Below are positions 1 through 64,000 of a DNA stretch of 64,000 nucleotides, piece by piece. This stretch comes from Candidatus Heimdallarchaeota archaeon (GTDB lineage: Archaea > Asgardarchaeota > Heimdallarchaeia > JABLTI01), in the NCBI GenBank assembly GCA_018238155.1, contig JABCTZ010000041.1, positions 1 through 64,000 of the forward strand. Reading direction: 5' to 3'. The position numbers were made by a program, and so were the translations under genes. The notes under the pieces were generated by a model. That model was not told where the DNA came from, did no database searches, and saw only the letters and a program-made list of their open reading frames with translations. Numbering within the stretch: the first letter of the stretch is position 1; every line of letters begins with the position of its first letter.

Positions 1-1
1 A

Positions 2-205
2 ACTTCATCTGACCATGCTGAATTTGGATTTTTTGTTTCGGTAATAACAGAAAATTCTTCTGCTACTATACATTGGTGGTATAATATACTTGTTACAGGG
101 AAATATTCAGCTGCAGGAGTTCTCATGATAAGTGGAACATTAATCTTAATATCCTTGGGAGTTATTATTCGCTCCAAAAGAAAAGCTATTGGAAATCGGA
201 ATTAG
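2..205 (+). CDS. C-terminal part of a small membrane-anchored surface protein (5' end outside window)
   Basis: The open frame enters from the left edge and ends at a TAG at 203-205. The last 67 residues hold an Asn/Ser-rich extracellular stretch (ENSSATIHWWYN), a hydrophobic segment of about 20 residues (VLMISGTLILISLGVII) and a short basic tail (RSKRKAIGNRN). This is the topology of a protein exported and held by a C-terminal membrane helix. The motif NSSATIHWWY matches NSNATVLWWY in the protein at 6154-6774 and NSNATVIFGY in the one at 7027-7605, so this is a third member of one local family. Function unknown. The relationship is seen directly; the surface location is inferred. Confidence 0.7.
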   Translation, partial: TSSDHAEFGFFVSVITENSSATIHWWYNILVTGKYSAAGVLMISGTLILISLGVIIRSKRKAIGNRN

Positions 206-226
206 CTTTTCTACTACATTTTTTTC
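181..226 (+). terminator. Hairpin terminator containing the stop codon
   Basis: AAAAGCTA at 181-188 pairs perfectly with TAGCTTTT at 203-210. The TAG stop codon is the first three bases of the 3' arm. A T-run follows at about 219-226, and a strongly pyrimidine-rich stretch continues to about 360. Confidence 0.5.
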
Positions 227-383
227 TCCTTTTACTTTTTATCTATTATAAAAAATCTATTATCCTTTTTTCCTCTCAATATCTCTATCAAATGGCTATT
301 TCATTATGTATCTCTCTTTCCCTTCTCTATCTTTTTATACTTCTCTTTCCATTTCTTAGTAATTATTAACTAACCAAAACCTA

Positions 384-773
384 AGGAGGTCTATCTGATA
401 ACTGTAAAAAAAAGATTGGAAGCAAAAACAAGCTGATCTCAAAGAGCAAATAACAGACGCTATCGTTAAACTTGCCAATCAAACTGAAAAAGCTTGTATC
501 TCAGAGGAAATGCAAAAACATCTCCAATTGATGTCCAAGTTCCACAAATATTCCTATAACAATATTCTGTTAATTCTATGTCAGCAACTGAACGCTTCCC
601 ATGTTGCTGGATATACACCTAACAAAGTTGTCAGAATCAATAAGTGGAAAAAGCTCAACCGATTCGTAAGAAAAGGTGAGAAAAGAATTGCTATCTTAGC
701 ACCATGCATATACGAAAAGAAACGTCTCGATGTTCAAACAGGCGAGGAAGTCAAGCTTTATCCAATAGATTAG
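384..773 (+). pseudogene. Truncated ArdC-like N-terminal domain remnant
   Basis: A good Shine-Dalgarno (AAGGAGGT, 383-390) is followed by a frame that breaks at a run of eight A (406-413). The open part runs from 408 to 773. Its peptide contains YSYNNILLILCQ, HVAGY, KVVRINKWKKLNRFVRKGEK and IAILAP, the pattern of the ssDNA-binding N-terminal domain of ArdC-like antirestriction proteins. It stops at LYPID, before the usual VFDxxQT segment and before any C-terminal metalloprotease domain. No ATG lies at a sensible distance after the Shine-Dalgarno. I read it as a decayed fragment of a mobile-element gene. An 87-residue product starting at the ATG at 510 remains possible. Confidence 0.55.
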
Positions 774-1139
774 ATACAAATTGATACTTAATTTTGATAG
801 TAGGACTAACATTTTTTTCTGCTGTTTTGTACTAGCTTTTTTAGTTTTTGTTGGCTTAAAGAATTTGTATAGGATTTTCCATTGACCCTCATTAAGTCAT
901 CTAATCTATCATCTTCAATAACCTTTAAATCTTATTTTTTAAAGACCATGAGTCTTCGTCAATATTTAAGAGTGTTTAAAAAGTTAGTTAAGTTTTAAAA
1001 AATATCTTAAATGTTAATATAAAATAATAAAATGCTATTATAATAACAAACGGTATTAATAAATAATATATACTCAACTTCAGTTAAATTTTAAATATGA
1101 TGGATTATTGTCATATATTAAATGAGAAGCACATAAAAA
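774..1139. other. Intergenic, AT-rich, no gene seen
   Basis: These 366 bases lie between the ArdC-like remnant and the roadblock gene. They are AT-rich with many TTTAAA/TATTAAT-like strings that could include an archaeal promoter for the gene at 1140. I see no coding frame, tRNA or repeat. Confidence 0.5.
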
Positions 1140-1601
1140 TTGAAGGTATATTCATTGTCAAAAATAAAGAAACTATTTGATAGCAATAAAAAAGAACAAA
1201 CTGTAGAAAAATCTACAAGGAAGGCTCTAACAAAAACCCCAAAGGATGTAAATGAGATATTTTCTGAAGTTACATCAATGAGAGGAGTGCTTAGTTTAGA
1301 TATTTTTGATTGGTCAGGAAACATGCTTTATTCTTATTATCGTTGGGGAAAATCAGATAATATTTTAGAAGAAAAGGATTTATTTGAGCTAGTAAATTAT
1401 ATTAGAAAACAACTCAAAAAAATAGGGCAAAAAAAATTACAGTATTTACTTTTAAAATCAGAAGATATGAATATTGTTGTAAATTCAACTGAAAAAATAA
1501 TTACCATAATCCATTGTGAAAGCAGGACAAAGCTTCCTCTTTTAACAATTCATACTAAAAGAGCTACTATCAAATTATCAAAACAAATTCTTAATGAATG
1601 A
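1140..1601 (+). CDS. Roadblock/LC7-domain protein
   Basis: A protein of 153 residues. After a basic N-terminal stretch of about 35 residues it shows the roadblock pattern: VNEIFSEVTSMRGVLSLDIFDWSGNML (helix, then strands with D-x-x-G), a central helix (LVNYIRKQLKKIG), then strands LQYLLLKSEDMNIVVN and KIITIIHCES, and a last helix (ATIKLSKQIL). Roadblock proteins such as MglB and the Ragulator subunits bind or regulate small GTPases. The next gene, 49 bp downstream on the same strand, is a Rab-like GTPase, so a scaffold or GAP-type role for that GTPase is likely by inference. The start is TTG at 1140, because a stop lies just upstream at 1134-1136 and the next ATG would cut into the domain. 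Confidence 0.6.
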   Translation: MKVYSLSKIKKLFDSNKKEQTVEKSTRKALTKTPKDVNEIFSEVTSMRGVLSLDIFDWSGNMLYSYYRWGKSDNILEEKDLFELVNYIRKQLKKIGQKKLQYLLLKSEDMNIVVNSTEKIITIIHCESRTKLPLLTIHTKRATIKLSKQILNE

Positions 1602-1650
1602 TTTTAAAGTTGTTTAATTTCTTAATAAAAACAAAGAAGTTAAAAAGCTA

Positions 1651-2337
1651 ATGCATCTTAATAATGTTATGCCACAGAGAAGAAAATCAACTACAACACT
1701 TACTCAACAAAATCTACAAAGAAATCTACCGCTTGAAAAGTCTGATAAGCCTATACTGAAAGTTTCTATTGCAGGTATTGGTGGAGTAGGTAAAACTACC
1801 TTGTGCCAAAGAGCTTTGGGTAGTATATTAGAAGATTATTATTCCAATTATAAAATAACTATTGGTGTACAATTTTTTACTCATAATGTGGTTACAGATA
1901 TTGGTGAAGTTGTTTTGAGCGTGTGGGACCTTGCAGGTCAAGATCAATTCCAAGAAATTGTTAATCGATTTTTAATTGGTAGTAGTGGAATAATTCTTGC
2001 CTACGACAGCACAGACATCAACAGCTATTTTTCTTTACATCATAGATGGATGCCATTAATTGAGGAATTTTGTGATCCAAATATACCAATTATTTTAGTT
2101 TCAACTAAAAATGACTTAGAAGATGATAAAGAAGTAGACCCTAATTTAGTGCGTGATTTTATTTCCTCAAAAGAAGAACACAATCAAAACATTATCGAGT
2201 TTTTAGAAACTTCATCAAAAAGCAATATAAATGTGAATGAAACATTTGACATTTTGGTTAACAACATAATAAATAAGAAAATTGAAGAGTATCAAAAAAA
2301 GAATAACGACGCTAAATTATCCAAGATTGTAAATTAA
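1651..2337 (+). CDS. Rab/Ras-like small GTPase
   Basis: A protein of 228 residues with a full set of G motifs: GIGGVGKTT (42-50), TIGVQF (70-75, the Rab-type switch I), WDLAGQ (92-97), TKND (152-155, NKxD position) and ETSSK (186-190, matching ETSAK). A Ser/Thr/Gln-rich N-terminal extension of about 35 residues precedes the G domain. There is no C-terminal prenylation cysteine, so membrane attachment, if any, must be indirect. It is preceded by a roadblock gene and converges on a zinc-knuckle protein gene, overlapping it by 4 bp. Expansions of such GTPases are typical of Asgard archaea. The nucleotide-binding function is well supported; the cellular process is unknown. Confidence 0.9.
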   Translation: MHLNNVMPQRRKSTTTLTQQNLQRNLPLEKSDKPILKVSIAGIGGVGKTTLCQRALGSILEDYYSNYKITIGVQFFTHNVVTDIGEVVLSVWDLAGQDQFQEIVNRFLIGSSGIILAYDSTDINSYFSLHHRWMPLIEEFCDPNIPIILVSTKNDLEDDKEVDPNLVRDFISSKEEHNQNIIEFLETSSKSNINVNETFDILVNNIINKKIEEYQKKNNDAKLSKIVN

Positions 2338-2346
2338 TCTTTACAA
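2327..2346. terminator. Bidirectional hairpin with both convergent stop codons in the loop
   Basis: TTGTAAA (2327-2333) pairs perfectly with TTTACAA (2340-2346). The 6-base loop TTAATC holds the plus-strand TAA (2335-2337) and the minus-strand TAA (2336-2334). The two convergent genes overlap inside this loop. Confidence 0.5.
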
Positions 2347-4031
2347 GTTTCTTGTGCTTCTTTAATAATTGCAGTAAAGGTTCTGTAAATTTCTAAGAAT
2401 GATTTTGAGTAATCGAAGCCCAATTTGTAATCTGAAGGTTCAATGTACAATTCCAAAACAATATCTATTGATTTTAAAGGATCTCTTTCTGTTACCATGA
2501 AATTGAAATTGAAACCGATTTTATATTTCTCTTCAGCATGTATCTTGTCATTTTTATAATTAGAAATTGTTTCTTTTATTATGTAAAGATTATTGTAATG
2601 GAAAATTCTCGGATCGATAAACCGGTATTTTTTAGAGATCAATTCTGTGATTTTTTCAGTAAATTTTTTCAAGTTTTTTTGGTAAATTAGTGAGCTTATA
2701 TAATGTCTTTCTATTATAGAGTAGGAGATATTTTTTTGTAAAATTTCTTTCATTTTTGTATAAACACTTTTTTCAGTTGTATCTCCTTTGTCTATTTCTT
2801 TGAATTTGGTTCTCAAAAAGTTTGCATTCAACTCATCTATTACTTGTATTCTACTGAAAAACAGTAAATTCTTATTTAGCATTAACAATGTGTTATTAAA
2901 CAAAGTGTATTCTGAAATAGTTCTTGCATATTTGAAGGCATAGAAATCATTATTATCAAAGAAAGAGATGGTATAGGATAAGGGAGTTACATATTCAACA
3001 ATAACTTCATCTTCTAGTTTGAAGGTTGAAATTTCTTTTAATATATCAATAAGGATATCCTCTCGAGTAAATATTGGTAATTTCTTAAGGTTAAGAGTGA
3101 GCTTCTTAACAACAGTTGATGGTTTTCGGTTGATCCATACAGACATTGGTTCTACCGTTTTCTTCTCATCATCTTCAATGTTATCAATAAATTTTCGATA
3201 GTAATTTGCTATATTATGATTCATTTGAGAGGCAAGAGGTAAAATAATTGTTAGAAGACCCTGCTCTAAACCATTTATTACTAAGGCGGTTAGAAAGTCC
3301 TCTGCTTCTTCAAGAGTAGCTACAGTTGCAAAATCAGTACAATTCTTTAATATTAATTTCATTTGTTCTTCAATTGTCGAGAAAAAAGTTTTTTTATTCT
3401 CTGTTGAATGTAATTTTTGAAGAATGGATGAACAATAACTATTTTCGATGCCGTTTTTGACATGATTTTTTGGTAAATTTACAATAAGAGAATCTTCATA
3501 TAATTCAATATTTTTGGGTTTAGTTCCTATTATTATAGCATTGCTTTTGTTAGTAGTCCAACATTCTACTTGAGATATTCTATGTTTCGTAAAAGCAGTT
3601 ATTGCTAAACAAGTAGATTCAACTTCAGTTTTTTCTCCAAGGAAGACTATTTGTTGACCAATAATTGCTCCGAAAATTACTTGGGCTAATTGTTCACCTA
3701 GTTTTTTATGCAGATAAATAAAACCATTATGTTGTTTAGCATCTAAAAATTGTGCTTTTTCTAATAAATTTGTTTGATGAAGTTCAGCTAAAGTTACAGG
3801 ACAGCTCACTTTTTGTCGTAAAGCTAAATTTTCATCAAAATAAAGCATAAAAGCTATTTGTTCATCCAAGCATTGATGAATAACTACTACTCTAAAAATC
3901 CCACCAATTGCACTATCTTTTTCAGATTTTTTGATTGGAACCTCAATGGAGTTGCCACAATTCTCACAAAGAATATGATGAATATAACCTATTCCATTAT
4001 CATTTTTAGCATGAATATCATTAATTTTCAT
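2334..4031 (-). CDS. Zinc-knuckle protein of unknown family, probable GTPase partner (long form)
   Basis: A protein of 565 residues, not recognised as a named family. The N-terminus holds CENC (C22, C25) and H52-x-C54, a likely zinc site. Residues about 100-200 form an alternating strand/helix module (LHKKLGEQLAQVIFGAIIG, QQIVFLGEK, NAIIIGTKP). The rest is mixed helix and strand with no signal peptide or membrane helix. The same layout (CxxC, H/C pair, then a GxDLAxIIxxxLxG module) recurs in the 322-residue protein at 33902-34867, which is also next to a Ras-like GTPase. By eye the module faintly resembles longin/DENN-type regions of GTPase regulators; this is low confidence. A cytoplasmic role with the neighbouring GTPase is inferred from context. 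Confidence 0.5.
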   Translation of the reverse strand: MKINDIHAKNDNGIGYIHHILCENCGNSIEVPIKKSEKDSAIGGIFRVVVIHQCLDEQIAFMLYFDENLALRQKVSCPVTLAELHQTNLLEKAQFLDAKQHNGFIYLHKKLGEQLAQVIFGAIIGQQIVFLGEKTEVESTCLAITAFTKHRISQVECWTTNKSNAIIIGTKPKNIELYEDSLIVNLPKNHVKNGIENSYCSSILQKLHSTENKKTFFSTIEEQMKLILKNCTDFATVATLEEAEDFLTALVINGLEQGLLTIILPLASQMNHNIANYYRKFIDNIEDDEKKTVEPMSVWINRKPSTVVKKLTLNLKKLPIFTREDILIDILKEISTFKLEDEVIVEYVTPLSYTISFFDNNDFYAFKYARTISEYTLFNNTLLMLNKNLLFFSRIQVIDELNANFLRTKFKEIDKGDTTEKSVYTKMKEILQKNISYSIIERHYISSLIYQKNLKKFTEKITELISKKYRFIDPRIFHYNNLYIIKETISNYKNDKIHAEEKYKIGFNFNFMVTERDPLKSIDIVLELYIEPSDYKLGFDYSKSFLEIYRTFTAIIKEAQETCKD

Positions 4032-4465
4032 CTAAAAAACCTTCAAGTGTAAGATATTTGAATATGAGAATTATAGAAATAACTATTTTATAACCTTTGT
4101 TAACAGATTTTTTTTGAAATTAATTAGATAGATTATCAATAATTATTTTCCAGATTTTTTTATGCTCTTCAATAATACTATTTATTCTATTATTGATATA
4201 CTCACACATGTCCTAAAACTTTGATAACAATTATATTATAGAGTTTTTTCCTTGCGAGAGTAGATATTGAAACAATACTATTCAGAAATGATATGATATC
4301 ACGGATACATGAGAAACGATTTTTTTTAAATTATAAACAAGACTCTTTTTAACTTTAAACTAGTGAAAATTAAAAGCATATTTTATTTTTTCTCCGACAT
4401 AATTTTTTTTTCAGCAATATTTATTATTGTATCTTCCCTTTGTATCTATTGAATAGTTCTTTTTC
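4032..4465. other. Intergenic between divergent genes, carrying promoter copy 1
   Basis: These 434 AT-rich bases separate the zinc-knuckle gene (minus) and the secreted protease (plus). From about 4381 onward the sequence is repeated upstream of the gene at 7027. That part should hold the protease promoter, with TATA-like AATATTTATTATT near 4416-4428. No gene or RNA was seen in the rest. Confidence 0.45.
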
Positions 4466-4577
4466 TTGAATTATTCAGAGGAGTGGAAAGAATTTGGAAA
4501 GAATTTGGAAAGAATTTGGAAAGAATTTGGAAAGAAAGCAGGGCTAATGGTATTTATTATGATCGTTTTTTTAGCAA
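4381..4577 (+). repeat. Direct repeat copy 1: promoter, leader and signal-peptide start
   Basis: This segment reappears nearly unchanged at 6788-6952. Shared blocks include TCTCCGACATAATTTTTTTT, CAGCAATATTTATTATTG, ATCTATTGAATAGTTCTTT, GAGGAGTGGAAAG and AAAGCAGGGCTAATGG. Copy 1 has 33 extra bases because an 11-bp unit occurs four times instead of once. Here the segment runs into the intact secreted protease gene. Confidence 0.85.
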
Positions 4578-6148
4578 TACCTGTTGTAACAACATCTGCA
4601 CAGAATGCTATGAAAGGGGATCCAGTAATCATCTGTGTATCTTCTGAATTGATACGTGCAAAAGAACGAACAGCAAGAACAGAAGATGCTTCGTTTGGAG
4701 ATATCATCTTTCATTTGGATGTGCAATTAAAAGCAGTGAAACATTTCACCTCAACAGCGAATGCTACGTTAAGGTTCAAGGATATTGCTAGTTTAGCAGT
4801 AGAACAAACGATGACCGGAGAAAAAAATGAGCCGAAAATACTGCAAAGCCAAACGACCTGGAATGCTATGAGACGTGGAAAAACACAAAGTGCTCTTCAA
4901 CCGTTCGCAATTACAGGTTTCCAGCGTTTACCCGAAAGAATAGCCTTTGAGTTGGATATTACTTATAGAAATCCCAACGACAATGAGCTATATGTCACGA
5001 CATTATCAATCATCCCAGGGATTCCTGATGCAACGATTGATATAACATATATCTCTGATCCTCCAAATAGACCAAAGGGAGATGTTGTACCAATTACCAT
5101 TAAAGTAAAGAACACTGGTAGTGAATACGCTATCGGATTATTTGTTGCAGTTAGAGTAAAGTCGATAGGAGCCGGAACAACTATCCATCAACCGTATATT
5201 AATGGTGCTTATGATAGTATCGTTTTACGTACATCTCGAACAGTCTTAACTATGTGGGAATTTATGGCTCCACAATCAGAGATAACTATCAATTTTAACA
5301 TAGCTTGTGTTAGTTATTCAAATGGTGCGCTGAATATTGGGTTATGGGAAATAATTCAAGTGGAAGCTTATGCATATAATTCACCAACAGTATATTCAAA
5401 TGCCATCGTTGATCCTGAATTTAGTGTTACTGCAAAAAGTAAAAATAACGGACCACATGCAGTCTTTATCTACTATCTTTGGAACTCAGGTGGCACAGGT
5501 AATAATTGGGGTGGGGATAATCCGAAGAATTATTTTGTCAATGGCTTTGGAGATGTTAAAGCAGGATTATGGCGATTTAGCACCTATGATAGCAATATAC
5601 CTGTCCTTATCAATCCAATGATTGCTTATGATGACCACACCTGGAGTATACCTTTAGGGATGCATAGCACTACACAAATGATAAACAACGGAAGAGTTCA
5701 TGTAGCATCAAAACTGGGAATCAACGAATGGAAAATAGCAGGAGGACAGTCATTTCGCAAAAATTGCGGATTTGATCTTATCTTAATGTTAGCAGGTAAA
5801 AGAGGTGATGTTGCTGGCTTGGCTTCAGGTAATTGCGCCGTTGCTTGTAAATGGAGAGCTGGTTTACCATCAGGTCCTAATTGGAGAAAAAATATTGATG
5901 GTATTGTACAACACGAAGTTTCTCATTTGTTTGGATGTAGGGATGTTATTGGTGGACATCAAAAAGTAGAATGTATAATGGCATATTTTTATGTGAAAAT
6001 TTGGATTTTTGATTATTTTCATTCCTACATATATGAACATGCAACAAGAACTTGGGGACACCAAGAAAATCATTGGCATAGTTCTTGTACTTGTCAGTCT
6101 GACTTTAATACCGGCTGGGAGTATTACTATACAATAAATTTAGATTAA
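4466..6148 (+). CDS. Secreted metzincin-like zinc metalloprotease
   Basis: A protein of 560 residues counted from the TTG at 4466. A hydrophobic signal sequence (LMVFIMIVFLAIPVV) ends near an Ala site (TSAQ). Residues about 190-300 hold a CARDB-like beta domain (ITIKVKNTGSEYAIGLFV). The C-terminal third carries HEVSHLFGCRD (483-493), the metzincin signature HExxHxxGxxH/D with Asp as third ligand, followed 10 residues later by a Met-turn-like CIM (503-505). That supports an active extracellular protease. The start is uncertain: TTG at 4466 and TTG at 4505 keep basic residues before the hydrophobic core, while ATG at 4547 would begin inside it. The next gene begins 5 bp downstream, suggesting co-transcription. 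Substrate unknown. Confidence 0.7.
   Translation: MNYSEEWKEFGKNLERIWKEFGKKAGLMVFIMIVFLAIPVVTTSAQNAMKGDPVIICVSSELIRAKERTARTEDASFGDIIFHLDVQLKAVKHFTSTANATLRFKDIASLAVEQTMTGEKNEPKILQSQTTWNAMRRGKTQSALQPFAITGFQRLPERIAFELDITYRNPNDNELYVTTLSIIPGIPDATIDITYISDPPNRPKGDVVPITIKVKNTGSEYAIGLFVAVRVKSIGAGTTIHQPYINGAYDSIVLRTSRTVLTMWEFMAPQSEITINFNIACVSYSNGALNIGLWEIIQVEAYAYNSPTVYSNAIVDPEFSVTAKSKNNGPHAVFIYYLWNSGGTGNNWGGDNPKNYFVNGFGDVKAGLWRFSTYDSNIPVLINPMIAYDDHTWSIPLGMHSTTQMINNGRVHVASKLGINEWKIAGGQSFRKNCGFDLILMLAGKRGDVAGLASGNCAVACKWRAGLPSGPNWRKNIDGIVQHEVSHLFGCRDVIGGHQKVECIMAYFYVKIWIFDYFHSYIYEHATRTWGHQENHWHSSCTCQSDFNTGWEYYYTINLD
4491..4534 (+). repeat. Four tandem copies of an 11-bp unit
   Basis: AATTTGGAAAG occurs four times in a row at 4491, 4502, 4513 and 4524. 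Because 33 extra bases equal 11 codons, the reading frame of the protease is kept, giving the repeated peptide pattern EFGKNLERIWKEFGK. The second copy of the large repeat has a single unit at 6899-6909. Confidence 0.9.
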
Positions 6149-6153
6149 AAAAT

Positions 6154-6774
6154 ATGAGGAAAACAAACATGATTAAAAAGGAAATAATGAACAACAACGG
6201 ATTTCGAAAGAGGAAGAATGCGAAAATAACAACAATAATGGCATTCTTCTTGGTAGTTATATTCACCATTAGCATTTTCAACGCTATTCCTACCTGTTTT
6301 GCTGCTACTTCAAGCTCTTCTAGTTTATCTATAACAGAAAGAATCTTTGAAGAACGATTCGTAGATAATGAATCTATACAATTAATAACGCTAACTTATT
6401 TTCGCGACACAATCATTCATATCAACATCACTGTTCAAATACAATCAAATTCAAGTGTGTATATTTACCCTCTAGGAATACATCGAGAAGATTTTTCACC
6501 TCAACAGACTAACACTACACTTGCGCCAGGGAAATCGTTTGCTGAGAGTTATAAATTTACCGGTAATGCCGCTGGAGGGTTCTTCTACTTTTGTAATTGT
6601 ACACTTGTTAATAGTAATGCAACTGTTCTATGGTGGTATGATGTTATTTATTCAGCAAAACCAGATAACGGATTCATTGGTATAGACTTTCTATTCATCC
6701 TCGGAGCAGTTATTCTTTCAACAATGGCTTTTGTGTTCATCGCAAAAAGAAAATCCAACAAAAAGAATGAGTGA
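6154..6774 (+). CDS. Small secreted protein with C-terminal membrane anchor
   Basis: A protein of 206 residues. A basic N-terminus (RKRKNAK) precedes a hydrophobic signal segment (TTIMAFFLVVIFTISIF) and a cleavage-like stretch (TCFAATS). The mature part is a beta-rich, Asn/Ser-rich domain of about 120 residues (INITVQIQSNSSVYIY, LAPGKSFAESYKFTG, NSNATVLWWYDV). A transmembrane helix (FLFILGAVILSTMAFVFI) and a KRKSNKKNE tail follow. It lies 5 bp after the metalloprotease gene and is probably in the same operon. The partial gene at 2-205 and the gene at 7027-7605 are paralogs. Function unknown; a cell-surface location is inferred. Confidence 0.7.
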   Translation: MRKTNMIKKEIMNNNGFRKRKNAKITTIMAFFLVVIFTISIFNAIPTCFAATSSSSSLSITERIFEERFVDNESIQLITLTYFRDTIIHINITVQIQSNSSVYIYPLGIHREDFSPQQTNTTLAPGKSFAESYKFTGNAAGGFFYFCNCTLVNSNATVLWWYDVIYSAKPDNGFIGIDFLFILGAVILSTMAFVFIAKRKSNKKNE

Positions 6775-6799
6775 TCATTCTTCCCCCTTTACTTTTTTT
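6763..6799 (+). terminator. Hairpin terminator with stop codon in the loop
   Basis: AAGAATGA (6763-6770) pairs perfectly with TCATTCTT (6775-6782). The 4-base loop GTGA contains the TGA stop (6772-6774). A T-rich tract follows at 6788-6799. Confidence 0.6.
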
Positions 6800-6952
6800 C
6801 TCCGACATAATTTTTTTTCAGCAATATTTATTATTGTATCTTCTCTTTATATCTATTGAATAGTTCTTTTTTTTTGAATTATTTAGAGGAGTGGAAAGAA
6901 TTTGGAAAGAAAGCAGGGCTAATGGTATTTATTATGATCGTTTTTTTAGCAA
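6788..6952 (+). repeat. Direct repeat copy 2: orphan promoter and truncated protease start
   Basis: This is a near-identical copy of 4381-4577 with one 11-bp unit instead of four. The copied reading frame begins like the protease (EEWKEFGKKAGLMVFIMIVF) but meets a TAA just after LAKPI, so it encodes no protease. It now lies directly upstream of the gene at 7027 and probably supplies its promoter. Confidence 0.85.
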
Positions 6953-7026
6953 AACCAATATAATTGGCATATATTTTATGCTCCAGCTACATAAATAATT
7001 TTCTAGTAAATAAAAAAGGTGATAAT

Positions 7027-7605
7027 ATGAAAAAAATATACAAAGGTACTTACCAAGGGAGAACAAAAGATATTTTACAGCTGATTCTTATCTTATCTAT
7101 CTGTATTTTTATACAGATACATTCTACTACTGGGTATTCATTTAACCCTACTAAAAAAGCCTTGACAAATTCATATACTGAAAAGATATTTTTTATTAAA
7201 TGGAATTCTGCGAGAGAACTTAACTCCCCACATCTTTATCCTGGTGGTGCGATTTTCGTGAATTATACCGTGTCAGTAAATTCCAATTCAAATGTCTCCT
7301 TTATCACGTTCTTTGATGATGGAATTACTTGGACACCATTAAAAAATAACTTTACTTTGGTTCCGGGAGAAAACTCTTTTCAAACATCTACCATGGTAAG
7401 GAGTAGTTATGATAGCATTGCTGCTTTATCTTACAATACTGTTATATTAACCGAAAACTCCAATGCTACAGTTATTTTTGGTTATAATGTCATCAATTCA
7501 GGAACAGATCCTATTTCTCTTCCTACAGGTATTTTTCTTTTTGGCTTCATTGTTCTTTCAAGTATTATTTCAATTACTAAAAAAAAGAGAAATAAGACAC
7601 ATTAG
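7027..7605 (+). CDS. Small secreted protein with C-terminal membrane anchor
   Basis: A protein of 192 residues. The start is ATG at 7027, with a GGTGAT ribosome site a few bases upstream; an upstream TTG at 6964 lacks one. The signal segment is ILQLILILSICIFIQI. The beta-rich ectodomain includes FVNYTVSVNSNSNVSFITFF, LVPGENSFQTS and NSNATVIFGYNVI. The end is a transmembrane helix (GIFLFGFIVLSSIISI) plus a KKKRNKTH tail. It aligns along its length with the protein at 6154-6774. It sits behind the duplicated promoter copy 2. Surface location inferred; function unknown. Confidence 0.65.
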   Translation: MKKIYKGTYQGRTKDILQLILILSICIFIQIHSTTGYSFNPTKKALTNSYTEKIFFIKWNSARELNSPHLYPGGAIFVNYTVSVNSNSNVSFITFFDDGITWTPLKNNFTLVPGENSFQTSTMVRSSYDSIAALSYNTVILTENSNATVIFGYNVINSGTDPISLPTGIFLFGFIVLSSIISITKKKRNKTH

Positions 7606-7768
7606 TCTAGATTCTCTTTTCATTTTTGTTAAATATATAAATAAATCACGGTTATAATTTTTCATTAATAAACAAAGTAAAAGCTAATAGGTCGTAGAAA
7701 AATATCATCACAAGAACGATTAGCGTTTTTAATGAGCTATTTTTTCTATGGGAATAGTAATTTTGAAA

Positions 7769-8635
7769 TTATTTAGACAAATTTTCAATTATTATTTTCC
7801 ATATTTCTTTTAGCTCTTCTGCAACACAATTTTTTGGCATTTCCAATATACTCTTACGTGCAATGATACTTTGAGGAACAATTGTATCATAAGGTATTTT
7901 TCCGGCAAGGACAATACCATTTTCTTTACAGAATTTCTCTATTTCTTGAGTTATCCGTTCATTCAAATCGCTTTTATTTATGCATACAAGAGCTTTTACG
8001 TTAAAATGGATTGTCACATCTAGAATACGTTTTAGGTCATGAATTCCACTTAACGTTGGTTCCACAACAATGAGTGCTAAATCTACTCCGGTTATTGAGG
8101 CGATGACAGGGCAACCAATACCTGGAGATCCATCAACAATAACATATGTTAGGTTTTTTTCTTCAGCAATTTTGCGAGCTTCTTTTCTTACTGTGTCTAC
8201 AATTCGTCCGGAAGAGCCTTCACCAATTTCCATATTTGCATGGACAAAAGAACCGAAGCGTGTATTTGATATTAATATTCTTGCAGATAAAAATGCTTCA
8301 AGAGTCAATGCTTTTTCAGGGCAAACACGTATACAGAGACCGCATCCTTCACATCGATATCTATCATATGTATCTGCAGTGATAGCATCAAATTGACAAT
8401 GTTCTCCACACAAATTGCATTTTTTGCATAAATCTTCATTACGAACAACTTTCTTGGAAATGTTCAAATCTGTTGTAGAAATTATTTCTGGGTGAAGTAT
8501 TAGATGCAAATCAGGTGCATCTACATCTGCATCAGCCATTACAGCACTACCTTTTGCCAGATAAGCTATCCCTGCTGCAACTGTTGTCTTTCCTGTACCT
8601 CCTTTCCCACTAATAATTGTAATTTGTTTAACCAT
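7769..8635 (-). CDS. MinD/ParA-family ATPase with inserted ferredoxin domain
   Basis: A protein of 289 residues. It begins with a deviant Walker A, SGKGGTGKTT (9-18). A 2[4Fe-4S] ferredoxin insert follows (LCKKCNLCGEHC and YRCEGCGLCIRVCP), then VIVDGSPGIGCPV (Walker B-like) and VEPTLSGIHDL. This is the COG1149-type Mrp/NBP35-related family, often found next to NifX-like proteins and thought to work in Fe-S or metallocofactor handling. The ATG at 8635 was chosen because it has a GAGAGGAG ribosome site and overlaps the upstream gene's end by 8 bp, indicating translational coupling. It is a tandem paralog of the gene at 8628-9476. The binding motifs are seen; the partner protein is unknown. Confidence 0.85.
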   Translation of the reverse strand: MVKQITIISGKGGTGKTTVAAGIAYLAKGSAVMADADVDAPDLHLILHPEIISTTDLNISKKVVRNEDLCKKCNLCGEHCQFDAITADTYDRYRCEGCGLCIRVCPEKALTLEAFLSARILISNTRFGSFVHANMEIGEGSSGRIVDTVRKEARKIAEEKNLTYVIVDGSPGIGCPVIASITGVDLALIVVEPTLSGIHDLKRILDVTIHFNVKALVCINKSDLNERITQEIEKFCKENGIVLAGKIPYDTIVPQSIIARKSILEMPKNCVAEELKEIWKIIIENLSK

Positions 8636-9476
8636 TAAATTTAACTCTCCTCTCGATTTCTGCATATAAATTTTGGAATCGTTTTTTCCATTCAGGCATT
8701 ATTTCCACTAATGATTTTCCTTCAGAATAAGCCTTAGCAATTTCTTTTTCAAAAGGAATTTTCATTAATATTGGTATATCTTCCTTTTTACAGAATTCTT
8801 CTACTGAATTATCCCCGCCCAATCCGTCACGATTAATGATCACTCCAAAAGGTATTCCTAGACTTTTAACTACGTTTACTGCAATTGTTAAATCATACAG
8901 ACCAAAAGGAGTTGGTTCAGTAACTAATATGCAATAATCAGTTTCATTTATTGTTTCAATGACAGGACATGAATTTCCCGGTGGGGCGTCTAATAGAGCA
9001 ATAGAGTTGTTTTTAATTTTTGATTTTACTTTTTGAATGACAGGTATTCCTCTTGGAATTCCAATATCTAATAATCCATTAACAAATTCGATGGAATCAT
9101 ATGCTTTCCCAATATTAATTTCACCTACACAGAATCTCTGTTCTGAGATTGCATCTTCAGGACAAACAAATTCACATGCTTTGCAGCTCATACACAATTC
9201 CTTGAAAAAGATAATAGTATTTGGTAAAGCTACCAATGAATTAAACTCACATGCTTCAGCACAAAGACCACATTTTGTGCATTTTTCATCATCAATTAAA
9301 GGATTGTAAACAGTAACGCTTTCTGTTGTCAATATTGTTGGTTTAAGGAAAATATGTGCATTTGGTTCTTCTACGTCACAATCAAGAAATTGACATTCTT
9401 GTAATGAGATTGCGAGATTAATTGCTACTGTTGTTTTTCCAGTGCCACCTTTGCCACTTGCTATGCTAATTTTCAT
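8628..9476 (-). CDS. MinD/ParA-family ATPase with inserted ferredoxin domain (paralog)
   Basis: A protein of 282 residues. The N-terminal SGKGGTGKTT is followed by DCDVEEPNAH and two ferredoxin Cys clusters (CTKCGLCAEAC and CMSCKACEFVCP). ALLDAPPGNSCPV and VTEPTPFGLYDL come later. It has the same architecture as its downstream partner, so the two may form a heterodimeric ATPase, as related Mrp-type pairs do. It belongs to a minus-strand cluster with two NifX-like proteins and a DUF5320-like protein. The likely role is ATP-dependent binding or transfer of Fe-S or other metal clusters. No nitrogenase genes lie nearby, so nitrogen fixation is not implied. Confidence 0.85.
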   Translation of the reverse strand: MKISIASGKGGTGKTTVAINLAISLQECQFLDCDVEEPNAHIFLKPTILTTESVTVYNPLIDDEKCTKCGLCAEACEFNSLVALPNTIIFFKELCMSCKACEFVCPEDAISEQRFCVGEINIGKAYDSIEFVNGLLDIGIPRGIPVIQKVKSKIKNNSIALLDAPPGNSCPVIETINETDYCILVTEPTPFGLYDLTIAVNVVKSLGIPFGVIINRDGLGGDNSVEEFCKKEDIPILMKIPFEKEIAKAYSEGKSLVEIMPEWKKRFQNLYAEIERRVKFNG

Positions 9477-9543
9477 ATTGTTTGCCTACTATGCTTGATT
9501 TTCATAATAAAAGAAATTAAAAAAGAAAAAAAGAGTAATTCTG

Positions 9544-9903
9544 TTAGTGTTTGCTTTCAGTACAGCCATCTGTTTCAGAGGCCATTGTAAGCTCTCCTTT
9601 ATTATAAGATTCTAAAGCTTCTTTCACTTGAACACGTTGAGTAATAAATACTCCAATGTTAAGTTCATTGAATAAATTGATAGCTTTTCTTCCAAGTCCT
9701 TTACAAATAAGAACATTTATTTTACTATTTTGTAAAGTCACAGGTGCAGAGTTTTTTCCTCCAAAATGTTCACCAATATTTTCAAGAACGGAAACATCAT
9801 TGTTTTCTGTATCAACTACTGTATATAGTGGTGCTCTACCAAAATGGTCTGCCATTGTTGCTTCTAATTTTTTATCGTCCATTACAGGGAATGCTATTTT
9901 CAT
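9544..9903 (-). CDS. NifX/dinitrogenase iron-molybdenum cofactor-like protein
   Basis: A protein of 119 residues starting at the ATG at 9903 (MKIAFPVMDD). It has the RNase-H-like NifX/NifB C-terminal fold pattern: an MADHFGRAPLYTVVD strand, VLICKGLGRKAINLF, and IGVFITQ. The tail is TDGCTESKH. Relatives bind or carry Fe-containing cluster precursors. It lies between another NifX-like gene and two MinD/ferredoxin ATPase genes on the same strand. That is a conserved grouping in anaerobic archaea and bacteria. The cargo is unknown, and standalone members are not proof of nitrogenase. Confidence 0.8.
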   Translation of the reverse strand: MKIAFPVMDDKKLEATMADHFGRAPLYTVVDTENNDVSVLENIGEHFGGKNSAPVTLQNSKINVLICKGLGRKAINLFNELNIGVFITQRVQVKEALESYNKGELTMASETDGCTESKH

Positions 9904-9923
9904 TTTAATCAAACTCGTTTTTT

Positions 9924-10325
9924 TTACTGATTGCGTCCTCTTCCTTGTCCCATACCGCGACCACCACCCATTCCAGTGTGTCCACTATTAGATGGTCCAG
10001 TTGCTTGGGGTAATTCTTTATTTTTAAGTTTAGCTAGTGCATCATTTATTGATCCGCTAAAAATATACGTCTCGATTTTTGCTGCATTGAGTGTCATAAA
10101 TGCATTTGGTCCATATTGATTAGAAATAACTGCATCTACTTTGTGTTTAGCAATTATTTGCGCTGCCATAGTTCCTGCTCCATGACCTTCGTATTGAGCT
10201 TTATTTTCAAAAGCTTCAAATGACATATCATTCAATTCAACGATAATAAAATGACTACATCGTCCAAATCTTGGATCTACGGGTCCTTCTAGATTATCAT
10301 TTGTTGCTGGTATTGCTACTCTCAT
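9924..10325 (-). CDS. NifX-like protein with Gly/Met/Arg-rich tail
   Basis: A protein of 133 residues from the ATG at 10325, with an AGTGAT ribosome site upstream. The core matches the NifX family: MRVAIPATNDNLEGPVDPRFGRC, FIIVELND, AQIIAKHKVDAVISNQYGP, IETYIFSG. The last 20 or so residues are unusually rich in Gly, Met and Arg (TGMGGGRGMGQGRGRNQ). Similar glycine-rich segments occur in the neighbouring DUF5320-like protein. It ends about 20 bp before the second NifX-like gene. A role in binding or delivering metal clusters with the MinD-type ATPases is inferred. Confidence 0.8.
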   Translation of the reverse strand: MRVAIPATNDNLEGPVDPRFGRCSHFIIVELNDMSFEAFENKAQYEGHGAGTMAAQIIAKHKVDAVISNQYGPNAFMTLNAAKIETYIFSGSINDALAKLKNKELPQATGPSNSGHTGMGGGRGMGQGRGRNQ

Positions 10326-10406
10326 TCGTATCACTTTGTATTAGATAGTACTATTATATTATTAATTAATAAATTAAATAGAAATTCTTCTGAATTATCT
10401 TTTCAA

Positions 10407-10763
10407 TTATCTTAATCGTTTTAGTTTTTGTTTCAAATCTTTTAACTCAGTTTCCAAGTCATTTATCTGGTTAGCGAGTGTATTTCTTTCTTGTTTAGGA
10501 TTCTCTTCAGTGAAATTCTGGAAGGTTTCTTGCCAATATTTACTACTTGGTGTACCTGCAGAATAATCTTTCAGAAATTCATCCATTTGCCCTGTTTTTT
10601 GTAAATATGTTGCACAAGGACCCATACCTCTTCCTAATCCAATTCTATTTCCTCTACTTGCAAAGCCAGGTGAATTTCCATTCTTGATCCATCTAGGTGT
10701 ACCAGTTAATTCATACATTCTTCTATGTCTGCCGTTTTGATTGTTTCCTCTGCCATTTCTCAT
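10407..10763 (-). CDS. DUF5320-like Gly-rich coiled-coil protein
   Basis: A protein of 118 residues from the ATG at 10763 (MRNGRGNNQNGRHR). The N-terminal half is Gly/Arg-rich with the motif GLGRGMGPC. The C-terminal 35 residues form a predicted coiled coil (LANQINDLETELKDLKQKLKRLR). This layout is that of small DUF5320 proteins, which travel with NifX-like proteins and Mrp-type ATPases. It is the first gene of the minus-strand Fe-S cluster and is divergent from a DUF134 regulator gene. The single Cys in GPC could touch a metal cluster. Function unknown. Confidence 0.65.
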   Translation of the reverse strand: MRNGRGNNQNGRHRRMYELTGTPRWIKNGNSPGFASRGNRIGLGRGMGPCATYLQKTGQMDEFLKDYSAGTPSSKYWQETFQNFTEENPKQERNTLANQINDLETELKDLKQKLKRLR

Positions 10764-10823
10764 AATGTTCACGATTACACTATTTTTGTGTAATGCCACA
10801 TAATTCACTTTTGCTATTTAAGG

Positions 10824-10847
10824 CTTTTTGTTCATATGCACAAAAAG
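10824..10847. promoter_or_regulatory. Palindrome in the divergent promoter region, candidate operator
   Basis: CTTTTTGT (10824-10831) and ACAAAAAG (10840-10847) form a perfect 8-bp inverted repeat around TCATATGC. It lies between the divergent DUF5320-like gene and the DUF134 gene, whose product is predicted to bind DNA. It could be an autoregulatory operator. This is inferred from position only. Confidence 0.35.
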
Positions 10848-10909
10848 ATAATAAGCTTCTTAAGGGTCAATTAAGCTACAATTGTATAGAAAAACAGATT
10901 GGTGATTAT

Positions 10910-11248
10910 ATGAGAAACTATCGCTGTCGAAGGGGACGAAGGATGGGTCCAGAAGAGGATTATATGCAACCGATGCGAGGAAGACCTCTCAAAGAAATAG
11001 AAATTGAGGCTTTCCCAAAAATAGAAAGAGTTGTACCAAGTCCCCAAATATCTGATGAAACAGTTTTTTTATCAATAGCAGAATATGAAGCGTTACGTTT
11101 AGTAGATCTTGAAGGTTTGAATCAATTTGATACAGGAAATTCAATGAACGTATCTAGGGGAACGATATGGCGATTATTAGATTCAGGAAGAAGAAAATTG
11201 ATTCAAGTTATAGCTGAAGGCAAGAATCTAGAAATTGAAAAACAATAA
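10910..11248 (+). CDS. DUF134-family predicted DNA-binding protein
   Basis: A protein of 112 residues. The start is ATG at 10910, preceded by GGTGAT. The N-terminus is basic (MRNYRCRRGRR). Then come IEAFPKIERVVPSP, VFLSIAEYEALRLVDLEGLNQ and the helix-turn-helix MNVSRGTIWRLLDSGRRKL, all hallmarks of the DUF134 (COG1342) family. Members are predicted regulators that accompany NifX-like and MinD/ferredoxin genes. It is divergently transcribed from that gene cluster across a short region with a perfect palindrome. It most likely controls the cluster, perhaps in response to iron or Fe-S status; the signal is inferred. Confidence 0.85.
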   Translation: MRNYRCRRGRRMGPEEDYMQPMRGRPLKEIEIEAFPKIERVVPSPQISDETVFLSIAEYEALRLVDLEGLNQFDTGNSMNVSRGTIWRLLDSGRRKLIQVIAEGKNLEIEKQ

Positions 11249-11382
11249 TAATGTTAGAAATAGTTATTTTTATAAAGAAAACCTTTATGAAATATTATTT
11301 ACCAGTTTAGGTTAATTAAAATCAAATGAAACATTTGACAATTACTAAATTTTAAAGATTGGTTACTAATTGAGAGATTTCA

Positions 11383-12165
11383 ATGTCCGCTGAAAAAACA
11401 GAAAAAATTGATGATAATAAATTGAAGGAAAACATTCGAAATTTAATTGGTAATAAAGATGAGATAAATTTAGAATGGCTAAAAACGGTTACTCAAGCTT
11501 CTGCAGCAGAAATATCAAAGCTTATTATACAAGAATTCGGTTTAGTAGTTTTAGATGGGATGATTTATTCTAAGGAAAAAGCTGAAAGAAAATTAAAGCA
11601 GATGCAAGAATCCGCTCAAACGGTTGTTGATAGAGAAGCTTTTCGTAAAGGTCCAGTAGATATTGATATGATGAAATTGCGAGAAAGACTATGGACTGCG
11701 AGATTTAGTGAAAAAATTTTAGGGCAAAAAAGACACCAATTCTGTCCTATTTGGGCTTTTTTGGAGGGGCAAAGTAGTAGCATTATTCTTAGATATGATT
11801 GGATTTCTCGATTGGATAAAGCAGAGAAAGATGGACTTTACACTAATCTTAAAACTTATGATCTGGTGGAGCTTATTGATGAAATCGGTGAGAACTATAA
11901 AGGAAGAGCTAGGGTTGTTTTCGCAAAAACACATCCAAGAAATACTACGTTATTTAATAATAAATCAATGTGGATTCTCTTTTTAGTGGCGGAAGCTGAA
12001 GGAGGTATAAGACTAGAAGGTTTGGATATGATCAATATTCTCACTCTTTCCACCAAATTTAGATCTCGGGAAGTTGCCTTTAAATGTTTAAGTGAATATA
12101 TCGAGTTTATTAATTTCATCGTGAATGATCCTTCAATATTTGAAGAAGTAATTATAGCAAAATAG
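11383..12165 (+). CDS. Uncharacterised protein with N-terminal winged-helix-like region
   Basis: A soluble protein of 260 residues without signal peptide or membrane helix. Residues about 15-63 read like a winged-helix unit (LEWLKTVTQASAAEISKLI, then LVVLDGMIYS). A charged helical linker follows. From about residue 110 comes an alpha/beta domain that includes CPIWAFLEGQSSSIILRYDW and RARVVFAKTHPR. I do not recognise the family. It stands alone on the plus strand and converges on citX. A regulator or adaptor is possible but not shown. Confidence 0.5.
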   Translation: MSAEKTEKIDDNKLKENIRNLIGNKDEINLEWLKTVTQASAAEISKLIIQEFGLVVLDGMIYSKEKAERKLKQMQESAQTVVDREAFRKGPVDIDMMKLRERLWTARFSEKILGQKRHQFCPIWAFLEGQSSSIILRYDWISRLDKAEKDGLYTNLKTYDLVELIDEIGENYKGRARVVFAKTHPRNTTLFNNKSMWILFLVAEAEGGIRLEGLDMINILTLSTKFRSREVAFKCLSEYIEFINFIVNDPSIFEEVIIAK

Positions 12166-12203
12166 CTCTCTTCTTTAACACATTGGAAAAAAAAACGAAC
12201 AGT

Positions 12204-12716
12204 TTATTCCTCAACAAATTTTTTTAACAATGTATCAAAAAACAAACGTAATTCTATTTGTGAGTGGGTATTTTCACGCATACAATAAATAGCAATATTA
12301 TTACAAAGATAACACTTTCGTTTAGTTTCTCTTTCAATATGTGAATCAGAATTGGGACCCAATACGTCAATATCCAATAATCGACCAATGGTAAAATTTT
12401 CTTCAAAATCTATTGAGGATTTTTTAACTTTTACCGGACCATCTTTTGCTAAGAAAAATGCTTCAGGACCTAGAATAGTTTCATTTTGCTCTAAAAGAGA
12501 GATCTCTTTGTGATTTTTTTTCATGTAGCTACAATAACTAAATTTACTTTTCTGGAATGCTTCTCTTATTTCAAGAGAGTTCTTAGGCCAAGAAGGGATA
12601 TTAAATTTGAAGCTAATTATGGTGGATTTATACTCCTGTTTAAAGTTATGCTGCTTAATCCAGCGAATCTCTTTAGCTCGCAGAATCTGTTTTTGAATAG
12701 CTTCAATTTCGGTCAT
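12204..12716 (-). CDS. citX: CitX, apo-citrate lyase phosphoribosyl-dephospho-CoA transferase
   Basis: A protein of 170 residues from the ATG at 12716, preceded by AGAGTGA. The C-terminal half carries the CitX signature GRLLDIDVL, then KRKCYLCNNIAIYCMRENTH (paired Cys and a terminal His). Upstream, LGPEAFF matches the SGPEG segment of enterobacterial CitX. CitX attaches the 2'-(5''-triphosphoribosyl)-3'-dephospho-CoA arm to the citrate lyase acyl carrier protein CitD. The CitF/E/D genes lie directly upstream on the same strand. A possible terminator separates citF from citX. No citG (prosthetic group precursor synthase) or citC (acetate ligase) was seen in this window. Confidence 0.85.
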   Translation of the reverse strand: MTEIEAIQKQILRAKEIRWIKQHNFKQEYKSTIISFKFNIPSWPKNSLEIREAFQKSKFSYCSYMKKNHKEISLLEQNETILGPEAFFLAKDGPVKVKKSSIDFEENFTIGRLLDIDVLGPNSDSHIERETKRKCYLCNNIAIYCMRENTHSQIELRLFFDTLLKKFVEE

Positions 12717-12767
12717 AGAAATCACTCTTATTTTACTATAAACAAAACAAGTCTTTAGAAATTTTTC

Positions 12768-12802
12768 TCAAAAAAATGGAAAGAAGAAATCCTTGTGGAT
12801 TT
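12768..12802 (-). terminator. Hairpin with T-tract after citF
   Basis: AAATCC (12787-12792) and GGATTT (12797-12802) pair around TTGT. On the minus strand the hairpin is followed by a T-tract (complement of the A-run near 12769-12775). It lies about 10 bp beyond the citF stop and would partly separate citF from citX. Confidence 0.4.
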
Positions 12803-12811
12803 TCTCTCAAG

Positions 12812-14362
12812 TCACTTTTTAATTTGACGTATAACATCAAGAATCGTTCCATCACGATGTTCGATTACTGCGACAATTCTATCTTCAAATGGAATAGGAT
12901 CAGGAGCTCCACCTACCAACTCAAAAGCGATATCCCGGAGTGCTTCGATTTTCATGAAATTAATCTCATTTAACTTCACTAGCTTCGTGTAATACTTGCA
13001 TTTAGGATTAATAGCAACACCATAATCGGTTACTACCACATCAATATTCATACCTGGTGAAGTAACAGTTGTTACACGATCAATAACAACTGGATTACGT
13101 CCTCGTAAGAGAGGTAAAGCAACAATTGTTAATTTTGCTCCTTCTGAAGTGTCTTGATGACCACCAATACCATGCAATATTCGACCATCAGATTCAGTAA
13201 CTACATTGACATTATAGTTTATGTCAACTTCTGTCGCACCTAAAACAACAGTATCAAGAACGTTAACTGCTGCACCACTGCTATGAATATTGGCATATTG
13301 TGAAGCACCAATTCCAATATGATTTGGGTTATTTTTTAGTGACTGAATAGCTATTTTATCAAAAGCTTGAACATCTAAAATTCGAGTAAACAATCCTAAC
13401 TCAAGCATTTCGACAAGAGCAGAGGTAGATCCTCCCATGCCAAAAGAACCTTTGATATCTAATTCCTTCATTCGCTCACTTAGGTACTTCGTTACTGCTA
13501 AAGTAATACCTCCAGCTCCACTTTGAAATGAAAAGCGGTCTTTTAATAAACCAGAGCCTTCAATGACTTTGACACATGTTTTAGCAATACCCAAGCGTAT
13601 AGGGTCTCGAGTAATTCTTGTTGTTCCAGAGACAATACCATCAGGATCTCCAATTGGTTCCTTTATCACAACAACATAATCAACATGGTTTTGATTGATA
13701 AAGATATTATTGCAAGGAAATGGTACAAGATTATTAGTAACAGCTATAACCATATCTGCAAATTGTGCGTCAGGCACCATATAACCCAGAGGACCACAAG
13801 CTTGTTCTCCATCTACTCCATTAAGATTACCAAACTCATCGGCTGTTGGAGCACCAATAAAAGCAACATCTATTTTGCAATCTCCATCCTCGATTGAACG
13901 AGCTCGTCCTCCATGAGATCGAACTGTAAGAATACCTTTCAGCTTTCCACGAGAAATTGCATCTCCAACGGGACCGGTAACCCCACAACTGATATTTGAA
14001 ATTGTTCCATCTTCAATATATTTTACTAAAGGAGCATGAACTGGATGAATGGATGAAGGTGCTAGAGTGATATTTTTTATTCCTTTTTCAGCAATTTTCT
14101 TGATGACTAAATTCATTAAATTGTCTCCACCTCTAAAATGATGATGAAAACTAATAGTCATACCATTTTTTAATTCCGATTTTTCAATAGCTTCATCAAT
14201 TGATTGCAAAAGCTTTGTTTCACCTGGCAATCTTCTTCTAATTCTAGTAGCTGCTTTATGAGTTGGCATTGTATATTGTCCTAAGCCCATAAATGGCTGA
14301 AGTTTGCGCCCTTTGATTTTTTTTGGAATGTTTCTTCCAACGATATTTTTAGTGAATTCCAT
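12812..14362 (-). CDS. citF: Citrate lyase alpha subunit (citrate:ACP transferase)
   Basis: A protein of 516 residues, the normal CitF length. Typical segments are MTISFHHHFRGGDNLMN near the N-terminus, SHGGRARSIEDGDCKIDVAFIGAPTAD, FGMGGSTSALVEML, and a C-terminal DVVVTDYGVAINP. CitF moves citrate onto the ACP arm, displacing acetate, before CitE cleaves it. The start is ATG at 14362 with GAGGGT upstream. The gene is 17 bp from citE and in one operon with citD, acn and icd. Bacterial-type citrate lyase is uncommon in archaea, which suggests transfer; the direction of carbon flow is not decided by sequence. Confidence 0.95.
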   Translation of the reverse strand: MEFTKNIVGRNIPKKIKGRKLQPFMGLGQYTMPTHKAATRIRRRLPGETKLLQSIDEAIEKSELKNGMTISFHHHFRGGDNLMNLVIKKIAEKGIKNITLAPSSIHPVHAPLVKYIEDGTISNISCGVTGPVGDAISRGKLKGILTVRSHGGRARSIEDGDCKIDVAFIGAPTADEFGNLNGVDGEQACGPLGYMVPDAQFADMVIAVTNNLVPFPCNNIFINQNHVDYVVVIKEPIGDPDGIVSGTTRITRDPIRLGIAKTCVKVIEGSGLLKDRFSFQSGAGGITLAVTKYLSERMKELDIKGSFGMGGSTSALVEMLELGLFTRILDVQAFDKIAIQSLKNNPNHIGIGASQYANIHSSGAAVNVLDTVVLGATEVDINYNVNVVTESDGRILHGIGGHQDTSEGAKLTIVALPLLRGRNPVVIDRVTTVTSPGMNIDVVVTDYGVAINPKCKYYTKLVKLNEINFMKIEALRDIAFELVGGAPDPIPFEDRIVAVIEHRDGTILDVIRQIKK

Positions 14363-14379
14363 ACTAAATACCCTCTAAA

Positions 14380-15297
14380 TTATCTCTTTCTCCCTGCTTT
14401 TGCACGTTTCAAAATCCTTTCAGATCTCTTCACAACGGGAACATCAATCATTCTATTATCCACACAAATAACACCCACACCTTGCTCTTGAGCAATTTTA
14501 TAAGCACCTACAATTCTTTCTGCTCGTTCTATTTGCTCCTCAGTAGGCATGAATGATTTATGAATTAATTCAATTTGACTTGGGTGAATACATGCTTTTC
14601 CGTCATATCCTAACCGAACTATTTTCTTTGTTTGAAGTAATAAACCAACATTGTCTCTGATGTTTGTGTAAACAGTATCATAAACTTGAATACCTGCTCC
14701 CCGTGCTGCTAGGAGTAATTTTGATCGAATGTACAATAATTCTTCTCCCTCAACAGTACGTTCCGCGCCTAAATCTGCTGTTAAATCTTCACCACCAGGG
14801 CTTATTCCAACGATTCTATCACTAGCTAAAGCAATTTGTTCAGCTTGTAGAACACCCCAAGCAGATTCGATAATTGGAGTTAATTTTACTGTACCAATTG
14901 CCATACCATTTCTTTCTTCGATATTGGCCATTTTATCACATATTTCTAGTATTTGTTTATGCGTTTCGGCTTTTGGTAAAACTATTGCATAAGGTTTTGT
15001 GGGGATAATTTCATTCAAATCATCTTCAAAAAATTCTGTCCCTAAAGGGTTAATTCTAACTGTTACTTCTGTTTCACCGAAATTCAGTGCTTTAAGTGCA
15101 TTACGAACCAATATCCTTGCAGAGTCTTTCTGATTGATAGCAACACCGTCTTCCAAATCAAATATTACTTGATCTGCACCAAAGAGAGGAGCATTTCGAA
15201 TCATTGCAGGATTATTGCCTGGAATGTAAAGGCGAGTCCTTCGTATTTTTGTTACATCTTCAATAGTTCGTTTTATAATTTTAACATCTTTTGCCAT
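14380..15297 (-). CDS. citE: Citrate lyase beta subunit (citryl-ACP lyase)
   Basis: A protein of 305 residues of the HpcH/HpaI aldolase superfamily. Visible signatures are RTRLYIPGNNPAMI, QVIFDLEDGVA, VRINPLGTEFF, IVLPKAE, ESAWGV, GGEDLTADLG, and KACIHPSQI near the end. The acidic residues in LEDGV and the ESAWG segment form the Mg2+ site. CitE splits citryl-ACP into oxaloacetate and acetyl-ACP. The start is ATG at 15297 with a consensus AGGAGG 7 bp upstream. It lies 2 bp after citD and 17 bp before citF. Confidence 0.95.
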   Translation of the reverse strand: MAKDVKIIKRTIEDVTKIRRTRLYIPGNNPAMIRNAPLFGADQVIFDLEDGVAINQKDSARILVRNALKALNFGETEVTVRINPLGTEFFEDDLNEIIPTKPYAIVLPKAETHKQILEICDKMANIEERNGMAIGTVKLTPIIESAWGVLQAEQIALASDRIVGISPGGEDLTADLGAERTVEGEELLYIRSKLLLAARGAGIQVYDTVYTNIRDNVGLLLQTKKIVRLGYDGKACIHPSQIELIHKSFMPTEEQIERAERIVGAYKIAQEQGVGVICVDNRMIDVPVVKRSERILKRAKAGRKR

Positions 15298-15299
15298 TC

Positions 15300-15578
15300 C
15301 TATACCTCCTTTTGAACAGCTCGACTCAATGCTGTTTCCGTTCGGGCTTTTATTGTGAACCCTAAAGCTCCTTTGTCAATTGCTTGAATATTTACATCTT
15401 CTACTTCAAATTCCTTTATTATAGATTCAATTTCTTCACGAATTTTTCTACCATATTGAACTGAAGAAGATGATTCAAGATTTATTACTATACCAGTACC
15501 AGTTTTCCCCTTTTTTACAGTAACTAGAATATCTTGAGATTCAAGGGTTCCGGCTTGTGTTGAACGAAGAATTTTCAC
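15300..15578 (-). CDS. citD: Citrate lyase acyl carrier protein (gamma subunit)
   Basis: A protein of 92 residues from a GTG at 15578, chosen over an upstream TTG at 15608 because GGAGAT lies about 8 bp before it. This start places QAGTLESQD so that the serine is residue 14, the same number as the prosthetic-group serine in E. coli CitD. Later segments INLESSSSVQYGRKI and ALGFTIKARTETAL fit the family. CitD carries the phosphoribosyl-dephospho-CoA arm that CitX attaches. It is the first of the tightly packed citDEF genes and lies 76 bp downstream of aconitase. Confidence 0.92.
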   Translation of the reverse strand: MKILRSTQAGTLESQDILVTVKKGKTGTGIVINLESSSSVQYGRKIREEIESIIKEFEVEDVNIQAIDKGALGFTIKARTETALSRAVQKEV

Positions 15579-15654
15579 AATGATTATCTCCAAATACTTT
15601 TTGAGCAAATTACTTTTTTTCTTATGAAAGAGTTGAAGTCAAGTGAAAATTCAC

Positions 15655-17748
15655 TCAACACTCTTCAATTTCTTTTTGCTTTTCGACCTTTGCTTTTACT
15701 AAAGGTAGTGCTCCACCTTGTTTGAGCATGTCAATTTCTTTGAATGAAAGGTTTACGCTTGTTGCAAAAGTAAATCCTTTCGTTGTATTTTCAACTTCAA
15801 TCTCAGAGATTCCCTCTTTCAATTGATCTAAATTCTTTATTACTAAATCGTCGCTTTGTTCTATTTTATCGTAAATGGTTTCATCTTTGAACTCTAATGG
15901 AAGCATTCCCCATTGTATTAGATTATCTCGATGTATTCTCGCAATGCTTTTTGCAATCACCGCACCAAGACCGAGCCACATCGGTGCAATTGCTGCATGT
16001 TCACGACTTGATCCTTGTCCGTAATTGCTTCCACCAACAATAATGAATACTCTTCGCTTGTTTTGTGGATTTAATGCTAATGCTCGTTCTACAAAAGTGT
16101 CATCAACAGGATTGAAAACAAATTGGGCAATTGCAGGAATATTTGACCTTAAAGGTAGCACCTTTGAACCTGCCATCATTATATCGTCTGTTGTGATGTC
16201 ATCACCAGTTTTAAGCAATACAGAACCTGTTATTTGATCCACTAAAGGATCATTTATTGGACAATCGACAATATTGGGCCCTTTAACAATACTAACAACA
16301 GCTCTTTCATTGTCATCTTCTAATGGAAAGATGAACATATTCTTCGAAGTGATGAATTGATCCGGTTCGTTGAAAACTTCTGGACTAATGTCTTTTTCCT
16401 GTAAGGGATCAACAAATCTTCCTCGAACAGCAATTAATGCAGCTGAAGCAGCACTCATAAGATAAGAACCGGCAGATTTTTCTCCAGATCTTCCAAAGAA
16501 GTTTCTGTTGAAAGTTCGACAAGATATGCTATTAGTAGGAGGTGTTTGACCCATTCCTATACATGGTCCACAAGTACACTCTAACATTCTTGCACCAGTT
16601 TCAAGGATATCTGCAAGTAATCCATCTCGAGCAATTTGTGTTACTACGTTTTTTGAACCTGGGGATATTGTTAAGCTGATATGTGGAGCTACTGCTTGTT
16701 TTTTCATCACAGATGCTGCAGTTGCTAAAGCAAGATATGAAGCATTTGTACAAGAACCAATACAGACTTGATCCACTTTTAAATCTCGAGAGTATAAACG
16801 TTCGATGTGTTCCTTGATATCTGTATGTACCTTTTCAGGCATATTTTTCACTATTTCATTAATAGGAGTACGTTCGACAAGTTTGCGTATGGAAACAACT
16901 GAACCTGGGCTATGAGGTAATGCAACATTTGGTTCAAGTTTTGATAAATTAATTTCAATAACTTGATCATATTTTGCATCTTTGTCAGCTTCTAATGGTG
17001 TATAATCCTCTCCCCTTCCTTGTGCTTTAAGAAAGTGTTGAGTTATTTCATCACTTGGAAAGATAGAAGTAGTTGGACCCAATTCGGCACCCATATTTGT
17101 AATTGTTGCTCTTTCCGGAGCAGTTAAATCTTTAACACCAGGACCAGAATATTCGAAAATTGCTTTTCTACCACCACGAACGCCTTTCATTTTTAGCAGC
17201 TCAAGAATAACATCCATTGCTGTAACCCATGGTTTTCGCAGTTTCCCTGAAAGATGAACTTTTATTATATTGGGATATTTGAGTTCGAATGGTTCGCCTG
17301 CCATTGTTGTTGCAATAACCAATCCACCAACACCAATTGCTAATGAGCCAACTCCACCTGCGGTGGGCGTATGTGAATCTGAGCCTAAGAGAATCTTCCC
17401 GGGAGCAGCGAAATTTTCAAGATGAACTTGATGAATAATGCCATTTCCAGGACGAGATAAAATAGCTCCTTTTTTTGCAGCGATTGAGCGCAAAAACTGA
17501 TGATCATCAGCATTTCTAAAGTCAGTTTGTAAAGTATTATGATCAATATAGGATACTGCCAAAGGAACTTTAATATCTGGAATATCAATGGCTTCGAATT
17601 CCAACCAAGCCATTGTTCCTGTAGCATCTTGTGTGATACATTGATCAACTTTAACAAATACCGGGTCACCAGGTTGATATTCTTCAACCTTCTTTCCAGA
17701 GATATCATGTGCTTCCAGTATTTTTTGGACAATATTTTTACCAGTCAT
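15655..17748 (-). CDS. acn: Aconitate hydratase
   Basis: A protein of 697 residues. [4Fe-4S] ligands are seen in CIGSCTNASYL and CTCGPCIGMGQTPP. Other family motifs are GSDSHTPTAGGVG, MGAELGPTTSIFPSD, GRSGEKSAGSYLMS and GSNYGQGSSREHAA in the swivel domain. The length fits the shorter monomeric aconitases of archaea and bacteria rather than 890-residue AcnA. It interconverts citrate and isocitrate in the cytoplasm. It lies 29 bp downstream of icd and just before citD. That placement ties it to citrate lyase and isocitrate dehydrogenase in one minus-strand operon. Confidence 0.95.
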   Translation of the reverse strand: MTGKNIVQKILEAHDISGKKVEEYQPGDPVFVKVDQCITQDATGTMAWLEFEAIDIPDIKVPLAVSYIDHNTLQTDFRNADDHQFLRSIAAKKGAILSRPGNGIIHQVHLENFAAPGKILLGSDSHTPTAGGVGSLAIGVGGLVIATTMAGEPFELKYPNIIKVHLSGKLRKPWVTAMDVILELLKMKGVRGGRKAIFEYSGPGVKDLTAPERATITNMGAELGPTTSIFPSDEITQHFLKAQGRGEDYTPLEADKDAKYDQVIEINLSKLEPNVALPHSPGSVVSIRKLVERTPINEIVKNMPEKVHTDIKEHIERLYSRDLKVDQVCIGSCTNASYLALATAASVMKKQAVAPHISLTISPGSKNVVTQIARDGLLADILETGARMLECTCGPCIGMGQTPPTNSISCRTFNRNFFGRSGEKSAGSYLMSAASAALIAVRGRFVDPLQEKDISPEVFNEPDQFITSKNMFIFPLEDDNERAVVSIVKGPNIVDCPINDPLVDQITGSVLLKTGDDITTDDIMMAGSKVLPLRSNIPAIAQFVFNPVDDTFVERALALNPQNKRRVFIIVGGSNYGQGSSREHAAIAPMWLGLGAVIAKSIARIHRDNLIQWGMLPLEFKDETIYDKIEQSDDLVIKNLDQLKEGISEIEVENTTKGFTFATSVNLSFKEIDMLKQGGALPLVKAKVEKQKEIEEC

Positions 17749-17777
17749 TATATTGTCTACCTTCTTGAGTAATTATT

Positions 17778-19079
17778 TCATAGATTAGTTATGATTGCTT
17801 CTGCAAATTCAGAAGTACCAATTGGTTCAACATCACTTAATTGTCTAGCAATATCATAAGTAACCTTTCTCTGAGCGATTGCTTTTTCAACACCAGAATT
17901 GATTATTTCTGCTGCTTCAGTCCAATCCATGTAATCAAGCATCATTATTGCTGAATAGATTACTGAACCGGGATTGACTTTGTTTAATCCCGCATGTTTT
18001 GGTGCAGTTCCATGTGTTGCTTCAAAAACAGCTGCTTTATCACCAACATTTGCTCCTGGAGCAAAACCTAACCCACCAACTTGTGCTGCAAGTGCATCAG
18101 AAATATAATCACCATTTAAGTTTGGCAAGGCAAGAACACCATATTCAGCTGGACGGAGAAGTATTTGTTGAAACATAGAATCAGCGATTCTGTCACTTAT
18201 CATAACTTTTCCTTCAGGTATTTTACCATCGAATTTATCGTAAACCTCTTTTTCGGTTATAACTGAATCAGCGAATTCTTCAGCAGCTAATTTGTAACCC
18301 CAGTCTTTGAATTTACCTTCAGTAAATTTCATAATATTGCCTTTGTGAACTAAAGTTACTTTATCAAATCCTTTCTCAAATGCATAATTAATTGCCATAC
18401 GAACTAATCTGGAAGTGTTAGCCCAAGACATTGGTTTAATACCAATACCAGATTCCATTGTGATATTCTTTCCAAGTTTATCATTAAGAAAAGTAATTAG
18501 CTTCTTTGCATCGGCAGATTCAGGCTCAAATTCAATTCCCGAATAAACATCTTCAATATTTTCTCTGAAAATAACCATATTGACATTTTCAGGATGCTTC
18601 ACTGGAGCAGGTACACCTTTGATATGTTTTGCCGGTCGGATACAAGAATAAAGGTCTAATTTTTGTCTAATAGCAACATTTAGGCTTCTAAAACCACCAC
18701 CAATAGGTGTTGTCAATGGTCCCTTAATAGCAATGACATGATCCACAATAGCATTTAGTGTATCTTTTGGTAAGTAAAGATCTCTCAATACTGCTGGGTC
18801 GAGCTCACTTAATTGTTCATCAGAATATTCTGCAGCATAGATTTTTCGTGCTTTGTCACCAGCAAATATTTCAAACCAAATGATTTCCTTTTTGCCATTG
18901 TAAGCTTTTTTAACTGCTGCATCAACTACTTTTTTCATTGCATCCATGATTTCTGGACCTATTCCATCTCCTGCAATATATGGTATAATAGGTTTATCAG
19001 GAACAATGTTTTTCCCACTATCATCTTTTGTTATTTTTTCTCCTGTTTTTGGTGGAGTTATTTTGTCATAGCCGCTCAT
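17778..19079 (-). CDS. icd: Isocitrate dehydrogenase (probably NADP-dependent)
   Basis: A protein of 433 residues of the bacterial/archaeal homodimeric type. Motifs are [30 protein letters not shown] (phosphorylatable/substrate Ser region), [24 protein letters not shown] and the cofactor segment [17 protein letters not shown]. Lys in GTAPKH occupies the position linked to NADP preference; NAD enzymes have Asp there. The adjacent Tyr of E. coli is His here, so cofactor choice should be tested. It catalyses isocitrate to 2-oxoglutarate plus CO2, or the reverse. It is the first gene of the icd-acn-citDEF operon. Confidence 0.94.
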
Positions 19080-19415
19080 GAGATATCCTCACATTGGAAA
19101 TTTATTTTTTTGAATACTTTTGTACAAAAGTAACATGTATCCGAATGACCCTTTCAAAACGAGTTACATTTAAAATTATCCATTAATATTTATTAAAAAA
19201 AATCTGAACGTGCTTGTTTAAATAGATGTTTGAAAAATCAAATTGCTATTAAACAAATCATTTTTTTTTATTATTAATAGAATAGTTATTTTTACATTGT
19301 GAACAATAGAAGAAGCGTTTTGGCAAACAATTTATAAGTCTCTAAACGTAAAAAGAACTAATTTGTTGAGAAAGTAATTTTAGTTTGAGTAAAAAAAACA
19401 GGTTAAAAAACTAAA
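19080..19415. other. Divergent promoter region between icd and degV
   Basis: These 336 AT-rich bases separate the icd operon (minus) from the DegV gene (plus). A TATA-like TTTATAAG at 19331-19338 is well placed to drive a transcript starting near 19362, ahead of the ATG at 19416. No coding frame, tRNA or repeat was seen. Confidence 0.4.
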
Positions 19416-20330
19416 ATGGTGAAAAAACAAATGGGTCAAAAAAAAGTCGCTTTATTAACTTGTGCAGCTGCAGATATTCCTCCGGAATTAGAGAAGAAAT
19501 ATCAGATTACAATAGCTCCTGTATTGCTTAATTTTGAAGAAAAGTCATACAAAAGCTATGGTATTGAAAAGGGATTAACATGGGAAGAATTTTACAGAGT
19601 ATCAGAAAACGAAGTGCCATCAACCGCTATTCCAGGACCAGGACACTTTAAGAAAGCCTTCGATGAAGCCTTTGAAATCGCTGATTCCGTAATAGCTATT
19701 TTTATCTCACATAAAATGTCAGGAATGTTTCAAACTGCAACAAAAGTTGCAGATGAGTTCTTCAAAGATAAAGATGTTTCAGTTTATCATGGTGGAGTCT
19801 CTTGTGTAGGAACAGGAGCACTTGTAATTGAATGCTGTAAATTAGCTGAACAAGGTAAATCTAAAGCTGATATTGTTACCAAGCTAGAAGAATGGATTCC
19901 CCAAGCTAATTATTCAGGTATCATTAACACTCTGGACAATCTTGTTAAAACAGGTAGACTATCAAAAGCGAAAAAATTCTTTGCTGATATGCTAAAGTTC
20001 AAACCTGTACTTGGATACGTTGATGATGAGCTACATGTTTATGGAAACATTCGTGCAGATGATAAAATAATTATTTCTCAAATGAAGAAATTTGGTCAGA
20101 AAGCAATAGAGAATATTCATCCTGGAACAAGCACTCTCATTGTAAATCATTCACGCTGGTCCGAAGCAGGAAATGAAATAGCTGATTTCCTTAGAAAACT
20201 ACCAAACCACAATGTTGAAGTCATTGTTCAAGAAACAGGTGTAATTAACTCATTCTACACAGGAAAAAAACTATTAGCTCTAGGTTACATAGGTAAATAT
20301 GATCATAAATGGTTAATGAATACTAAATAA
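19416..20330 (+). CDS. DegV family fatty-acid-binding protein
   Basis: A protein of 304 residues. It follows the two-domain DegV pattern: an N-terminal strand with TCAAADIPPELEKKYQITIAPVLLNF, STAIPGPGHFKKAF, ISHKMSGMFQTA, then NTLDNLVKTGRLSKAK (equivalent to the LRRGGRI/GRIS segment) and a C-terminal domain ending GVINSFYTGKKLLALGYIG. DegV/FakB proteins bind a fatty acid. In bacteria they present it to a fatty acid kinase; archaeal partners are unknown. It is a single gene with its own promoter and hairpin 3' end. A second ATG lies at codon 6. Confidence 0.85.
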   Translation: MVKKQMGQKKVALLTCAAADIPPELEKKYQITIAPVLLNFEEKSYKSYGIEKGLTWEEFYRVSENEVPSTAIPGPGHFKKAFDEAFEIADSVIAIFISHKMSGMFQTATKVADEFFKDKDVSVYHGGVSCVGTGALVIECCKLAEQGKSKADIVTKLEEWIPQANYSGIINTLDNLVKTGRLSKAKKFFADMLKFKPVLGYVDDELHVYGNIRADDKIIISQMKKFGQKAIENIHPGTSTLIVNHSRWSEAGNEIADFLRKLPNHNVEVIVQETGVINSFYTGKKLLALGYIGKYDHKWLMNTK

Positions 20331-20336
20331 TTCATT
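20315..20336 (+). terminator. Hairpin with stop codon in the loop (degV 3' end)
   Basis: AATGAAT (20315-20321) pairs with ATTCATT (20330-20336). The loop ACTAAATA holds most of the TAA stop (20328-20330). A pyrimidine-rich stretch with T-runs follows to about 20360. Confidence 0.45.
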
Positions 20337-20538
20337 TTCCATCTATCTTCTTTTTTGTTCTTTATTTGATTGGAAATCGATCAGTTCTGAATAATTAATT
20401 GTCAAATACTTGAATTATATTTGTTATAACTACAAAAAGAATTATCTAACAATACAAATGTTAATTTAGTGAACGCATTAATAAATTTAGTAAAAAAATT
20501 AGCGAATATCTTAGAAATAAAAGGTTGAGTGAAACAAA

Positions 20539-20760
20539 ATGAAAGACAAAGAATTTGAAGATGTATTAGGCAAGAACATTCAAGCCACAGTAATAGATGG
20601 TATAATCTATCTCAAGATAGACCCATCAAAAAGACTAGGTGAATCTAAATCTGGTAAATCAGAAATAGTTGCTACCACAAGTGGCAATGTAAATTATGCA
20701 GGTATCAAATTAGGTATCAATGCCTACCTCCCAAAAACAAAAGTATCAAGCGATGAATAA
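20539..20760 (+). CDS. Small conserved hypothetical protein
   Basis: A protein of 73 residues starting at ATG 20539. The sequence KNIQATVIDGIIYLKIDPSKRLGESKSGKSEIVATTSGN, followed by AGIKLGINAYLP, looks like a small all-beta fold similar to short conserved archaeal proteins of unknown function. The pattern of alternating hydrophobic residues and the strong terminator at its end support a real gene. No motif for catalysis or metal binding is visible. It stands alone and converges on the beta-propeller gene. Confidence 0.65.
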   Translation: MKDKEFEDVLGKNIQATVIDGIIYLKIDPSKRLGESKSGKSEIVATTSGNVNYAGIKLGINAYLPKTKVSSDE

Positions 20761-20774
20761 AATCGCTTTTTTTT
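20748..20774 (+). terminator. Hairpin terminator with stop codon in the loop
   Basis: AAGCGAT (20748-20754) pairs perfectly with ATCGCTT (20762-20768). The loop GAATAAA contains the TAA stop (20758-20760). A run of T follows directly (20767-20774). This is the clearest intrinsic-terminator-like element in the window. Confidence 0.65.
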
Positions 20775-20804
20775 ATCCTACCTCTTACTCATTATAAAAA
20801 ACAA

Positions 20805-20848
20805 TCACAAAAAATAAAAAAAAATGAAATTAGATAAAATCTAATTTC
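20805..20848 (-). terminator. Hairpin terminator overlapping the stop codon (minus strand)
   Basis: GAAATTAGA (20826-20834) pairs with TCTAATTTC (20840-20848). On the minus strand the TAG stop of the propeller gene (20843-20841) lies in the 5' arm. The hairpin is followed by a long T-tract (complement of the A-runs at 20805-20824). Confidence 0.55.
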
Positions 20849-22914
20849 TTCGCTTTTTAATTATGACAAGTGTTACTAGGAAAGCTAAACCAGCAGTAAA
20901 TGCTAGGATTCTAAACCCCGGTAAAATAATTGATTCAGGTGGTGTTGTTGTTGGTGAATTTTCTGGCAGAGGATCTAAATCAGGATAAATCAGAGCAATT
21001 CTTAATCCACCAAAACCACTTGCAATGTAAACAGTGTTATCAATAACTTCTACACCATAGAAATAATCAATTTCTCCAGCAGAGAATGAGCCTATTTCTT
21101 CAATAGAATATGCACTTCGAACATCGAGAACCTTAAGACCATTAAAGCCAAGAGCGACATAGAGTAAACTATCTTGAATAGCAATATCTTCTATCCTCCA
21201 TGAATTCAGACCGGTGAAATTCGATGCATAAGTTGGGTTGGACACATCTGAAATATCAACAACTTCTAATAAATCATCACTAGATAAGAACAATAAATCT
21301 AAGTAAGAGTACATTTTTTCAGTATAACTTAGTGTCTTATAGCTATTTATTGCATTTATATCATTTAAATTAGAAGCATCTAAGATATGCACAGTATAAG
21401 TAGTATCTAACAGATAAATAATTTCATTGAACACTTGTATATCTCTAAGAGAATCATCAAGGTCTGTATAGGTTGAATATACCGTTATCATTGTCGGATC
21501 AGCTATATTCATAATCTGTAGATTTTCCGCTTCGAGTACGTAAAGGATATCGTTGCTAATACAGAACGAACTAGTATAGCCTATTGAAGTAATATTCATT
21601 ATTAGTTGTGGGAAAAGTGGATTAGCTATATCGAAAATCAGTATACCGGTCATATCTAAAACATAAACATAACTCTCATAGTATTCTATTTGTGTTGTAA
21701 ATGTATAGCCATCCCATTGACCTAATCCAAGTGGGCTGTTTGGATTTTGAACGTCAACTGTACTTAAAGTGATATTTCCATTTGAGATAAATGCAACATC
21801 TTCACCTATTGCTAAATCAAATGCATAACCAATTATTCCATATGCTAAGACTTTATTAGGACTACTAGCATCAGAAATATTATAACCTAGAAGTCCATTT
21901 GGTGCATCAATAAAGTATAAAGAATCACCATTTAGTTTTATTCCAGTAACCCAACCATCAAAGGATGTTTCAATAGTAGACACTAATACGGGTACATCCA
22001 AATTTGTTATATTGAGAATTTCGACACCATCTCTTTCATCTGCAACGTAAATTAGCTCCTCCTTAGAAGCTATATCAAGTGCAATTCCTCCGTTATCAAA
22101 AGATCCTTTAGCTATTGGTGAACTTATATCCGAGATATTGTAAATTGCTATACCATCTGTGTTTTTTGCTAAATAGATAATATCATCTTCGATTTCTACT
22201 TGATTTACAGTCGAACCATCATCATTTTCAAAGATTATTTCTTCAGAAATAGGGTCTGTTACATTTAATATCATGAAACCATGGTTGATCATTGCTAGAT
22301 ATGCGATGTTGTTTTTTACAGTTACACTTTGCACATCAATAGTTGCACCCGTTCTTGTGTTTATAACACCAGGCGTATATGGATCAGATACATTTACAAA
22401 AACAAGACCATCACCTCCACATGCAACAAAAGCAATTTTATCCTCAACAAAAACATCGTGAGTAATTGTTGCATTTAAGAGCAATGTTCCTGTAATGAAA
22501 GGCGAAATAGGGTTTGTTGCATTAACAATAATCAAGTTTTGATTTTCGTCAGCTACATAAACAAAACCATCATCAACATGTAAATTAGCAACTGATTCAC
22601 CTAAACGAATAACACTTTTCTTTACAACGGCAAATGGATTAGAAATATCAAAAATCAATAATCCATAATCCATTTGGCCATGCTAAAACATAAGCAAGAT
22701 CATTTTCAATTTCAACTTTACTTCCAAGGTAAAAGTTTTCATTCCAAGTTCCTGCAGATACAAAATCAACTGTAGAAGTATTTATACCAGGATATTTATT
22801 ATTATCTTCTCTTATTTGACTTACTATTGTAGGTAGTTCCATTGCGATTACATAGCTATTAACTATGAAAAGTAGTATTATTGCTATTACGCTAGAATTC
22901 TTCTTCGAAATCAT
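20841..22914 (-). pseudogene. LVIVD-type beta-propeller surface protein, frameshifted near residue 85
   Basis: Two overlapping frames together form one secreted protein of about 690 residues. The first frame (22914-22648) has a signal sequence (SVIAIILLFIVNSYVIA) and the propeller start. The second (to 20841) has about a dozen repeats of the LVIVD type, with units such as NGLLIFDIS, GLVFVNVSDPYTPG, GFMILNVTDP and GLKVLDVRSAY, then a C-terminal anchor ILPGFRILAFTAGLAFLV plus KKRRN. A 7-bp tandem duplication at 22658-22671 causes the frame change; removing one copy restores WPNGLLIFDISNP. It may be a recent pseudogene, a phase-variable gene or an assembly error. The role is probably adhesion or surface display. 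Confidence 0.8.
22658..22671 (-). repeat. 7-bp tandem duplication causing a frameshift
   Basis: ATAATCC occurs twice in a row (22658-22664, 22665-22671). On the coding strand this is GGATTAT twice. One copy gives an uninterrupted propeller frame; two copies shift it. Confidence 0.85.
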
Positions 22915-23150
22915 TTTACAACCTTTCCCAATTTTCCCGAATATTATTAATTAAAAATATCTCTGTTCATCTATATTATTATTACCTTCTAAATTGTTAG
23001 CTTAATTTTCAAGTAGTTTAGCCATCTGCTAATATGATAAAATTACATTTGTGTGAGCTAATATATTAGCTGATTTTTTTTATTGAAGAAATAAACTGTA
23101 AGCAGAAGGACTTTATAGTTCAAAGTAAATGTATAAATTGGGTTTCCATT

Positions 23151-23789
23151 ATGATAACTGATATAATAGCTTTTTTTGTATTTGTAATTTCTTTACTACT
23201 TTCAATAATTCTCTTATACGTTACTTTACAGAATCCTAAAACTCGAAAAGGGTCTCGAAGAGAAGTTTTGAAAAAATGGGTTTCATATCGTTTGATAGGC
23301 AATCCACAGGATGCTATTCAAGCTATTAGAAATCAAATAATCGTCAATGGTGCTTTTGTATCTGCTTTATTAGTTTTTACCGGTTTACTTGTTGGATTAT
23401 TTTCCAAAATTTTTACTAACACAAATATTTTTTTCTTAAATATTTTTCCAATGTTAAAAACAGGCACAGTTCAAGTTTTTGTTATTGGACTTTGTATTGT
23501 AGTTAGCTTATTCAGCTTTATTAATTCTAATCGAATGGCAACTAATTTGACTTTTTTAATAACAAGTAAAATTGATGAAAAAGAAAAGTCAGTAAATGAA
23601 CTCCACCTAACACAAGAAGCATTTAGAATAATGCAAAGATCTTGGATGGTAGGCATTCGCGGATTATTTTTCCTAATTGCAGCAATTACTTGGTTAATTC
23701 ATTCTCTAGTATTCATTATATGTACATTACTAATTTTGCTCTATGTAGCACTTATCCAAGATTTCTCCATTTTTGAAAGGAAAAAGTAA
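23151..23789 (+). CDS. DUF599-family integral membrane protein
   Basis: A protein of 212 residues with four hydrophobic segments: residues 3-28, about 67-88, 103-125 and 170-205. Between them lie the conserved polar stretches VLKKWVSYRLI, DAIQAIRNQIIVNGAFVSALL and SNRMATNLTFLI that characterise DUF599 proteins (N, W, RN and N-x-R features). Function unknown; members occur in bacteria, archaea and plants. It is divergent from the propeller gene and upstream of a large surface protein, with no sign of an operon. Confidence 0.7.
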   Translation: MITDIIAFFVFVISLLLSIILLYVTLQNPKTRKGSRREVLKKWVSYRLIGNPQDAIQAIRNQIIVNGAFVSALLVFTGLLVGLFSKIFTNTNIFFLNIFPMLKTGTVQVFVIGLCIVVSLFSFINSNRMATNLTFLITSKIDEKEKSVNELHLTQEAFRIMQRSWMVGIRGLFFLIAAITWLIHSLVFIICTLLILLYVALIQDFSIFERKK

Positions 23790-23930
23790 TCAAAAAATAC
23801 TATTCATATTATTAACGTATTCATTTCTAATAAACTTTTATTGTTTTTACAGTGAATAGTTGCACGAAGCAATAGTCTTTAATATATTGTATACCAATAT
23901 TCAATTATAATCTTACAATAAGGTGAAATT

Positions 23931-25538
23931 ATGAGGATTAAGAAAACATTAATTTTAGCTATGGTATTGATAATGCTTACCCCAGCAATATCATTACTAA
24001 GTGCAAATATTCCTGAAGAGGAAAATTTTGTACCAAATGACTATGATGATACAGTTGGTGTCATTGCAGGTGATACTCTGTTCTATAACATTGATCAACT
24101 TGTTCTACCAGAAGATATGCAACCAGAAAACATTACTATACCCGATTTATCAGACAACACAATCTTTGTAAAAGTAATGTATGTTGACAATAATTATTAT
24201 TATAATTCAACTCATACTGGAGTTCGTATCTGGTATTCTATTGGTTTTATGTTCGAGAAAGAGGTAACATTCGATTTAGATTTTACTGAATTGGATATAG
24301 ATATTGTTATTCCAAAAGGCGCAGCAACTCCTTCACCAGTTGTAGAAGGTGCTCCACACTTCCAAAATACAGATACAGCTCCATCATTCTTCTTCTTAAA
24401 CGACGATTGGGGAGATCACAAAACAAATCTACAAAACTTGGGATTCACAATCACAGAAACTACATCTGAATTTACAGCAACTTTCACAAATGGTACTGGT
24501 ACAGTTACTGGTACTTGGAGAAAAGCTGACGGTGTATTAACTCACATTCTTTTCGATGACGTTTACATGGGCAATATGGACGCAACAGGAATGACTGTTG
24601 AACTAAGCTTAGATAAATTAGAAAATCGACCATTAGCGGTTACAGTTGGAGACATAATTGAACTTGAAGTTGAAAACGCTGATATTACACTTACTGGTTC
24701 AGGCGATTTATACGATGATATTAATCAAACTGAATTCTCTGAAGTGCAAAGCACAATAGCTTCTATTGAAGGAAAAACATTTGTTAAATTCGTTATTAAC
24801 GAAGTTCATGGTATGTTTTATACTTGTTCAATGTATGTTTACGATATTGACGATGACAAAGTAAACAAAGTAACAGATGATGATCTTTACTTCAATGGAT
24901 TCCTCGGTTCAATTAAAACAAATGACTATCCAGAATATAATGGAGCAATTCATGATTATGCTCCAATGGGTCTTGCTCCAGTAGTTACTCCAGATTGGGA
25001 TATCTATGAAGGATATATGGACTTAGCTAGCACACTTTTTGGTGTGTATGTTGAAGAAATGCTAAAAGTCCTTACCATAGATGAAGATAAAGTTGTTTTC
25101 AACACCTTAACACCAACTTGGGGTTTCCAAAAGAAACAAGGTTATTACTACTTCCAACAAGCTTTAGACGCAGACATTGATATTAACATGACTAGTTCAG
25201 TTTCTCCAATGCTCGGTGTAAACGGCGTATTTGACGCAGGTTTCAGTATAGTTGCCAACGAAAAGATGTATCATGCATACCACAATAGTGGTGTTTTCGC
25301 AGGTTTCAGAGTAGAAGGAACAATAGATCAAACAATTTACGACACAACTAATTATACTGGTACAGGATTCGTAGTTGGAAACGTTCATTTAGTTTTTGAC
25401 TTCAAATTACGCAATCCAGACTTTAATCCACCAGATGCCTATGGCGGAGGATTTATCCCAGGATTCGAATGGCTTATTGCTATTCCAGCAATAATGGGTG
25501 TAGCAGCTATTAGTTTCATTTCTCGCAAGAGAAAGTAA
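23931..25538 (+). CDS. Large secreted surface protein with PGF-like C-terminal anchor
   Basis: A protein of 535 residues. The signal sequence is TLILAMVLIMLTPAISLLSA. The ectodomain is acidic and beta-rich and begins VGVIAGDTLFYNIDQL, the start seen in Asgard proteins with the choice-of-anchor S type domain. A second copy of the idea appears near residue 240 (AVTVGDIIELEVENADI). The C-terminus GGGFIPGFEWL, a hydrophobic helix and RKRK resemble PGF-CTERM sorting signals; the propeller protein ends similarly (ILPGFRIL). It is likely an abundant envelope protein, given its own promoter, good codon regularity and a strong terminator. No enzyme motif was found. Confidence 0.7.
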   Translation: MRIKKTLILAMVLIMLTPAISLLSANIPEEENFVPNDYDDTVGVIAGDTLFYNIDQLVLPEDMQPENITIPDLSDNTIFVKVMYVDNNYYYNSTHTGVRIWYSIGFMFEKEVTFDLDFTELDIDIVIPKGAATPSPVVEGAPHFQNTDTAPSFFFLNDDWGDHKTNLQNLGFTITETTSEFTATFTNGTGTVTGTWRKADGVLTHILFDDVYMGNMDATGMTVELSLDKLENRPLAVTVGDIIELEVENADITLTGSGDLYDDINQTEFSEVQSTIASIEGKTFVKFVINEVHGMFYTCSMYVYDIDDDKVNKVTDDDLYFNGFLGSIKTNDYPEYNGAIHDYAPMGLAPVVTPDWDIYEGYMDLASTLFGVYVEEMLKVLTIDEDKVVFNTLTPTWGFQKKQGYYYFQQALDADIDINMTSSVSPMLGVNGVFDAGFSIVANEKMYHAYHNSGVFAGFRVEGTIDQTIYDTTNYTGTGFVVGNVHLVFDFKLRNPDFNPPDAYGGGFIPGFEWLIAIPAIMGVAAISFISRKRK

Positions 25539-25552
25539 GTTAACTAACAAAT

Positions 25553-25588
25553 ATTGTGCGTTCTTCGCACAATTATACTCTTTTTTTT
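25553..25588 (+). terminator. Strong hairpin terminator
   Basis: ATTGTGCG (25553-25560) pairs perfectly with CGCACAAT (25566-25573) around TTCTT. A run of eight T follows at 25581-25588. It lies 14 bp after the stop codon of the surface protein. Confidence 0.7.
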
Positions 25589-25877
25589 ATCGGTTTTATT
25601 AAAACTTTATTAATGGATTTTTTTTGTTGCAAATCTATTCGATTGAATGCCTTAATATGATCATTTGAACTATTATAGCTGAATAATACTATAAAGGTGA
25701 AAAAATATGAGGATGAGGTATATTTTTTGTTTAAATAATCCTCACAATCAAATGAATTTGAACTGAAGATTAAAAAATAGTCAATGAATTGACATCTTGA
25801 TAAAAAGAAAGAATTAAAGAAAGCTTAAACTAATAAATACTCAGCTGATAATTTACATAGGAGCTAGACTTTCAAGA
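25589..25877. other. Intergenic, AT-rich, no gene seen
   Basis: Together with the terminator, about 340 bases lie between the surface protein and the TGS GTPase gene. A short start-like string (AAGGTGAAAAAATATGAGG, near 25694) begins only a very short frame. TATA-like strings near 25830 could drive the GTPase gene. Nothing else was seen. Confidence 0.4.
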
Positions 25878-27047
25878 ATGTCAACAAATCTTAGTCCCGA
25901 AGCCAAACTAGCAGAAGAAGAATATAAGGATGCCAAAACTATCGAAGATAAGATTGTCAAGCTTGAAAAATTCATCTCTATGGTACCTAAGCATAAAGCT
26001 ACTGAGAAAATGGTTGCAAGATTAAGAAGCAGTTTAGTAAAACACAAATCTGAATTAGAAGATAAACGAATAAGAATGAAATCCCTAGGAAAAGGACCTT
26101 CTTGGGTTCTTGGAAAGGAAGGGGATGCTCAAATATCACTTGTTGGAATAGCAAATTCAGGCAAATCACTTCTCTTTAAAAATCTAACAGGTGCAAATGC
26201 AAAAGTAGGCGATTATCCATACACAACAGAAAAACCTGAACCTGGTGTTGTTGACTGTCAAGGAGCAATATTACAACTAATTGACCTGCCAAGTATTTTC
26301 CCTAATATAAGAAATGAATCCAAAATTGGTAACATGTTGTTTTCTCAAATAAGAGCTGCTGATTTAATCATTTTTGTGATTGATTTAACCAAAGATCCTG
26401 AAGTGCAAATGACTATTCTATTAGAAGAACTTTATAATGGTAGTATTCGTGTGAACAAATCTCTGCCACCAATTGAATTACGTAAAACTGGTTCAGGAGG
26501 AGCATTACTAATTGGTGAAGAAAAAATAGATGCTAGCCGAGAGGAAATAATTGAAATCCTTCATGATCAAAGCTTGTATAATTTCTCTTTGAAAATTTTA
26601 AAACAAATCCAATTATCAGATCTTGTAGAAGCATTAGATACAAGTCTTAGTTATAATATTGGTATCATTGTAGCAAACAAAGGAGATGCAGATAGCTCAA
26701 AAGAAAACTATGAAAAACTGAAAAGATTATACGCTAAACAATTTCTGATATTTCCAACAAGTGCTTTGAAGAAGGAAGGTTTAGAAATTTTAGGCGATGA
26801 GATCTTCAAGCAATTAAAACTGGTACGAGTCAGAAGCAAAGAACAAAATGGGGAAATTGCTAAAAAACCAATTGTAATTAGAGAGGGTGCGACTGTTGCA
26901 GATATAGCAAAAATAATCCATACTCGATTTTATGATTATTTCAAACAAGCCAAAATAACTGGACCCAGTGCAAAATTTGATGGTCAATCAGTTGGACTAA
27001 ATCATATTCTAAAAGATGGAGATATTGTTGAAATCTTTGCCGACTAA
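25878..27047 (+). CDS. DRG/Obg-like GTPase with C-terminal TGS domain
   Basis: A protein of 389 residues. A helical N-terminus of about 85 residues is followed by GIANSGKSLLFKNLTGA (G1), VGDYPYTTEKPEPGVV (switch), LIDLPS (G3 position), ANKGD (G4) and SALKKEG (G5). The last 70 residues form a TGS domain (PIVIREGATVADIAKIIH, LNHILKDGDIVEI). It matches the DRG family (COG1163), which acts with ribosomes in translation. Two deviations stand out: G3 is DLPS rather than DLPG, and the usual Gly/Arg-rich GxGRGR segment after it is missing. It may be a divergent second DRG. Confidence 0.85.
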   Translation: MSTNLSPEAKLAEEEYKDAKTIEDKIVKLEKFISMVPKHKATEKMVARLRSSLVKHKSELEDKRIRMKSLGKGPSWVLGKEGDAQISLVGIANSGKSLLFKNLTGANAKVGDYPYTTEKPEPGVVDCQGAILQLIDLPSIFPNIRNESKIGNMLFSQIRAADLIIFVIDLTKDPEVQMTILLEELYNGSIRVNKSLPPIELRKTGSGGALLIGEEKIDASREEIIEILHDQSLYNFSLKILKQIQLSDLVEALDTSLSYNIGIIVANKGDADSSKENYEKLKRLYAKQFLIFPTSALKKEGLEILGDEIFKQLKLVRVRSKEQNGEIAKKPIVIREGATVADIAKIIHTRFYDYFKQAKITGPSAKFDGQSVGLNHILKDGDIVEIFAD

Positions 27048-27179
27048 TTATTTATGCCATTTTTATTTGTGTACTATTATATTAAAAATAGTTTTCGGGA
27101 TATTCTCTAGAAGAAGAATACCCCATGAAAGCTTAAATCTTAATTATAAACTGATGATTTCATAATTTGATTTATAATA

Positions 27180-28124
27180 TCATATACAGCTTTGGCATTC
27201 ACTACCACAATCTGCACAACAATCACAACAACTACAACAAGAACTACAGGGATTATTTTTAATATAACACAAGTCATTGCAATTGCTTGCACAACAATTC
27301 ACTTCACAATCATCTCTATGTTGGTTAGGATCTTCATTTGGCTCAATTAAATAACTAATAACTCCAAGATTATGTGGTGAATACTTGCTTACTTGTGCCT
27401 GTAATTGTTTCTTGCAAACTCTATAGGGATTTGCAGAAGCTTGTGCAAATAAACTAAGTCCATGATAAACATCAGTTGTTTTAGTTTTTATTTTGCTTCT
27501 TTCAACATTGGTTTTTAAAGCGTCAATAATTTTTTTAGTCAAATCAAATCTGTGAGTTTTATAATAAGCAATAATTTTAGATTTTTTCCAAGTGATAAAG
27601 GGATTAAAATTACCCGTTTTCCTGTCAAAATCAATATCCTGTATTGAATCACGCATTGTGATAAGTGTACCAAGATTTTGCCCAAGAATAGTCATTTCTT
27701 TTGCAATATTTGGGTTACAATCACAAATTCTGGCAGCTACCTTGAAAACTAGACCATAACCATCACCACTGCGTTTAAAATAGGCAATTGGTTCAACAAA
27801 TTCATCAGAGTTTTCCCAGAAATAGATTTGTTCTTCAATTTTATTTAATTGCTGCTCAATTCCAAAAGGATCTCGAATTAAGGGTTTAGCAATTGAAACA
27901 ATTACTTTTGCAACAGCCTTAATAGCTATACTGAAAAAGTCTGAAGTAGAATCTTGAACAATGTCATTTAATTTATTGTAAAAATATCTTCGCCAAACAT
28001 ATTTTGAGTATGTATTGGATTCTTGCTTACTAGCACCTAAATTTTTCATTATTTGATATATTCCTTCACATCTTTGATGTAAAGAACAATTTTGTGTTTT
28101 AACACCAATAAATAAACATTCCAA
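27180..28124 (-). CDS. DUF5685-like helical protein with Cys-rich tail
   Basis: A protein of 314 residues. The middle is helical and includes LGTLITMRDSIQDIDFDRK followed by GNFNPF, similar to the DxxxDxxxDxxxGxxNP pattern of DUF5685-type proteins. That pattern hints at a metal or diphosphate site like those of all-helical isoprenoid enzymes. The final 42 residues hold about 15 cysteines, many adjacent (NPCSSCCSCCDCCADC), so metal binding is likely. The N-terminal 25 residues also hold three Cys. No signal peptide was seen. It is a single gene between a convergent GTPase gene and DUF92. Function unknown. Confidence 0.5.
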   Translation of the reverse strand: MECLFIGVKTQNCSLHQRCEGIYQIMKNLGASKQESNTYSKYVWRRYFYNKLNDIVQDSTSDFFSIAIKAVAKVIVSIAKPLIRDPFGIEQQLNKIEEQIYFWENSDEFVEPIAYFKRSGDGYGLVFKVAARICDCNPNIAKEMTILGQNLGTLITMRDSIQDIDFDRKTGNFNPFITWKKSKIIAYYKTHRFDLTKKIIDALKTNVERSKIKTKTTDVYHGLSLFAQASANPYRVCKKQLQAQVSKYSPHNLGVISYLIEPNEDPNQHRDDCEVNCCASNCNDLCYIKNNPCSSCCSCCDCCADCGSECQSCI

Positions 28125-28280
28125 TAGAAAAACCTCTAATATTTATTCACAAAATTCCTTAAAAATTTATTCCAATAAGAAAACTTGTCTATATAAAATT
28201 CGAATTCTCAGTAAATAGCTTTTTTCACTGCAAATTAATGGATTTTACACAAGTGTTCAAGTTTGTTTCTTTAATTTTTT

Positions 28281-29183
28281 TTAGAGTAAAAAACCAAAAC
28301 AACCAAAACCAAAAGCAATTACTCCAGCTAGAAATGAAGACCAAAAATTGACATGATCATTTCTAAACCAGTCTTGTCCACGAGTTATTATTGTAGGTTC
28401 ATTGCAATGGATTTTCTTTTCTGTTCCTTTTTCACAAACTTGACATTTGAAAAATCCTTGAATTGTTGCTCCTAATAAACTGTCAATAAAAGCACCAATA
28501 AAACCGGCAATTCCTGCAAGGGGTATGAAAAGATAGAGTTGCCAAGTAGTAGAAGCAGGAATAGGATTCTTCCAAATTATCTCTATTACTAACATTAAAA
28601 CAGAGACACTAATTGCTCCAATGAATGCTGCACCTGTTCCTTTTGGAGAAATACCACCAGAAGTACCTCGCTCAACTTTCTTCCTTAGATTTAAAATCCA
28701 AAATGGTTGATCATTGGAAAGAATACCAATTTCTGTTCCCCAAGTATCTGCAGTGACTGTAGCAATAGCTGCAATAGCTGCATAAATGAAAGCATTTGAT
28801 AAAATAACATTATCTGTAAAAATAAACATTAAAAGGTGAGCTAAAGCAAAAATAAAACTTCCAAGACCATTTGCTAATACTTGAGATGTATCTCTTTCTC
28901 CACCCTTTTCAAATTTATCTTGGATACCTTGTTTGTCTTTTTTTCGATATTTTGTAAGCAAGTTACTCGAAATAAAAAAAGCAAAAAGAGCAAAGTAGAA
29001 GATTGGATTTATCATCCAACTTGCAATACCAAGAAAAGTAGCGATAATACAAGCAAAAATTGTTAGATGACGATGTGATCGAGCCCAAACAAAAAGTGGT
29101 ATATTAATAGTTAATCCAATAACTAAAGCTATTAGCCAACCCCAAGTACCAAACCATTCAGTAAACCACATATTCATAATCAT
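28281..29183 (-). CDS. DUF92/TMEM19-family integral membrane protein
   Basis: A protein of 300 residues with about seven hydrophobic segments. Family markers are GERDTSQVLANGLGSF, ATVTADTWGTEIG, GISPKGTGAAFIGA and FIDSLLGATIQG. DUF92 proteins include TMEM19 and the plant VTE6 phytyl-phosphate kinase, and archaeal members may act on polyprenyl phosphates. The conserved polar motifs within the membrane support that type of catalysis, but the substrate here is unknown. Unusually, a small Cys cluster (CQVCEKGTEKKIHC) sits in a loop near residue 245. It is divergent from the acyltransferase-like gene. Confidence 0.8.
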   Translation of the reverse strand: MIMNMWFTEWFGTWGWLIALVIGLTINIPLFVWARSHRHLTIFACIIATFLGIASWMINPIFYFALFAFFISSNLLTKYRKKDKQGIQDKFEKGGERDTSQVLANGLGSFIFALAHLLMFIFTDNVILSNAFIYAAIAAIATVTADTWGTEIGILSNDQPFWILNLRKKVERGTSGGISPKGTGAAFIGAISVSVLMLVIEIIWKNPIPASTTWQLYLFIPLAGIAGFIGAFIDSLLGATIQGFFKCQVCEKGTEKKIHCNEPTIITRGQDWFRNDHVNFWSSFLAGVIAFGFGCFGFLL

Positions 29184-29381
29184 TAGATATAATCACTCCA
29201 ACATTCCGTTTTTACTTTAAACATCTATCAAAACTTTACAATATTCAAAAGTTTTTCTATCTTTAAATTGAAAAATAATCACAAACATTCTCAAAGATCT
29301 TATTTTTGTCACCCAAAATAATTTTAAAGGTTTGAAACATATTTTTCTAATTCTTATAACAAAAAATAGTTGTGATTTAGA

Positions 29382-31316
29382 ATGGCAATTGATATTGGAA
29401 TAAGAGAACAAGTTCATGATGTTCCAAAGAGATATGTTTCTTTGGATTTTGCCCGAGGAATAGCTATAATGCTAATGATTTTCGTTCACGTAATCTATAC
29501 GTGTCTTGATATTGATTCAATGATGAATGACACAAATATATTTAACGCACAACCACTTGCAGCACTTACGGTGCCTGTGTTCATTTCATTCATAGGTGGT
29601 CTAGCAGGATTCTTCCTTTTAATATCTGCAGCAAGTAACATGGTTAGTATGTACCGTGATTTAGAAAAAGGTAAACCAGTTAAAAGTTTAGTCTTTAAAC
29701 AAATCATAGGTGGCTTTCTACTATTAATTTTCGCTTATCTAAGCGAAGGAGTAATAGGTTATTTTGGTGTAGTTGGTGATTTCTTCTTAAACTTGAACAA
29801 TCCTGCTGCAACGAATTGGCAATTGATGTTATGGCGCTGGAACGTTTTTGAAACAATACATGCGATAGCCGCGTGTATAATTATTAATGGATGCGTTCAA
29901 GGATTGCTTTCAATGCGTGGAAAATGGAAGAACAAAAGACAATTAATTCTAATATATTTTTTTTTGGCAATTATTGTTGTATCATTAACAGATACTGTTT
30001 GGGAAGCAGTCGGTAATATTGTTCCTGGTTACCCTTTTGGCACTTTGCCAAACAGTGGTCATGGTTTAGAATATCCTGTTATCGGTACAGATACTTTTTG
30101 GGAAATTTTTAGGGCTCCTTTCTTATCTGTTTTTGCGTCATCTATAGAACCATTGTTTCCATATCTGGCAGTTTCATTTATTGGTAGCATAATTGGTATA
30201 ATTTTATCAAAACCAAAAGAGGAAATTAGCAAACACTTTCCAAGACGTATGCTTAGAATTGGTGGAGCTATGTATGGTGTTGGAATTATTGGAATAGGTT
30301 TATCCATTTTATCAGTATTTATGAATAATTTTGATGGAACAAATATTGGTCCGCCAATTTTTATTGTGATTAATTTCTACATGCATATTATGTTTCATCG
30401 AACTTGGACACAAGACAATCCTGCTTTTATTGGTGTAACACAATTTGCATGGTTTGCGCAATTTCTAGCTGTTACGGGGTTAAGCATTATGCTGTTAATT
30501 GTTTTATTCAGGCTAGTAGAATTTCGAGGTTCAAGCCATAAATTCGCAAAGAAGACCAAAATAGTAAGACGATTTGGTACTGTTGCTTTTTCAAACTATA
30601 ATAATCAATGGCTCTACTTCATTGTTTGGGAAATTGTTGCACTAATAATAACTCGAGAACATTATAAGAAATTAATGTGGGGCGGTACTGCACTTATTAT
30701 TATTTTCTCTTTTGCCCTCTATATATTGATTCTATGGTTATGGGAAAAAATAAATTACTTAGGATCAATGGAATGGACGATACGGTCAATAACAAATAAT
30801 CTAATACCATTAAGAAGAGAGAGAATAAACGCCACCGCAAGCTCAAGAGCACCAGATCAATCTGAAATCGAAGACATAAAAATAAAAAGTGAAAAAGAAT
30901 CTTGGATTAAATTCAGAAAATGGTTGCATATAGGCAAACTCAGATTACAAGGTAAAGCTATAGATCATAAATTGAAATGGTGGCAAAAAGGACAAATAGA
31001 TGTTGATAGGTATTTCTACAATGTAAATTGGACAGATATTGTAGAGAAAAAAGAACTTGGAACTAGTACTGAAGATTCACAAATAGAACTTAAAGATTCA
31101 CAAGTATCTTTGGTAATGTCTCTTGTAGGTTTGTTTTCAATATTCTTATTTCCATGTGCAATTTTTGGTTTAGTTTTTGCTCTAAAATCATTCAAAAATG
31201 AAGGCAAGAATACAAAGAACATATGGGGGTTACTCATATCAATTTTAGCAATTGTTATAATTATTGCAGTAATAGTTATTCTGTTTGTAATAAAAACAAG
31301 TGTATTAGGTCTTTAA
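29382..31316 (+). CDS. Multipass acyltransferase-like membrane protein (DUF1624/HGSNAT type) with DUF4190-like end
   Basis: A protein of 644 residues with roughly ten membrane helices in the first 460 residues. The N-terminus RYVSLDFARGIAIMLMIFVH is the R-x-x-S-x-D-x-x-R-G-x-x-x-x-x-M-x-x-x-H pattern of the HGSNAT/DUF1624 and OpgC-like acyltransferases, which move acyl groups to sugars across the membrane. A charged cytoplasmic linker of about 110 residues follows (LRRERINATASSRAPDQ). The end has two more helices with the DUF4190-like pattern (MSLVGLFSIFLFPCAIFGLVF). It is a single gene, with a strong terminator overlapping its stop. Acyl acceptor unknown. Confidence 0.65.
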   Translation: MAIDIGIREQVHDVPKRYVSLDFARGIAIMLMIFVHVIYTCLDIDSMMNDTNIFNAQPLAALTVPVFISFIGGLAGFFLLISAASNMVSMYRDLEKGKPVKSLVFKQIIGGFLLLIFAYLSEGVIGYFGVVGDFFLNLNNPAATNWQLMLWRWNVFETIHAIAACIIINGCVQGLLSMRGKWKNKRQLILIYFFLAIIVVSLTDTVWEAVGNIVPGYPFGTLPNSGHGLEYPVIGTDTFWEIFRAPFLSVFASSIEPLFPYLAVSFIGSIIGIILSKPKEEISKHFPRRMLRIGGAMYGVGIIGIGLSILSVFMNNFDGTNIGPPIFIVINFYMHIMFHRTWTQDNPAFIGVTQFAWFAQFLAVTGLSIMLLIVLFRLVEFRGSSHKFAKKTKIVRRFGTVAFSNYNNQWLYFIVWEIVALIITREHYKKLMWGGTALIIIFSFALYILILWLWEKINYLGSMEWTIRSITNNLIPLRRERINATASSRAPDQSEIEDIKIKSEKESWIKFRKWLHIGKLRLQGKAIDHKLKWWQKGQIDVDRYFYNVNWTDIVEKKELGTSTEDSQIELKDSQVSLVMSLVGLFSIFLFPCAIFGLVFALKSFKNEGKNTKNIWGLLISILAIVIIIAVIVILFVIKTSVLGL

Positions 31317-31342
31317 CCACCTAATACTTTGTTATTTTTTTC
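31303..31342 (+). terminator. Hairpin terminator with stop codon in the loop
   Basis: GTATTAGGT (31303-31311) pairs perfectly over 9 bp with ACCTAATAC (31320-31328). The loop CTTTAACC contains the TAA stop (31314-31316). A T-rich run follows at 31329-31342. Confidence 0.65.
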
Positions 31343-31543
31343 GAGTAAGAAAACATTATTTTCAAGTAATTAAAAATCTACTTTTACCAATTATATTTGT
31401 TTAAATTATTTAAGAAGTATAATTGATAATAATTTTTAATCGAAAAACATTCACATTTGGTTGATAGTTCATTTTTTGTTGAAAAATTACCGCTAAATAA
31501 AGACTTTTTAAATTAGAGTACATAAAGTATTAGAGATAAATGA

Positions 31544-31891
31544 GTGTCTGAAATGATTGAACCAATGTTTGATGAAATTGAAGAAGTTGATGAAGAACAA
31601 GTCGCAGAAATGCCCATAATTCACCAATCGAGTGAATATTATGTTGAAGAACAACTAATATACCAATATTCTCATGAAGATGGATTACTAAAACTTGATA
31701 TTGATAAAAAAGGGTACGATGAACTACTCAAAAATCTGGGTGAGTTCCCAGATGAAGGTGCTTCTTTCTGTTTCTTATTACCTCAAATGGGTGAAGTGTG
31801 TTTTTCAGGTGTATATAAAATTGAGCGCTTAGTAAGTGAACGAGGTTTCATTAGAAGATTTACTAGAGCATTCCGGAGAAGACGACGATGA
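31544..31891 (+). CDS. Small protein with acidic head and basic tail
   Basis: A protein of 115 residues. The first 35 residues are strongly acidic (MFDEIEEVDEEQVAEMP). A central mixed region carries FCFLLPQMGEVCFSGVYKIER, and the end is strongly basic (RRFTRAFRRRRR). I do not recognise it. The stop overlaps the start of the thioredoxin-like gene as ATGA, so the two are translationally coupled. The start is GTG at 31544 or ATG at 31553. The basic tail could bind nucleic acid or a membrane surface. A role with the thioredoxin-like protein is inferred from coupling only. Confidence 0.55.
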   Translation: MSEMIEPMFDEIEEVDEEQVAEMPIIHQSSEYYVEEQLIYQYSHEDGLLKLDIDKKGYDELLKNLGEFPDEGASFCFLLPQMGEVCFSGVYKIERLVSERGFIRRFTRAFRRRRR

Positions 31892-32238
31892 GTTTCTTTA
31901 AACGCTTATTTAGTAAGAAGAGAACAGGATTGGAAGATTTTCCACCAATAAAAGAAGCAATTAAAGATAATGATTTTCTATTTGTCAATCTATTTTCTAA
32001 TTCATGTCTAGTATGCAAGAGAACTAAACCTATTGTAGATGAAATAAGTCAACTGTATCCTAAAGTCAAAGTCTTGGAGATACTAATTGATTCATATGAT
32101 GAAAAACAGCTGAAAAAATTTGGTATAGTATTTACTCCAACTTTAGCGTTTTATGGTGAAGAAGGAAAAACAGTTCATCGCTCAGTTGGACTTATTGATA
32201 AAGTAAAACTGAAAAAATTATTTGAAATGTCTATTTAA
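31888..32238 (+). CDS. Thioredoxin-like protein
   Basis: A protein of 116 residues. NDFLFVNLFSNSCLVCKRTKPIVDEISQLYP holds a CxxC redox motif (CLVC) at the start of the helix, as in thioredoxins. FTPTLAFYGEEGK supplies the cis-Pro loop (TPT). An N-terminal extension of about 20 residues is basic (FFKRLFSKKR). The fold is thus well supported, while CLVC in place of CGPC suggests a different redox potential or partner. It overlaps the previous gene by 4 bp and precedes the HIT-DUF3179 gene by 35 bp. Confidence 0.8.
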   Translation: MSFFKRLFSKKRTGLEDFPPIKEAIKDNDFLFVNLFSNSCLVCKRTKPIVDEISQLYPKVKVLEILIDSYDEKQLKKFGIVFTPTLAFYGEEGKTVHRSVGLIDKVKLKKLFEMSI

Positions 32239-32273
32239 CTTAACATTTATGAGATTAAATTTGGTGAAATAAA

Positions 32274-33818
32274 ATGGATAAGAAAAAATGCCCCGAATGT
32301 GAATTTATTGATGGAAAAATAATTGATGGATTAGAATTTTTTGATAAAGATCTTTTGATTTATCAAAACAAAGGATTTGCAGCGTATTATTCAAATAATC
32401 CTGTAACAAATCGTCATATAATTATTCTCCCTAAAAACCATCATTTTCGAATATTAGAATTTACTCCAAAAGAGTGGAAAGAATTCGGTGAATTATTACA
32501 GAATATAGGTGTAGCCAGTTCTATGAGATCTTTCAATTTAGCAGTTCATAGTGGAATTGAATTTGGAAAGCACTTGTTAATTCATCTTCTACCATCAGGA
32601 AAAGAAGGGTATAAATTAGAATTAGAACCTAAAGGCAAAATAGATGCAAAGAAAAAGAAAGAGCTAGTATTGTATTCAAATGAGTCAAAGTTAAAAATGC
32701 CTATAAAAGGCCGCACAATTATGCTAGAAGAATCAGCTCCCAGAAAGAAAGATATTCCATTTGAAGATATTATGCCTGGGATGCCATGTTTAGTTCATGG
32801 AAAGAGGCACAATTGTGAGTTTGCTCCTCCAAAAGATGCAATATCACCAATTTACGAACCAAAGTTTGTTGAAATAGCCAAAGTGGATTATGTTAAAGAC
32901 GATGATTTAGTAGCTTCTGTCACTATCAATGGAGAAACAAGAGCTTATCCAATACGATTTCTTGACTTTCATGAAATTGTAAATGATTCTATTGGAGACA
33001 CTCATTTTGCAGTTAGTTATTGTCCATTGTGTGCTTCAAGCTTAGTATTTAATAGAAAAATAAATCCTGATAAACCTCCATCGAAGTTTGGTGTTAGTGG
33101 TTTTCTTTATCAGTCAGATTTATTGATGTTTGACCACGAATCAGATAGTTTATGGAGTCAAATTGAAGGTGAAAGTATCTATGGTAAATACCTCGGAAAA
33201 GAGCTTGATTTAATACCATTCCAATTAATGAAATGGAAAAGCTGGAAAACAACCTATGTTAACGGAAAAGTTCTTTCAATAGATACTGGATTCTCTCGAG
33301 ATTATACTCATTATCCTTATGGCGAATATATGACAATGGAAAAAACCGTTTTCCCAATAAAAAGAAAAGATGAAAAGAATCGTCTCCATCCAAAGACAAT
33401 GGTCTACGGATTAGAATCTGAAGGAGTAGCAAAAGTTTATCCGGAGGATTATATTTTGGATCAAAAAATACTCCATGATACAATCGGTAAAACACCAATA
33501 GTAATCACTGTAAATCAAGCTGAAGGTGTTTTAGCTTTTGAAACTACTATTGCAGGTAAGAGTTTGACTTTCAAACGAACAGATGATGGATTATTAGATA
33601 AAGAGACAAATACAAAGTGGAATTTTCTAGGTGAAGCTGTTTCTGGACCAAAGAAAGGTTCGATGCTAAAAATCAGACCAGACTTATTGCGAATGTTCTA
33701 CTTTGCTTGGGTAGCATTTAATCCAAAGGTTGAAGTAGAAATTTATCAAAATATTCACGAACGACCAACATGGAAAGAACGCCTTTTCAGTAGATTCAAG
33801 AAAGAAGAAAAAAAATGA
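32274..33818 (+). CDS. HIT-like domain fused to DUF3179 domain
   Basis: A protein of 514 residues. Residues 1-135 look like a HIT domain: a CPEC zinc knuckle, then NPVTNRHIIILPKNHHFRI and a degenerate His triad (GKHLLIHLLP instead of HxHxHxxP). From about residue 165 comes a DUF3179 domain: YPIRFLDFHEIVNDSIGD, VSYCPLCASSLVFNR, FGVSGFLYQSDLLMFD, SDSLWSQ, and later ETNTKWNFLGEAVSG. DUF3179 is of unknown function, with a conserved CPLC motif. The HIT active site seems altered. It lies in the thioredoxin-like operon and ends with a hairpin. The fusion is unusual and the substrate unknown. Confidence 0.75.
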   Translation: MDKKKCPECEFIDGKIIDGLEFFDKDLLIYQNKGFAAYYSNNPVTNRHIIILPKNHHFRILEFTPKEWKEFGELLQNIGVASSMRSFNLAVHSGIEFGKHLLIHLLPSGKEGYKLELEPKGKIDAKKKKELVLYSNESKLKMPIKGRTIMLEESAPRKKDIPFEDIMPGMPCLVHGKRHNCEFAPPKDAISPIYEPKFVEIAKVDYVKDDDLVASVTINGETRAYPIRFLDFHEIVNDSIGDTHFAVSYCPLCASSLVFNRKINPDKPPSKFGVSGFLYQSDLLMFDHESDSLWSQIEGESIYGKYLGKELDLIPFQLMKWKSWKTTYVNGKVLSIDTGFSRDYTHYPYGEYMTMEKTVFPIKRKDEKNRLHPKTMVYGLESEGVAKVYPEDYILDQKILHDTIGKTPIVITVNQAEGVLAFETTIAGKSLTFKRTDDGLLDKETNTKWNFLGEAVSGPKKGSMLKIRPDLLRMFYFAWVAFNPKVEVEIYQNIHERPTWKERLFSRFKKEEKK

Positions 33819-33819
33819 C

Positions 33820-33845
33820 AAAATGCAGGATTATTTCTGCATTTT
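33820..33845 (+). terminator. Hairpin just after the stop codon
   Basis: AAAATGCAG (33820-33828) pairs perfectly over 9 bp with CTGCATTTT (33837-33845), starting 1 bp after the TGA stop of the HIT-DUF3179 gene. The 3' arm ends in TTTT, but no longer T-run follows. Confidence 0.5.
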
Positions 33846-33901
33846 ACCATAACAATAACTTTAAAGAAAATAATTGAACATTGTTTGAGGTAGAACAGAA
33901 A

Positions 33902-34867
33902 ATGTTACGAAATAAAGAACAGGATGCTGAAAAATCAATAATGCTTGAAGGTATTGTATTTCCTTGTGATATTTGTAAAGAAGATATTGTAATAGGAAAC
34001 TCATCACAAGGAATAAAAGTCATCTCTAAACAAACAAATTTGGATGACTTCTTTGGTACATTGGAAACCTATCACATTGAATCAGCATGTGAAGCGAATG
34101 AAATCCACGTGAATATTGTTGTAATTGATGGTCAAAAAAGATATCGTGGGCACAAATATTCTACAATAAAAACATCTGAACCTGTCGAAAAAAAGCACAG
34201 AGGTAATATTAGACTGCTATTAGGTATTGGAAAGGATTTAGCAAAAATCATTTCTTCCTCTCTACAAGGATGCTCTTTAATTCTATGTGGTGATTCACCA
34301 ACAACAACTTTGTGGGCTAACACTCTCCAAGAATTATTCACTTTATCCCCTTTTATACGTAGAAAATGGATTATTTCTGAAACTGAATTCAAAAGAAAAT
34401 TTGATTTAAATCCCATAAAAGAAGCAGGTGAATTTATTTTAATTGATGATAGTTTACTCAAAATTGTTCGAAAAAAATACTCTAAGATTACAGTAGTTGA
34501 TTTAAGGAAAAATAAAGTATATAATGCCAAGGAAAAAGAATTTGCTAAAAATTTTGTTGCTGCTGTTATGAGAATCCCAGAAACACAACATGAAGCAGTG
34601 TTGAACTATGTTACTATTCAAGTTGAATGGTTGAAAAGATTACTAGAAGAATTGAAAGGAGAAATGGATAGTTCGATAGTAGAAACAGCTGCATGTCCAA
34701 TAGGTAATTTAGCTGAAACGGTAAAGATAAACGCCGTTTTAGATCAAGTTATTACTGAAAAAGTATTAGGTGACTTGAGAGCAAGAATGAGACCAGAAGA
34801 ATTTGAGATTGTTATTGCACATCTTTTAAGAGAAGTACCGGCATTAAATGAAATTGTTCATCATTGA
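33902..34867 (+). CDS. Zinc-knuckle protein of unknown family, probable GTPase partner (short form)
   Basis: A protein of 321 residues from the ATG at 33902, which has GAGGT 10 bp upstream; an earlier TTG at 33881 is less likely. The N-terminus shows PCDICKEDI (CxxC) and, about 45 residues later, YHIESAC, as in the long-form protein at 2334-4031. Next is LLLGIGKDLAKIISSSLQGCSLILCGD and LQELFTLSPFIRRKWI, matching the long form's GEQLAQVIFGAIIGQQIVFLG segment. The C-terminal 120 residues are helical (ILDQV-type) and end with a compact helical domain (RMRPEEFEIVIAHLLREVP). It lies 15 bp before a Ras-like GTPase gene. A regulator or effector of that GTPase is inferred. Confidence 0.55.
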   Translation: MLRNKEQDAEKSIMLEGIVFPCDICKEDIVIGNSSQGIKVISKQTNLDDFFGTLETYHIESACEANEIHVNIVVIDGQKRYRGHKYSTIKTSEPVEKKHRGNIRLLLGIGKDLAKIISSSLQGCSLILCGDSPTTTLWANTLQELFTLSPFIRRKWIISETEFKRKFDLNPIKEAGEFILIDDSLLKIVRKKYSKITVVDLRKNKVYNAKEKEFAKNFVAAVMRIPETQHEAVLNYVTIQVEWLKRLLEELKGEMDSSIVETAACPIGNLAETVKINAVLDQVITEKVLGDLRARMRPEEFEIVIAHLLREVPALNEIVHH

Positions 34868-34882
34868 ATTGAAGGTTATACC

Positions 34883-35491
34883 ATGTCAGAAAAAAGAAAT
34901 CATACAGAAGATTACTTACTGTACCTTAAAATAACAAAGGATTTATTCAAATTTTGTGTTATAGGTGACGGTGGGGTTGGAAAATCAACTTTTATTAATT
35001 TCTTAACGACAGGTCAATTAGCTTCAAATTTTAAAGTAACACGAACCCCCTACATAAATATTGATGGCTGTAAACTTGGAGGACACACTATTCAATTATA
35101 TGATCTAGCTGGGCAAAGAAGAACTGATGCTCATCCCTTAGATCACATGCAAAATGTTATTTTAAAAGGAACAGATATAATATTGTTTTTCTTTTCGCTG
35201 GAAAATCTAGAATCGTTTATCAACATTAAAAAATGGTATGAAGAAATAAAAATATTCTATAAAGATTGGGAAAATGATAGACCACTCTTATTCCTTATAG
35301 GAAATAAACTCGATTTACCTAGAAATGTCGAATCTTTTAATGGGGAAGAGTTAGTTGAAAGAATGAATGATTTTGAGGTTTATCACGAAATTTCTTTGTT
35401 TTCTGGTAAAAACGTTGAAGACTTTTTGAAAATCCTTTGCGACAAACTAGATGAACAATTCCAAAATCTTAAAGAAATAGCTGGTTTGTAA
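34883..35491 (+). CDS. Ras-like small GTPase
   Basis: A protein of 202 residues. The G motifs are GDGGVGKST (G1), RTPYINI near switch I (G2), YDLAGQRR (G3), GNKLD (G4) and a weak G5 (EISLFSGKN). It differs from the GTPase at 1651 in switch I, being less Rab-like, and in having a short N-terminal extension (MSEKRNHTEDYLLYLKITKDL). No prenylation motif was seen at the C-terminus. It is co-directional and 15 bp downstream of a zinc-knuckle protein gene, almost certainly one transcript. Nucleotide binding and switching are well supported; the pathway is unknown. Confidence 0.88.
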   Translation: MSEKRNHTEDYLLYLKITKDLFKFCVIGDGGVGKSTFINFLTTGQLASNFKVTRTPYINIDGCKLGGHTIQLYDLAGQRRTDAHPLDHMQNVILKGTDIILFFFSLENLESFINIKKWYEEIKIFYKDWENDRPLLFLIGNKLDLPRNVESFNGEELVERMNDFEVYHEISLFSGKNVEDFLKILCDKLDEQFQNLKEIAGL

Positions 35492-35846
35492 AAAAAATTC
35501 TCTCTGAAAATGAAAGCTATACTTTAATTCTTGATATACTCATTGATGTATCCTGATAAAAACATTCCAATATAATAGTTATACTAATTATTTTTCTAGC
35601 TGTAGTTATAATTGCTTAATTGATCAATAAAAATAGAGATTTTCATTAGTTATTTTTTACAATATTTTTTGAATGGGTTTCAATTTTAAACTCAAGATTC
35701 AGAAGAGTAAACTATTTAATTAAGTATTTTGATAAATAAACACAATTAGGCCAAATATAGAGATCAATAAATAAGGGTGTTTATCACATCCTTTCAGTCT
35801 CTATTTTCAGAATATTTATCTTGGAATAAATTATTCAATTATTGAG
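35492..35846. other. Intergenic, AT-rich, no gene seen
   Basis: These 355 AT-rich bases lie between the GTPase and a surface protein gene. No coding frame, tRNA or repeat was found. AT-rich strings near 35700-35830 (TTTAATTAAG, AATAAATTATT) could include the promoter of the next gene. Confidence 0.45.
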
Positions 35847-36749
35847 GTGTTTAATGTTAAAACAAAGAGGATATATGTTTTAATACTAATCGGAGCTATC
35901 TTTTGTATAAGTAATAATATCAATCATGTGAATGGAGAATATCAAGTAAGTATTGGTGAAATATATCAATATGATATCATTAAAGCAGAAGTTAATAGCA
36001 CTTTCAATGGACATTTCGAAACTGGTTCAGGATATACTATAGACTCCAATCATTTAGAAGAAAATACTATGGTCTCTTATGAGATAACTGAGGTAAACAC
36101 ATTAGGGGTTTTTTGGAATCTTTCAAGTGGTGGTTTTTCTCATAATCATGTCTCGGATGATACAATTATAAATTCATATGAAAATCTACTCACACAATGT
36201 TTTGCGTTGCCAAAAATATATGATCCAATTCATTCAGATATAGAGAATGGAACAGGGCTAGTATTCTACAGTCCGTTTATTGATCCAATAAATGAAAATT
36301 GGGAGATAATCAAAAATGTTGAGGATTATGTAGAAAATACAATCGATCTTTTAACAGACACAAAAATAACTTATGAGATGGATTCACTTTTAAAAGAATC
36401 AAATTCAAAACTCTCAATAGAATTTGTTCTTGGAGGAACAATTGATGGCAAATGGGCAAATGTACCCATCAATGCAAAATTTATGAACCATTTACTAATT
36501 GAATTTGATAAAATAAATGGTGTTTTCCTTGGTTTGAGAATGAAATCAAGCATTGATGGTTCTTATAACTCCAATACAGTTAATATTACAATTTCTTTCC
36601 AATCAGAAATGAAAGATTATAATATACCATCTTTTACTAAAAATGATATAACAAAAGTATCAGGTGTTTTTGGAGAAGGAATATTAATTGGTTTAAGCTC
36701 GTTACTAATTCTAACGATTTTAGTTTCAAAGAGAAAAGAAAGTAGATAA
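35847..36749 (+). CDS. Secreted protein with C-terminal membrane anchor
   Basis: A protein of 300 residues. The start is probably GTG at 35847. A basic N-terminus (VKTKRI) and a hydrophobic segment (YVLILIGAIFCISNNI) form a signal sequence. The beta-rich ectodomain starts YQVSIGEIYQYDIIKAEV, again like the choice-of-anchor S type domains that open with a GDxxxY unit. The C-terminal helix GILIGLSSLLILTILV and KRKESR tail give membrane attachment. It lacks the PGF motif of the larger surface proteins. Function unknown; its own hairpin terminator suggests a single-gene transcript. Confidence 0.65.
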   Translation: MFNVKTKRIYVLILIGAIFCISNNINHVNGEYQVSIGEIYQYDIIKAEVNSTFNGHFETGSGYTIDSNHLEENTMVSYEITEVNTLGVFWNLSSGGFSHNHVSDDTIINSYENLLTQCFALPKIYDPIHSDIENGTGLVFYSPFIDPINENWEIIKNVEDYVENTIDLLTDTKITYEMDSLLKESNSKLSIEFVLGGTIDGKWANVPINAKFMNHLLIEFDKINGVFLGLRMKSSIDGSYNSNTVNITISFQSEMKDYNIPSFTKNDITKVSGVFGEGILIGLSSLLILTILVSKRKESR

Positions 36750-36773
36750 TTACTTTCTTATTTCAATTTTTTT
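36736..36773. terminator. Hairpin terminator with stop codon in the loop, shared by convergent genes
   Basis: AAGAAAGTA (36736-36744) pairs perfectly with TACTTTCTT (36751-36759). The loop GATAAT contains the TAA stop (36747-36749). A T-run follows at 36767-36773. The convergent SGNH gene ends at 36763, so the hairpin may serve both strands. Confidence 0.6.
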
Positions 36774-37638
36774 GAATGAATTCAATTACAAGTTCAGAGA
36801 CAATATTAGCTCCCTTGGAATTCAAATGAAGATTATCAGTAAATAAACTAAAATTATATTCTTTTGATAGAGTATCAAAACTCTTTCGTAAAAGGAAGTG
36901 TTTAATAGCGATTTCTTCAACTAGACGATGATTTGTCCCATATTTTGGTTCAGATGGGTTTTGATTTAGAAATTCAATCATTTTTTCATTTACAGGTAAG
37001 TATTGAACTTTGTATTCCTTTGCAATGCCTTGGATTAACTTTGAAAAAGTAATTGTTTGTTTAAACGCGAGTGCAGATTGATCTTCTCCTAGAGGAGGAA
37101 TGGAACAAAGAGCAATTTTAGCATCAGTTTTTTGCAGTAATTCTTTTACTATTTCTTCAAGATTATCACTAAACCATTCTTTACTTGCCTTTTTTGGTAA
37201 ACTTAATCTCTTTTCACTTGATTGTACATTAAACAATTCTATTTCACGATGCGCATCATTTGAACCAATCATTATTGTGATAAAATCAGGTTCGCATGCA
37301 ATTATGCTCTCTACTCTTCTAAGAACATTGTAAGCAAGTTCAGAATTCATTCCAGCGTTGATATAATCATAATTCTTTCTTCCAATTTTTTTAGAAATCA
37401 ATTCAATGTAATTTACACTCAAATTTCCATGTGTTAAACTATCTCCAACAAAAACAATTCTTTTTTTAGCTTTTTCCGACCCAGCATTTTTTTTCAAATA
37501 GTTGTAGGGATTGTCTTTAGGGAAATGGTGTATCTTCCATAGAATACTTTGGTAATAAATAAAAAATGAAGACCCTAACAGAATTACTATTCCAAGAACT
37601 GCTAGTAATATAATATAGATCGTTTCCATTTTACTCAC
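36763..37638 (-). CDS. Membrane-anchored SGNH/GDSL hydrolase
   Basis: A protein of 291 residues. An N-terminal helix (IYIILLAVLGIVILLGSSFFI) anchors it. The catalytic blocks are FVGDSLTHG (block I Ser), NAGMNSELA (block II Gly), GSNDAH (block III Asn) and DNLHLNSKG (block V Asp/His). The enzyme should be a serine esterase or lipase, probably acting outside the cell on envelope lipids or acylated sugars. It follows the M1 aminopeptidase gene by 17 bp on the same strand, so both may be co-transcribed. The specific substrate cannot be told from sequence. Confidence 0.85.
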   Translation of the reverse strand: MSKMETIYIILLAVLGIVILLGSSFFIYYQSILWKIHHFPKDNPYNYLKKNAGSEKAKKRIVFVGDSLTHGNLSVNYIELISKKIGRKNYDYINAGMNSELAYNVLRRVESIIACEPDFITIMIGSNDAHREIELFNVQSSEKRLSLPKKASKEWFSDNLEEIVKELLQKTDAKIALCSIPPLGEDQSALAFKQTITFSKLIQGIAKEYKVQYLPVNEKMIEFLNQNPSEPKYGTNHRLVEEIAIKHFLLRKSFDTLSKEYNFSLFTDNLHLNSKGANIVSELVIEFIQKN

Positions 37639-37655
37639 TTTAGTGATTTATCTAT

Positions 37656-40259
37656 CTACTGTTTTTTTGAAAGATTATTTTCTATCTTAGATAATCTTTC
37701 TTTGATTTTTCGATTTTCAGTTTGAAGCTCTTCTATAGTTCTCTCCAATGGTTTTAAGTCACTATTATCCTTTGTTTTACTTAGGGCTCGTATAGAACAT
37801 TTTGCTGCTCGTTTAACATGATGCAAATGAAACATTTTTTCAGCTTGATTTAAAGAAGGAATAAGTGATATGTCACCATAACTACTAATCGCAGAAATAG
37901 TGGCTCGAGATACCCGATGAGACTTGTCATTTAGCAAAGTTTTCTCTAAAATTGCCTTGATTTCAGGGTGCTCCTTTTTACATAATTTCCCTAATTTGGC
38001 AAGGTGAACTATTATTTCACGCCTACAATGATCACTTTTACCAACCTCAAAATAGGGGAGTAAGATATCAATTGCTTCTTTTTTCTCAGAGGCAGCAATT
38101 CCGGAAAGATATCCTCTTAGAACTATATCAGTCCAACTACTTTCTATTTTTGGTAAGCGTTCAACCAATATTTTCAAGGAATTTTTATGTTTAATTTTAC
38201 CAATAGAAGTTGCTGCTGCAGCTACAACGAAGTAAGAATCTGTATCATCTAACATTTTTACTAATGAATTAAAAGCTCTTTCTTCTTTGTAGAAATTTCC
38301 CAATGCAGCTGCAACTTTACTTCTAGCTCTACTATCTTGTATTTTCACTGCTTTGATAAGCCCACTTAAAGCTAGCTGTGTTTTCAAATTTCCTAAAATA
38401 GTGGCAATTTCAACCTGTACACCCCAAAATTCCTCTGTCAAAATTGCTTTTGAAAGACTGGCAACTGCTTTGTATGTTGCCTTTTTACCTAAGGCTTTTG
38501 CAGCACGAATTCTCATTATTACATTGGAACCATTTTTCAATTGATGTATCCACATATCGATTGGTTTTTCGATTTTTACATCAATCAAAACAGCATAATC
38601 TGGATCAAGTTCAATTGTAGCCGGTTTTGATTCTACTGGCAAATAAAAGAAATGGATTCTTTCTGTAATTTCATTAAAGTATTGTTTTTTATTTCCGTTT
38701 TTATCTATAATCTGTATAGTAAATGGAAATCGAAATACTTCTGGAGTACCTTCAACATTTTGTGTTTGTTCAATTTTAACTACTACTTGTAAGTTTTCGC
38801 TATTATAAGAGCATTTTATTATTACTTCAGGATAACCCGCTTTGTATAACCATTGATCAAAAAACCAATCATAATCATTTCCGGTAATTACCTCGAAAGC
38901 TCTTTGAAAATCAACTGTTTCAATAGAAGTGTAAGCATGTTGTGTTAAGATGTAGCTTAATACTTGCCACCAAGTTTTTTCTCCAACAAGATGCTTAAGC
39001 ATATAATATCTCCAGGCTGCCCCTGGATATAAATGCGCATCAAAAACATCCATACCAAACATCCATTTTGTTTGAACAATAGGTCTTCTGTATTTATTCT
39101 TATCCTCATTGAAATACGATTCTTGTTTTCCAAATTGCTCATAGAGATATTCATCTACTCCCAAATCGAATTTTTTCCATTCATTTTGTAATTGAGTTGC
39201 TCCACCTTCGTTGATCCAACCATGTGACCATGATTTGCAAGTTATTAAATCACCTATCCATTGATGGACTAATTCATGAACTACAAGCCCCTCGAAAGTA
39301 ATATCTTTGTGAGCTTTTTCATCGTGCATGATAACATCAGTCATTGTGGTAACACTGGTATTCTCCATACCACCAATAATAAAATTAGAAACACATACTT
39401 GACCGTATTTTTTCCATGGATATTTAACAGCTAATTTTTCTTCTAAAAATGCAATCATCTTAGGTGTTTTACCAAAAGTTCGATATACTGTTTCTTTATC
39501 GTGTTTATTCTCAGCATAATAATAAACATCAAGATCACCGGATTTTTCTTTATAGATTTCATATTTACCTACAGCTAAAGTAATCAAATAAGCTGGTAAA
39601 GGTTTTTCTTGTTTCCAGTGGAATGTTTCTGTTTTATTTTTATTCTTCTTTTGAGAAAGTAATTCTCCATTAGAGATAGCATAAAATCCTTCGGGCACTG
39701 TAACAACCATTTCAACAGGGAATTTATAACTTGGATGGTCATAAATTGGAATTAGATATCTTGCATAGTCATCTTGAAAATGTGTCCAAAATTGTTCGCC
39801 AATTTTTGGAAAGTAACGATTTGGTTTAATAAAAAAACCGGCAACTTGAGGTTCAACGACCTTGTAGTTAAATGTAAGAGTTACTTTACATCCCTCACAT
39901 GTTTCTTCATTTAAAGTAATGTAAAGAGTATGATTCTCAGAATCATGTTCAAAGAACAATTTGTTTTTGTTCTGATCCTTTATTTCGAGTATTTTGATTT
40001 CAGCTGCATGTAATTTAATTACCTTAAGATTTGTTATTTTTGATACTAGTGAAAGTTCGTTTTTTGCTGTTATTGTTGAAGTTGCAAAGTCCACTTTCCA
40101 AGTCATTTTTAGGTTCTCGATCAAGAAATGTCTTGGTGGTTGCCATTGGTCTTTTGCTTCTGGAAACGTGAAATCAGTTCTTTCCATAGCAAATGTTTGT
40201 TCAGCCTCTGCATATTGTCCTTTCAATAGAGTCTCGAGATAATCATGAAAATCTGTCAT
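37656..40259 (-). CDS. M1 family aminopeptidase with C-terminal HEAT repeats
   Basis: A protein of 867 residues from the ATG at 40259, with AAGGGA about 9 bp upstream. The N-terminal beta domain is followed by the M1 exopeptidase motif GGMENTSV and the zinc site HELVHQWIGD (near residue 328) with WINEGGA downstream. From about residue 600 come HEAT-like helical repeats (AKALGKKATYKAVASLSKAI; VAAALGNFYKEERAF; AAAATSIGKIKHKNSL), then a short coiled coil (LEELQTENRKIKERLSKIENN type). The enzyme should trim N-terminal residues from peptides in the cytoplasm. No signal peptide was seen. HEAT-extended M1 enzymes are known in prokaryotes. Confidence 0.9.
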   Translation of the reverse strand: MTDFHDYLETLLKGQYAEAEQTFAMERTDFTFPEAKDQWQPPRHFLIENLKMTWKVDFATSTITAKNELSLVSKITNLKVIKLHAAEIKILEIKDQNKNKLFFEHDSENHTLYITLNEETCEGCKVTLTFNYKVVEPQVAGFFIKPNRYFPKIGEQFWTHFQDDYARYLIPIYDHPSYKFPVEMVVTVPEGFYAISNGELLSQKKNKNKTETFHWKQEKPLPAYLITLAVGKYEIYKEKSGDLDVYYYAENKHDKETVYRTFGKTPKMIAFLEEKLAVKYPWKKYGQVCVSNFIIGGMENTSVTTMTDVIMHDEKAHKDITFEGLVVHELVHQWIGDLITCKSWSHGWINEGGATQLQNEWKKFDLGVDEYLYEQFGKQESYFNEDKNKYRRPIVQTKWMFGMDVFDAHLYPGAAWRYYMLKHLVGEKTWWQVLSYILTQHAYTSIETVDFQRAFEVITGNDYDWFFDQWLYKAGYPEVIIKCSYNSENLQVVVKIEQTQNVEGTPEVFRFPFTIQIIDKNGNKKQYFNEITERIHFFYLPVESKPATIELDPDYAVLIDVKIEKPIDMWIHQLKNGSNVIMRIRAAKALGKKATYKAVASLSKAILTEEFWGVQVEIATILGNLKTQLALSGLIKAVKIQDSRARSKVAAALGNFYKEERAFNSLVKMLDDTDSYFVVAAAATSIGKIKHKNSLKILVERLPKIESSWTDIVLRGYLSGIAASEKKEAIDILLPYFEVGKSDHCRREIIVHLAKLGKLCKKEHPEIKAILEKTLLNDKSHRVSRATISAISSYGDISLIPSLNQAEKMFHLHHVKRAAKCSIRALSKTKDNSDLKPLERTIEELQTENRKIKERLSKIENNLSKKQ

Positions 40260-40405
40260 TAGATGTCCCTTCAATTTTTCTTCTTTGAACAAGATAATAT
40301 TCAAGAATAATAATCTTTTAATTAAAATAGTTTAGCTTTTAAAAGAAATATCTGTCACTGACTTTAATGAAGAAAAAAAGAAGAAGATAAAGAAAAGAGA
40401 AAATA

Positions 40406-40427
40406 GAAATTTCATTATAAAAATTTC
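40406..40427 (-). terminator. Hairpin with stop codon in the loop (minus strand)
   Basis: GAAATTT (40406-40412) pairs with AAATTTC (40421-40427). The loop holds the minus-strand TAA (40417-40415). A pyrimidine-rich tail follows on the minus strand (complement of the purine-rich stretch 40370-40405). Confidence 0.5.
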
Positions 40428-41509
40428 AATAGGTTTACTTTTCGTTTAATTGCTTTTTTGATCATCCAAAAATTGAGGTTCTTTGGTGGTTTAGAAATAT
40501 CCTTCTCTTTTTTTGGTACTAAGGACATTGCTTCTTCAGGACAAACCATTGCACAGACACCACATCCAACACAGCGTTTGTTAACTGTGCAAACACCATC
40601 AATTATTTCAAGCGCATCGAATTGACATCGGTCTAAGCAAGTCCCGCACCCTGTACAAGATTCCTCTTCTATTTGCAAAAGGAAATCTGATTTAACAAAA
40701 GCATTTGGTTGATCATATTTGATTAATGCGCCCATGACTCCACAACAACAAGTACAACAATTACAAATGTAACTTTGACCTTCACTAATATTTGCAGTAG
40801 AATGGATTAAACCTGCTTCTTGCGCTGATTTCAAAACATTCAAAGCTTCCTCTTTTGTTATTGCTCGAGTGTCATGACATTCATTGTAATCTTTGTCTTC
40901 ATCACCTGAAAACATAATACAAACACTAAGAGGATACTCACATGCATTATCAAGTAATATTTGTTGCTTTCTGCAGATACAATCTCTTACACCCCAACTT
41001 TTAGCATTCATAAGAAGCTTTTCCGCTTCGTTTCTAGTATGGATTGCTAAATCAGTTTTTATTGTGCTCCTAACAGGAATAATTTTATGAATAGCTGGAG
41101 GGTCAGAAAAAAATACATCGCCTCTAGTTTTTTCAAAATACTCTTCCATCAATGCAGAAAATTCCGCATCTATTCGATGTATTTGTTCTTCGTATATTCC
41201 GACAACAAAAGGCATAAGACCATAAATTCGTCCATTCTCCGTATCGCTATAGCGAATTTGTCCCTTTTCTCTCATAATCTCTATTTTTTCTTTCAATTTC
41301 TCAATTGACATCTTCAATCTTCGAGCTATTTTCTCAACTGGTTCTTTTATTAACTTCATTTTACAAGCAATTTCAGCTTCTTCCGGAGTGAAGATCCATT
41401 CAAGAACTCTTAAATGAATACCATCTTTTGTATGAGGAAAACCGTTAGGAATTTGATTCAGTAATCTTGCAAGTTTCTCGTAGGGGGAACGTTTTCTAAA
41501 TAGAGCCAT
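40415..41509 (-). CDS. Ferredoxin-type protein with N-terminal winged-helix region
   Basis: A protein of 364 residues. Residues about 45-95 look like a winged helix (EPVEKIARRLKMSIEKLKEKIEIMREKGQI). The middle has extra Cys clusters: CICRKQQILLDNACEYPLSVC and YICNCCTCCCGVM. The C-terminal part is a 2[4Fe-4S] ferredoxin: CTGCGTCLDRC and CVGCGVCAMVCP. Proteins of this layout occur in anaerobes near reductases. It could act as a redox-sensing regulator or an electron carrier. It is a single gene. The clusters are evident from the Cys spacing; electron donor, acceptor and DNA binding are not. Confidence 0.75.
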   Translation of the reverse strand: MALFRKRSPYEKLARLLNQIPNGFPHTKDGIHLRVLEWIFTPEEAEIACKMKLIKEPVEKIARRLKMSIEKLKEKIEIMREKGQIRYSDTENGRIYGLMPFVVGIYEEQIHRIDAEFSALMEEYFEKTRGDVFFSDPPAIHKIIPVRSTIKTDLAIHTRNEAEKLLMNAKSWGVRDCICRKQQILLDNACEYPLSVCIMFSGDEDKDYNECHDTRAITKEEALNVLKSAQEAGLIHSTANISEGQSYICNCCTCCCGVMGALIKYDQPNAFVKSDFLLQIEEESCTGCGTCLDRCQFDALEIIDGVCTVNKRCVGCGVCAMVCPEEAMSLVPKKEKDISKPPKNLNFWMIKKAIKRKVNLLKFL

Positions 41510-41713
41510 TTTATAATCACTTGCTTTTTAATATTCTTGAAATATATAAAGTTAGTATTGTTTTACTGTTAAAGAATCGTTTCATTTAGAAAATGTTACC
41601 AGAATGAGTATAAAGAAATGAATTATTGTTAGTTTCTCAATAGTAGAAGTTTGTTCTAAAGTTAATTAAGGAAAAGTAAAAATTAATACAAAACAAATTT
41701 ATGAGTTGATTTG

Positions 41714-42060
41714 ATGACACTAGAAAAAGTATACAAATTAATTGAAGAAAGAAAAGATTTGGCGGAATTTATCGCCATTCCGTCCGTCTCTGCAAAAGAA
41801 GAATTCTTAGTGGAAGCAGCAGAGTTTTCTAAGAAACTTTTAGAAAAATATGGCTTTAAAGCAAAAATTCATGATACTGGTGGAGGACCCGTTGTAACGG
41901 GCATTATTGATGTCGGTGCAAAAAGAACGTTGATGTTTTATGATCATGCAGATGTTCAACCTGCAGAACCTTTTGATTTATGGGACTCTCCACCTTTTGA
42001 ATTAGCAATTAGAGAAGGACGAATGTATGGTTGTGGTGTTGCTGATAATAAAGATTTGAA
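41714..42060 (+). pseudogene. 5' fragment of an M20 peptidase gene
   Basis: About 115 residues match the N-terminal part of M20 dipeptidases: IPSVSAKEEF, LLEKYGFKAKIHDTGGGPVV, YDHADVQPAEPFDLWDSPPFEL, IREGRMYGCGVADNK. The metal ligands His (DHADVQP) and Asp (GVADNK) are present. The match stops abruptly at DNK and the frame ends soon after at LKNKSGS (stop 42077-42079). The 3' end of an M20 gene is found at 43759-43945, so the gene was split. The fragment alone cannot be active. Confidence 0.75.
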
Positions 42061-42126
42061 GAACAAATCAGGCTCTTAAGAGAAGAAGGGCATATAGTGT
42101 ATGAAGATGGAAGATTAAGACTGTAA
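42048..42126 (+). pseudogene. Orphan 3' tail of another gene fused after the M20 fragment
   Basis: In the +1 frame relative to the M20 fragment, 42053-42126 reads RFEEQIRLLREEGHIVYEDGR then LRL and stop. It looks like the end of a helical or winged-helix protein and is followed by a terminator hairpin. It therefore appears to be the tail of a different gene joined to the M20 fragment at a recombination point near 42050-42056. The parent protein is not recognised. Confidence 0.4.
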
Positions 42127-42145
42127 TCAAAAACAGTCTCTTTTA
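42118..42145 (+). terminator. Hairpin terminator overlapping a stop codon
   Basis: AGACTGT (42118-42124) pairs perfectly with ACAGTCT (42133-42139). The TAA stop (42124-42126) straddles arm and loop. CTTTTATT follows. It closes the orphan tail ahead of the MFS gene. Confidence 0.5.
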
Positions 42146-42225
42146 TTGCCTGAAATTGTTGCTTTTACCTCTGATTATCTTTATATAATATCTTGATATG
42201 TAATTTAAGATATAGGAGATTAAAT

Positions 42226-43524
42226 ATGAACTTTAGAATAAGAAAAAGATGGTTAGTTGTAATTGGAGCAATCTCTTCTCAATTGGCTATTGGAGCATTA
42301 TACGCATGGAGTCATTTTAATGAACCAATTTCAATAGCATTTGGATGGTCAATCACTAGTGTTTACACAACATACACGATTGCATTAGCAACATTCGCAT
42401 TAACGATGAACTTTACAGGTTGGTTACAATTAAAATTGGGACCAAGAATAACTTCACTTATCGGAGGTATCCTATATAGTGGTGGGGTTCTGTTATCCTC
42501 TTTGGCAAAGTCACATGCAGCATTATACATCTTTTATGGTGTGATTACAGGTGCAGGGGTTGCGTTCGTCTATGTATGTCAGTTAGCTACTCTGGTAAAG
42601 TGGTTCCCGAATAGAAAAGGTGCCATTACGGGACTAGCAACTGCTGGATTTGCATTGGGTGGATTCATGTTTAGTAATATATTGAAAGCGTTGTTTAACG
42701 TAGAAGATATATATTTAACGCCAGAAAAGATTTCTATTACATTCCTAATTGTAGGTATTATTTTTGCAGTGATGACAATTGGTGGAGCATTATTACTAGA
42801 TGTTCCAGAACAAGAGAAAGCACAAACGAATGATAAGTTTACAGAAGGTAAAAACTTTAACAGACTAGATATGTTAAAAACTAGAAACTTCTACAAGTTA
42901 TTGTTCAGTGACATGTTGGCATTGATGCCTGGATTATTAATTATTGGTTTGGCAAAAGACATCGGTCAAGATCCAGATTACCTCGGGCTAAATTATAGTA
43001 CTGCTGCATTGATAGTTAGTATCATCGCAATCATAAATGCTGGTGGACGATTATTATCAGGTGCTTTAGCAGATAAATTTGGGCCATTGAATGTGTATAG
43101 AACGATGTACGTAGTTACAATTCTATCATTGGCTGTATTGGCATTCGTTCCCATGAGTTTCCCAGTCTTCATAATCGCAATCTTTGGTGTCGCGATTTCG
43201 TATGGTTCGTTCTTATCATTAGTTCCTACGATCACAGGAAGACTGTTTGGTGGGAAGAACTTCAGTGCGAACTATGCACTAGTATTCCAAGCATATGGTA
43301 TCGCAGCATTATCAGGAATCCTTATTAAAAGTTTTACAACAGAAACCAATTATATGTTTATAATCGCAATGAGTACGACCATCTTAGGTTTCATTATCTC
43401 AATGTTAATCAAACCGTCAAATGGACAACAAGAAGATGAAAAAGAAGACGAAAGTGATACTGTTCATCTAACTAGTAACTTAGAGGATAATTCAACAGAG
43501 GAATCTAATGAATCAAATTCCTAA
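42226..43524 (+). CDS. MFS transporter, OFA (oxalate/formate antiporter) type
   Basis: A protein of 432 residues with twelve hydrophobic segments. It starts at the ATG at 42226, with TAGGAGAT upstream. Features of the OFA family are an N-terminal KRWLVVIGAISSQLAIGALYAWSHF, the loop KLGPRI, GAGVAFVYVCQLATLVKWFPNRKGAITGL and a second half with GRLLSGALADKFGP. Family members exchange small carboxylates such as oxalate, formate or lactate. The C-terminal 35 residues are highly acidic. The gene lies between the two halves of a broken M20 gene and so seems to have arrived with an insertion. The substrate is unknown. Confidence 0.85.
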   Translation: MNFRIRKRWLVVIGAISSQLAIGALYAWSHFNEPISIAFGWSITSVYTTYTIALATFALTMNFTGWLQLKLGPRITSLIGGILYSGGVLLSSLAKSHAALYIFYGVITGAGVAFVYVCQLATLVKWFPNRKGAITGLATAGFALGGFMFSNILKALFNVEDIYLTPEKISITFLIVGIIFAVMTIGGALLLDVPEQEKAQTNDKFTEGKNFNRLDMLKTRNFYKLLFSDMLALMPGLLIIGLAKDIGQDPDYLGLNYSTAALIVSIIAIINAGGRLLSGALADKFGPLNVYRTMYVVTILSLAVLAFVPMSFPVFIIAIFGVAISYGSFLSLVPTITGRLFGGKNFSANYALVFQAYGIAALSGILIKSFTTETNYMFIIAMSTTILGFIISMLIKPSNGQQEDEKEDESDTVHLTSNLEDNSTEESNESNS

Positions 43525-43530
43525 TCCTCT

Positions 43531-43794
43531 TTATTCTTTTGACGATAAAGTAGTGTTAAAATAGTACATCAGCACTACATAGCGTGGAGTTAGAATAGTT
43601 AGTAATACTGCTATAAATTCTGAAGAATCCACGACTAAAACATCGTGTGCATAAATATCTCCCGTTGATAAATAGTTTGAATCAATGTTTAGATTTCCGC
43701 TCTCAGCTTCAAGCGTAATATTACTTCCCGACTTAGTAATTTTTAATGCGTTGCCACCAACAACTAATCTATCAGGTGGTTCAGGACCAATGTA
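43531..43794 (-). pseudogene. Minus-strand fragment of an unrecognised beta-rich protein
   Basis: The minus strand holds an open stretch of about 85 codons ending at a TAA (43533-43531). It includes RLVVGGNALKITKSGSNI, LEAESGNLNIDSNYLSTGD and HDVLVVDSSEFIAVLL. The Gly/Asn/Ser-rich short strands resemble repetitive beta proteins such as tail-fibre or surface-repeat proteins. No start codon or ribosome site is evident. The frame runs into the M20 3' fragment on the opposite strand, where it meets a stop. I read it as a broken piece carried with the inserted segment. Identity unknown. Confidence 0.35.
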
Positions 43795-43945
43795 TCTTTT
43801 TGGTGATCATATGCCTGTTGTATCATTGGGCTCTGGAAATGCAAATAGTAATGCCCATGCACCAAATGAAAACATCTATGTTGATGATTTTATTGACGGT
43901 ATGAAAATGATTGTAAATGTTTTAGATGAATTCCGAAATTGGTAG
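43759..43945 (+). pseudogene. 3' fragment of an M20 peptidase gene
   Basis: About 60 residues match the end of M20 dipeptidases: NLSGGSGPMYLFGDHMPVV, SLGSGNANSNAHAPNENIYV, DDFIDGMKMIVNVLDEF. The His in AHAPNENI is the last metal ligand. It fits the 5' fragment at 41714-42060 as the other end of one gene; roughly 270 central residues are missing. The ATG at 43685 in the same frame lies in unrelated sequence. Confidence 0.75.
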
Positions 43946-43964
43946 ATTACCGAGTGAATACATT

Positions 43965-44024
43965 ATTGACTAGAAATTTCAAAAAAATAGATGATAATTT
44001 GAAAGAAACAAATTTTCTTTCAAA
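43965..44024 (-). terminator. Long hairpin terminator after the cupin gene
   Basis: TTTGAAAGAAA (43998-44008) pairs perfectly over 11 bp with TTTCTTTCAAA (44014-44024) around CAAAT. It begins 4 bp after the cupin stop on the minus strand. A T-run follows (complement of AAAAAAA near 43981-43987). Confidence 0.65.
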
Positions 44025-44028
44025 CTTT

Positions 44029-44376
44029 TTATTTTTCTAACAGTGGAATAACACAGATAAATTTCAAAGTTTCAGAGCCAACGGTTTCATAACCGTGAGG
44101 TTCATCAGGGGGCATATAAATTACATCATTTGCTTTCACATGTGTTTTCGTTCCATCTTCAGCGATTAAATTGCATTCTCCTTGTAAGATAAATATTTCA
44201 TGTTCTTCTGGATGATTATGCATTCCAATATACGCACCTGTTTCCAGAGTAAACAGTCGCATTGCAAAACGAGGGGCACCTTGCTCCTTACTAATTAGCC
44301 ATTGTATGGATGTTTTTGTTGATCCATAGCTTGTTACTGCTTCTTTCTTCACAGAATCACTATTTATTACTAACAT
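44029..44376 (-). CDS. Single-domain cupin protein
   Basis: A protein of 115 residues from the ATG at 44376, which has AGGTGG 6 bp upstream; other ATGs lie slightly earlier. Cupin motif 1 is HNHPEEHEIFILQGECNL (two His, Glu, and a later Glu). Motif 2 is DVIYMPPDEPHGY. The metal-binding His/Glu set is intact, so it probably binds a divalent metal. Small stand-alone cupins act as isomerases, dioxygenases or ligand sensors, and the sequence does not decide which. Single gene with its own strong terminator. Confidence 0.85.
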   Translation of the reverse strand: MLVINSDSVKKEAVTSYGSTKTSIQWLISKEQGAPRFAMRLFTLETGAYIGMHNHPEEHEIFILQGECNLIAEDGTKTHVKANDVIYMPPDEPHGYETVGSETLKFICVIPLLEK

Positions 44377-44444
44377 CATTTTCCACCTATGCATGATTGA
44401 TTGTTTGACTTATTTTCATATTCTCTTTTTAATTTAGTGGAAAA

Positions 44445-44597
44445 TTAGAATATATCTATGTAAACCTCGACTGCTTCTTTTATATTCTCTAATACTTCCT
44501 CCCTTGATTCCCCTTGAAATATGCAACCTGGAAGTGTAGGTAAATATATTACGTATCCCCCTTCTTCTGCTTTCTCTAAAACAACATTGAATAACAT
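44445..44597 (-). CDS. Short HicB-like protein
   Basis: A protein of 50 residues (44597 to the TAA at 44447-44445). The sequence EKAEEGGYVIYLPTLPGC, then QGESREEVLENIKEAVEVYI is the HicB antitoxin core (GGYxxxxPxLPGCxxxGxxxEEAxxNIxEAI). HicB normally pairs with the HicA mRNA interferase and carries a DNA-binding domain after the core. Here neither a HicA gene nor a DNA-binding tail is visible, so it is an orphan or reduced form. Many archaea have such solo HicB-like proteins. Confidence 0.75.
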   Translation of the reverse strand: MLFNVVLEKAEEGGYVIYLPTLPGCIFQGESREEVLENIKEAVEVYIDIF

Positions 44598-44731
44598 AAT
44601 CTATTATTTCTTTTTATTTTTCATCTTTCTTTTAATACTCGTTTTTATACTAATTTGTAGGTGTTAGTATAACCTCATGAAATTTTTCCTCTTGTGTGAG
44701 TTTGAAGAGTTTTCTTTTATAAAAGATAATT

Positions 44732-45643
44732 TTATGACAAATATTTTTGTAGTAATTTTACTACTTCGTCGTGACCATTCTTGAGGGCAGCTTGAATTGC
44801 TGATTGTGTGTAATCATCATGCATAGTAGATATTTCAACTTCAATAGTAGGGTCAGCATCATACTCAAGAAGCAATTTAACAACATCTACAAACCCATCA
44901 TTTGCAGCAAAATAGAGTGCTGTTCCGTTAACAGTAGTTTTGATGTTTACATCTGCTCCCCTCTCGAGTAATAGTGTTACAATGGAAGTAAAACCATTCA
45001 TACAAACTTCCATAAGTGCCGTCCAACCCAAATTACTAACAGCATTAATATCTACTCCATTTTCAAGAAGGAAAGTCACTATGTCAAGCTGATTTCTTCT
45101 TACAGCCCATCGTAAAACTGACATCCCTCGATCTTCCATGATATTGATATTTGCTCCAGACTTGAGTGCTTTTTTAACAGATTCCAGATCACCATTATAG
45201 ACTGCTTTGAATAATTTAGTATCTTTTCTGTTACATTCTTCAGTTGAAGGTTTAATCTGTTCAACTCGTTTCTTTCGAATTAAGTCAGCAATGATTGGAT
45301 ATCTTCCTGACATAGATACTATGCTATTAATATCGCTCAAAATTCTATCTGGATATGGTCCTCCTTTTTCCAAAAGCAATTTCACTGCTTCTATTTGACC
45401 ATCTCGAGCAGCTAGATGCAAAGGTGTGAAATCAGCTAATTCCAATTTTATTGCATCTGCACCCTTCTCTAAAAGATATGAAATAATCTCTAAATGTCCT
45501 TTGCTTGCAGCAATATGTAAAGCAGTTCCTTCCCATTGGCTAGCTTTGTTAACCTTCGCTCCAAGTTCAAGTGCTTTCTTAATCCCAGCCAAGTCGCCAT
45601 TTGTTGCTGCTTCAAAAAGTAATTCATTAACTTTTTTCGACAT
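44732..45643 (-). CDS. Ankyrin-repeat protein
   Basis: A protein of 303 residues built almost entirely of ankyrin repeats. Clear units include GTALHIAASKGHLEIISYLLEKGAD, FTPLHLAARDGQIEAVKLLLEKGG, LFKAVYNGDLESVKKALKSGAN, LRWAVRRNQLDIVTFLLENGVD, WTALMEVCMNGFTSIVTLLLERGAD and TALYFAANDGFVDVVKLLLEYDAD. About eight repeats fall in two blocks split by a linker (near residues 105-140). No signal peptide was seen, so the protein is probably cytosolic and binds protein partners. It is a single gene upstream of nothing obviously related. The partner is unknown. Confidence 0.9.
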   Translation of the reverse strand: MSKKVNELLFEAATNGDLAGIKKALELGAKVNKASQWEGTALHIAASKGHLEIISYLLEKGADAIKLELADFTPLHLAARDGQIEAVKLLLEKGGPYPDRILSDINSIVSMSGRYPIIADLIRKKRVEQIKPSTEECNRKDTKLFKAVYNGDLESVKKALKSGANINIMEDRGMSVLRWAVRRNQLDIVTFLLENGVDINAVSNLGWTALMEVCMNGFTSIVTLLLERGADVNIKTTVNGTALYFAANDGFVDVVKLLLEYDADPTIEVEISTMHDDYTQSAIQAALKNGHDEVVKLLQKYLS

Positions 45644-45730
45644 ATGTATTCAATTAAATTGTTAATTAATAATTTATCTGAAATGTGACATCAATTATTT
45701 TCTAAAAATACAAATAAAGAAATGAAATAA

Positions 45731-45764
45731 TAGAAAAAGAAGAGTTCTAGGATTTAACCTAGAA
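45731..45764 (-). terminator. Hairpin overlapping the stop codon of the pyrophosphatase gene
   Basis: TTCTAGG (45745-45751) pairs with CCTAGAA (45758-45764) around ATTTAA. On the minus strand the TAG stop (45761-45759) lies within the 5' arm. A pyrimidine-rich tail follows (complement of AGAAAAAGAAGAG). Confidence 0.55.
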
Positions 45765-47912
45765 TAAACCTCTTAACCAAGCTTCTAATAATGCTAACAA
45801 ACCATCTCCACCATTAATCAATAACATTAAACCGATGAAAATAGTTGAAGTGAGTGTCATAACAACAAGCAGAGTATTGATGCTTGGACCTGCTGTGTCC
45901 TTAAATGGATCTCCAACAGTATCACCAGTGATTGCGGCTCTGTGTGTTGGGGTATCTTTTCCACCTAAGTTGCCATCCTCTATCCATTTTTTCGCATTGT
46001 CCCAGGCTCCTCCGGCATTGGACATGAATATTGCGAATACAAAACCAGAAAGAATTGCTCCTACAATAAATGCACCTAAAGCGGCTACTCCAAATATTAT
46101 ACCAACTAGTAAGGGCATTGCTACAGAAAGAATACTTGGAAGGACTAATTCTTTTAGTGCTCCTTTTGTTGCAATATTTATGGTTTTATGGAAATCGGGC
46201 GGTTCTGTTCCTTCTAAGATTTTAGGATTAGATTCAAATTGAGCTCGTATTTCTTCGACCATTAATGTAGCATTTTTTTGAACAGATAATATCAAAAGTG
46301 CTGAGAAAAGAACTGGCGCAACAACACCTAGGAATGCTCCAATTAACACATAGATGTTCAGAAGGTCCATTCCTGTTCCACCTTTGATTGCAGCAATAAT
46401 TCCTGCTTCTGTTGCAAAAGAGAACAATAATGCAAATACAGCTAAATTAGCTGCTCCTATTGCAAATCCTTTTGTAATTGCTTTAGCAGTATTTCCAGCA
46501 GAATCTAACTTATCTGCAACGCGTATTACGTCTTCTCCAAGTCCACCTTGTTCAGCAATTGCTCTGGCATTATCAACTATAGGACCATATGCATCATTGG
46601 AAACAACAGTTCCTACTATTGCCAACATTCCAACAGCAGCCATTGCTACACCGTAAACGCCACCTAACCAATAAGATAGAATCATAGCTACTGAAATTCC
46701 AAGTGCGGGTGGTACGACACTTAGTAAACCATAGGAAAATCCTGAGAGAATGACTACTGCATCGCCTTCTTGAGCTGCACGTGAAATATTCTTCACTGGT
46801 GGTTTATCATCTCGAGTAAAGAAGTCACTTGTCCAACCAATAATGATACCGCATAATAAACCAATAATTACGGCAAAATAATTTTTCCACATTATCCACG
46901 TTTCGGCTGGTGTAATACCTGGTGTTGTTGCAGTTAATATCCAAACAAATAATGCACCAAGTGCGGCAAAAATAGCTGTAGCAATATAAGTTCCAAGGTT
47001 CAATAATTTCCCTGGATCTTTTGTTTTCAACCATTTTATTAGTATTATTCCAATTAAAGAAGCGAACAATCCCACACCAGATAATAAGATTGGAAATATC
47101 GCAAATGCACCCTGTACTGCATCTGAAAGTGAAGCAAAAATAACATTTGATAGCAACATTGCTGCCAAAATGGATGCTACAAAAGAGTCGAACAAATCAC
47201 TGCCCATACCAGCAATATCACCTACATTGTCACCAACATTATCAGCAATTGTAGCGGGATTGCGCACATCATCTTCTGGTAAATGATATTCTGCTTTTCC
47301 AACTAAATCAGCACCAACATCAGCTGTTTTTGTAAAAATTCCACCACCGCATTTCATAAACAAAGCAATAGTGCTTGCACCAAAACTAAAACCCAAAATT
47401 ACTACTGGAGTTTGGAAAATCCAATATATTGTTGTTATACCAATAAGAGCAGATCCCACAACAGCTAAGCCCATAACAGACCCACCGAAGAATGCAACAT
47501 CAAATCCTTTGTCTAAGCTTTTTGTGCATCCTTGAGCTGCTCTTGTGTTTGCTTTAACGCCAATAATCATACCTAAGTATCCAGCAAACATTGAAGCTGC
47601 TGAACCTACTATATAAGCAATAGCTTGTTCCCAATTTAGTTCTGGTATGAAAATGGGTATTTTTCCTTCAGAAGTTAATTCAGACGGTAAGAATAATAAA
47701 ATTACTAAGAATAACACACCTACAAAAATGGATAATATTTTGTATTGTGTTTTGATAAATGTCTTAGCTCCATCTTCGATGTATCCTGAAACCTCAACCA
47801 TTTTTTCGTTTCCAGGATCCTCTTTTAAAACAATTATACTAAAGATTATAGCTACGGCAATAGATATTACACCTGCAATCAAAGCCACAATCAGTAAAAT
47901 AGGCACAACCAT
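45759..47912 (-). CDS. hppA: Membrane-bound proton-translocating pyrophosphatase
   Basis: A protein of 717 residues from the ATG at 47912 (an upstream GTG at 47921 is possible), with about 16 membrane helices. The active-site motif DVGADLVGKAEYHLPEDD is followed by PATIADNVGDNVGD; acidic catalytic residues recur at VSNDAYGPIVDNARAIAE and NAGGAWDNAKKWIEDG. It hydrolyses pyrophosphate and pumps H+ (or Na+) across the cell membrane. GNTAKAITKGFAIG has Lys and Thr at the two positions that distinguish K+-independent from K+-dependent enzymes (which have Ala and Gly/Ala), so a K+-independent H+ pump is expected. Single-gene unit with its own terminator. Confidence 0.95.
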   Translation of the reverse strand: MVVPILLIVALIAGVISIAVAIIFSIIVLKEDPGNEKMVEVSGYIEDGAKTFIKTQYKILSIFVGVLFLVILLFLPSELTSEGKIPIFIPELNWEQAIAYIVGSAASMFAGYLGMIIGVKANTRAAQGCTKSLDKGFDVAFFGGSVMGLAVVGSALIGITTIYWIFQTPVVILGFSFGASTIALFMKCGGGIFTKTADVGADLVGKAEYHLPEDDVRNPATIADNVGDNVGDIAGMGSDLFDSFVASILAAMLLSNVIFASLSDAVQGAFAIFPILLSGVGLFASLIGIILIKWLKTKDPGKLLNLGTYIATAIFAALGALFVWILTATTPGITPAETWIMWKNYFAVIIGLLCGIIIGWTSDFFTRDDKPPVKNISRAAQEGDAVVILSGFSYGLLSVVPPALGISVAMILSYWLGGVYGVAMAAVGMLAIVGTVVSNDAYGPIVDNARAIAEQGGLGEDVIRVADKLDSAGNTAKAITKGFAIGAANLAVFALLFSFATEAGIIAAIKGGTGMDLLNIYVLIGAFLGVVAPVLFSALLILSVQKNATLMVEEIRAQFESNPKILEGTEPPDFHKTINIATKGALKELVLPSILSVAMPLLVGIIFGVAALGAFIVGAILSGFVFAIFMSNAGGAWDNAKKWIEDGNLGGKDTPTHRAAITGDTVGDPFKDTAGPSINTLLVVMTLTSTIFIGLMLLINGGDGLLALLEAWLRGLF

Positions 47913-48182
47913 AATATTCACTCGTTTTCTTTATTCCTCTCAAATAATTTCACGGATAATATTTAAAATTTGTTCAAGGCTTGTTGTTTTTATTACCAAA
48001 AATAGTGTTTTAACTTGATCTTTTTATATATCAATCGCTTTTTTGCTCAAGCTTCAATTGAAAAAAAATTATTACCAATAACCAAATAGGAGTAAATTTA
48101 ACTTTTTTTCGATAAAAGCAAACTTTTTGAAGAGAAAGAGCAATATTACACGGGAATAAATGGTATAGCAGGAAGAAACACA

Positions 48183-48983
48183 TTGTTAAACAAGGAAAAA
48201 TTGTCTGAAGAATTTCTTGAATTCATCAATGGCATACCACATGCAATATTTGAGATAGTTTATGATATTGAAACTGATTTAGTAAAATTCACTTTTTTAA
48301 ATCTTACTGCCAAAGATTTCTTTAAGAGAATCATTGATGAGGAAGCTTTTGAAAGCGGTTTCAAATTACAAGAGTTATTTGATTCAGAAGAAAATTTGAT
48401 TTACTTCAAATTTAGAAATGATTTATTAGTAAATAATGAATTAGTGATTCGGAATACAGAATATCTATTGAACACAAAAATTGGAAAACAAATACTAATA
48501 CAAGGTTCTTTCACATCGAAAAAGGGAAAAGAGAATATTATCATACGTGGGTTACTATGTGAAAAATCTGAAATTATTAAAAAGGAAATACCAAAATCAA
48601 AGCTAGACCACTATAATACTATTGAAGAAGAAATAGAAAAGTTGAATGATTTTTTCACCTCATTTAATGCTTTAATTATGATTTTAAATGAAGAAGGTAA
48701 AATATTATTTGTTTCGCCAAATATAGATGAGAGTAAGCTTTACCAACCTAAGAATAAGATTATTGGAAAAAAACTAAATGAAATTTTCCCAAAAGGACAA
48801 GCAAAATTTTTCACACAATATATCAATGAAGTTTTCAGAAATGGAGAAGCAATCAGCTTCGAGTACCATTTGCCTATTAATAACAAAGTATTATGGTTCC
48901 AATGTAGAATTATTCCAGTGTATGTCAAAGATGAGAAATTTACTCAAACTGTTGCAATTATCAGGGACATAACGAAATGGTGA
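48183..48983 (+). CDS. PAS-domain protein without kinase domain
   Basis: A protein of 266 residues. The C-terminal 115 residues are a PAS domain: LNDFFTSFNALIMILNEEGKILFVSPN, IIGKKLNEIFPKGQ, GEAISFEYHLPINNKVLWFQCRIIPVY, and TQTVAIIRDITK at the end. The N-terminal 140 residues look like a second, diverged PAS-like unit (GIPHAIFEIVYDIETDLVKFTFLN). No His-kinase, GGDEF or DNA-binding part was seen. The start is TTG at 48183. It probably senses a small ligand or redox state and passes the signal to a partner. The TPR-longin gene begins 119 bp downstream on the same strand. Confidence 0.75.
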   Translation: MLNKEKLSEEFLEFINGIPHAIFEIVYDIETDLVKFTFLNLTAKDFFKRIIDEEAFESGFKLQELFDSEENLIYFKFRNDLLVNNELVIRNTEYLLNTKIGKQILIQGSFTSKKGKENIIIRGLLCEKSEIIKKEIPKSKLDHYNTIEEEIEKLNDFFTSFNALIMILNEEGKILFVSPNIDESKLYQPKNKIIGKKLNEIFPKGQAKFFTQYINEVFRNGEAISFEYHLPINNKVLWFQCRIIPVYVKDEKFTQTVAIIRDITKW

Positions 48984-49102
48984 GTAGAACCTATTGCCAA
49001 AGAAAAGTAAATTTTTCACAGATAATTTTTTCATGTAACATCTAACCAAAAGTATTATTATTTAATAAAATAATAACACAATCCATTCTAGGATGAATCT
49101 CA

Positions 49103-51166
49103 ATGGAACTTCATAAACTTTGGCCGAAAGAATTACAAACTCACTACTGGCGTTTAGATGAAAATTATCACAATTTAATTCTAGCAAAAGTCAAAGAAAA
49201 CACAAAAGGAAAAAACATTCTAATGAATTTTATCTCTGCAATAGACGAGTTAATAGATTCGAAAGGTATGTGCATGAGTAATTCTGAATTCTTATTCTTA
49301 GCTGCAGCTGTAAAGGTTATTCAAGGTAAATCTGAAGCAATTCAAGATATTTGCAGAATGGATGAATTTCATCCGGGATTACATAATGCTAAAGCCTTTA
49401 ATTTAATTTCAAGGAAAAAATTTACTGAAGTGCCTTCATTAATTAAGAAAGCCAAAAAATTTGCTAAAGATGTAGATCCCTATAATTATCTTTATGCTCT
49501 TTCCAATGAGATATTGATGTTATATTACACAGGAGTATTTGGTATTATAAAAGATCGGCTAATTTCTCTTAATAAAGAATATAAAAAGATTATAGGCAAA
49601 TTACCTGAAGGAGATAAAAATAGATTAGCTGCTTTAGAAGCTTGCATATTAGGTAAATCTGTAGTAATTTCCTTGAAACGAAGAGAAGGAAGGATAGAAG
49701 AAGGAGCATCGATAGGCCAAGAACTTATTGCGAAAGCAAGAGTAACAGAAAACCGTTATTTGCTTAATCGTCTTCTAAATAATACCGCTTTGTGTTTAGT
49801 GGAAAGTGGAAACCTAAGAGCCGGTTTAAAATATCTTGAAGAAGCATTTGCTTTTTCAGAAAATTTGGGAAATGAGATCCAATTATCTATTGGAGGAAAT
49901 AATATTGGTTTTATTTATCGAAATATGGGAAATATTGAGCAAGCAATGAAATATTTCTACATTGCTCTTGAGCATTCTAAACAAGCAGGAATTGCCCCAT
50001 ACATTATTGCAACTGAAACTAATATAGCTCATTTACACCTAGATTTCGGAAATCCAAAACTTGCACTTGCAGATTCAGATATAGCAATGGAAAGCTTAGA
50101 GAATAGCAATGTTCCTGTACCACCATCAATAGTAATTGCTTTAGATTTATGTCGTGCAGATATCTTTGAATACTTGGAAGATTTCGATAAAGTTCGTGAA
50201 ACTCTTGAACATGCTCTCGAGTTAGTTAAATCTGCAGATTTGAACAAGGAAACACCTAAAATTAAATTAAGATTTGCCCGAATTTCTGCAAAACAACAAA
50301 ACCTTGGAGAAGCAAATCAAAAACTTACAGAAGCGCTCACATTTGCAATTGCAAACAATTCATATGAAATAATTGTTAATGCTAAACTGCAATTAGCTGA
50401 GATTGATTTATTGAGATACCGTATGACAAATCAAAATATTCTTTTGTTAGCTGCTTACGAAAAAATACTCGATTCAGAACAACTTTGTCTTGAGCAAGAT
50501 TACAAATTAATTTTAATTGATGTTTATATTTTGAAAGGATTATTACTTTCGATAAATAATAAAAAGAAAGAGGGAATAAAAGCATTAGAAAAGGCTATTG
50601 AATTAGCGCAAGATCTAAATATCCTTGAAAAAGAACAAGAAGCAAGAAACCAGCTAAGTGAAATTGAGAAAGAAAAGAAAAGTTTACTTGTTAGAATATT
50701 TACTCGGATAAACAAATCAATTAGATCAACGATTGCTTTTGAAAGTGTTACTGGACCTAAAAAAATTGAATCAGATATTCGTGCTTTATTCCTTATCACA
50801 AGAGAATCCGGTTTACCATTCTATCAGAAGGACTTTAGTGAATCCAAACAAATTGATTCCGGATTATTATCGGGTTTATTATCAGCAATTAGAACCATGA
50901 GTCAAACAATACTTAATGCAAAAGAAGGTGGTTTGAAATTAATTGACCATGGAAATGTAGCAATAATGCTTGAAACACGTGAAAGGTTATTTTTTGCTCT
51001 GGTTGTTTCAAAGGAAACATACTTGATTCGTGAAAAACTACGTGATTTTGCAGATTCTTTATCTGATGAAGCAATTATTAAGATAATTGATCAAGGTGTG
51101 ATAAACATAACAGATAAACAAAAAATATTGATCGAGGATCTTATCACTAATACATTTACCAAATAA
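49103..51166 (+). CDS. TPR protein with C-terminal longin-like domain
   Basis: A protein of 687 residues. From about residue 60 to 535 it consists of TPR-type helical pairs, clearest in ALCLVESGNLRAGLKYLEEAF, NIGFIYRNMGNIEQAMKYFYIALEHS, NIAHLHLDFGNPKLALADSDIA and EGIKALEKAIELAQ. The last 130 residues form an alpha/beta domain: IRALFLITRESGLPFYQKDF, SGLLSGLLSAIRTMSQTIL, LKLIDHGNVAIMLETRERLFFALVV, LIREKLRDFAD. That order fits longin/roadblock-like domains that bind small GTPases. No signal peptide was seen. A scaffold in GTPase signalling is inferred. It ends back to back with a membrane regulator gene. Confidence 0.65.
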   Translation: MELHKLWPKELQTHYWRLDENYHNLILAKVKENTKGKNILMNFISAIDELIDSKGMCMSNSEFLFLAAAVKVIQGKSEAIQDICRMDEFHPGLHNAKAFNLISRKKFTEVPSLIKKAKKFAKDVDPYNYLYALSNEILMLYYTGVFGIIKDRLISLNKEYKKIIGKLPEGDKNRLAALEACILGKSVVISLKRREGRIEEGASIGQELIAKARVTENRYLLNRLLNNTALCLVESGNLRAGLKYLEEAFAFSENLGNEIQLSIGGNNIGFIYRNMGNIEQAMKYFYIALEHSKQAGIAPYIIATETNIAHLHLDFGNPKLALADSDIAMESLENSNVPVPPSIVIALDLCRADIFEYLEDFDKVRETLEHALELVKSADLNKETPKIKLRFARISAKQQNLGEANQKLTEALTFAIANNSYEIIVNAKLQLAEIDLLRYRMTNQNILLLAAYEKILDSEQLCLEQDYKLILIDVYILKGLLLSINNKKKEGIKALEKAIELAQDLNILEKEQEARNQLSEIEKEKKSLLVRIFTRINKSIRSTIAFESVTGPKKIESDIRALFLITRESGLPFYQKDFSESKQIDSGLLSGLLSAIRTMSQTILNAKEGGLKLIDHGNVAIMLETRERLFFALVVSKETYLIREKLRDFADSLSDEAIIKIIDQGVINITDKQKILIEDLITNTFTK

Positions 51167-51173
51167 TTATTTG
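51160..51173. terminator. Palindrome joining two convergent stop codons
   Basis: CAAATAATTATTTG (51160-51173) is a perfect palindrome. Its centre is made of the plus-strand TAA (51164-51166) followed directly by the minus-strand stop (TTA at 51167-51169). It could fold on both transcripts, but has no long T-run. Confidence 0.3.
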
Positions 51174-52594
51174 CTTTTAGTAAAGAATTCAGCGTTCAAT
51201 GAAATAAGATTACTCATACCATAAGGTATTTTTTTTACTAATCCTTTTACTTGTAATCGACCGACACATCTGGAAATAGTTGACTTTGATAAGGAAGTTC
51301 TTCTACAAATGGCTGCTTGTGTTAATTCTTTTCCATCAAGTATTTGTTCAAAAACAAGAAATTCCTTCTCAGTTAAGATTTCCTTCCATTTATCCTTATC
51401 AATTTGCATAATAGCATTTTTTGTTTCTTTATCATGTGTCTCAAGATTAGTTGTATCTCGTTTCTTTGAAAATAACCATTTATCATTTCTATATAAAATA
51501 AATAGAGTTGAGCCAATTCCTACTAGAAATAAACTTGAGATAGTTGTACTGAATATTACTGCTAAATTACTAATAGTATTTACTTGACCTGTGACTGTAA
51601 TTTCTATTGGAAAAGCATCAATACTAAAAATAATAGAGATGTTTCCAGATATTGAACCAACATGAGTTGTATCAATTTCTGCTTTAAGATACATTGCTCT
51701 TCCAACAGCTAAACTCCACGATGTGAAATTTATTCTAATCCATTTTGGAGCTTGAATTGTCCCTCCTAATGGAATGCTTTCATTATTTATTATTAGAAAT
51801 ATTCGATCAATGTTTTTGGTATTTCTTCTTACTTTTCCAACATTCCATTCATTTGGAGATATGTCGAGTTCTTCAAGAATTAATGGACTCGTGAAATTTA
51901 TATTCGAATAAAACGAGATCTTGTTTACTTCTAACCAGGATAAAACAAGTCTTTTCCCAATAGTCGAAATTGTATGTGGGTTTGGAATAGATTTTATCAA
52001 TGCTAATCCTTTGTCAAAAATAATCTTAGTATTTTGTGTGCCCACACGTCGTAACCAATCTATTCCTAATTTATAATTATATTTTGTTGATAATTCCTCT
52101 GTATCTTGAATGAAAGTAATTTTAATATTTCTTGTGAAACCCACAGGAATACTTGATGACAGCGTAAATTGTATTTTTGTAGAATTCGTTAATTTTGTTG
52201 CCGTGAAAGGTAATATTTTGCTATCTGATTCAATGACTTGAATATTCCGAACGAAACCGGCGACTTCAATAGTTTCGATATTTATGCTTTGAAGTGAGTT
52301 TATTCCTTCAACTCCAACAAATTCAATATCTAATTGTATTTGAGCTGTTTTTGTGTGTAAATAACTAGTTATTTTTCCACTAGAAATATCATAATTTGTT
52401 TCTTGTAAGGGTGAGATAGTATTTGGGATAACTGTTGTTACAAATGGTGAACTCAAATCACCTACTGAAGTTGTTTCACCTTTCAATAAAGAAGAGAACA
52501 TAAATTGACTAATAGGGTTTAATGAAAACAATGATGCTAAAAATATCACAACAACTAGGATTGTTAGTATTTTTCTTGTGTTCTTTTTTAGCAT
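51167..52594 (-). CDS. Membrane-bound one-component regulator (ectodomain plus cytoplasmic winged helix)
   Basis: A protein of 475 residues. An N-terminal hydrophobic segment (ILTILVVVIFLASLFSL) and a second one near residue 345-370 (LAVIFSTTISSLFLVGIGSTLFIL) bracket a beta-rich extracellular domain of about 310 residues. The C-terminal 100 residues are cytoplasmic and carry a MarR-like winged helix: LTEKEFLVFEQILDGKELTQAAICRRTSLSKSTISRCV, then GRLQVKGLVKKI. The architecture suggests a sensor that binds DNA directly from the membrane, as in some haloarchaeal membrane HTH proteins. The ligand and target genes are unknown; the repeat surface-protein gene 54 bp upstream on the same strand is a possible partner. 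Confidence 0.7.
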   Translation of the reverse strand: MLKKNTRKILTILVVVIFLASLFSLNPISQFMFSSLLKGETTSVGDLSSPFVTTVIPNTISPLQETNYDISSGKITSYLHTKTAQIQLDIEFVGVEGINSLQSINIETIEVAGFVRNIQVIESDSKILPFTATKLTNSTKIQFTLSSSIPVGFTRNIKITFIQDTEELSTKYNYKLGIDWLRRVGTQNTKIIFDKGLALIKSIPNPHTISTIGKRLVLSWLEVNKISFYSNINFTSPLILEELDISPNEWNVGKVRRNTKNIDRIFLIINNESIPLGGTIQAPKWIRINFTSWSLAVGRAMYLKAEIDTTHVGSISGNISIIFSIDAFPIEITVTGQVNTISNLAVIFSTTISSLFLVGIGSTLFILYRNDKWLFSKKRDTTNLETHDKETKNAIMQIDKDKWKEILTEKEFLVFEQILDGKELTQAAICRRTSLSKSTISRCVGRLQVKGLVKKIPYGMSNLISLNAEFFTKSK

Positions 52595-52648
52595 GATTAA
52601 TTACTCCAATTAGTTATTACTTCAATAGGTTTATTCAAAACTTTAAAA

Positions 52649-53950
52649 TTATCTAAATAAAAGCAATAGGAAGAGCTGATTCAGATAGTATCTGAGAAGT
52701 GCACCTTGGAAAATGAAAAGCCATTGGCCATTCCAATAACTCACAGACTCTTCATTAATAGAATATATTGTGCTAAAAGCGATAAACTCTGTAATAGCAT
52801 AAACAATTGCTTCAATTTGCTCTGGGAGCATTTGAGAATCAGGATCATTAAAAACTTCAAAGAATAGCACTTTTGAGGTTTCATCCAATATCTCTACATA
52901 AGCATAATTTTGATAATTTGTTAAAGAATTTACATAAACATACCATAAACCATAGTAATCATCAAACCAAGCGTAACTTTCGTAAGAACCAAGTGTTTCA
53001 ATGAAAGATTGTACTTCAGGTATTGCTTTTGAAATAGCTATTACTTCAGTTTTAGTCAATTGTGCTTCTTTATTTTGGATAATTGAAAGTATGTCCTCAG
53101 TCTCATCACAAACAACAATACTGATCCAACTGTTTTTTGGAAAAGTTTCTATTGTCCAATAGTCAATAAACCAAACATTATCTGTTATATTATAATAACA
53201 ATTCATTTGTTTAGTTGGTTCACTCCAAGTAGTATAATTATCATACATTATATCAGAATAATAGATATTTATCTCATTATCAGGATTTTCTAAAATCCAA
53301 TTTTGTACTTCTGAAAGAACCTCAACAATGAGGATAATCTCTTCTGGAGTATGTAGTGCGCCTTCAAATGGCTCATAAATATCAAAAGAAATCACTGAAC
53401 CGTCAATATTTGAAATAATTACGCATGCTGAATAGTACTCATCATAGTAATCGATAATCCAACTACTATAGCCATCAAACCAAGCAAAAAAGCAAGCATT
53501 TTCATGAACATCTAACCAAGTAGAAATTTCAGGTATTGCATTAGCAATATCGATTATTTCACTCTCAGTATAATTTGGTGTTAAAGGTGAATAGACTTCA
53601 TAATATAGCACTTCACCTGTTGAAGCTTCAATCTCAATGTACGCGTAATTTAACCAACAATAGAAATCTTCGGTGTAATTGATATTTCCAGTATAAAATT
53701 CAACTATCCATATATTATCAATCAAATTTGTGGAAACGGAAGTTACATCATTTTCTTCAATAAAATTTGCTACCTCAGGGATACTACTAGCAATATCTAT
53801 TGCATCTTGAAAAGATAGTGATTGTTTATTTCTAAGGTTATTTGCAATCAATGAACCTGTAAGAACAGAAGTACCTGCTAAAACAGCAGTCATTATCATT
53901 GAAATAATGACAAAAGTATTCCCATGCTTTGATCGATTAAATACTTTCAT
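52649..53950 (-). CDS. Exported protein with about five PepSY-like repeats
   Basis: A protein of 433 residues. The N-terminus has a hydrophobic segment (FVIISMIMTAVLAGTSVLTGSL). The rest is about five repeats of 70-95 residues, each opening with a helix such as DAIDIASSIPEVANFIEEN, SEIIDIANAIPEISTWLDVH, EEIILIVEVLSEVQNWILEN or TEVIAISKAIPEVQSFIETL, and ending in a strand pair of the type YAYIEIEASTGEVLYYEVYSP. This is the PepSY pattern of helix plus beta strands. The fifth repeat ends abnormally in LNQLFLLLLFR; the neighbouring frame reads SQILSESALP, so a small frameshift may exist at the end. Function unknown, possibly an inhibitor or surface protein. Confidence 0.6.
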   Translation of the reverse strand: MKVFNRSKHGNTFVIISMIMTAVLAGTSVLTGSLIANNLRNKQSLSFQDAIDIASSIPEVANFIEENDVTSVSTNLIDNIWIVEFYTGNINYTEDFYCWLNYAYIEIEASTGEVLYYEVYSPLTPNYTESEIIDIANAIPEISTWLDVHENACFFAWFDGYSSWIIDYYDEYYSACVIISNIDGSVISFDIYEPFEGALHTPEEIILIVEVLSEVQNWILENPDNEINIYYSDIMYDNYTTWSEPTKQMNCYYNITDNVWFIDYWTIETFPKNSWISIVVCDETEDILSIIQNKEAQLTKTEVIAISKAIPEVQSFIETLGSYESYAWFDDYYGLWYVYVNSLTNYQNYAYVEILDETSKVLFFEVFNDPDSQMLPEQIEAIVYAITEFIAFSTIYSINEESVSYWNGQWLFIFQGALLRYYLNQLFLLLLFR

Positions 53951-54366
53951 TTTTGTTCCTTACTCCTTGTAATCCAAATATCATCAATATTTAATTTGAC
54001 TATTGAGTTACTATAACTGAAACAACTTAAAAAACTAGACATTCAAATAGTTCACTTTTTTTGAACTCTTGAAATGGGGATAAAATTGACTGTCTTCTCA
54101 AAACAAAACTTAATCTTGTCCTGTAATAAACTTGAGATACTGCAATAAATGGTTCTTAGAAACGAAAATTAAGTACTAAAAACCAAAGTGAATGACTAAT
54201 TAGTGCCAAAAGATTAAATTAAATTAAAGTTCAAGCATACATGAGCAGAGACAGATTCCTCTAGTAAGATGAGAGGTACTGTTGGGATTAGTTTTTGCTC
54301 ACTTCTTATTGCTGCTTAACAAGCAAATAATCCTGATTTCTTTGCAAAAAAATTATCAACTACTAA
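53951..54366. other. Intergenic with possible structured RNA or leader
   Basis: These 416 bases are mostly AT-rich, but 54242-54335 is richer in GC and can fold. TGAGCA (54242-54247) pairs with TGCTCA (54296-54301) and encloses CCTCT/AGAGG (54258-54262, 54272-54276). A further short hairpin (TTGCT/AGCAA) lies near 54312-54330. This may be the leader of the flavin reductase gene or a small RNA. It does not look like a tRNA. Confidence 0.3.
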
Positions 54367-54399
54367 ATGAATTACGAATATAAACAGTTGGTAATTAAG

Positions 54400-54960
54400 A
54401 TGGTTAAAATTGAAAAAGAACCCAGAGCAGCAGCTTATCCAGCTCCTGCAGCTTTAGTCTCTGCTTATGATGAAAAAGGAAATGCCAATGCAATGACAGC
54501 AGCATGGATTTCTAATATTTGTGCAGAACCTTCTACAGTAGTAGTTGGTATTCGAGACAACAGATATACTTTCGATCTGATAGAAAAATCAGGTTGTTTT
54601 GGAGTAAATATCCCAAATGTAGCAATTGCTAAAGAAACAGATTATTTTGGTGTTGTTTCAGGTAGAGATACAGATAAATTCAAAGATACCGGTTTAACAG
54701 TCTTCAAAGGTAAAGAAGTCAATGTCCCTTTAATAAATCAATGTCCAATAAATATTGAGTGTAAAGTGATTAAACAAGTAAAAATCGGGTCACATCATGC
54801 ATTTTTTGGAGAAGTATTGAAAGTGTATTATGATGAGAGCATGTTGGATGAAAAAGGAGCACCTGATATTTTACTTGCTGATGTTCTAGCTTATGGTACT
54901 GGAAAATACTACTCACTTAAAGAATCAATAGACACATATGGTTTTTCTAAGAGGAAATGA
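54400..54960 (+). CDS. Flavin reductase-like FMN-binding protein
   Basis: A protein of 186 residues starting at the ATG at 54400 (MVKIEKEP); an ATG at 54367 would add 11 residues. The split-barrel flavin reductase pattern is clear: AYPAPAALVSAYDEKGNANAMTAAWISNICAEPSTVVVGI, then SGCFGVNIPN, DYFGVVSGRDTDKF, and GSHHAFFGEVLKVYYD. Such proteins bind FMN and reduce flavin or act in NAD(P)H-dependent redox reactions. A possible structured leader precedes it. It is a single gene upstream of the restriction-modification pair. Electron donor unknown. Confidence 0.9.
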   Translation: MVKIEKEPRAAAYPAPAALVSAYDEKGNANAMTAAWISNICAEPSTVVVGIRDNRYTFDLIEKSGCFGVNIPNVAIAKETDYFGVVSGRDTDKFKDTGLTVFKGKEVNVPLINQCPINIECKVIKQVKIGSHHAFFGEVLKVYYDESMLDEKGAPDILLADVLAYGTGKYYSLKESIDTYGFSKRK

Positions 54961-55154
54961 TTTTTTCTTATCTTTTAATATTCCATACTATCCAAAGTAA
55001 GATTAGGATTACTTGAAAGCGAAAAATAGACCATTATCCTTTTTTTAGGAGGATGAAATAATTGAGAACGATGAACAAGTGATAATCAAAATTAAAAAAA
55101 TTATATTATCTGTAGAATAAGAATTGATTTAAAGAAACAAGCAATGATTTTATT

Positions 55155-56024
55155 ATGGTGAAGATGTTGGGATTTAATGTTTTAACAGCAATTGTGAATA
55201 TTGCAAATTATGAGAACACTAATTTAGAAATTTATAGCACAAAATCGAAGATTAGGATAAACACAGTTGGGGAAAAGCTCGAGTACTATTTCAAGGATGC
55301 AATAGCAAACTCATTTCAAATAAAAGAACAAAGTAAAAGGATCAAAATACACTCTTCAGTTTTTTCATGGCTAGGTAATCAAAATAATCCTCCAGATATG
55401 ATTATCAATAAGGGCGATGCTTTTGAAGTCAAGAAGAATCAATCAATGAAATCCACTATTGCATTAAACAATTCTTATCCAAAAAACAAATTATACATAG
55501 ATGATCCAAAAATAACCAAGGAATGTTTTTCTTGTGAAGAAGAACAGTGGGGCAGCAAGGATATTTTCTATGTAATAGGTTCAATGAATGGTACAAACCT
55601 CCAGCATCTATTTATCGTGCAAGGTGAATGTTATGCCGCGAATAGAAAAATCTACTCAAATTTACTCTTACAATTCAAAGCAAAAGTTGATACATTAATT
55701 CAAGAACAAAATATGGAATCCACAAAGACAAGAGAGGTTGGTAGGATAACAAGGGTTGATCCACTTGGAATAACTACTTTCAGGATTAGAGGTATGTGGG
55801 AAATAAGAAACCCATTGGTTGTTTTTGGTGATTACAATATTAATTCTGAAAGATACAAACTTTCAGCTATTATGCTTAAAGAGAAATATCAATCCTTTGC
55901 TGAAAAGGACATAAAATTATTGGAATCAAACCCTAAAATTATTGTTGAAAAAATAAGAATACCAAATCCTAACAACCCGGCAAAATTGTTAACGACAATA
56001 CTTATCAATATCTTAAGAACTTGA
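55155..56024 (+). CDS. Type II restriction endonuclease, NgoPII-like
   Basis: A protein of 289 residues. The nuclease core is GNQNNPPDMIINKGDAFEVKK, a PD-(D/E)xK site (PPD and ExK). It is followed by STIALNNSYPKNKLYIDDP, CFSCEEEQWGSKDIFYVIG and VQGECYAANRKIY, the pattern of NgoPII-type enzymes, which cut at GGCC. The methyltransferase gene 57 bp downstream is of the matching M.HaeIII/NgoPII type, which supports the specificity. ATG at 55155 and 55164 are both possible starts. A very short frame with a consensus AGGAGG lies upstream (55047-55082). It is probably a horizontally acquired defence system. Confidence 0.85.
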   Translation: MVKMLGFNVLTAIVNIANYENTNLEIYSTKSKIRINTVGEKLEYYFKDAIANSFQIKEQSKRIKIHSSVFSWLGNQNNPPDMIINKGDAFEVKKNQSMKSTIALNNSYPKNKLYIDDPKITKECFSCEEEQWGSKDIFYVIGSMNGTNLQHLFIVQGECYAANRKIYSNLLLQFKAKVDTLIQEQNMESTKTREVGRITRVDPLGITTFRIRGMWEIRNPLVVFGDYNINSERYKLSAIMLKEKYQSFAEKDIKLLESNPKIIVEKIRIPNPNNPAKLLTTILINILRT

Positions 56025-56081
56025 CAAAATTACTAGCTTTATAAGTGAAAAATGACATTAATTATCGAGGAAATAATTGTG

Positions 56082-57110
56082 AAAATTGTATCTCTATTCT
56101 CTGGTTGTGGAGGATTGGATTTAGGTTTCATAGAGGCTGGATTTAAGATTGTTTTTGCCAATGATAATGACAAAAATGTAATTGAAACCTATGAAAAAAA
56201 CCATAACATGAAGCTTGACACTAGATCTATAACTGATATAGCTTCAGATGAGATACCTCAAGCTATTGGAGTTATTGGTGGTCCACCTTGCCAAAGCTGG
56301 AGTATAGCAGGTAATCTAAAGGGAATAAACGACAATAGAGGAAAACTATTCTATGAATATGCTCGAGTTCTAAGAGATAAAAAGCCACTGTTCTTTGTAG
56401 CTGAAAATGTTCCGGGCATTCTTTATAAAAACAATATTGAAGAATTTAACAAACTGATTGAATTACTTGAATCTCTATCATATAAAATCACTTACCAACT
56501 AGTTGACTCACGCGATTACGGAGTACCACAATCAAGAAGTAGAGTAATAATTATAGGATTTAAAAAAAGTTTAGATCATAAATTTGTTTTCCCACGTTCA
56601 ACACATTCTAATAATCAACAAAAACTCTTTTCAACAAATAAATGGTTAACATTGAAAGATGCCATAAGCGATTTACCTGAAGCAAAACCTGGTCTTAATA
56701 AGACTCACGCAAATGATGAGTTAGACATACCAAATCATGAATATATGCTTGGATCATTTTCTTCACATTATATGTCTAGGAACAGAAGACGAAACTGGAA
56801 TGAACAATCTTTTACAATTCAAGCAGGTGGAAGGCATGCTCCACTTCATCCTGACTCAAGTGAGATGATAAAAGTAGCAGAGGATCTTTTTGAGTTTAAA
56901 GATAATAATCTAAAATATAGAAGATTATCAGTTAGAGAATGCGCCAGACTTCAAACATTTCCTGATGATTTTATTTTTTATTATAAAAATCTTGTAAATG
57001 GGTATAAAATGGTTGGAAATGCAGTACCAGTCAAATTAGCTGCAATTCTAGCAAAACAAATTATGAAAGATTTGTTAAAACTAGAAATTTCTGAAAACAA
57101 TAAAAAATAG
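56082..57110 (+). CDS. C5-cytosine DNA methyltransferase (GGCC type)
   Basis: A protein of 342 residues from the GTG at 56082, chosen because CGAGGAA lies 8 bp upstream and the protein then begins MKIVSLFSGCGG like other C5 enzymes. Motifs are FSGCGGLDLGF (I), GGPPCQSWS (IV, catalytic Cys), ENVPGI (VI), QSRSRVIIIGF (VIII), and NAVPVKLA (X). The target-recognition region SFTIQAGGRHAPLHP and RRLSVRECARLQTFPDDF closely follow M.HaeIII, which modifies GGCC. It protects DNA from the NgoPII-like nuclease just upstream, probably in the same transcript. Confidence 0.93.
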   Translation, partial: KIVSLFSGCGGLDLGFIEAGFKIVFANDNDKNVIETYEKNHNMKLDTRSITDIASDEIPQAIGVIGGPPCQSWSIAGNLKGINDNRGKLFYEYARVLRDKKPLFFVAENVPGILYKNNIEEFNKLIELLESLSYKITYQLVDSRDYGVPQSRSRVIIIGFKKSLDHKFVFPRSTHSNNQQKLFSTNKWLTLKDAISDLPEAKPGLNKTHANDELDIPNHEYMLGSFSSHYMSRNRRRNWNEQSFTIQAGGRHAPLHPDSSEMIKVAEDLFEFKDNNLKYRRLSVRECARLQTFPDDFIFYYKNLVNGYKMVGNAVPVKLAAILAKQIMKDLLKLEISENNKK

Positions 57111-57261
57111 ATATCAACTAGAAATTTTGAATCAATTTATAATGGTTTTTTTTCTTTAAAATTTAAAATAATACTCTTTTTAAGCGAAAATTCCTATTTA
57201 AATAGACTTTAATAAGAATTGCAAGAGTGTTCGAATATCAATTTGAGGGTGTGGCTTTTTT

Positions 57262-59451
57262 TTGCCAGAAATAAATTTGTATACAATCGGTACAGTTAAA
57301 ATAACTAAAAAACTAAAAACCAACATTAATATCAGCTCTGAAGAGTTGTTTGAAAAATACTCTGAAATTTCTTCTATACTGTCTTTTGAAAGCAAAGAAA
57401 TGATACGTTTAGCAGTAGATGAAAACCTTGAACCTCAACTACGAAAAAAGAAAGATGAAATTTTAGAATATTTTGAAGCAGTAGAAAGTCAATTACTCCA
57501 ATTGGGTTTTGGTTCTGAAGAAGCAGCTGAAGAAGAAGAAGCTGAAGAATTGAAAGGCGAACAAATGGATGCAAATGACATACCACAACAAACAGATCAG
57601 GATACCTTTGATAAGGAATCCAAACAAAAAGAAGGAAAACTAATTTTAGGTGATCAACAAATGGACTCAAAACTTGTCCCAATTAAAATTAAAGAGAAAA
57701 TTGCTTTGTATCAAGAACGAGATGGTTCTCTTTCAACATCAAAAGAAACTACTCGTACAGGCAAAATAGAAATTTTGAACAATTCAGACAAAGACCGTTT
57801 GTGGGATATTGATCTGAAATTTGAGAATGTTTCTCAAACTGATATTACAGACGAATCTTTTTCCGTTAAAGAATTAGACCCTGAAACATCAAAAGAAATT
57901 GAATATGCTTTTGAAGGAGATGTCATATCTAAATTATCTGTTGAAGAATTCATTTCTACAGCAGGAGATCCAGACATTGAATCTTATTCATTATCTGTTG
58001 GTGCAGAAAATGAAATTTTCATGAGAGTTACAATTAAAAACTCTGAGTATGAAGAAGTTTCTAAAATTGGTGTTTTCAAATTTATACCAGATGAATTCAC
58101 TAACCCACAAATATTAGGGCAATCTCTTGGCAACGCTGAAATCAAAGACAAAGATGGAAAGAACTATGCTCATTGGGAAATCGAAAAACTAGATTCAAAT
58201 GAAGAAGCAACACTTGACTTGCGATTAAACGTCTATATTGATAGCAAAGAGACAAAAATACGCACAGGTGAAGTTGCTTTCAAGTATATCACTTCTGAAA
58301 GTGTTAGTGGAATCAAAATAGGCTCTTTTGACGCTTATACAAATAATTCTTACAATATAATCACATCTGAAATAGATGATGAACCAAATACCTATGAGTG
58401 CAAATTTATTTTTGAGAATACAAGTGAATTTATGATTCGTTTAGTGAACGCTGACGTATATAACGAAGATGATTCAAGCATAAAATATGTTGATATTGAC
58501 CCTAATGAAATCCCAGAAATTCCCGCAGGTGGAAAATGGGAATCAAATGCATGGACTTTTACTGCAGAAGATGGAGAATATCCAACTTTTAAAACTAAAG
58601 TAGAATTCTTTACTATCGCTGATCATCAAATTGCTACAAAAATCAAAGTAAACATTTCTGACTTGGAATTAGCTGTAGCAGCACTTGATGGAGTAATCAA
58701 TTACAGTATCGACAAATTGCCATCTTTCAAGATTACACCATTCAATATTTCTGGAAAAGTAACCAATACAGGTGGTGCACCTCTAAATGAGGTTTCACTT
58801 GTTGAAGAAATTCAAGCAGAATTCTTACCTCCTAAACCATCTCAGGTTGAAGTCTATCTTAATGGAAACATAATTGAAGTTCCTGTTGATGCAATAAAAA
58901 TCGAACCTGATGATCAAGATCCCGGTGTAGAACACACAGTAACAGTTTCCCTTGAGAATCTAAAAGATACAGATGCAGGTTCACTACAACCAGATGAAAA
59001 CATTGAATTCAAATACCCGATCACTGCTTACAATCCAACTAAAGAAACACTCTACAAAGCTAACGCAAAATTATCCGCAAACACATACCCACCTGGTAAA
59101 CCAATAGAAATCCGTGCAGAACCAATAGAAATTATGGTTGAACACATTCGACGCAATATTGCAAAAGGTAAAGATATTCAAGCATTAGCAACTGAAGGAG
59201 AATTCCAAATTACCCTCTCAATCAAGAATATGGGTGAAAGTGAATTAACAAACTACCGTCTCAAAGAAAAAGTTGCTTCAGGATTAATTCTCTCAGATGT
59301 AAGTCATGAAGCTAAAATCTCAGAGAAGGATGGAAATAAGATTCTTGCATGGAAGTTTGAGACAATAGCTCCAGACGAAGTTTTTGCAGTAACCTACAAG
59401 ATAAGCCCTTCTGCTGAAGCAAAAGTAAGTGAAACACAAAAAGATGATTAA
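57262..59451 (+). CDS. Large cytosolic protein of repeated beta-sandwich domains
   Basis: A protein of 729 residues starting at TTG 57262. It has no signal peptide or membrane helix. The first 90 residues are helical (EELFEKYSEISSILSF; LRKKKDEILEYFEAVESQL), followed by an acidic linker (EEAAEEEEAEEL). From about residue 150 come four to five beta-sandwich-like units, recognisable by phrases such as GKIEILNNSDKDRLWDIDLKFENVSQ, YECKFIFENTSEFMIRLVNADVY, ISGKVTNTGGAPLNEVSLVEEI and ITLSIKNMGESELTNYRLKEKV. These resemble DUF11/NEW-type domains that are normally extracellular. I do not recognise the family. A structural or adaptor role is possible. Confidence 0.55.
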   Translation: MPEINLYTIGTVKITKKLKTNINISSEELFEKYSEISSILSFESKEMIRLAVDENLEPQLRKKKDEILEYFEAVESQLLQLGFGSEEAAEEEEAEELKGEQMDANDIPQQTDQDTFDKESKQKEGKLILGDQQMDSKLVPIKIKEKIALYQERDGSLSTSKETTRTGKIEILNNSDKDRLWDIDLKFENVSQTDITDESFSVKELDPETSKEIEYAFEGDVISKLSVEEFISTAGDPDIESYSLSVGAENEIFMRVTIKNSEYEEVSKIGVFKFIPDEFTNPQILGQSLGNAEIKDKDGKNYAHWEIEKLDSNEEATLDLRLNVYIDSKETKIRTGEVAFKYITSESVSGIKIGSFDAYTNNSYNIITSEIDDEPNTYECKFIFENTSEFMIRLVNADVYNEDDSSIKYVDIDPNEIPEIPAGGKWESNAWTFTAEDGEYPTFKTKVEFFTIADHQIATKIKVNISDLELAVAALDGVINYSIDKLPSFKITPFNISGKVTNTGGAPLNEVSLVEEIQAEFLPPKPSQVEVYLNGNIIEVPVDAIKIEPDDQDPGVEHTVTVSLENLKDTDAGSLQPDENIEFKYPITAYNPTKETLYKANAKLSANTYPPGKPIEIRAEPIEIMVEHIRRNIAKGKDIQALATEGEFQITLSIKNMGESELTNYRLKEKVASGLILSDVSHEAKISEKDGNKILAWKFETIAPDEVFAVTYKISPSAEAKVSETQKDD

Positions 59452-59467
59452 TTATCTTCATCTTTTT
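59438..59467. terminator. Hairpin with stop codon in the loop, between convergent genes
   Basis: AAAAAGATGA (59438-59447) pairs perfectly over 10 bp with TCATCTTTTT (59458-59467). The loop TTAATTATCT contains the TAA stop (59449-59451). The convergent CrtI-type gene ends at 59473, so the hairpin can serve both strands. Confidence 0.6.
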
Positions 59468-59472
59468 CTTTT

Positions 59473-60990
59473 CTATTTTTTATTCTTGGCAATTTTCTCA
59501 GACAAGTATTGCCCTGTTCTCAAACCAGAGTGTAGTGCAGTTCCAACACCACCACCACTGACATTTGACCCTGCGAATAAAAGATTCTTGATTTGTGATT
59601 TGAAATTACCAACGATTTGATCATATCTTGTGGCATACCAAGCTCCTTTAGAAACAAGGTTATATCTTTCAAAAGTTAACTGTGTAGACAATTCTCTAGA
59701 GATAATATATTTTGATAAATTAGGTATAGCTTTTTCAACACGAGTAATTATTTTTTGTGTGACTTCTTTTTTCAATTGCTTATACTCTGATTTTCGTTCT
59801 CTTTTATCCTTGGCTTTCCAAGTATCATTCCAATCAAAGGGAGTAAAAGCCAATACAATCATACTTTTTTTGTTTCCAACCTCTAAATTCGGATCTATAT
59901 TTGATGGTATTCTCACACCCAGAAACTCATAATCAAAATAACCTTCTCTAACTCGAGTGATAAGATGATCAAAATCTATTTCGTTGCTAATATTAAAATG
60001 AGGTGGATACTGTGTTAAATCAATGTTTTCTACTGTTAAAAATAGCATTGCACCAGTAACAGATGGTTCTTTACTCTTTATATTATTCAAAAATTGTTTA
60101 TTGAAATTTTCTTCTCCAACATAATTAAAAATAGTTCTTTGAAGGTCAGCATTAGAGATTACCCAAGTACTTTTTAGAATTGTTCCATCAGACAATTTAA
60201 CGCCTTTAACTGCACCTTTAGAAATTACTATTTTATCTACTGTAGATTTATATTTAATTTGTCCACCATTTTTACAATAATGATTAACCAAATTTTCTGC
60301 AAATGCTAACATTCCTCCAACAGGATAATCTATACCAAAGGTATTTGCTTCACTGATAATATTTGCTGCAATTGGCGCAGAAACTTCACTTGATTTTAGA
60401 AAGAGCCAAGTGCAATAGAATTTGAATAAATTCTTTACATTTTCATCGGTTAAAAAACGATCTAACAAATGAGAAAATTTTAACAAGCCATATCGTCTAA
60501 GTTTTGGATATTTAAAAACAACTTTGAGTAATTCACGTATGGTTAATTTAGAGGATGAAAATCCGGAATCTCTAATTTCGTTATTAATTGCATCGCATTC
60601 GTTCAAGAAATTTATTACATTTTCTTTTTCATGTGGGTATTTAGTTTCAATTTCAGTGAGCAGTTTATCTCGAGAAGAATACATATTCAGAAATTCATTG
60701 TCACGAAAATTTGCCTCAATAGGTTCAATTGATTTTAGAGGATGAGTAAAACCTAATTCATTCAAAATCTTATTCGACCTGCTCTTTTCAAAATTGAGCA
60801 TTCCTTCTGCACCTAAATCAAAGTAAACCCCTTTCCTCCTAAAACCAGAGACATATCCACCAGGATAGTTATTATGCTCAATGATTATTGTTTTTAGCGC
60901 CGGATTTTTTGCTTGTAAAAAATTTCCTGCACCTAAACCACCGATTCCAGCACCTATTATAATTACATCAAATTCATTTTCATTTCTCAA
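59473..60990 (-). CDS. CrtI/retinol saturase-type FAD oxidoreductase
   Basis: A protein of 505 residues. The N-terminal FAD-binding motif is DVIIIGAGIGGLGAGNFL followed by IIEHNNYPGGYVSGF. The middle has YPVGGMLAFAENLVNHY and WVISNADLQRTI. The C-terminus carries NLLFAGSNVSGGGVGTALHSGLRTGQYL, the second dinucleotide-contact motif. The family covers phytoene desaturases, carotenoid isomerases and prenyl-reducing relatives. In archaea such enzymes could also saturate isoprenoid chains. There are no other carotenoid genes nearby, so the substrate is open. It converges on the beta-sandwich gene. Confidence 0.85.
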   Translation of the reverse strand: MRNENEFDVIIIGAGIGGLGAGNFLQAKNPALKTIIIEHNNYPGGYVSGFRRKGVYFDLGAEGMLNFEKSRSNKILNELGFTHPLKSIEPIEANFRDNEFLNMYSSRDKLLTEIETKYPHEKENVINFLNECDAINNEIRDSGFSSSKLTIRELLKVVFKYPKLRRYGLLKFSHLLDRFLTDENVKNLFKFYCTWLFLKSSEVSAPIAANIISEANTFGIDYPVGGMLAFAENLVNHYCKNGGQIKYKSTVDKIVISKGAVKGVKLSDGTILKSTWVISNADLQRTIFNYVGEENFNKQFLNNIKSKEPSVTGAMLFLTVENIDLTQYPPHFNISNEIDFDHLITRVREGYFDYEFLGVRIPSNIDPNLEVGNKKSMIVLAFTPFDWNDTWKAKDKRERKSEYKQLKKEVTQKIITRVEKAIPNLSKYIISRELSTQLTFERYNLVSKGAWYATRYDQIVGNFKSQIKNLLFAGSNVSGGGVGTALHSGLRTGQYLSEKIAKNKK

Positions 60991-61081
60991 GAAAATACCT
61001 CAACGAGTTTCAAATAATAGATGGAAATAGGAATGAAAATTGGAATAAATGACTTAGAATAATCAAATATTATTGCTATCT

Positions 61082-62917
61082 TTAAGTCTTTGTTCTATAC
61101 TTCTCTAAATTCAAAGATTTTATACATTCACTTGTGGGAAAACCAGTTGCTTGATCCCAGTCTCTAACTCTATAGTACTCTTTTAATTGAATAGCTAAAT
61201 TAGGAGTGTTTCCTTTTGTTCCACCTTCTTTCAATTTAAACGAAATAACTTTCGGTAAACGATCATTTTCTCTTGTTAATCCAAGTTTCTTGTTTAGCAA
61301 TCTCTTCAAATTAGTTATTCTTGATCCAGCTTTCATTATTTCATCAATTGTTATAGGCCATCCGGTAGCTAGCTCAACTGCTTTAGTAGTATCTTTAAAT
61401 GGAGGTAATGCAAAATGGCACATTATTAGGGCATTATACACTGCTCTAAAATCTTGAACTTTGACAGCTAATGAACCTGCTTCAACATCATCAAATCTAT
61501 CCTTACACTCAAGATTTATTTCAGAAACTGAAACACCTAATCCCATTTTATACCCATCACCATTATTATGACAAGCACCTCGAGATGAGGTAGCATAAAC
61601 TGCAGCCATTGAAAAGAAAGCTCTTGGATCATGATAAGGTAATTCTAAACCGTTAACAGTATGTGCTTCATCAGGTACTCCATAATGAGCAGCCACAGCA
61701 TCAGCACCTTTGACCATTAATTTTCCAATACCTTTTCCAATTGCCATTAATTTTAGTAGTTTAATTGCCGCATCAATATTACCCCAAATAGCAGAAATAC
61801 CTTCTAAATCGGCTTTAGGTATCTTACTCATTTCATTTAAACGAAACACTAATGCAATTATTTGGCTTGCAGAAATAGTATCTAATCCATAAACATTACA
61901 CAAATAATTTGCATAAGCAATCCCTTCCAAATTATCAACAAGCAAGTTAGTACCAAAACCAGCCAATGTTTCAAACTCAGGACCAGCTGTTTGAGGTATA
62001 GCGTATTTGCCTTCATCTATTTTGACTATTCTCCCACAACCAATGATACAACTATAGCAATGATATCTCTTAATGAGGATTGTTTCTTTCATTCGAGAAC
62101 CATCAATAGCTTCCGTATTCTCCATGAATCCTTGGTGCCAATACTTTACTGGAACATCCCCCCATTTCATCCCTCCTGATACATATGCAGCAGTACCAAA
62201 CATAGTTCTACCAACGGAATTTTCTCTAATATTCTTCCTCATTTTTGATATGAGAGCTTTGAACTCTACTAGGTGAGCTATTCCTACGTCTCGAGTAGAT
62301 GATCGCAGAGCTATTGCTTTTAGGTTTTTAGAGCCCATCACAGCTCCCATACCTGTCCGTCCTGCAGCACGATCACCATCATTCATCAATGCAGCAATGG
62401 TACTTTGATTTTCTCCAGCGATGCCTATCGTTGCATAGCTAGAAATTTTCCCATGCTTTTCTTTAAGAACATCACCAACTTCAAAGGATCCTTTACCCCA
62501 AAGTTCTGATGCATCTAGGAATTCAATAGTTCCATCAAAAATAGTAACATACGTAGGTTGAGATGATTTGCCGGAAAAAATCATTCCATCGTATCCGAGA
62601 AATTTCATAAATGCACCAAATTTCCCCCCTGAATTTGATTCACCCCAAATATTGGTCGCGGGAGATTTTGCACAAACAACATGTCTTCCACAATTTGGCG
62701 CTTTCGTTCCTACTAGTGGTCCATTGAAAAATCCTATAGGATTATTTGGTGATAAAGGATCTAATTCTTTTGTTAAGCGTTCAAAAAGGATTGCAGCAGC
62801 TAGTCCACTTCCACCAATATATTGATGATATAATTCTTCTTTTGGATTTAAAATACTAGTTTTTTCTGTTGTCAGATTGATTTCAAGGATTTTACCAGTA
62901 TTGCCAAAATAATCCAT
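61082..62917 (-). CDS. aor: Aldehyde:ferredoxin oxidoreductase
   Basis: A protein of 611 residues from the ATG at 62917 (MDYFGNTGKILEINL), with AAGGTG upstream; a GTG at 62929 is also possible. Family motifs are GGSGLAAAILF, GPLVGTKAPNCGRHVV, GGKFGAFMKFLGYDG, DRAAGRTGMGAVMGSKNLKA and the [4Fe-4S] ligands CYSCIIGCGR with a further Cys near the C-terminus (LIMCHFALP). AOR enzymes use tungsten-pterin to oxidise aldehydes to acids with ferredoxin, or in reverse reduce acids. It is a single gene, divergent from a TrmB-like regulator gene that may control it. Confidence 0.93.
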   Translation of the reverse strand: MDYFGNTGKILEINLTTEKTSILNPKEELYHQYIGGSGLAAAILFERLTKELDPLSPNNPIGFFNGPLVGTKAPNCGRHVVCAKSPATNIWGESNSGGKFGAFMKFLGYDGMIFSGKSSQPTYVTIFDGTIEFLDASELWGKGSFEVGDVLKEKHGKISSYATIGIAGENQSTIAALMNDGDRAAGRTGMGAVMGSKNLKAIALRSSTRDVGIAHLVEFKALISKMRKNIRENSVGRTMFGTAAYVSGGMKWGDVPVKYWHQGFMENTEAIDGSRMKETILIKRYHCYSCIIGCGRIVKIDEGKYAIPQTAGPEFETLAGFGTNLLVDNLEGIAYANYLCNVYGLDTISASQIIALVFRLNEMSKIPKADLEGISAIWGNIDAAIKLLKLMAIGKGIGKLMVKGADAVAAHYGVPDEAHTVNGLELPYHDPRAFFSMAAVYATSSRGACHNNGDGYKMGLGVSVSEINLECKDRFDDVEAGSLAVKVQDFRAVYNALIMCHFALPPFKDTTKAVELATGWPITIDEIMKAGSRITNLKRLLNKKLGLTRENDRLPKVISFKLKEGGTKGNTPNLAIQLKEYYRVRDWDQATGFPTSECIKSLNLEKYRTKT

Positions 62918-63088
62918 GCTTTTTTTCACACCTTTCTCTAAATTACACTAACAACTTTCAATCATAAAAGTATCCTATTGATTTTTTGCTTGAAGAAGTA
63001 GCTTGTCCATAAAAAAAAACTCTTAAAGCTTAAACAACTTAACTTAGAATAAGAAAAAACCTAACACTAATAACTGGAGAGTTTTTAT

Positions 63089-64000
63089 TTGTCTGAAATA
63101 ATAAATGAATTAGAACTTAGTAATAATGAAGAGAAAATTTATCTTTTACTTCTCTCAATGGGACAACTTTCAACAGCAGAAATTGCGCAAATGATTGAAG
63201 GAAAGGTTTCCGAAGTAGAAAATAATGTAAATATATTGATTGGTAAAGATTTGGTTTTTCCAAATCCGGGTATTGTCAAAAAATATTCAGCAGTTTATCC
63301 TTTGGTTTCTCTCTCAGAAAAAGCAAAAGATTCCCTTGACATAGTACAATCTCTTGGTGAAGAAATTAACACTTATTCTGCAGAAAAATTTGAAACCTTA
63401 GATAAAATTCTGAATAATCAAAAAGAAACTATCATTAAAATAGCCACAGAAGCGAAAGAAGAAAACAGACTTTCAACTGATTCAGCAACAACAGAAATAT
63501 CTTCAGATATTGAAAAATTGATTGATGATATAAGTCAGATCCTAAACACCGAAAGTCTAGTAATTACTGAATTAGCCACCAGCACGACTATCAATATTAA
63601 TAAACACTATCAGGAAACAAATGAAACTGTTGGTAATGCAATAAGCTCTACTGTTAGCAATGTAGTCAATTCTTTAAATGAATCACAAACAAGTATCACA
63701 AAATCCTTTGATGATTCATCATTAAAAGTAGGTACTGCAGCTGGTGTCTTAGAGAATAGCTTACAAGCTTTACTTGATAATAATTTGAGTGAGAATATCT
63801 CTATCAACAAAGAAATACATGCTAAATTAAACAAAGCTATTGAGGAATACAATAAAGCATCTTTAAATAATGTGAACCTCAATGGACAAACTATTTCTGA
63901 TAATTATGCAAGTGTCATAGATGTTGTTAATACAAGATTAACTTCTCAAGGGAAAGAAACAAATCAAATTCTCGGAGAGCGTATACGCAATATTTCAGAT
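63089..64000 (+). CDS. TrmB-like winged-helix protein with long helical extension (3' end outside window)
   Basis: The start is TTG at 63089, with GGAGA about 8 bp upstream, and the frame stays open to the window edge (304 codons). Residues 1-70 form a TrmB-type winged helix: NELELSNNEEKIYLLLLSMGQLSTAEIAQMI, then VSEVENNVNILIGKDLVF. From about residue 80 on, the protein is a long polar helix or coiled coil rich in Ser, Thr and Asn (ETLDKILNNQKETIIKIATEA; TTISTNINKHYQETNE-like). This is longer and different from the sugar-binding domain of typical TrmB proteins. It is divergent from the AOR gene and may regulate it. It is cut by the window end. Confidence 0.7.
   Translation, partial: MSEIINELELSNNEEKIYLLLLSMGQLSTAEIAQMIEGKVSEVENNVNILIGKDLVFPNPGIVKKYSAVYPLVSLSEKAKDSLDIVQSLGEEINTYSAEKFETLDKILNNQKETIIKIATEAKEENRLSTDSATTEISSDIEKLIDDISQILNTESLVITELATSTTININKHYQETNETVGNAISSTVSNVVNSLNESQTSITKSFDDSSLKVGTAAGVLENSLQALLDNNLSENISINKEIHAKLNKAIEEYNKASLNNVNLNGQTISDNYASVIDVVNTRLTSQGKETNQILGERIRNISD

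What the first reader, a model, noticed from the sequence alone, without database searches (positions are those of the whole stretch)
2334..4031. Zinc-knuckle protein family paired with Ras-like GTPases (locus 1)
Seen: a 565-residue protein with CxxC and HxC near the N-terminus and a GxxLAxxIxxxIxG module converges on a Rab-like GTPase gene and overlaps it by 4 bp. A 322-residue protein with the same layout precedes another Ras-like GTPase at 33902-35491. Inference: one family of dedicated GTPase regulators or effectors, possibly with a longin/DENN-like core. I know of no name for it.
Basis: partly seen in the sequence, partly recalled or inferred. Interest (0 to 1): 0.75.

Follow-up and report, generated by a model that had tools for sequence, protein, structure and literature searches.

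The report
Zinc-ribbon DENN proteins beside archaeal GTPases
Two genes in this Heimdall archaeon pair a small zinc-binding module with a domain related to the human tumour-suppressor folliculin, and sit beside the genes for Ras-like switch proteins they probably control, which suggests that a switch-control system thought to be a eukaryotic invention already existed in archaea.

Summary
Confirmed and extended. The 565-aa protein A (2334-4031 -) overlaps a Rab-like GTPase gene by 4 bp. The 321-aa protein D lies 15 bp upstream of another Ras-like GTPase. BLASTP sees nothing between A and D, but a profile of family members that lack the zinc domain finds A at 9e-17 and D at 1e-5. The shared core is a folliculin/SMCR8-type DENN domain. 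Over 228 Asgard genomes, Pfam Folliculin_C gives 12 hits, 11 on this family, one above Pfam's cut-off, with none in 14 control genomes. The family is in 57 of 228 Asgard genomes (49 Heimdallarchaeia, up to 11 matches each), usually as longin-DENN. Some paralogues elsewhere in this genome keep the folliculin catalytic-arginine loop (ARGGxR), aligned with human R164. A and D lack the longin; a CxxC...H ribbon takes its place. The GTPase link is real but uneven: A 8/8 (one genus), D 4/4, sister zinc proteins 8/8; two other zinc-DENN groups never. D-like GTPases form one clade, almost always next to a zinc gene. The ribbon is also fused to a RagA-like GTPase. GAP, GEF or effector activity is inferred. 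Structure prediction failed (pLDDT 33 and 38). 'Zinc knuckle' is the wrong name.

The parts
2334..4031 (-). Protein A, 565 aa: N-terminal zinc ribbon, DENN-like core, C-terminal region of unknown fold
3798..3986 (-). Zinc ribbon of A (C22, C25, H52, C54; conserved D66 and R72)
   Evidence: Alignments A6 and A8
3327..3728 (-). DENN-like core of A
   Evidence: Profile of longin-type cores only finds A at 9.4e-17
1651..2337 (+). Rab-like small GTPase, convergent with A, 4-bp overlap
   Evidence: Pfam Ras 6.8e-33; adjacency kept in 8/8 genomes with an intact locus
1140..1601 (+). Small conserved protein (153 aa) 49 bp upstream of the GTPase; layout recalls roadblock/longin, not confirmed
   Evidence: Kept in 7/7 loci examined, 49-80 bp from the GTPase; no Pfam family
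33902..34867 (+). Protein D, 321 aa (328 from TTG 33881): zinc ribbon plus divergent DENN-like core
33947..34165 (+). Zinc ribbon of D
   Evidence: Alignment A6; profile 2.4e-23 (D is in the profile)
34208..34660 (+). DENN-like core of D
   Evidence: Profiles without D: 1.9e-8 and 1.2e-5
34883..35491 (+). Ras-like GTPase 15 bp downstream of D; member of the zinc-protein-linked GTPase clade
   Evidence: Pfam Ras 7.5e-21; tree support 96/94
31544..31891 (+). 115-aa basic-tailed protein, D cluster
   Evidence: Similar 96-aa protein next to the GTPase in L128, another family; resemblance judged by eye
31888..32238 (+). Thioredoxin-fold protein, D cluster
   Evidence: Pfam Thioredoxin 1.1e-8; counterpart in L128 judged by eye
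32274..33818 (+). HIT-like plus DUF3179 protein, D cluster
   Evidence: DUF3179 3.5e-87, HIT 0.0016 just below cut-off; counterpart in L128 judged by eye

Best explanation
A and D are zinc-ribbon-DENN proteins: a variant of the folliculin/SMCR8/C9orf72-type longin-DENN family in which the N-terminal longin is replaced by a zinc ribbon. They most likely bind the small GTPase encoded next to them through the DENN core and the ribbon and control its nucleotide state. GTPase activation (GAP) is more likely than exchange (GEF), because the closest eukaryotic relatives are GAP subunits and paralogues in this genome keep the folliculin arginine-finger loop. Shown: common ancestry of the cores of A and D, sequence relation of the core family to folliculin/SMCR8 DENN, GTPase identity, conserved pairing. 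Inferred: physical binding, regulatory activity, its direction, zinc binding.
For: Core homology both ways between zinc-type and longin-type proteins. Folliculin_C: 12 hits in 228 genomes, 11 on core ORFs including an A orthologue (G006:C74, 0.0021), one over the cut-off, none in 14 controls. SMCR8 DENN segment is the best PDB match of the core profile, though weak (E=0.056). Longin part of paralogues: Folliculin over cut-off, and PDB folliculin aligned with RG at R164 (E=0.0056). Pairing: A 8/8, D 4/4, E 8/8. From the GTPase side, 13 of 15 clade members have a zinc gene or D orthologue next to them, one is cut by a contig end, one has none. GTPase clade 96/94. Ribbon fused to a RagA-like GTPase. 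Chance adjacency about 2.4% per gene; P(3 or more of 6) = 2.5e-4.
Against: Zinc-DENN groups B and C (up to 9 genomes each; a few loci of each were examined in longer stretches) and most longin-DENN genes have no GTPase neighbour. A is known only from one genus, so its pairing may be partly inherited gene order, and convergent genes are not co-transcribed. A and D lack the longin arginine finger. Window A and D themselves give no direct Pfam hit to DENN or folliculin. PF02141 DENN finds nothing. No usable structure.
Confidence: 0.6

Rival explanations
1. A and D are GTPase effectors or membrane/scaffold adaptors: they bind the active GTPase and pass the signal on but do not change its nucleotide state.
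For: The ribbon is a mobile module: fused to a RagA-like GTPase, to a longin, and to helical or TPR-like regions. A and D lack the arginine-finger longin. D sits in a cluster with thioredoxin and DUF3179 genes, which suggests a pathway output.
Against: Characterised eukaryotic proteins with this DENN type are mostly GAPs or GEFs (PMC8213707, PMC12803157). The ribbon carries an invariant Asp and a nearly invariant Arg (12 of 13 rows have the Arg).
Confidence: 0.3
2. The core is a Rossmann-like alpha/beta domain that only resembles DENN locally; the proteins are zinc-ribbon proteins of another function and the relation to folliculin is convergence.
For: Direct matches are short (about 35-100 residues), mostly below cut-offs; structure prediction was uninformative.
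Against: Different Pfam models (Folliculin_C on the core, Folliculin and C9orf72-like on the preceding longin) hit the same family; no controls ring; 11 of 12 Folliculin_C hits in 228 genomes fall on this family.
Confidence: 0.08
3. The GTPase neighbours are incidental: small GTPases are frequent in this genome and gene order is simply inherited.
For: 46 Ras/Arf-type loci in 4.08 Mb; A is confined to one genus; B and C are not next to a GTPase.
Against: D and E pairs recur in several Heimdall families (f1, f2, f3, f7), often overlapping on the same strand (gaps -25 to +86); the GTPases form one clade; gene fusion to a RagA-like GTPase; beside A the GTPase side is kept in 8/8 while the other side changes in at least three loci.
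Confidence: 0.1

Closest known systems
Folliculin (FLCN), longin-DENN, RagC GAP
   Same: Core matches Pfam Folliculin_C in 11 relatives; longin of paralogues matches Folliculin and aligns with R164
   Different: A and D have a zinc ribbon instead of the longin and no arginine-finger loop; partners are Rab/Ras-like, not shown to be Rag-like
SMCR8 and C9orf72, longin-DENN Arf/Rab GAP complex
   Same: Best PDB match of the core profile is the SMCR8 DENN start (residues 723-758); C9orf72-like longin match 0.003 in a paralogue
   Different: Weak scores; no evidence for a heterodimer; no WDR41 counterpart searched
Canonical DENN domain (PF02141), Rab GEFs; AVL9 group
   Same: Same broad superfamily by literature (PMC3521125)
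   Different: PF02141 finds nothing in this genome
MglB/roadblock regulators of MglA-type GTPases
   Same: Prokaryotic GTPase regulators beside GTPase genes; group B lies next to two small roadblock-like genes (identified by eye)
   Different: A and D show no roadblock match
CCHC zinc knuckle
   Same: Small Cys/His zinc motif
   Different: Spacing CX2C-X26-HXC does not fit CX2CX4HX4C

Membership tests
FLCN/SMCR8/C9orf72-type longin-DENN | DENN (cDENN) core similar to folliculin/SMCR8 | tested here: met
   For the family. For A and D themselves only through the family profile; an A orthologue matches Folliculin_C at 0.0021
FLCN/SMCR8/C9orf72-type longin-DENN | N-terminal longin domain | tested here: not met
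   A and D start with a zinc ribbon; longin is present in paralogues L014 and L143
FLCN/SMCR8/C9orf72-type longin-DENN | Catalytic arginine in the longin beta4-beta5 loop | tested here: not met
   Motif absent in A and D; present in paralogues and aligned with FLCN R164
FLCN/SMCR8/C9orf72-type longin-DENN | C-terminal d-DENN helices | tested here: inconclusive
   Helical region after the core in a low-confidence model only
FLCN/SMCR8/C9orf72-type longin-DENN | Three-dimensional DENN fold | tested here: inconclusive
   AlphaFold2 with 2-3 sequences gave pLDDT 33 and 38
FLCN/SMCR8/C9orf72-type longin-DENN | GAP activity on a small GTPase | not testable with these tools
   Needs purified proteins
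Canonical DENN (PF02141) | Match to Pfam DENN | tested here: not met
   No match in own genome at E up to 10
CCHC zinc knuckle | CX2CX4HX4C spacing | tested here: not met
   Sequence shows CX2C-X26-HXC in A
Roadblock/LC7 (MglB-like) | Match to Robl_LC7 | tested here: not met
   No match for A, D or the 153-aa gene

The most novel reading that the evidence does not exclude
Heimdallarchaeia carry a working precursor of the eukaryotic longin-DENN GAP system: FLCN-like longin-DENN proteins with the catalytic arginine, Rag-like GTPase pairs, and a side branch in which a zinc ribbon with a nearly invariant arginine replaces the longin and supplies the catalytic residue to a dedicated GTPase.
Probability: 0.2. 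Interest if true: 0.92.

Novelty: new variant of a known kind. Interest (0 to 1): 0.74.

Why it matters
GAPs and GEFs of small GTPases are described as mostly unique to eukaryotes, and the DENN module as assembled early in eukaryotic evolution (PMC3521125). Asgard archaea have many small GTPases, but a recent study notes that matching them to regulators from gene order is difficult (PMC10933270). A folliculin-type DENN family that is widespread in Heimdallarchaeia, with gene pairs that name the likely GTPase partner, would place the origin of this regulator before eukaryotes (unless it was transferred later) and give defined pairs to test in vitro. Folliculin and C9orf72 are also human disease genes.

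Tried and rejected
Direct BLASTP of A against D: nothing. Pfam on A alone: only GtgE at 0.11, taken as chance. PF02141 DENN: no match. One scan of genome contigs gave one orthologue, L011. AlphaFold2 on A (2 sequences) and on the core (3 sequences): pLDDT 33 and 38, so no fold search was run. The 153-aa gene as roadblock: not confirmed. A profile of full-length A orthologues: no meaningful PDB match. PDB search with the f4-type longin-DENN alignment: only chance hits.

Full report
Observation. The window belongs to a Heimdallarchaeial MAG; the nearest named record found is Ca. Heimdallarchaeota CSMAG_2352. A (2334-4031 -) and the GTPase 1651-2337 (+) converge and share 4 bp. D (33902-34867 +) ends 15 bp before the GTPase 34883-35491 (+). 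Both neighbours are Ras-family GTPases.

One family. BLASTP finds nothing between A and D. Searches of the whole genome with each protein brought in paralogues. A profile of the shared core of about 134 positions without D finds D at 1.9e-8. A profile made only from proteins without a zinc domain finds A at 9.4e-17 and D at 1.2e-5, and the first unrelated protein at 0.07. The reverse profile (groups A, B, C) finds the longin-type proteins at up to 3e-31. D remains the most divergent member.

What the core is. In most relatives the core follows an N-terminal longin-like domain. Scanned singly, members give Folliculin (best 1.6e-5, later 2.8e-6 and 4.2e-7, above Pfam's cut-off), C9orf72-like (0.0031) and Folliculin_C (0.0018). 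Pfam Folliculin_C, searched over 228 Asgard genomes, gives 12 hits at E up to 0.01; comparing coordinates with the core search, 11 lie on core-family ORFs. One, in G055, exceeds the cut-off (27.7 bits; 27.2 as a protein, cut-off 27), and one is an A orthologue (G006:C74, 0.0021). The twelfth (L149) is a weak core match (0.0089) in an apparent operon with a roadblock-like gene and a GTPase. None of 14 control genomes rings. The best PDB match of the core profile is the start of the SMCR8 DENN region, weak at 0.056. Together this makes a folliculin/SMCR8-type DENN core the best reading; it rests on sequence only.

Arginine finger. Longins of paralogues (own genome C6, C7; the longin-zinc protein on C8) carry (A/L)RGGxR. 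A profile of such longins matches PDB folliculin at 0.0056, and the printed alignment, counted from its residue 144, puts the motif arginine at R164, which I recall as the catalytic arginine of FLCN (that FLCN holds a putative catalytic Arg is in PMC8213707). All 12 proteins over 150 aa with the motif, out of 735 in the fetched loci, are longins of this type, although several were fetched because of a Folliculin match. A and D have no longin and no such loop. Their ribbon has an invariant Asp and an Arg in 12 of 13 rows; that this Arg acts in catalysis is a guess.

Distribution. The core is found in 57 of 228 Asgard genomes at E up to 0.001, 49 of them in the same class, with up to 11 matches per genome, and in 8 genomes of other classes. 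Asgard genomes only were searched with it, so its presence outside Asgards is untested.

GTPase pairing. Group A: GTPase next to A in 8 of 8 genomes with an intact locus, with the 144-153 aa gene upstream of the GTPase in the 7 loci examined. All are in one genus, at 26-75% identity over the full-length orthologues. In one of these loci a stop codon splits the A frame (L139), so the piece next to the GTPase is the C-terminal fragment. D: 4 of 4, including L128 from another family, where thioredoxin, DUF3179 and a small basic protein also recur (by eye). E (ribbon, no core): 8 of 8 in four families, GTPase first, often overlapping. B and C: no GTPase next door in the loci examined. One further longin-DENN group (C15) lies three genes from an Arf-like GTPase in four genomes. 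In this genome 46 Ras/Arf loci give about 2.4% chance adjacency per gene (gene number estimated from genome size); three of six unfused zinc genes are adjacent, P=2.5e-4. This test was set up after seeing the pairs. From the other side, 15 GTPases of the D/E type were found at E up to 1e-30; comparing coordinates, 13 have a zinc gene or D orthologue next door, one is cut by a contig end, one (G022) has none. Nine of the 15 built the profile. These GTPases form a clade with support 96/94 among 22 sampled. A ribbon is fused to the C-terminus of a RagA/Gtr1-like GTPase in own genome C8 (2.7e-32), convergent with a second RagA-like gene, a layout seen in six genomes.

Mechanism. Most likely A and D bind their neighbour GTPase and regulate it, GAP before GEF; effector is the main rival. 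No activity was tested. Structure prediction failed.

Known work. Zhang et al. 2012 (PMC3521125) describe the DENN module and its divergent members and trace it within eukaryotes. Tran et al. 2024 (PMC10933270) describe Asgard GTPases, roadblock and longin proteins and call matching GTPases to regulators difficult. Eme et al. 2023 (PMC10307638) does not mention DENN, folliculin or longin in its main text. Arginine fingers in the longin of SMCR8 and Avl9 are described in PMC8213707 and PMC12803157. Searches found no report of DENN in archaea; preprints and subscription papers are not covered, so priority is not certain.

Noticed in passing
L184:1425-2648 (+) and 2721-4466 (-), own genome C8: Convergent pair of RagA/Gtr1-like GTPases, one with a C-terminal zinc ribbon; a similar pair is seen in five other genomes.
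   Followed up: partly
L143:3442-4629 (-), own genome C7; L014:6755-7918 (+), C6: Longin-DENN proteins with a folliculin-like arginine-finger loop; both above Pfam's Folliculin cut-off.
   Followed up: partly
L149:3688-6197 (+), G083: Apparent operon of a roadblock-like protein, a Folliculin_C-like protein and a GTPase outside Heimdallarchaeia.
   Followed up: partly
L088:2532-6323 (-), own genome C15: Longin-like, helix-turn-helix-like and DENN-core protein in a row with two coiled-coil proteins and an Arf-like GTPase; same order in four genomes.
   Followed up: partly
L144:1935-3393 (-), own genome C8: Longin plus zinc-ribbon protein next to a V4R (TRAPPC3-like) protein.
   Followed up: no
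window 7769-9476 (-): Two ParA/MinD-type ATPases with ferredoxin-like cysteine clusters (by eye); similar genes lie directly beside A orthologues in several relatives.
   Followed up: no
window 510-773 (+) and L015:14676-14999 (-): Near-identical short ORF, possibly a remnant of a mobile-element gene.
   Followed up: no
L145, L146 and L151, other Asgard genomes: Proteins that join a folliculin-like longin and a GTPase domain.
   Followed up: no
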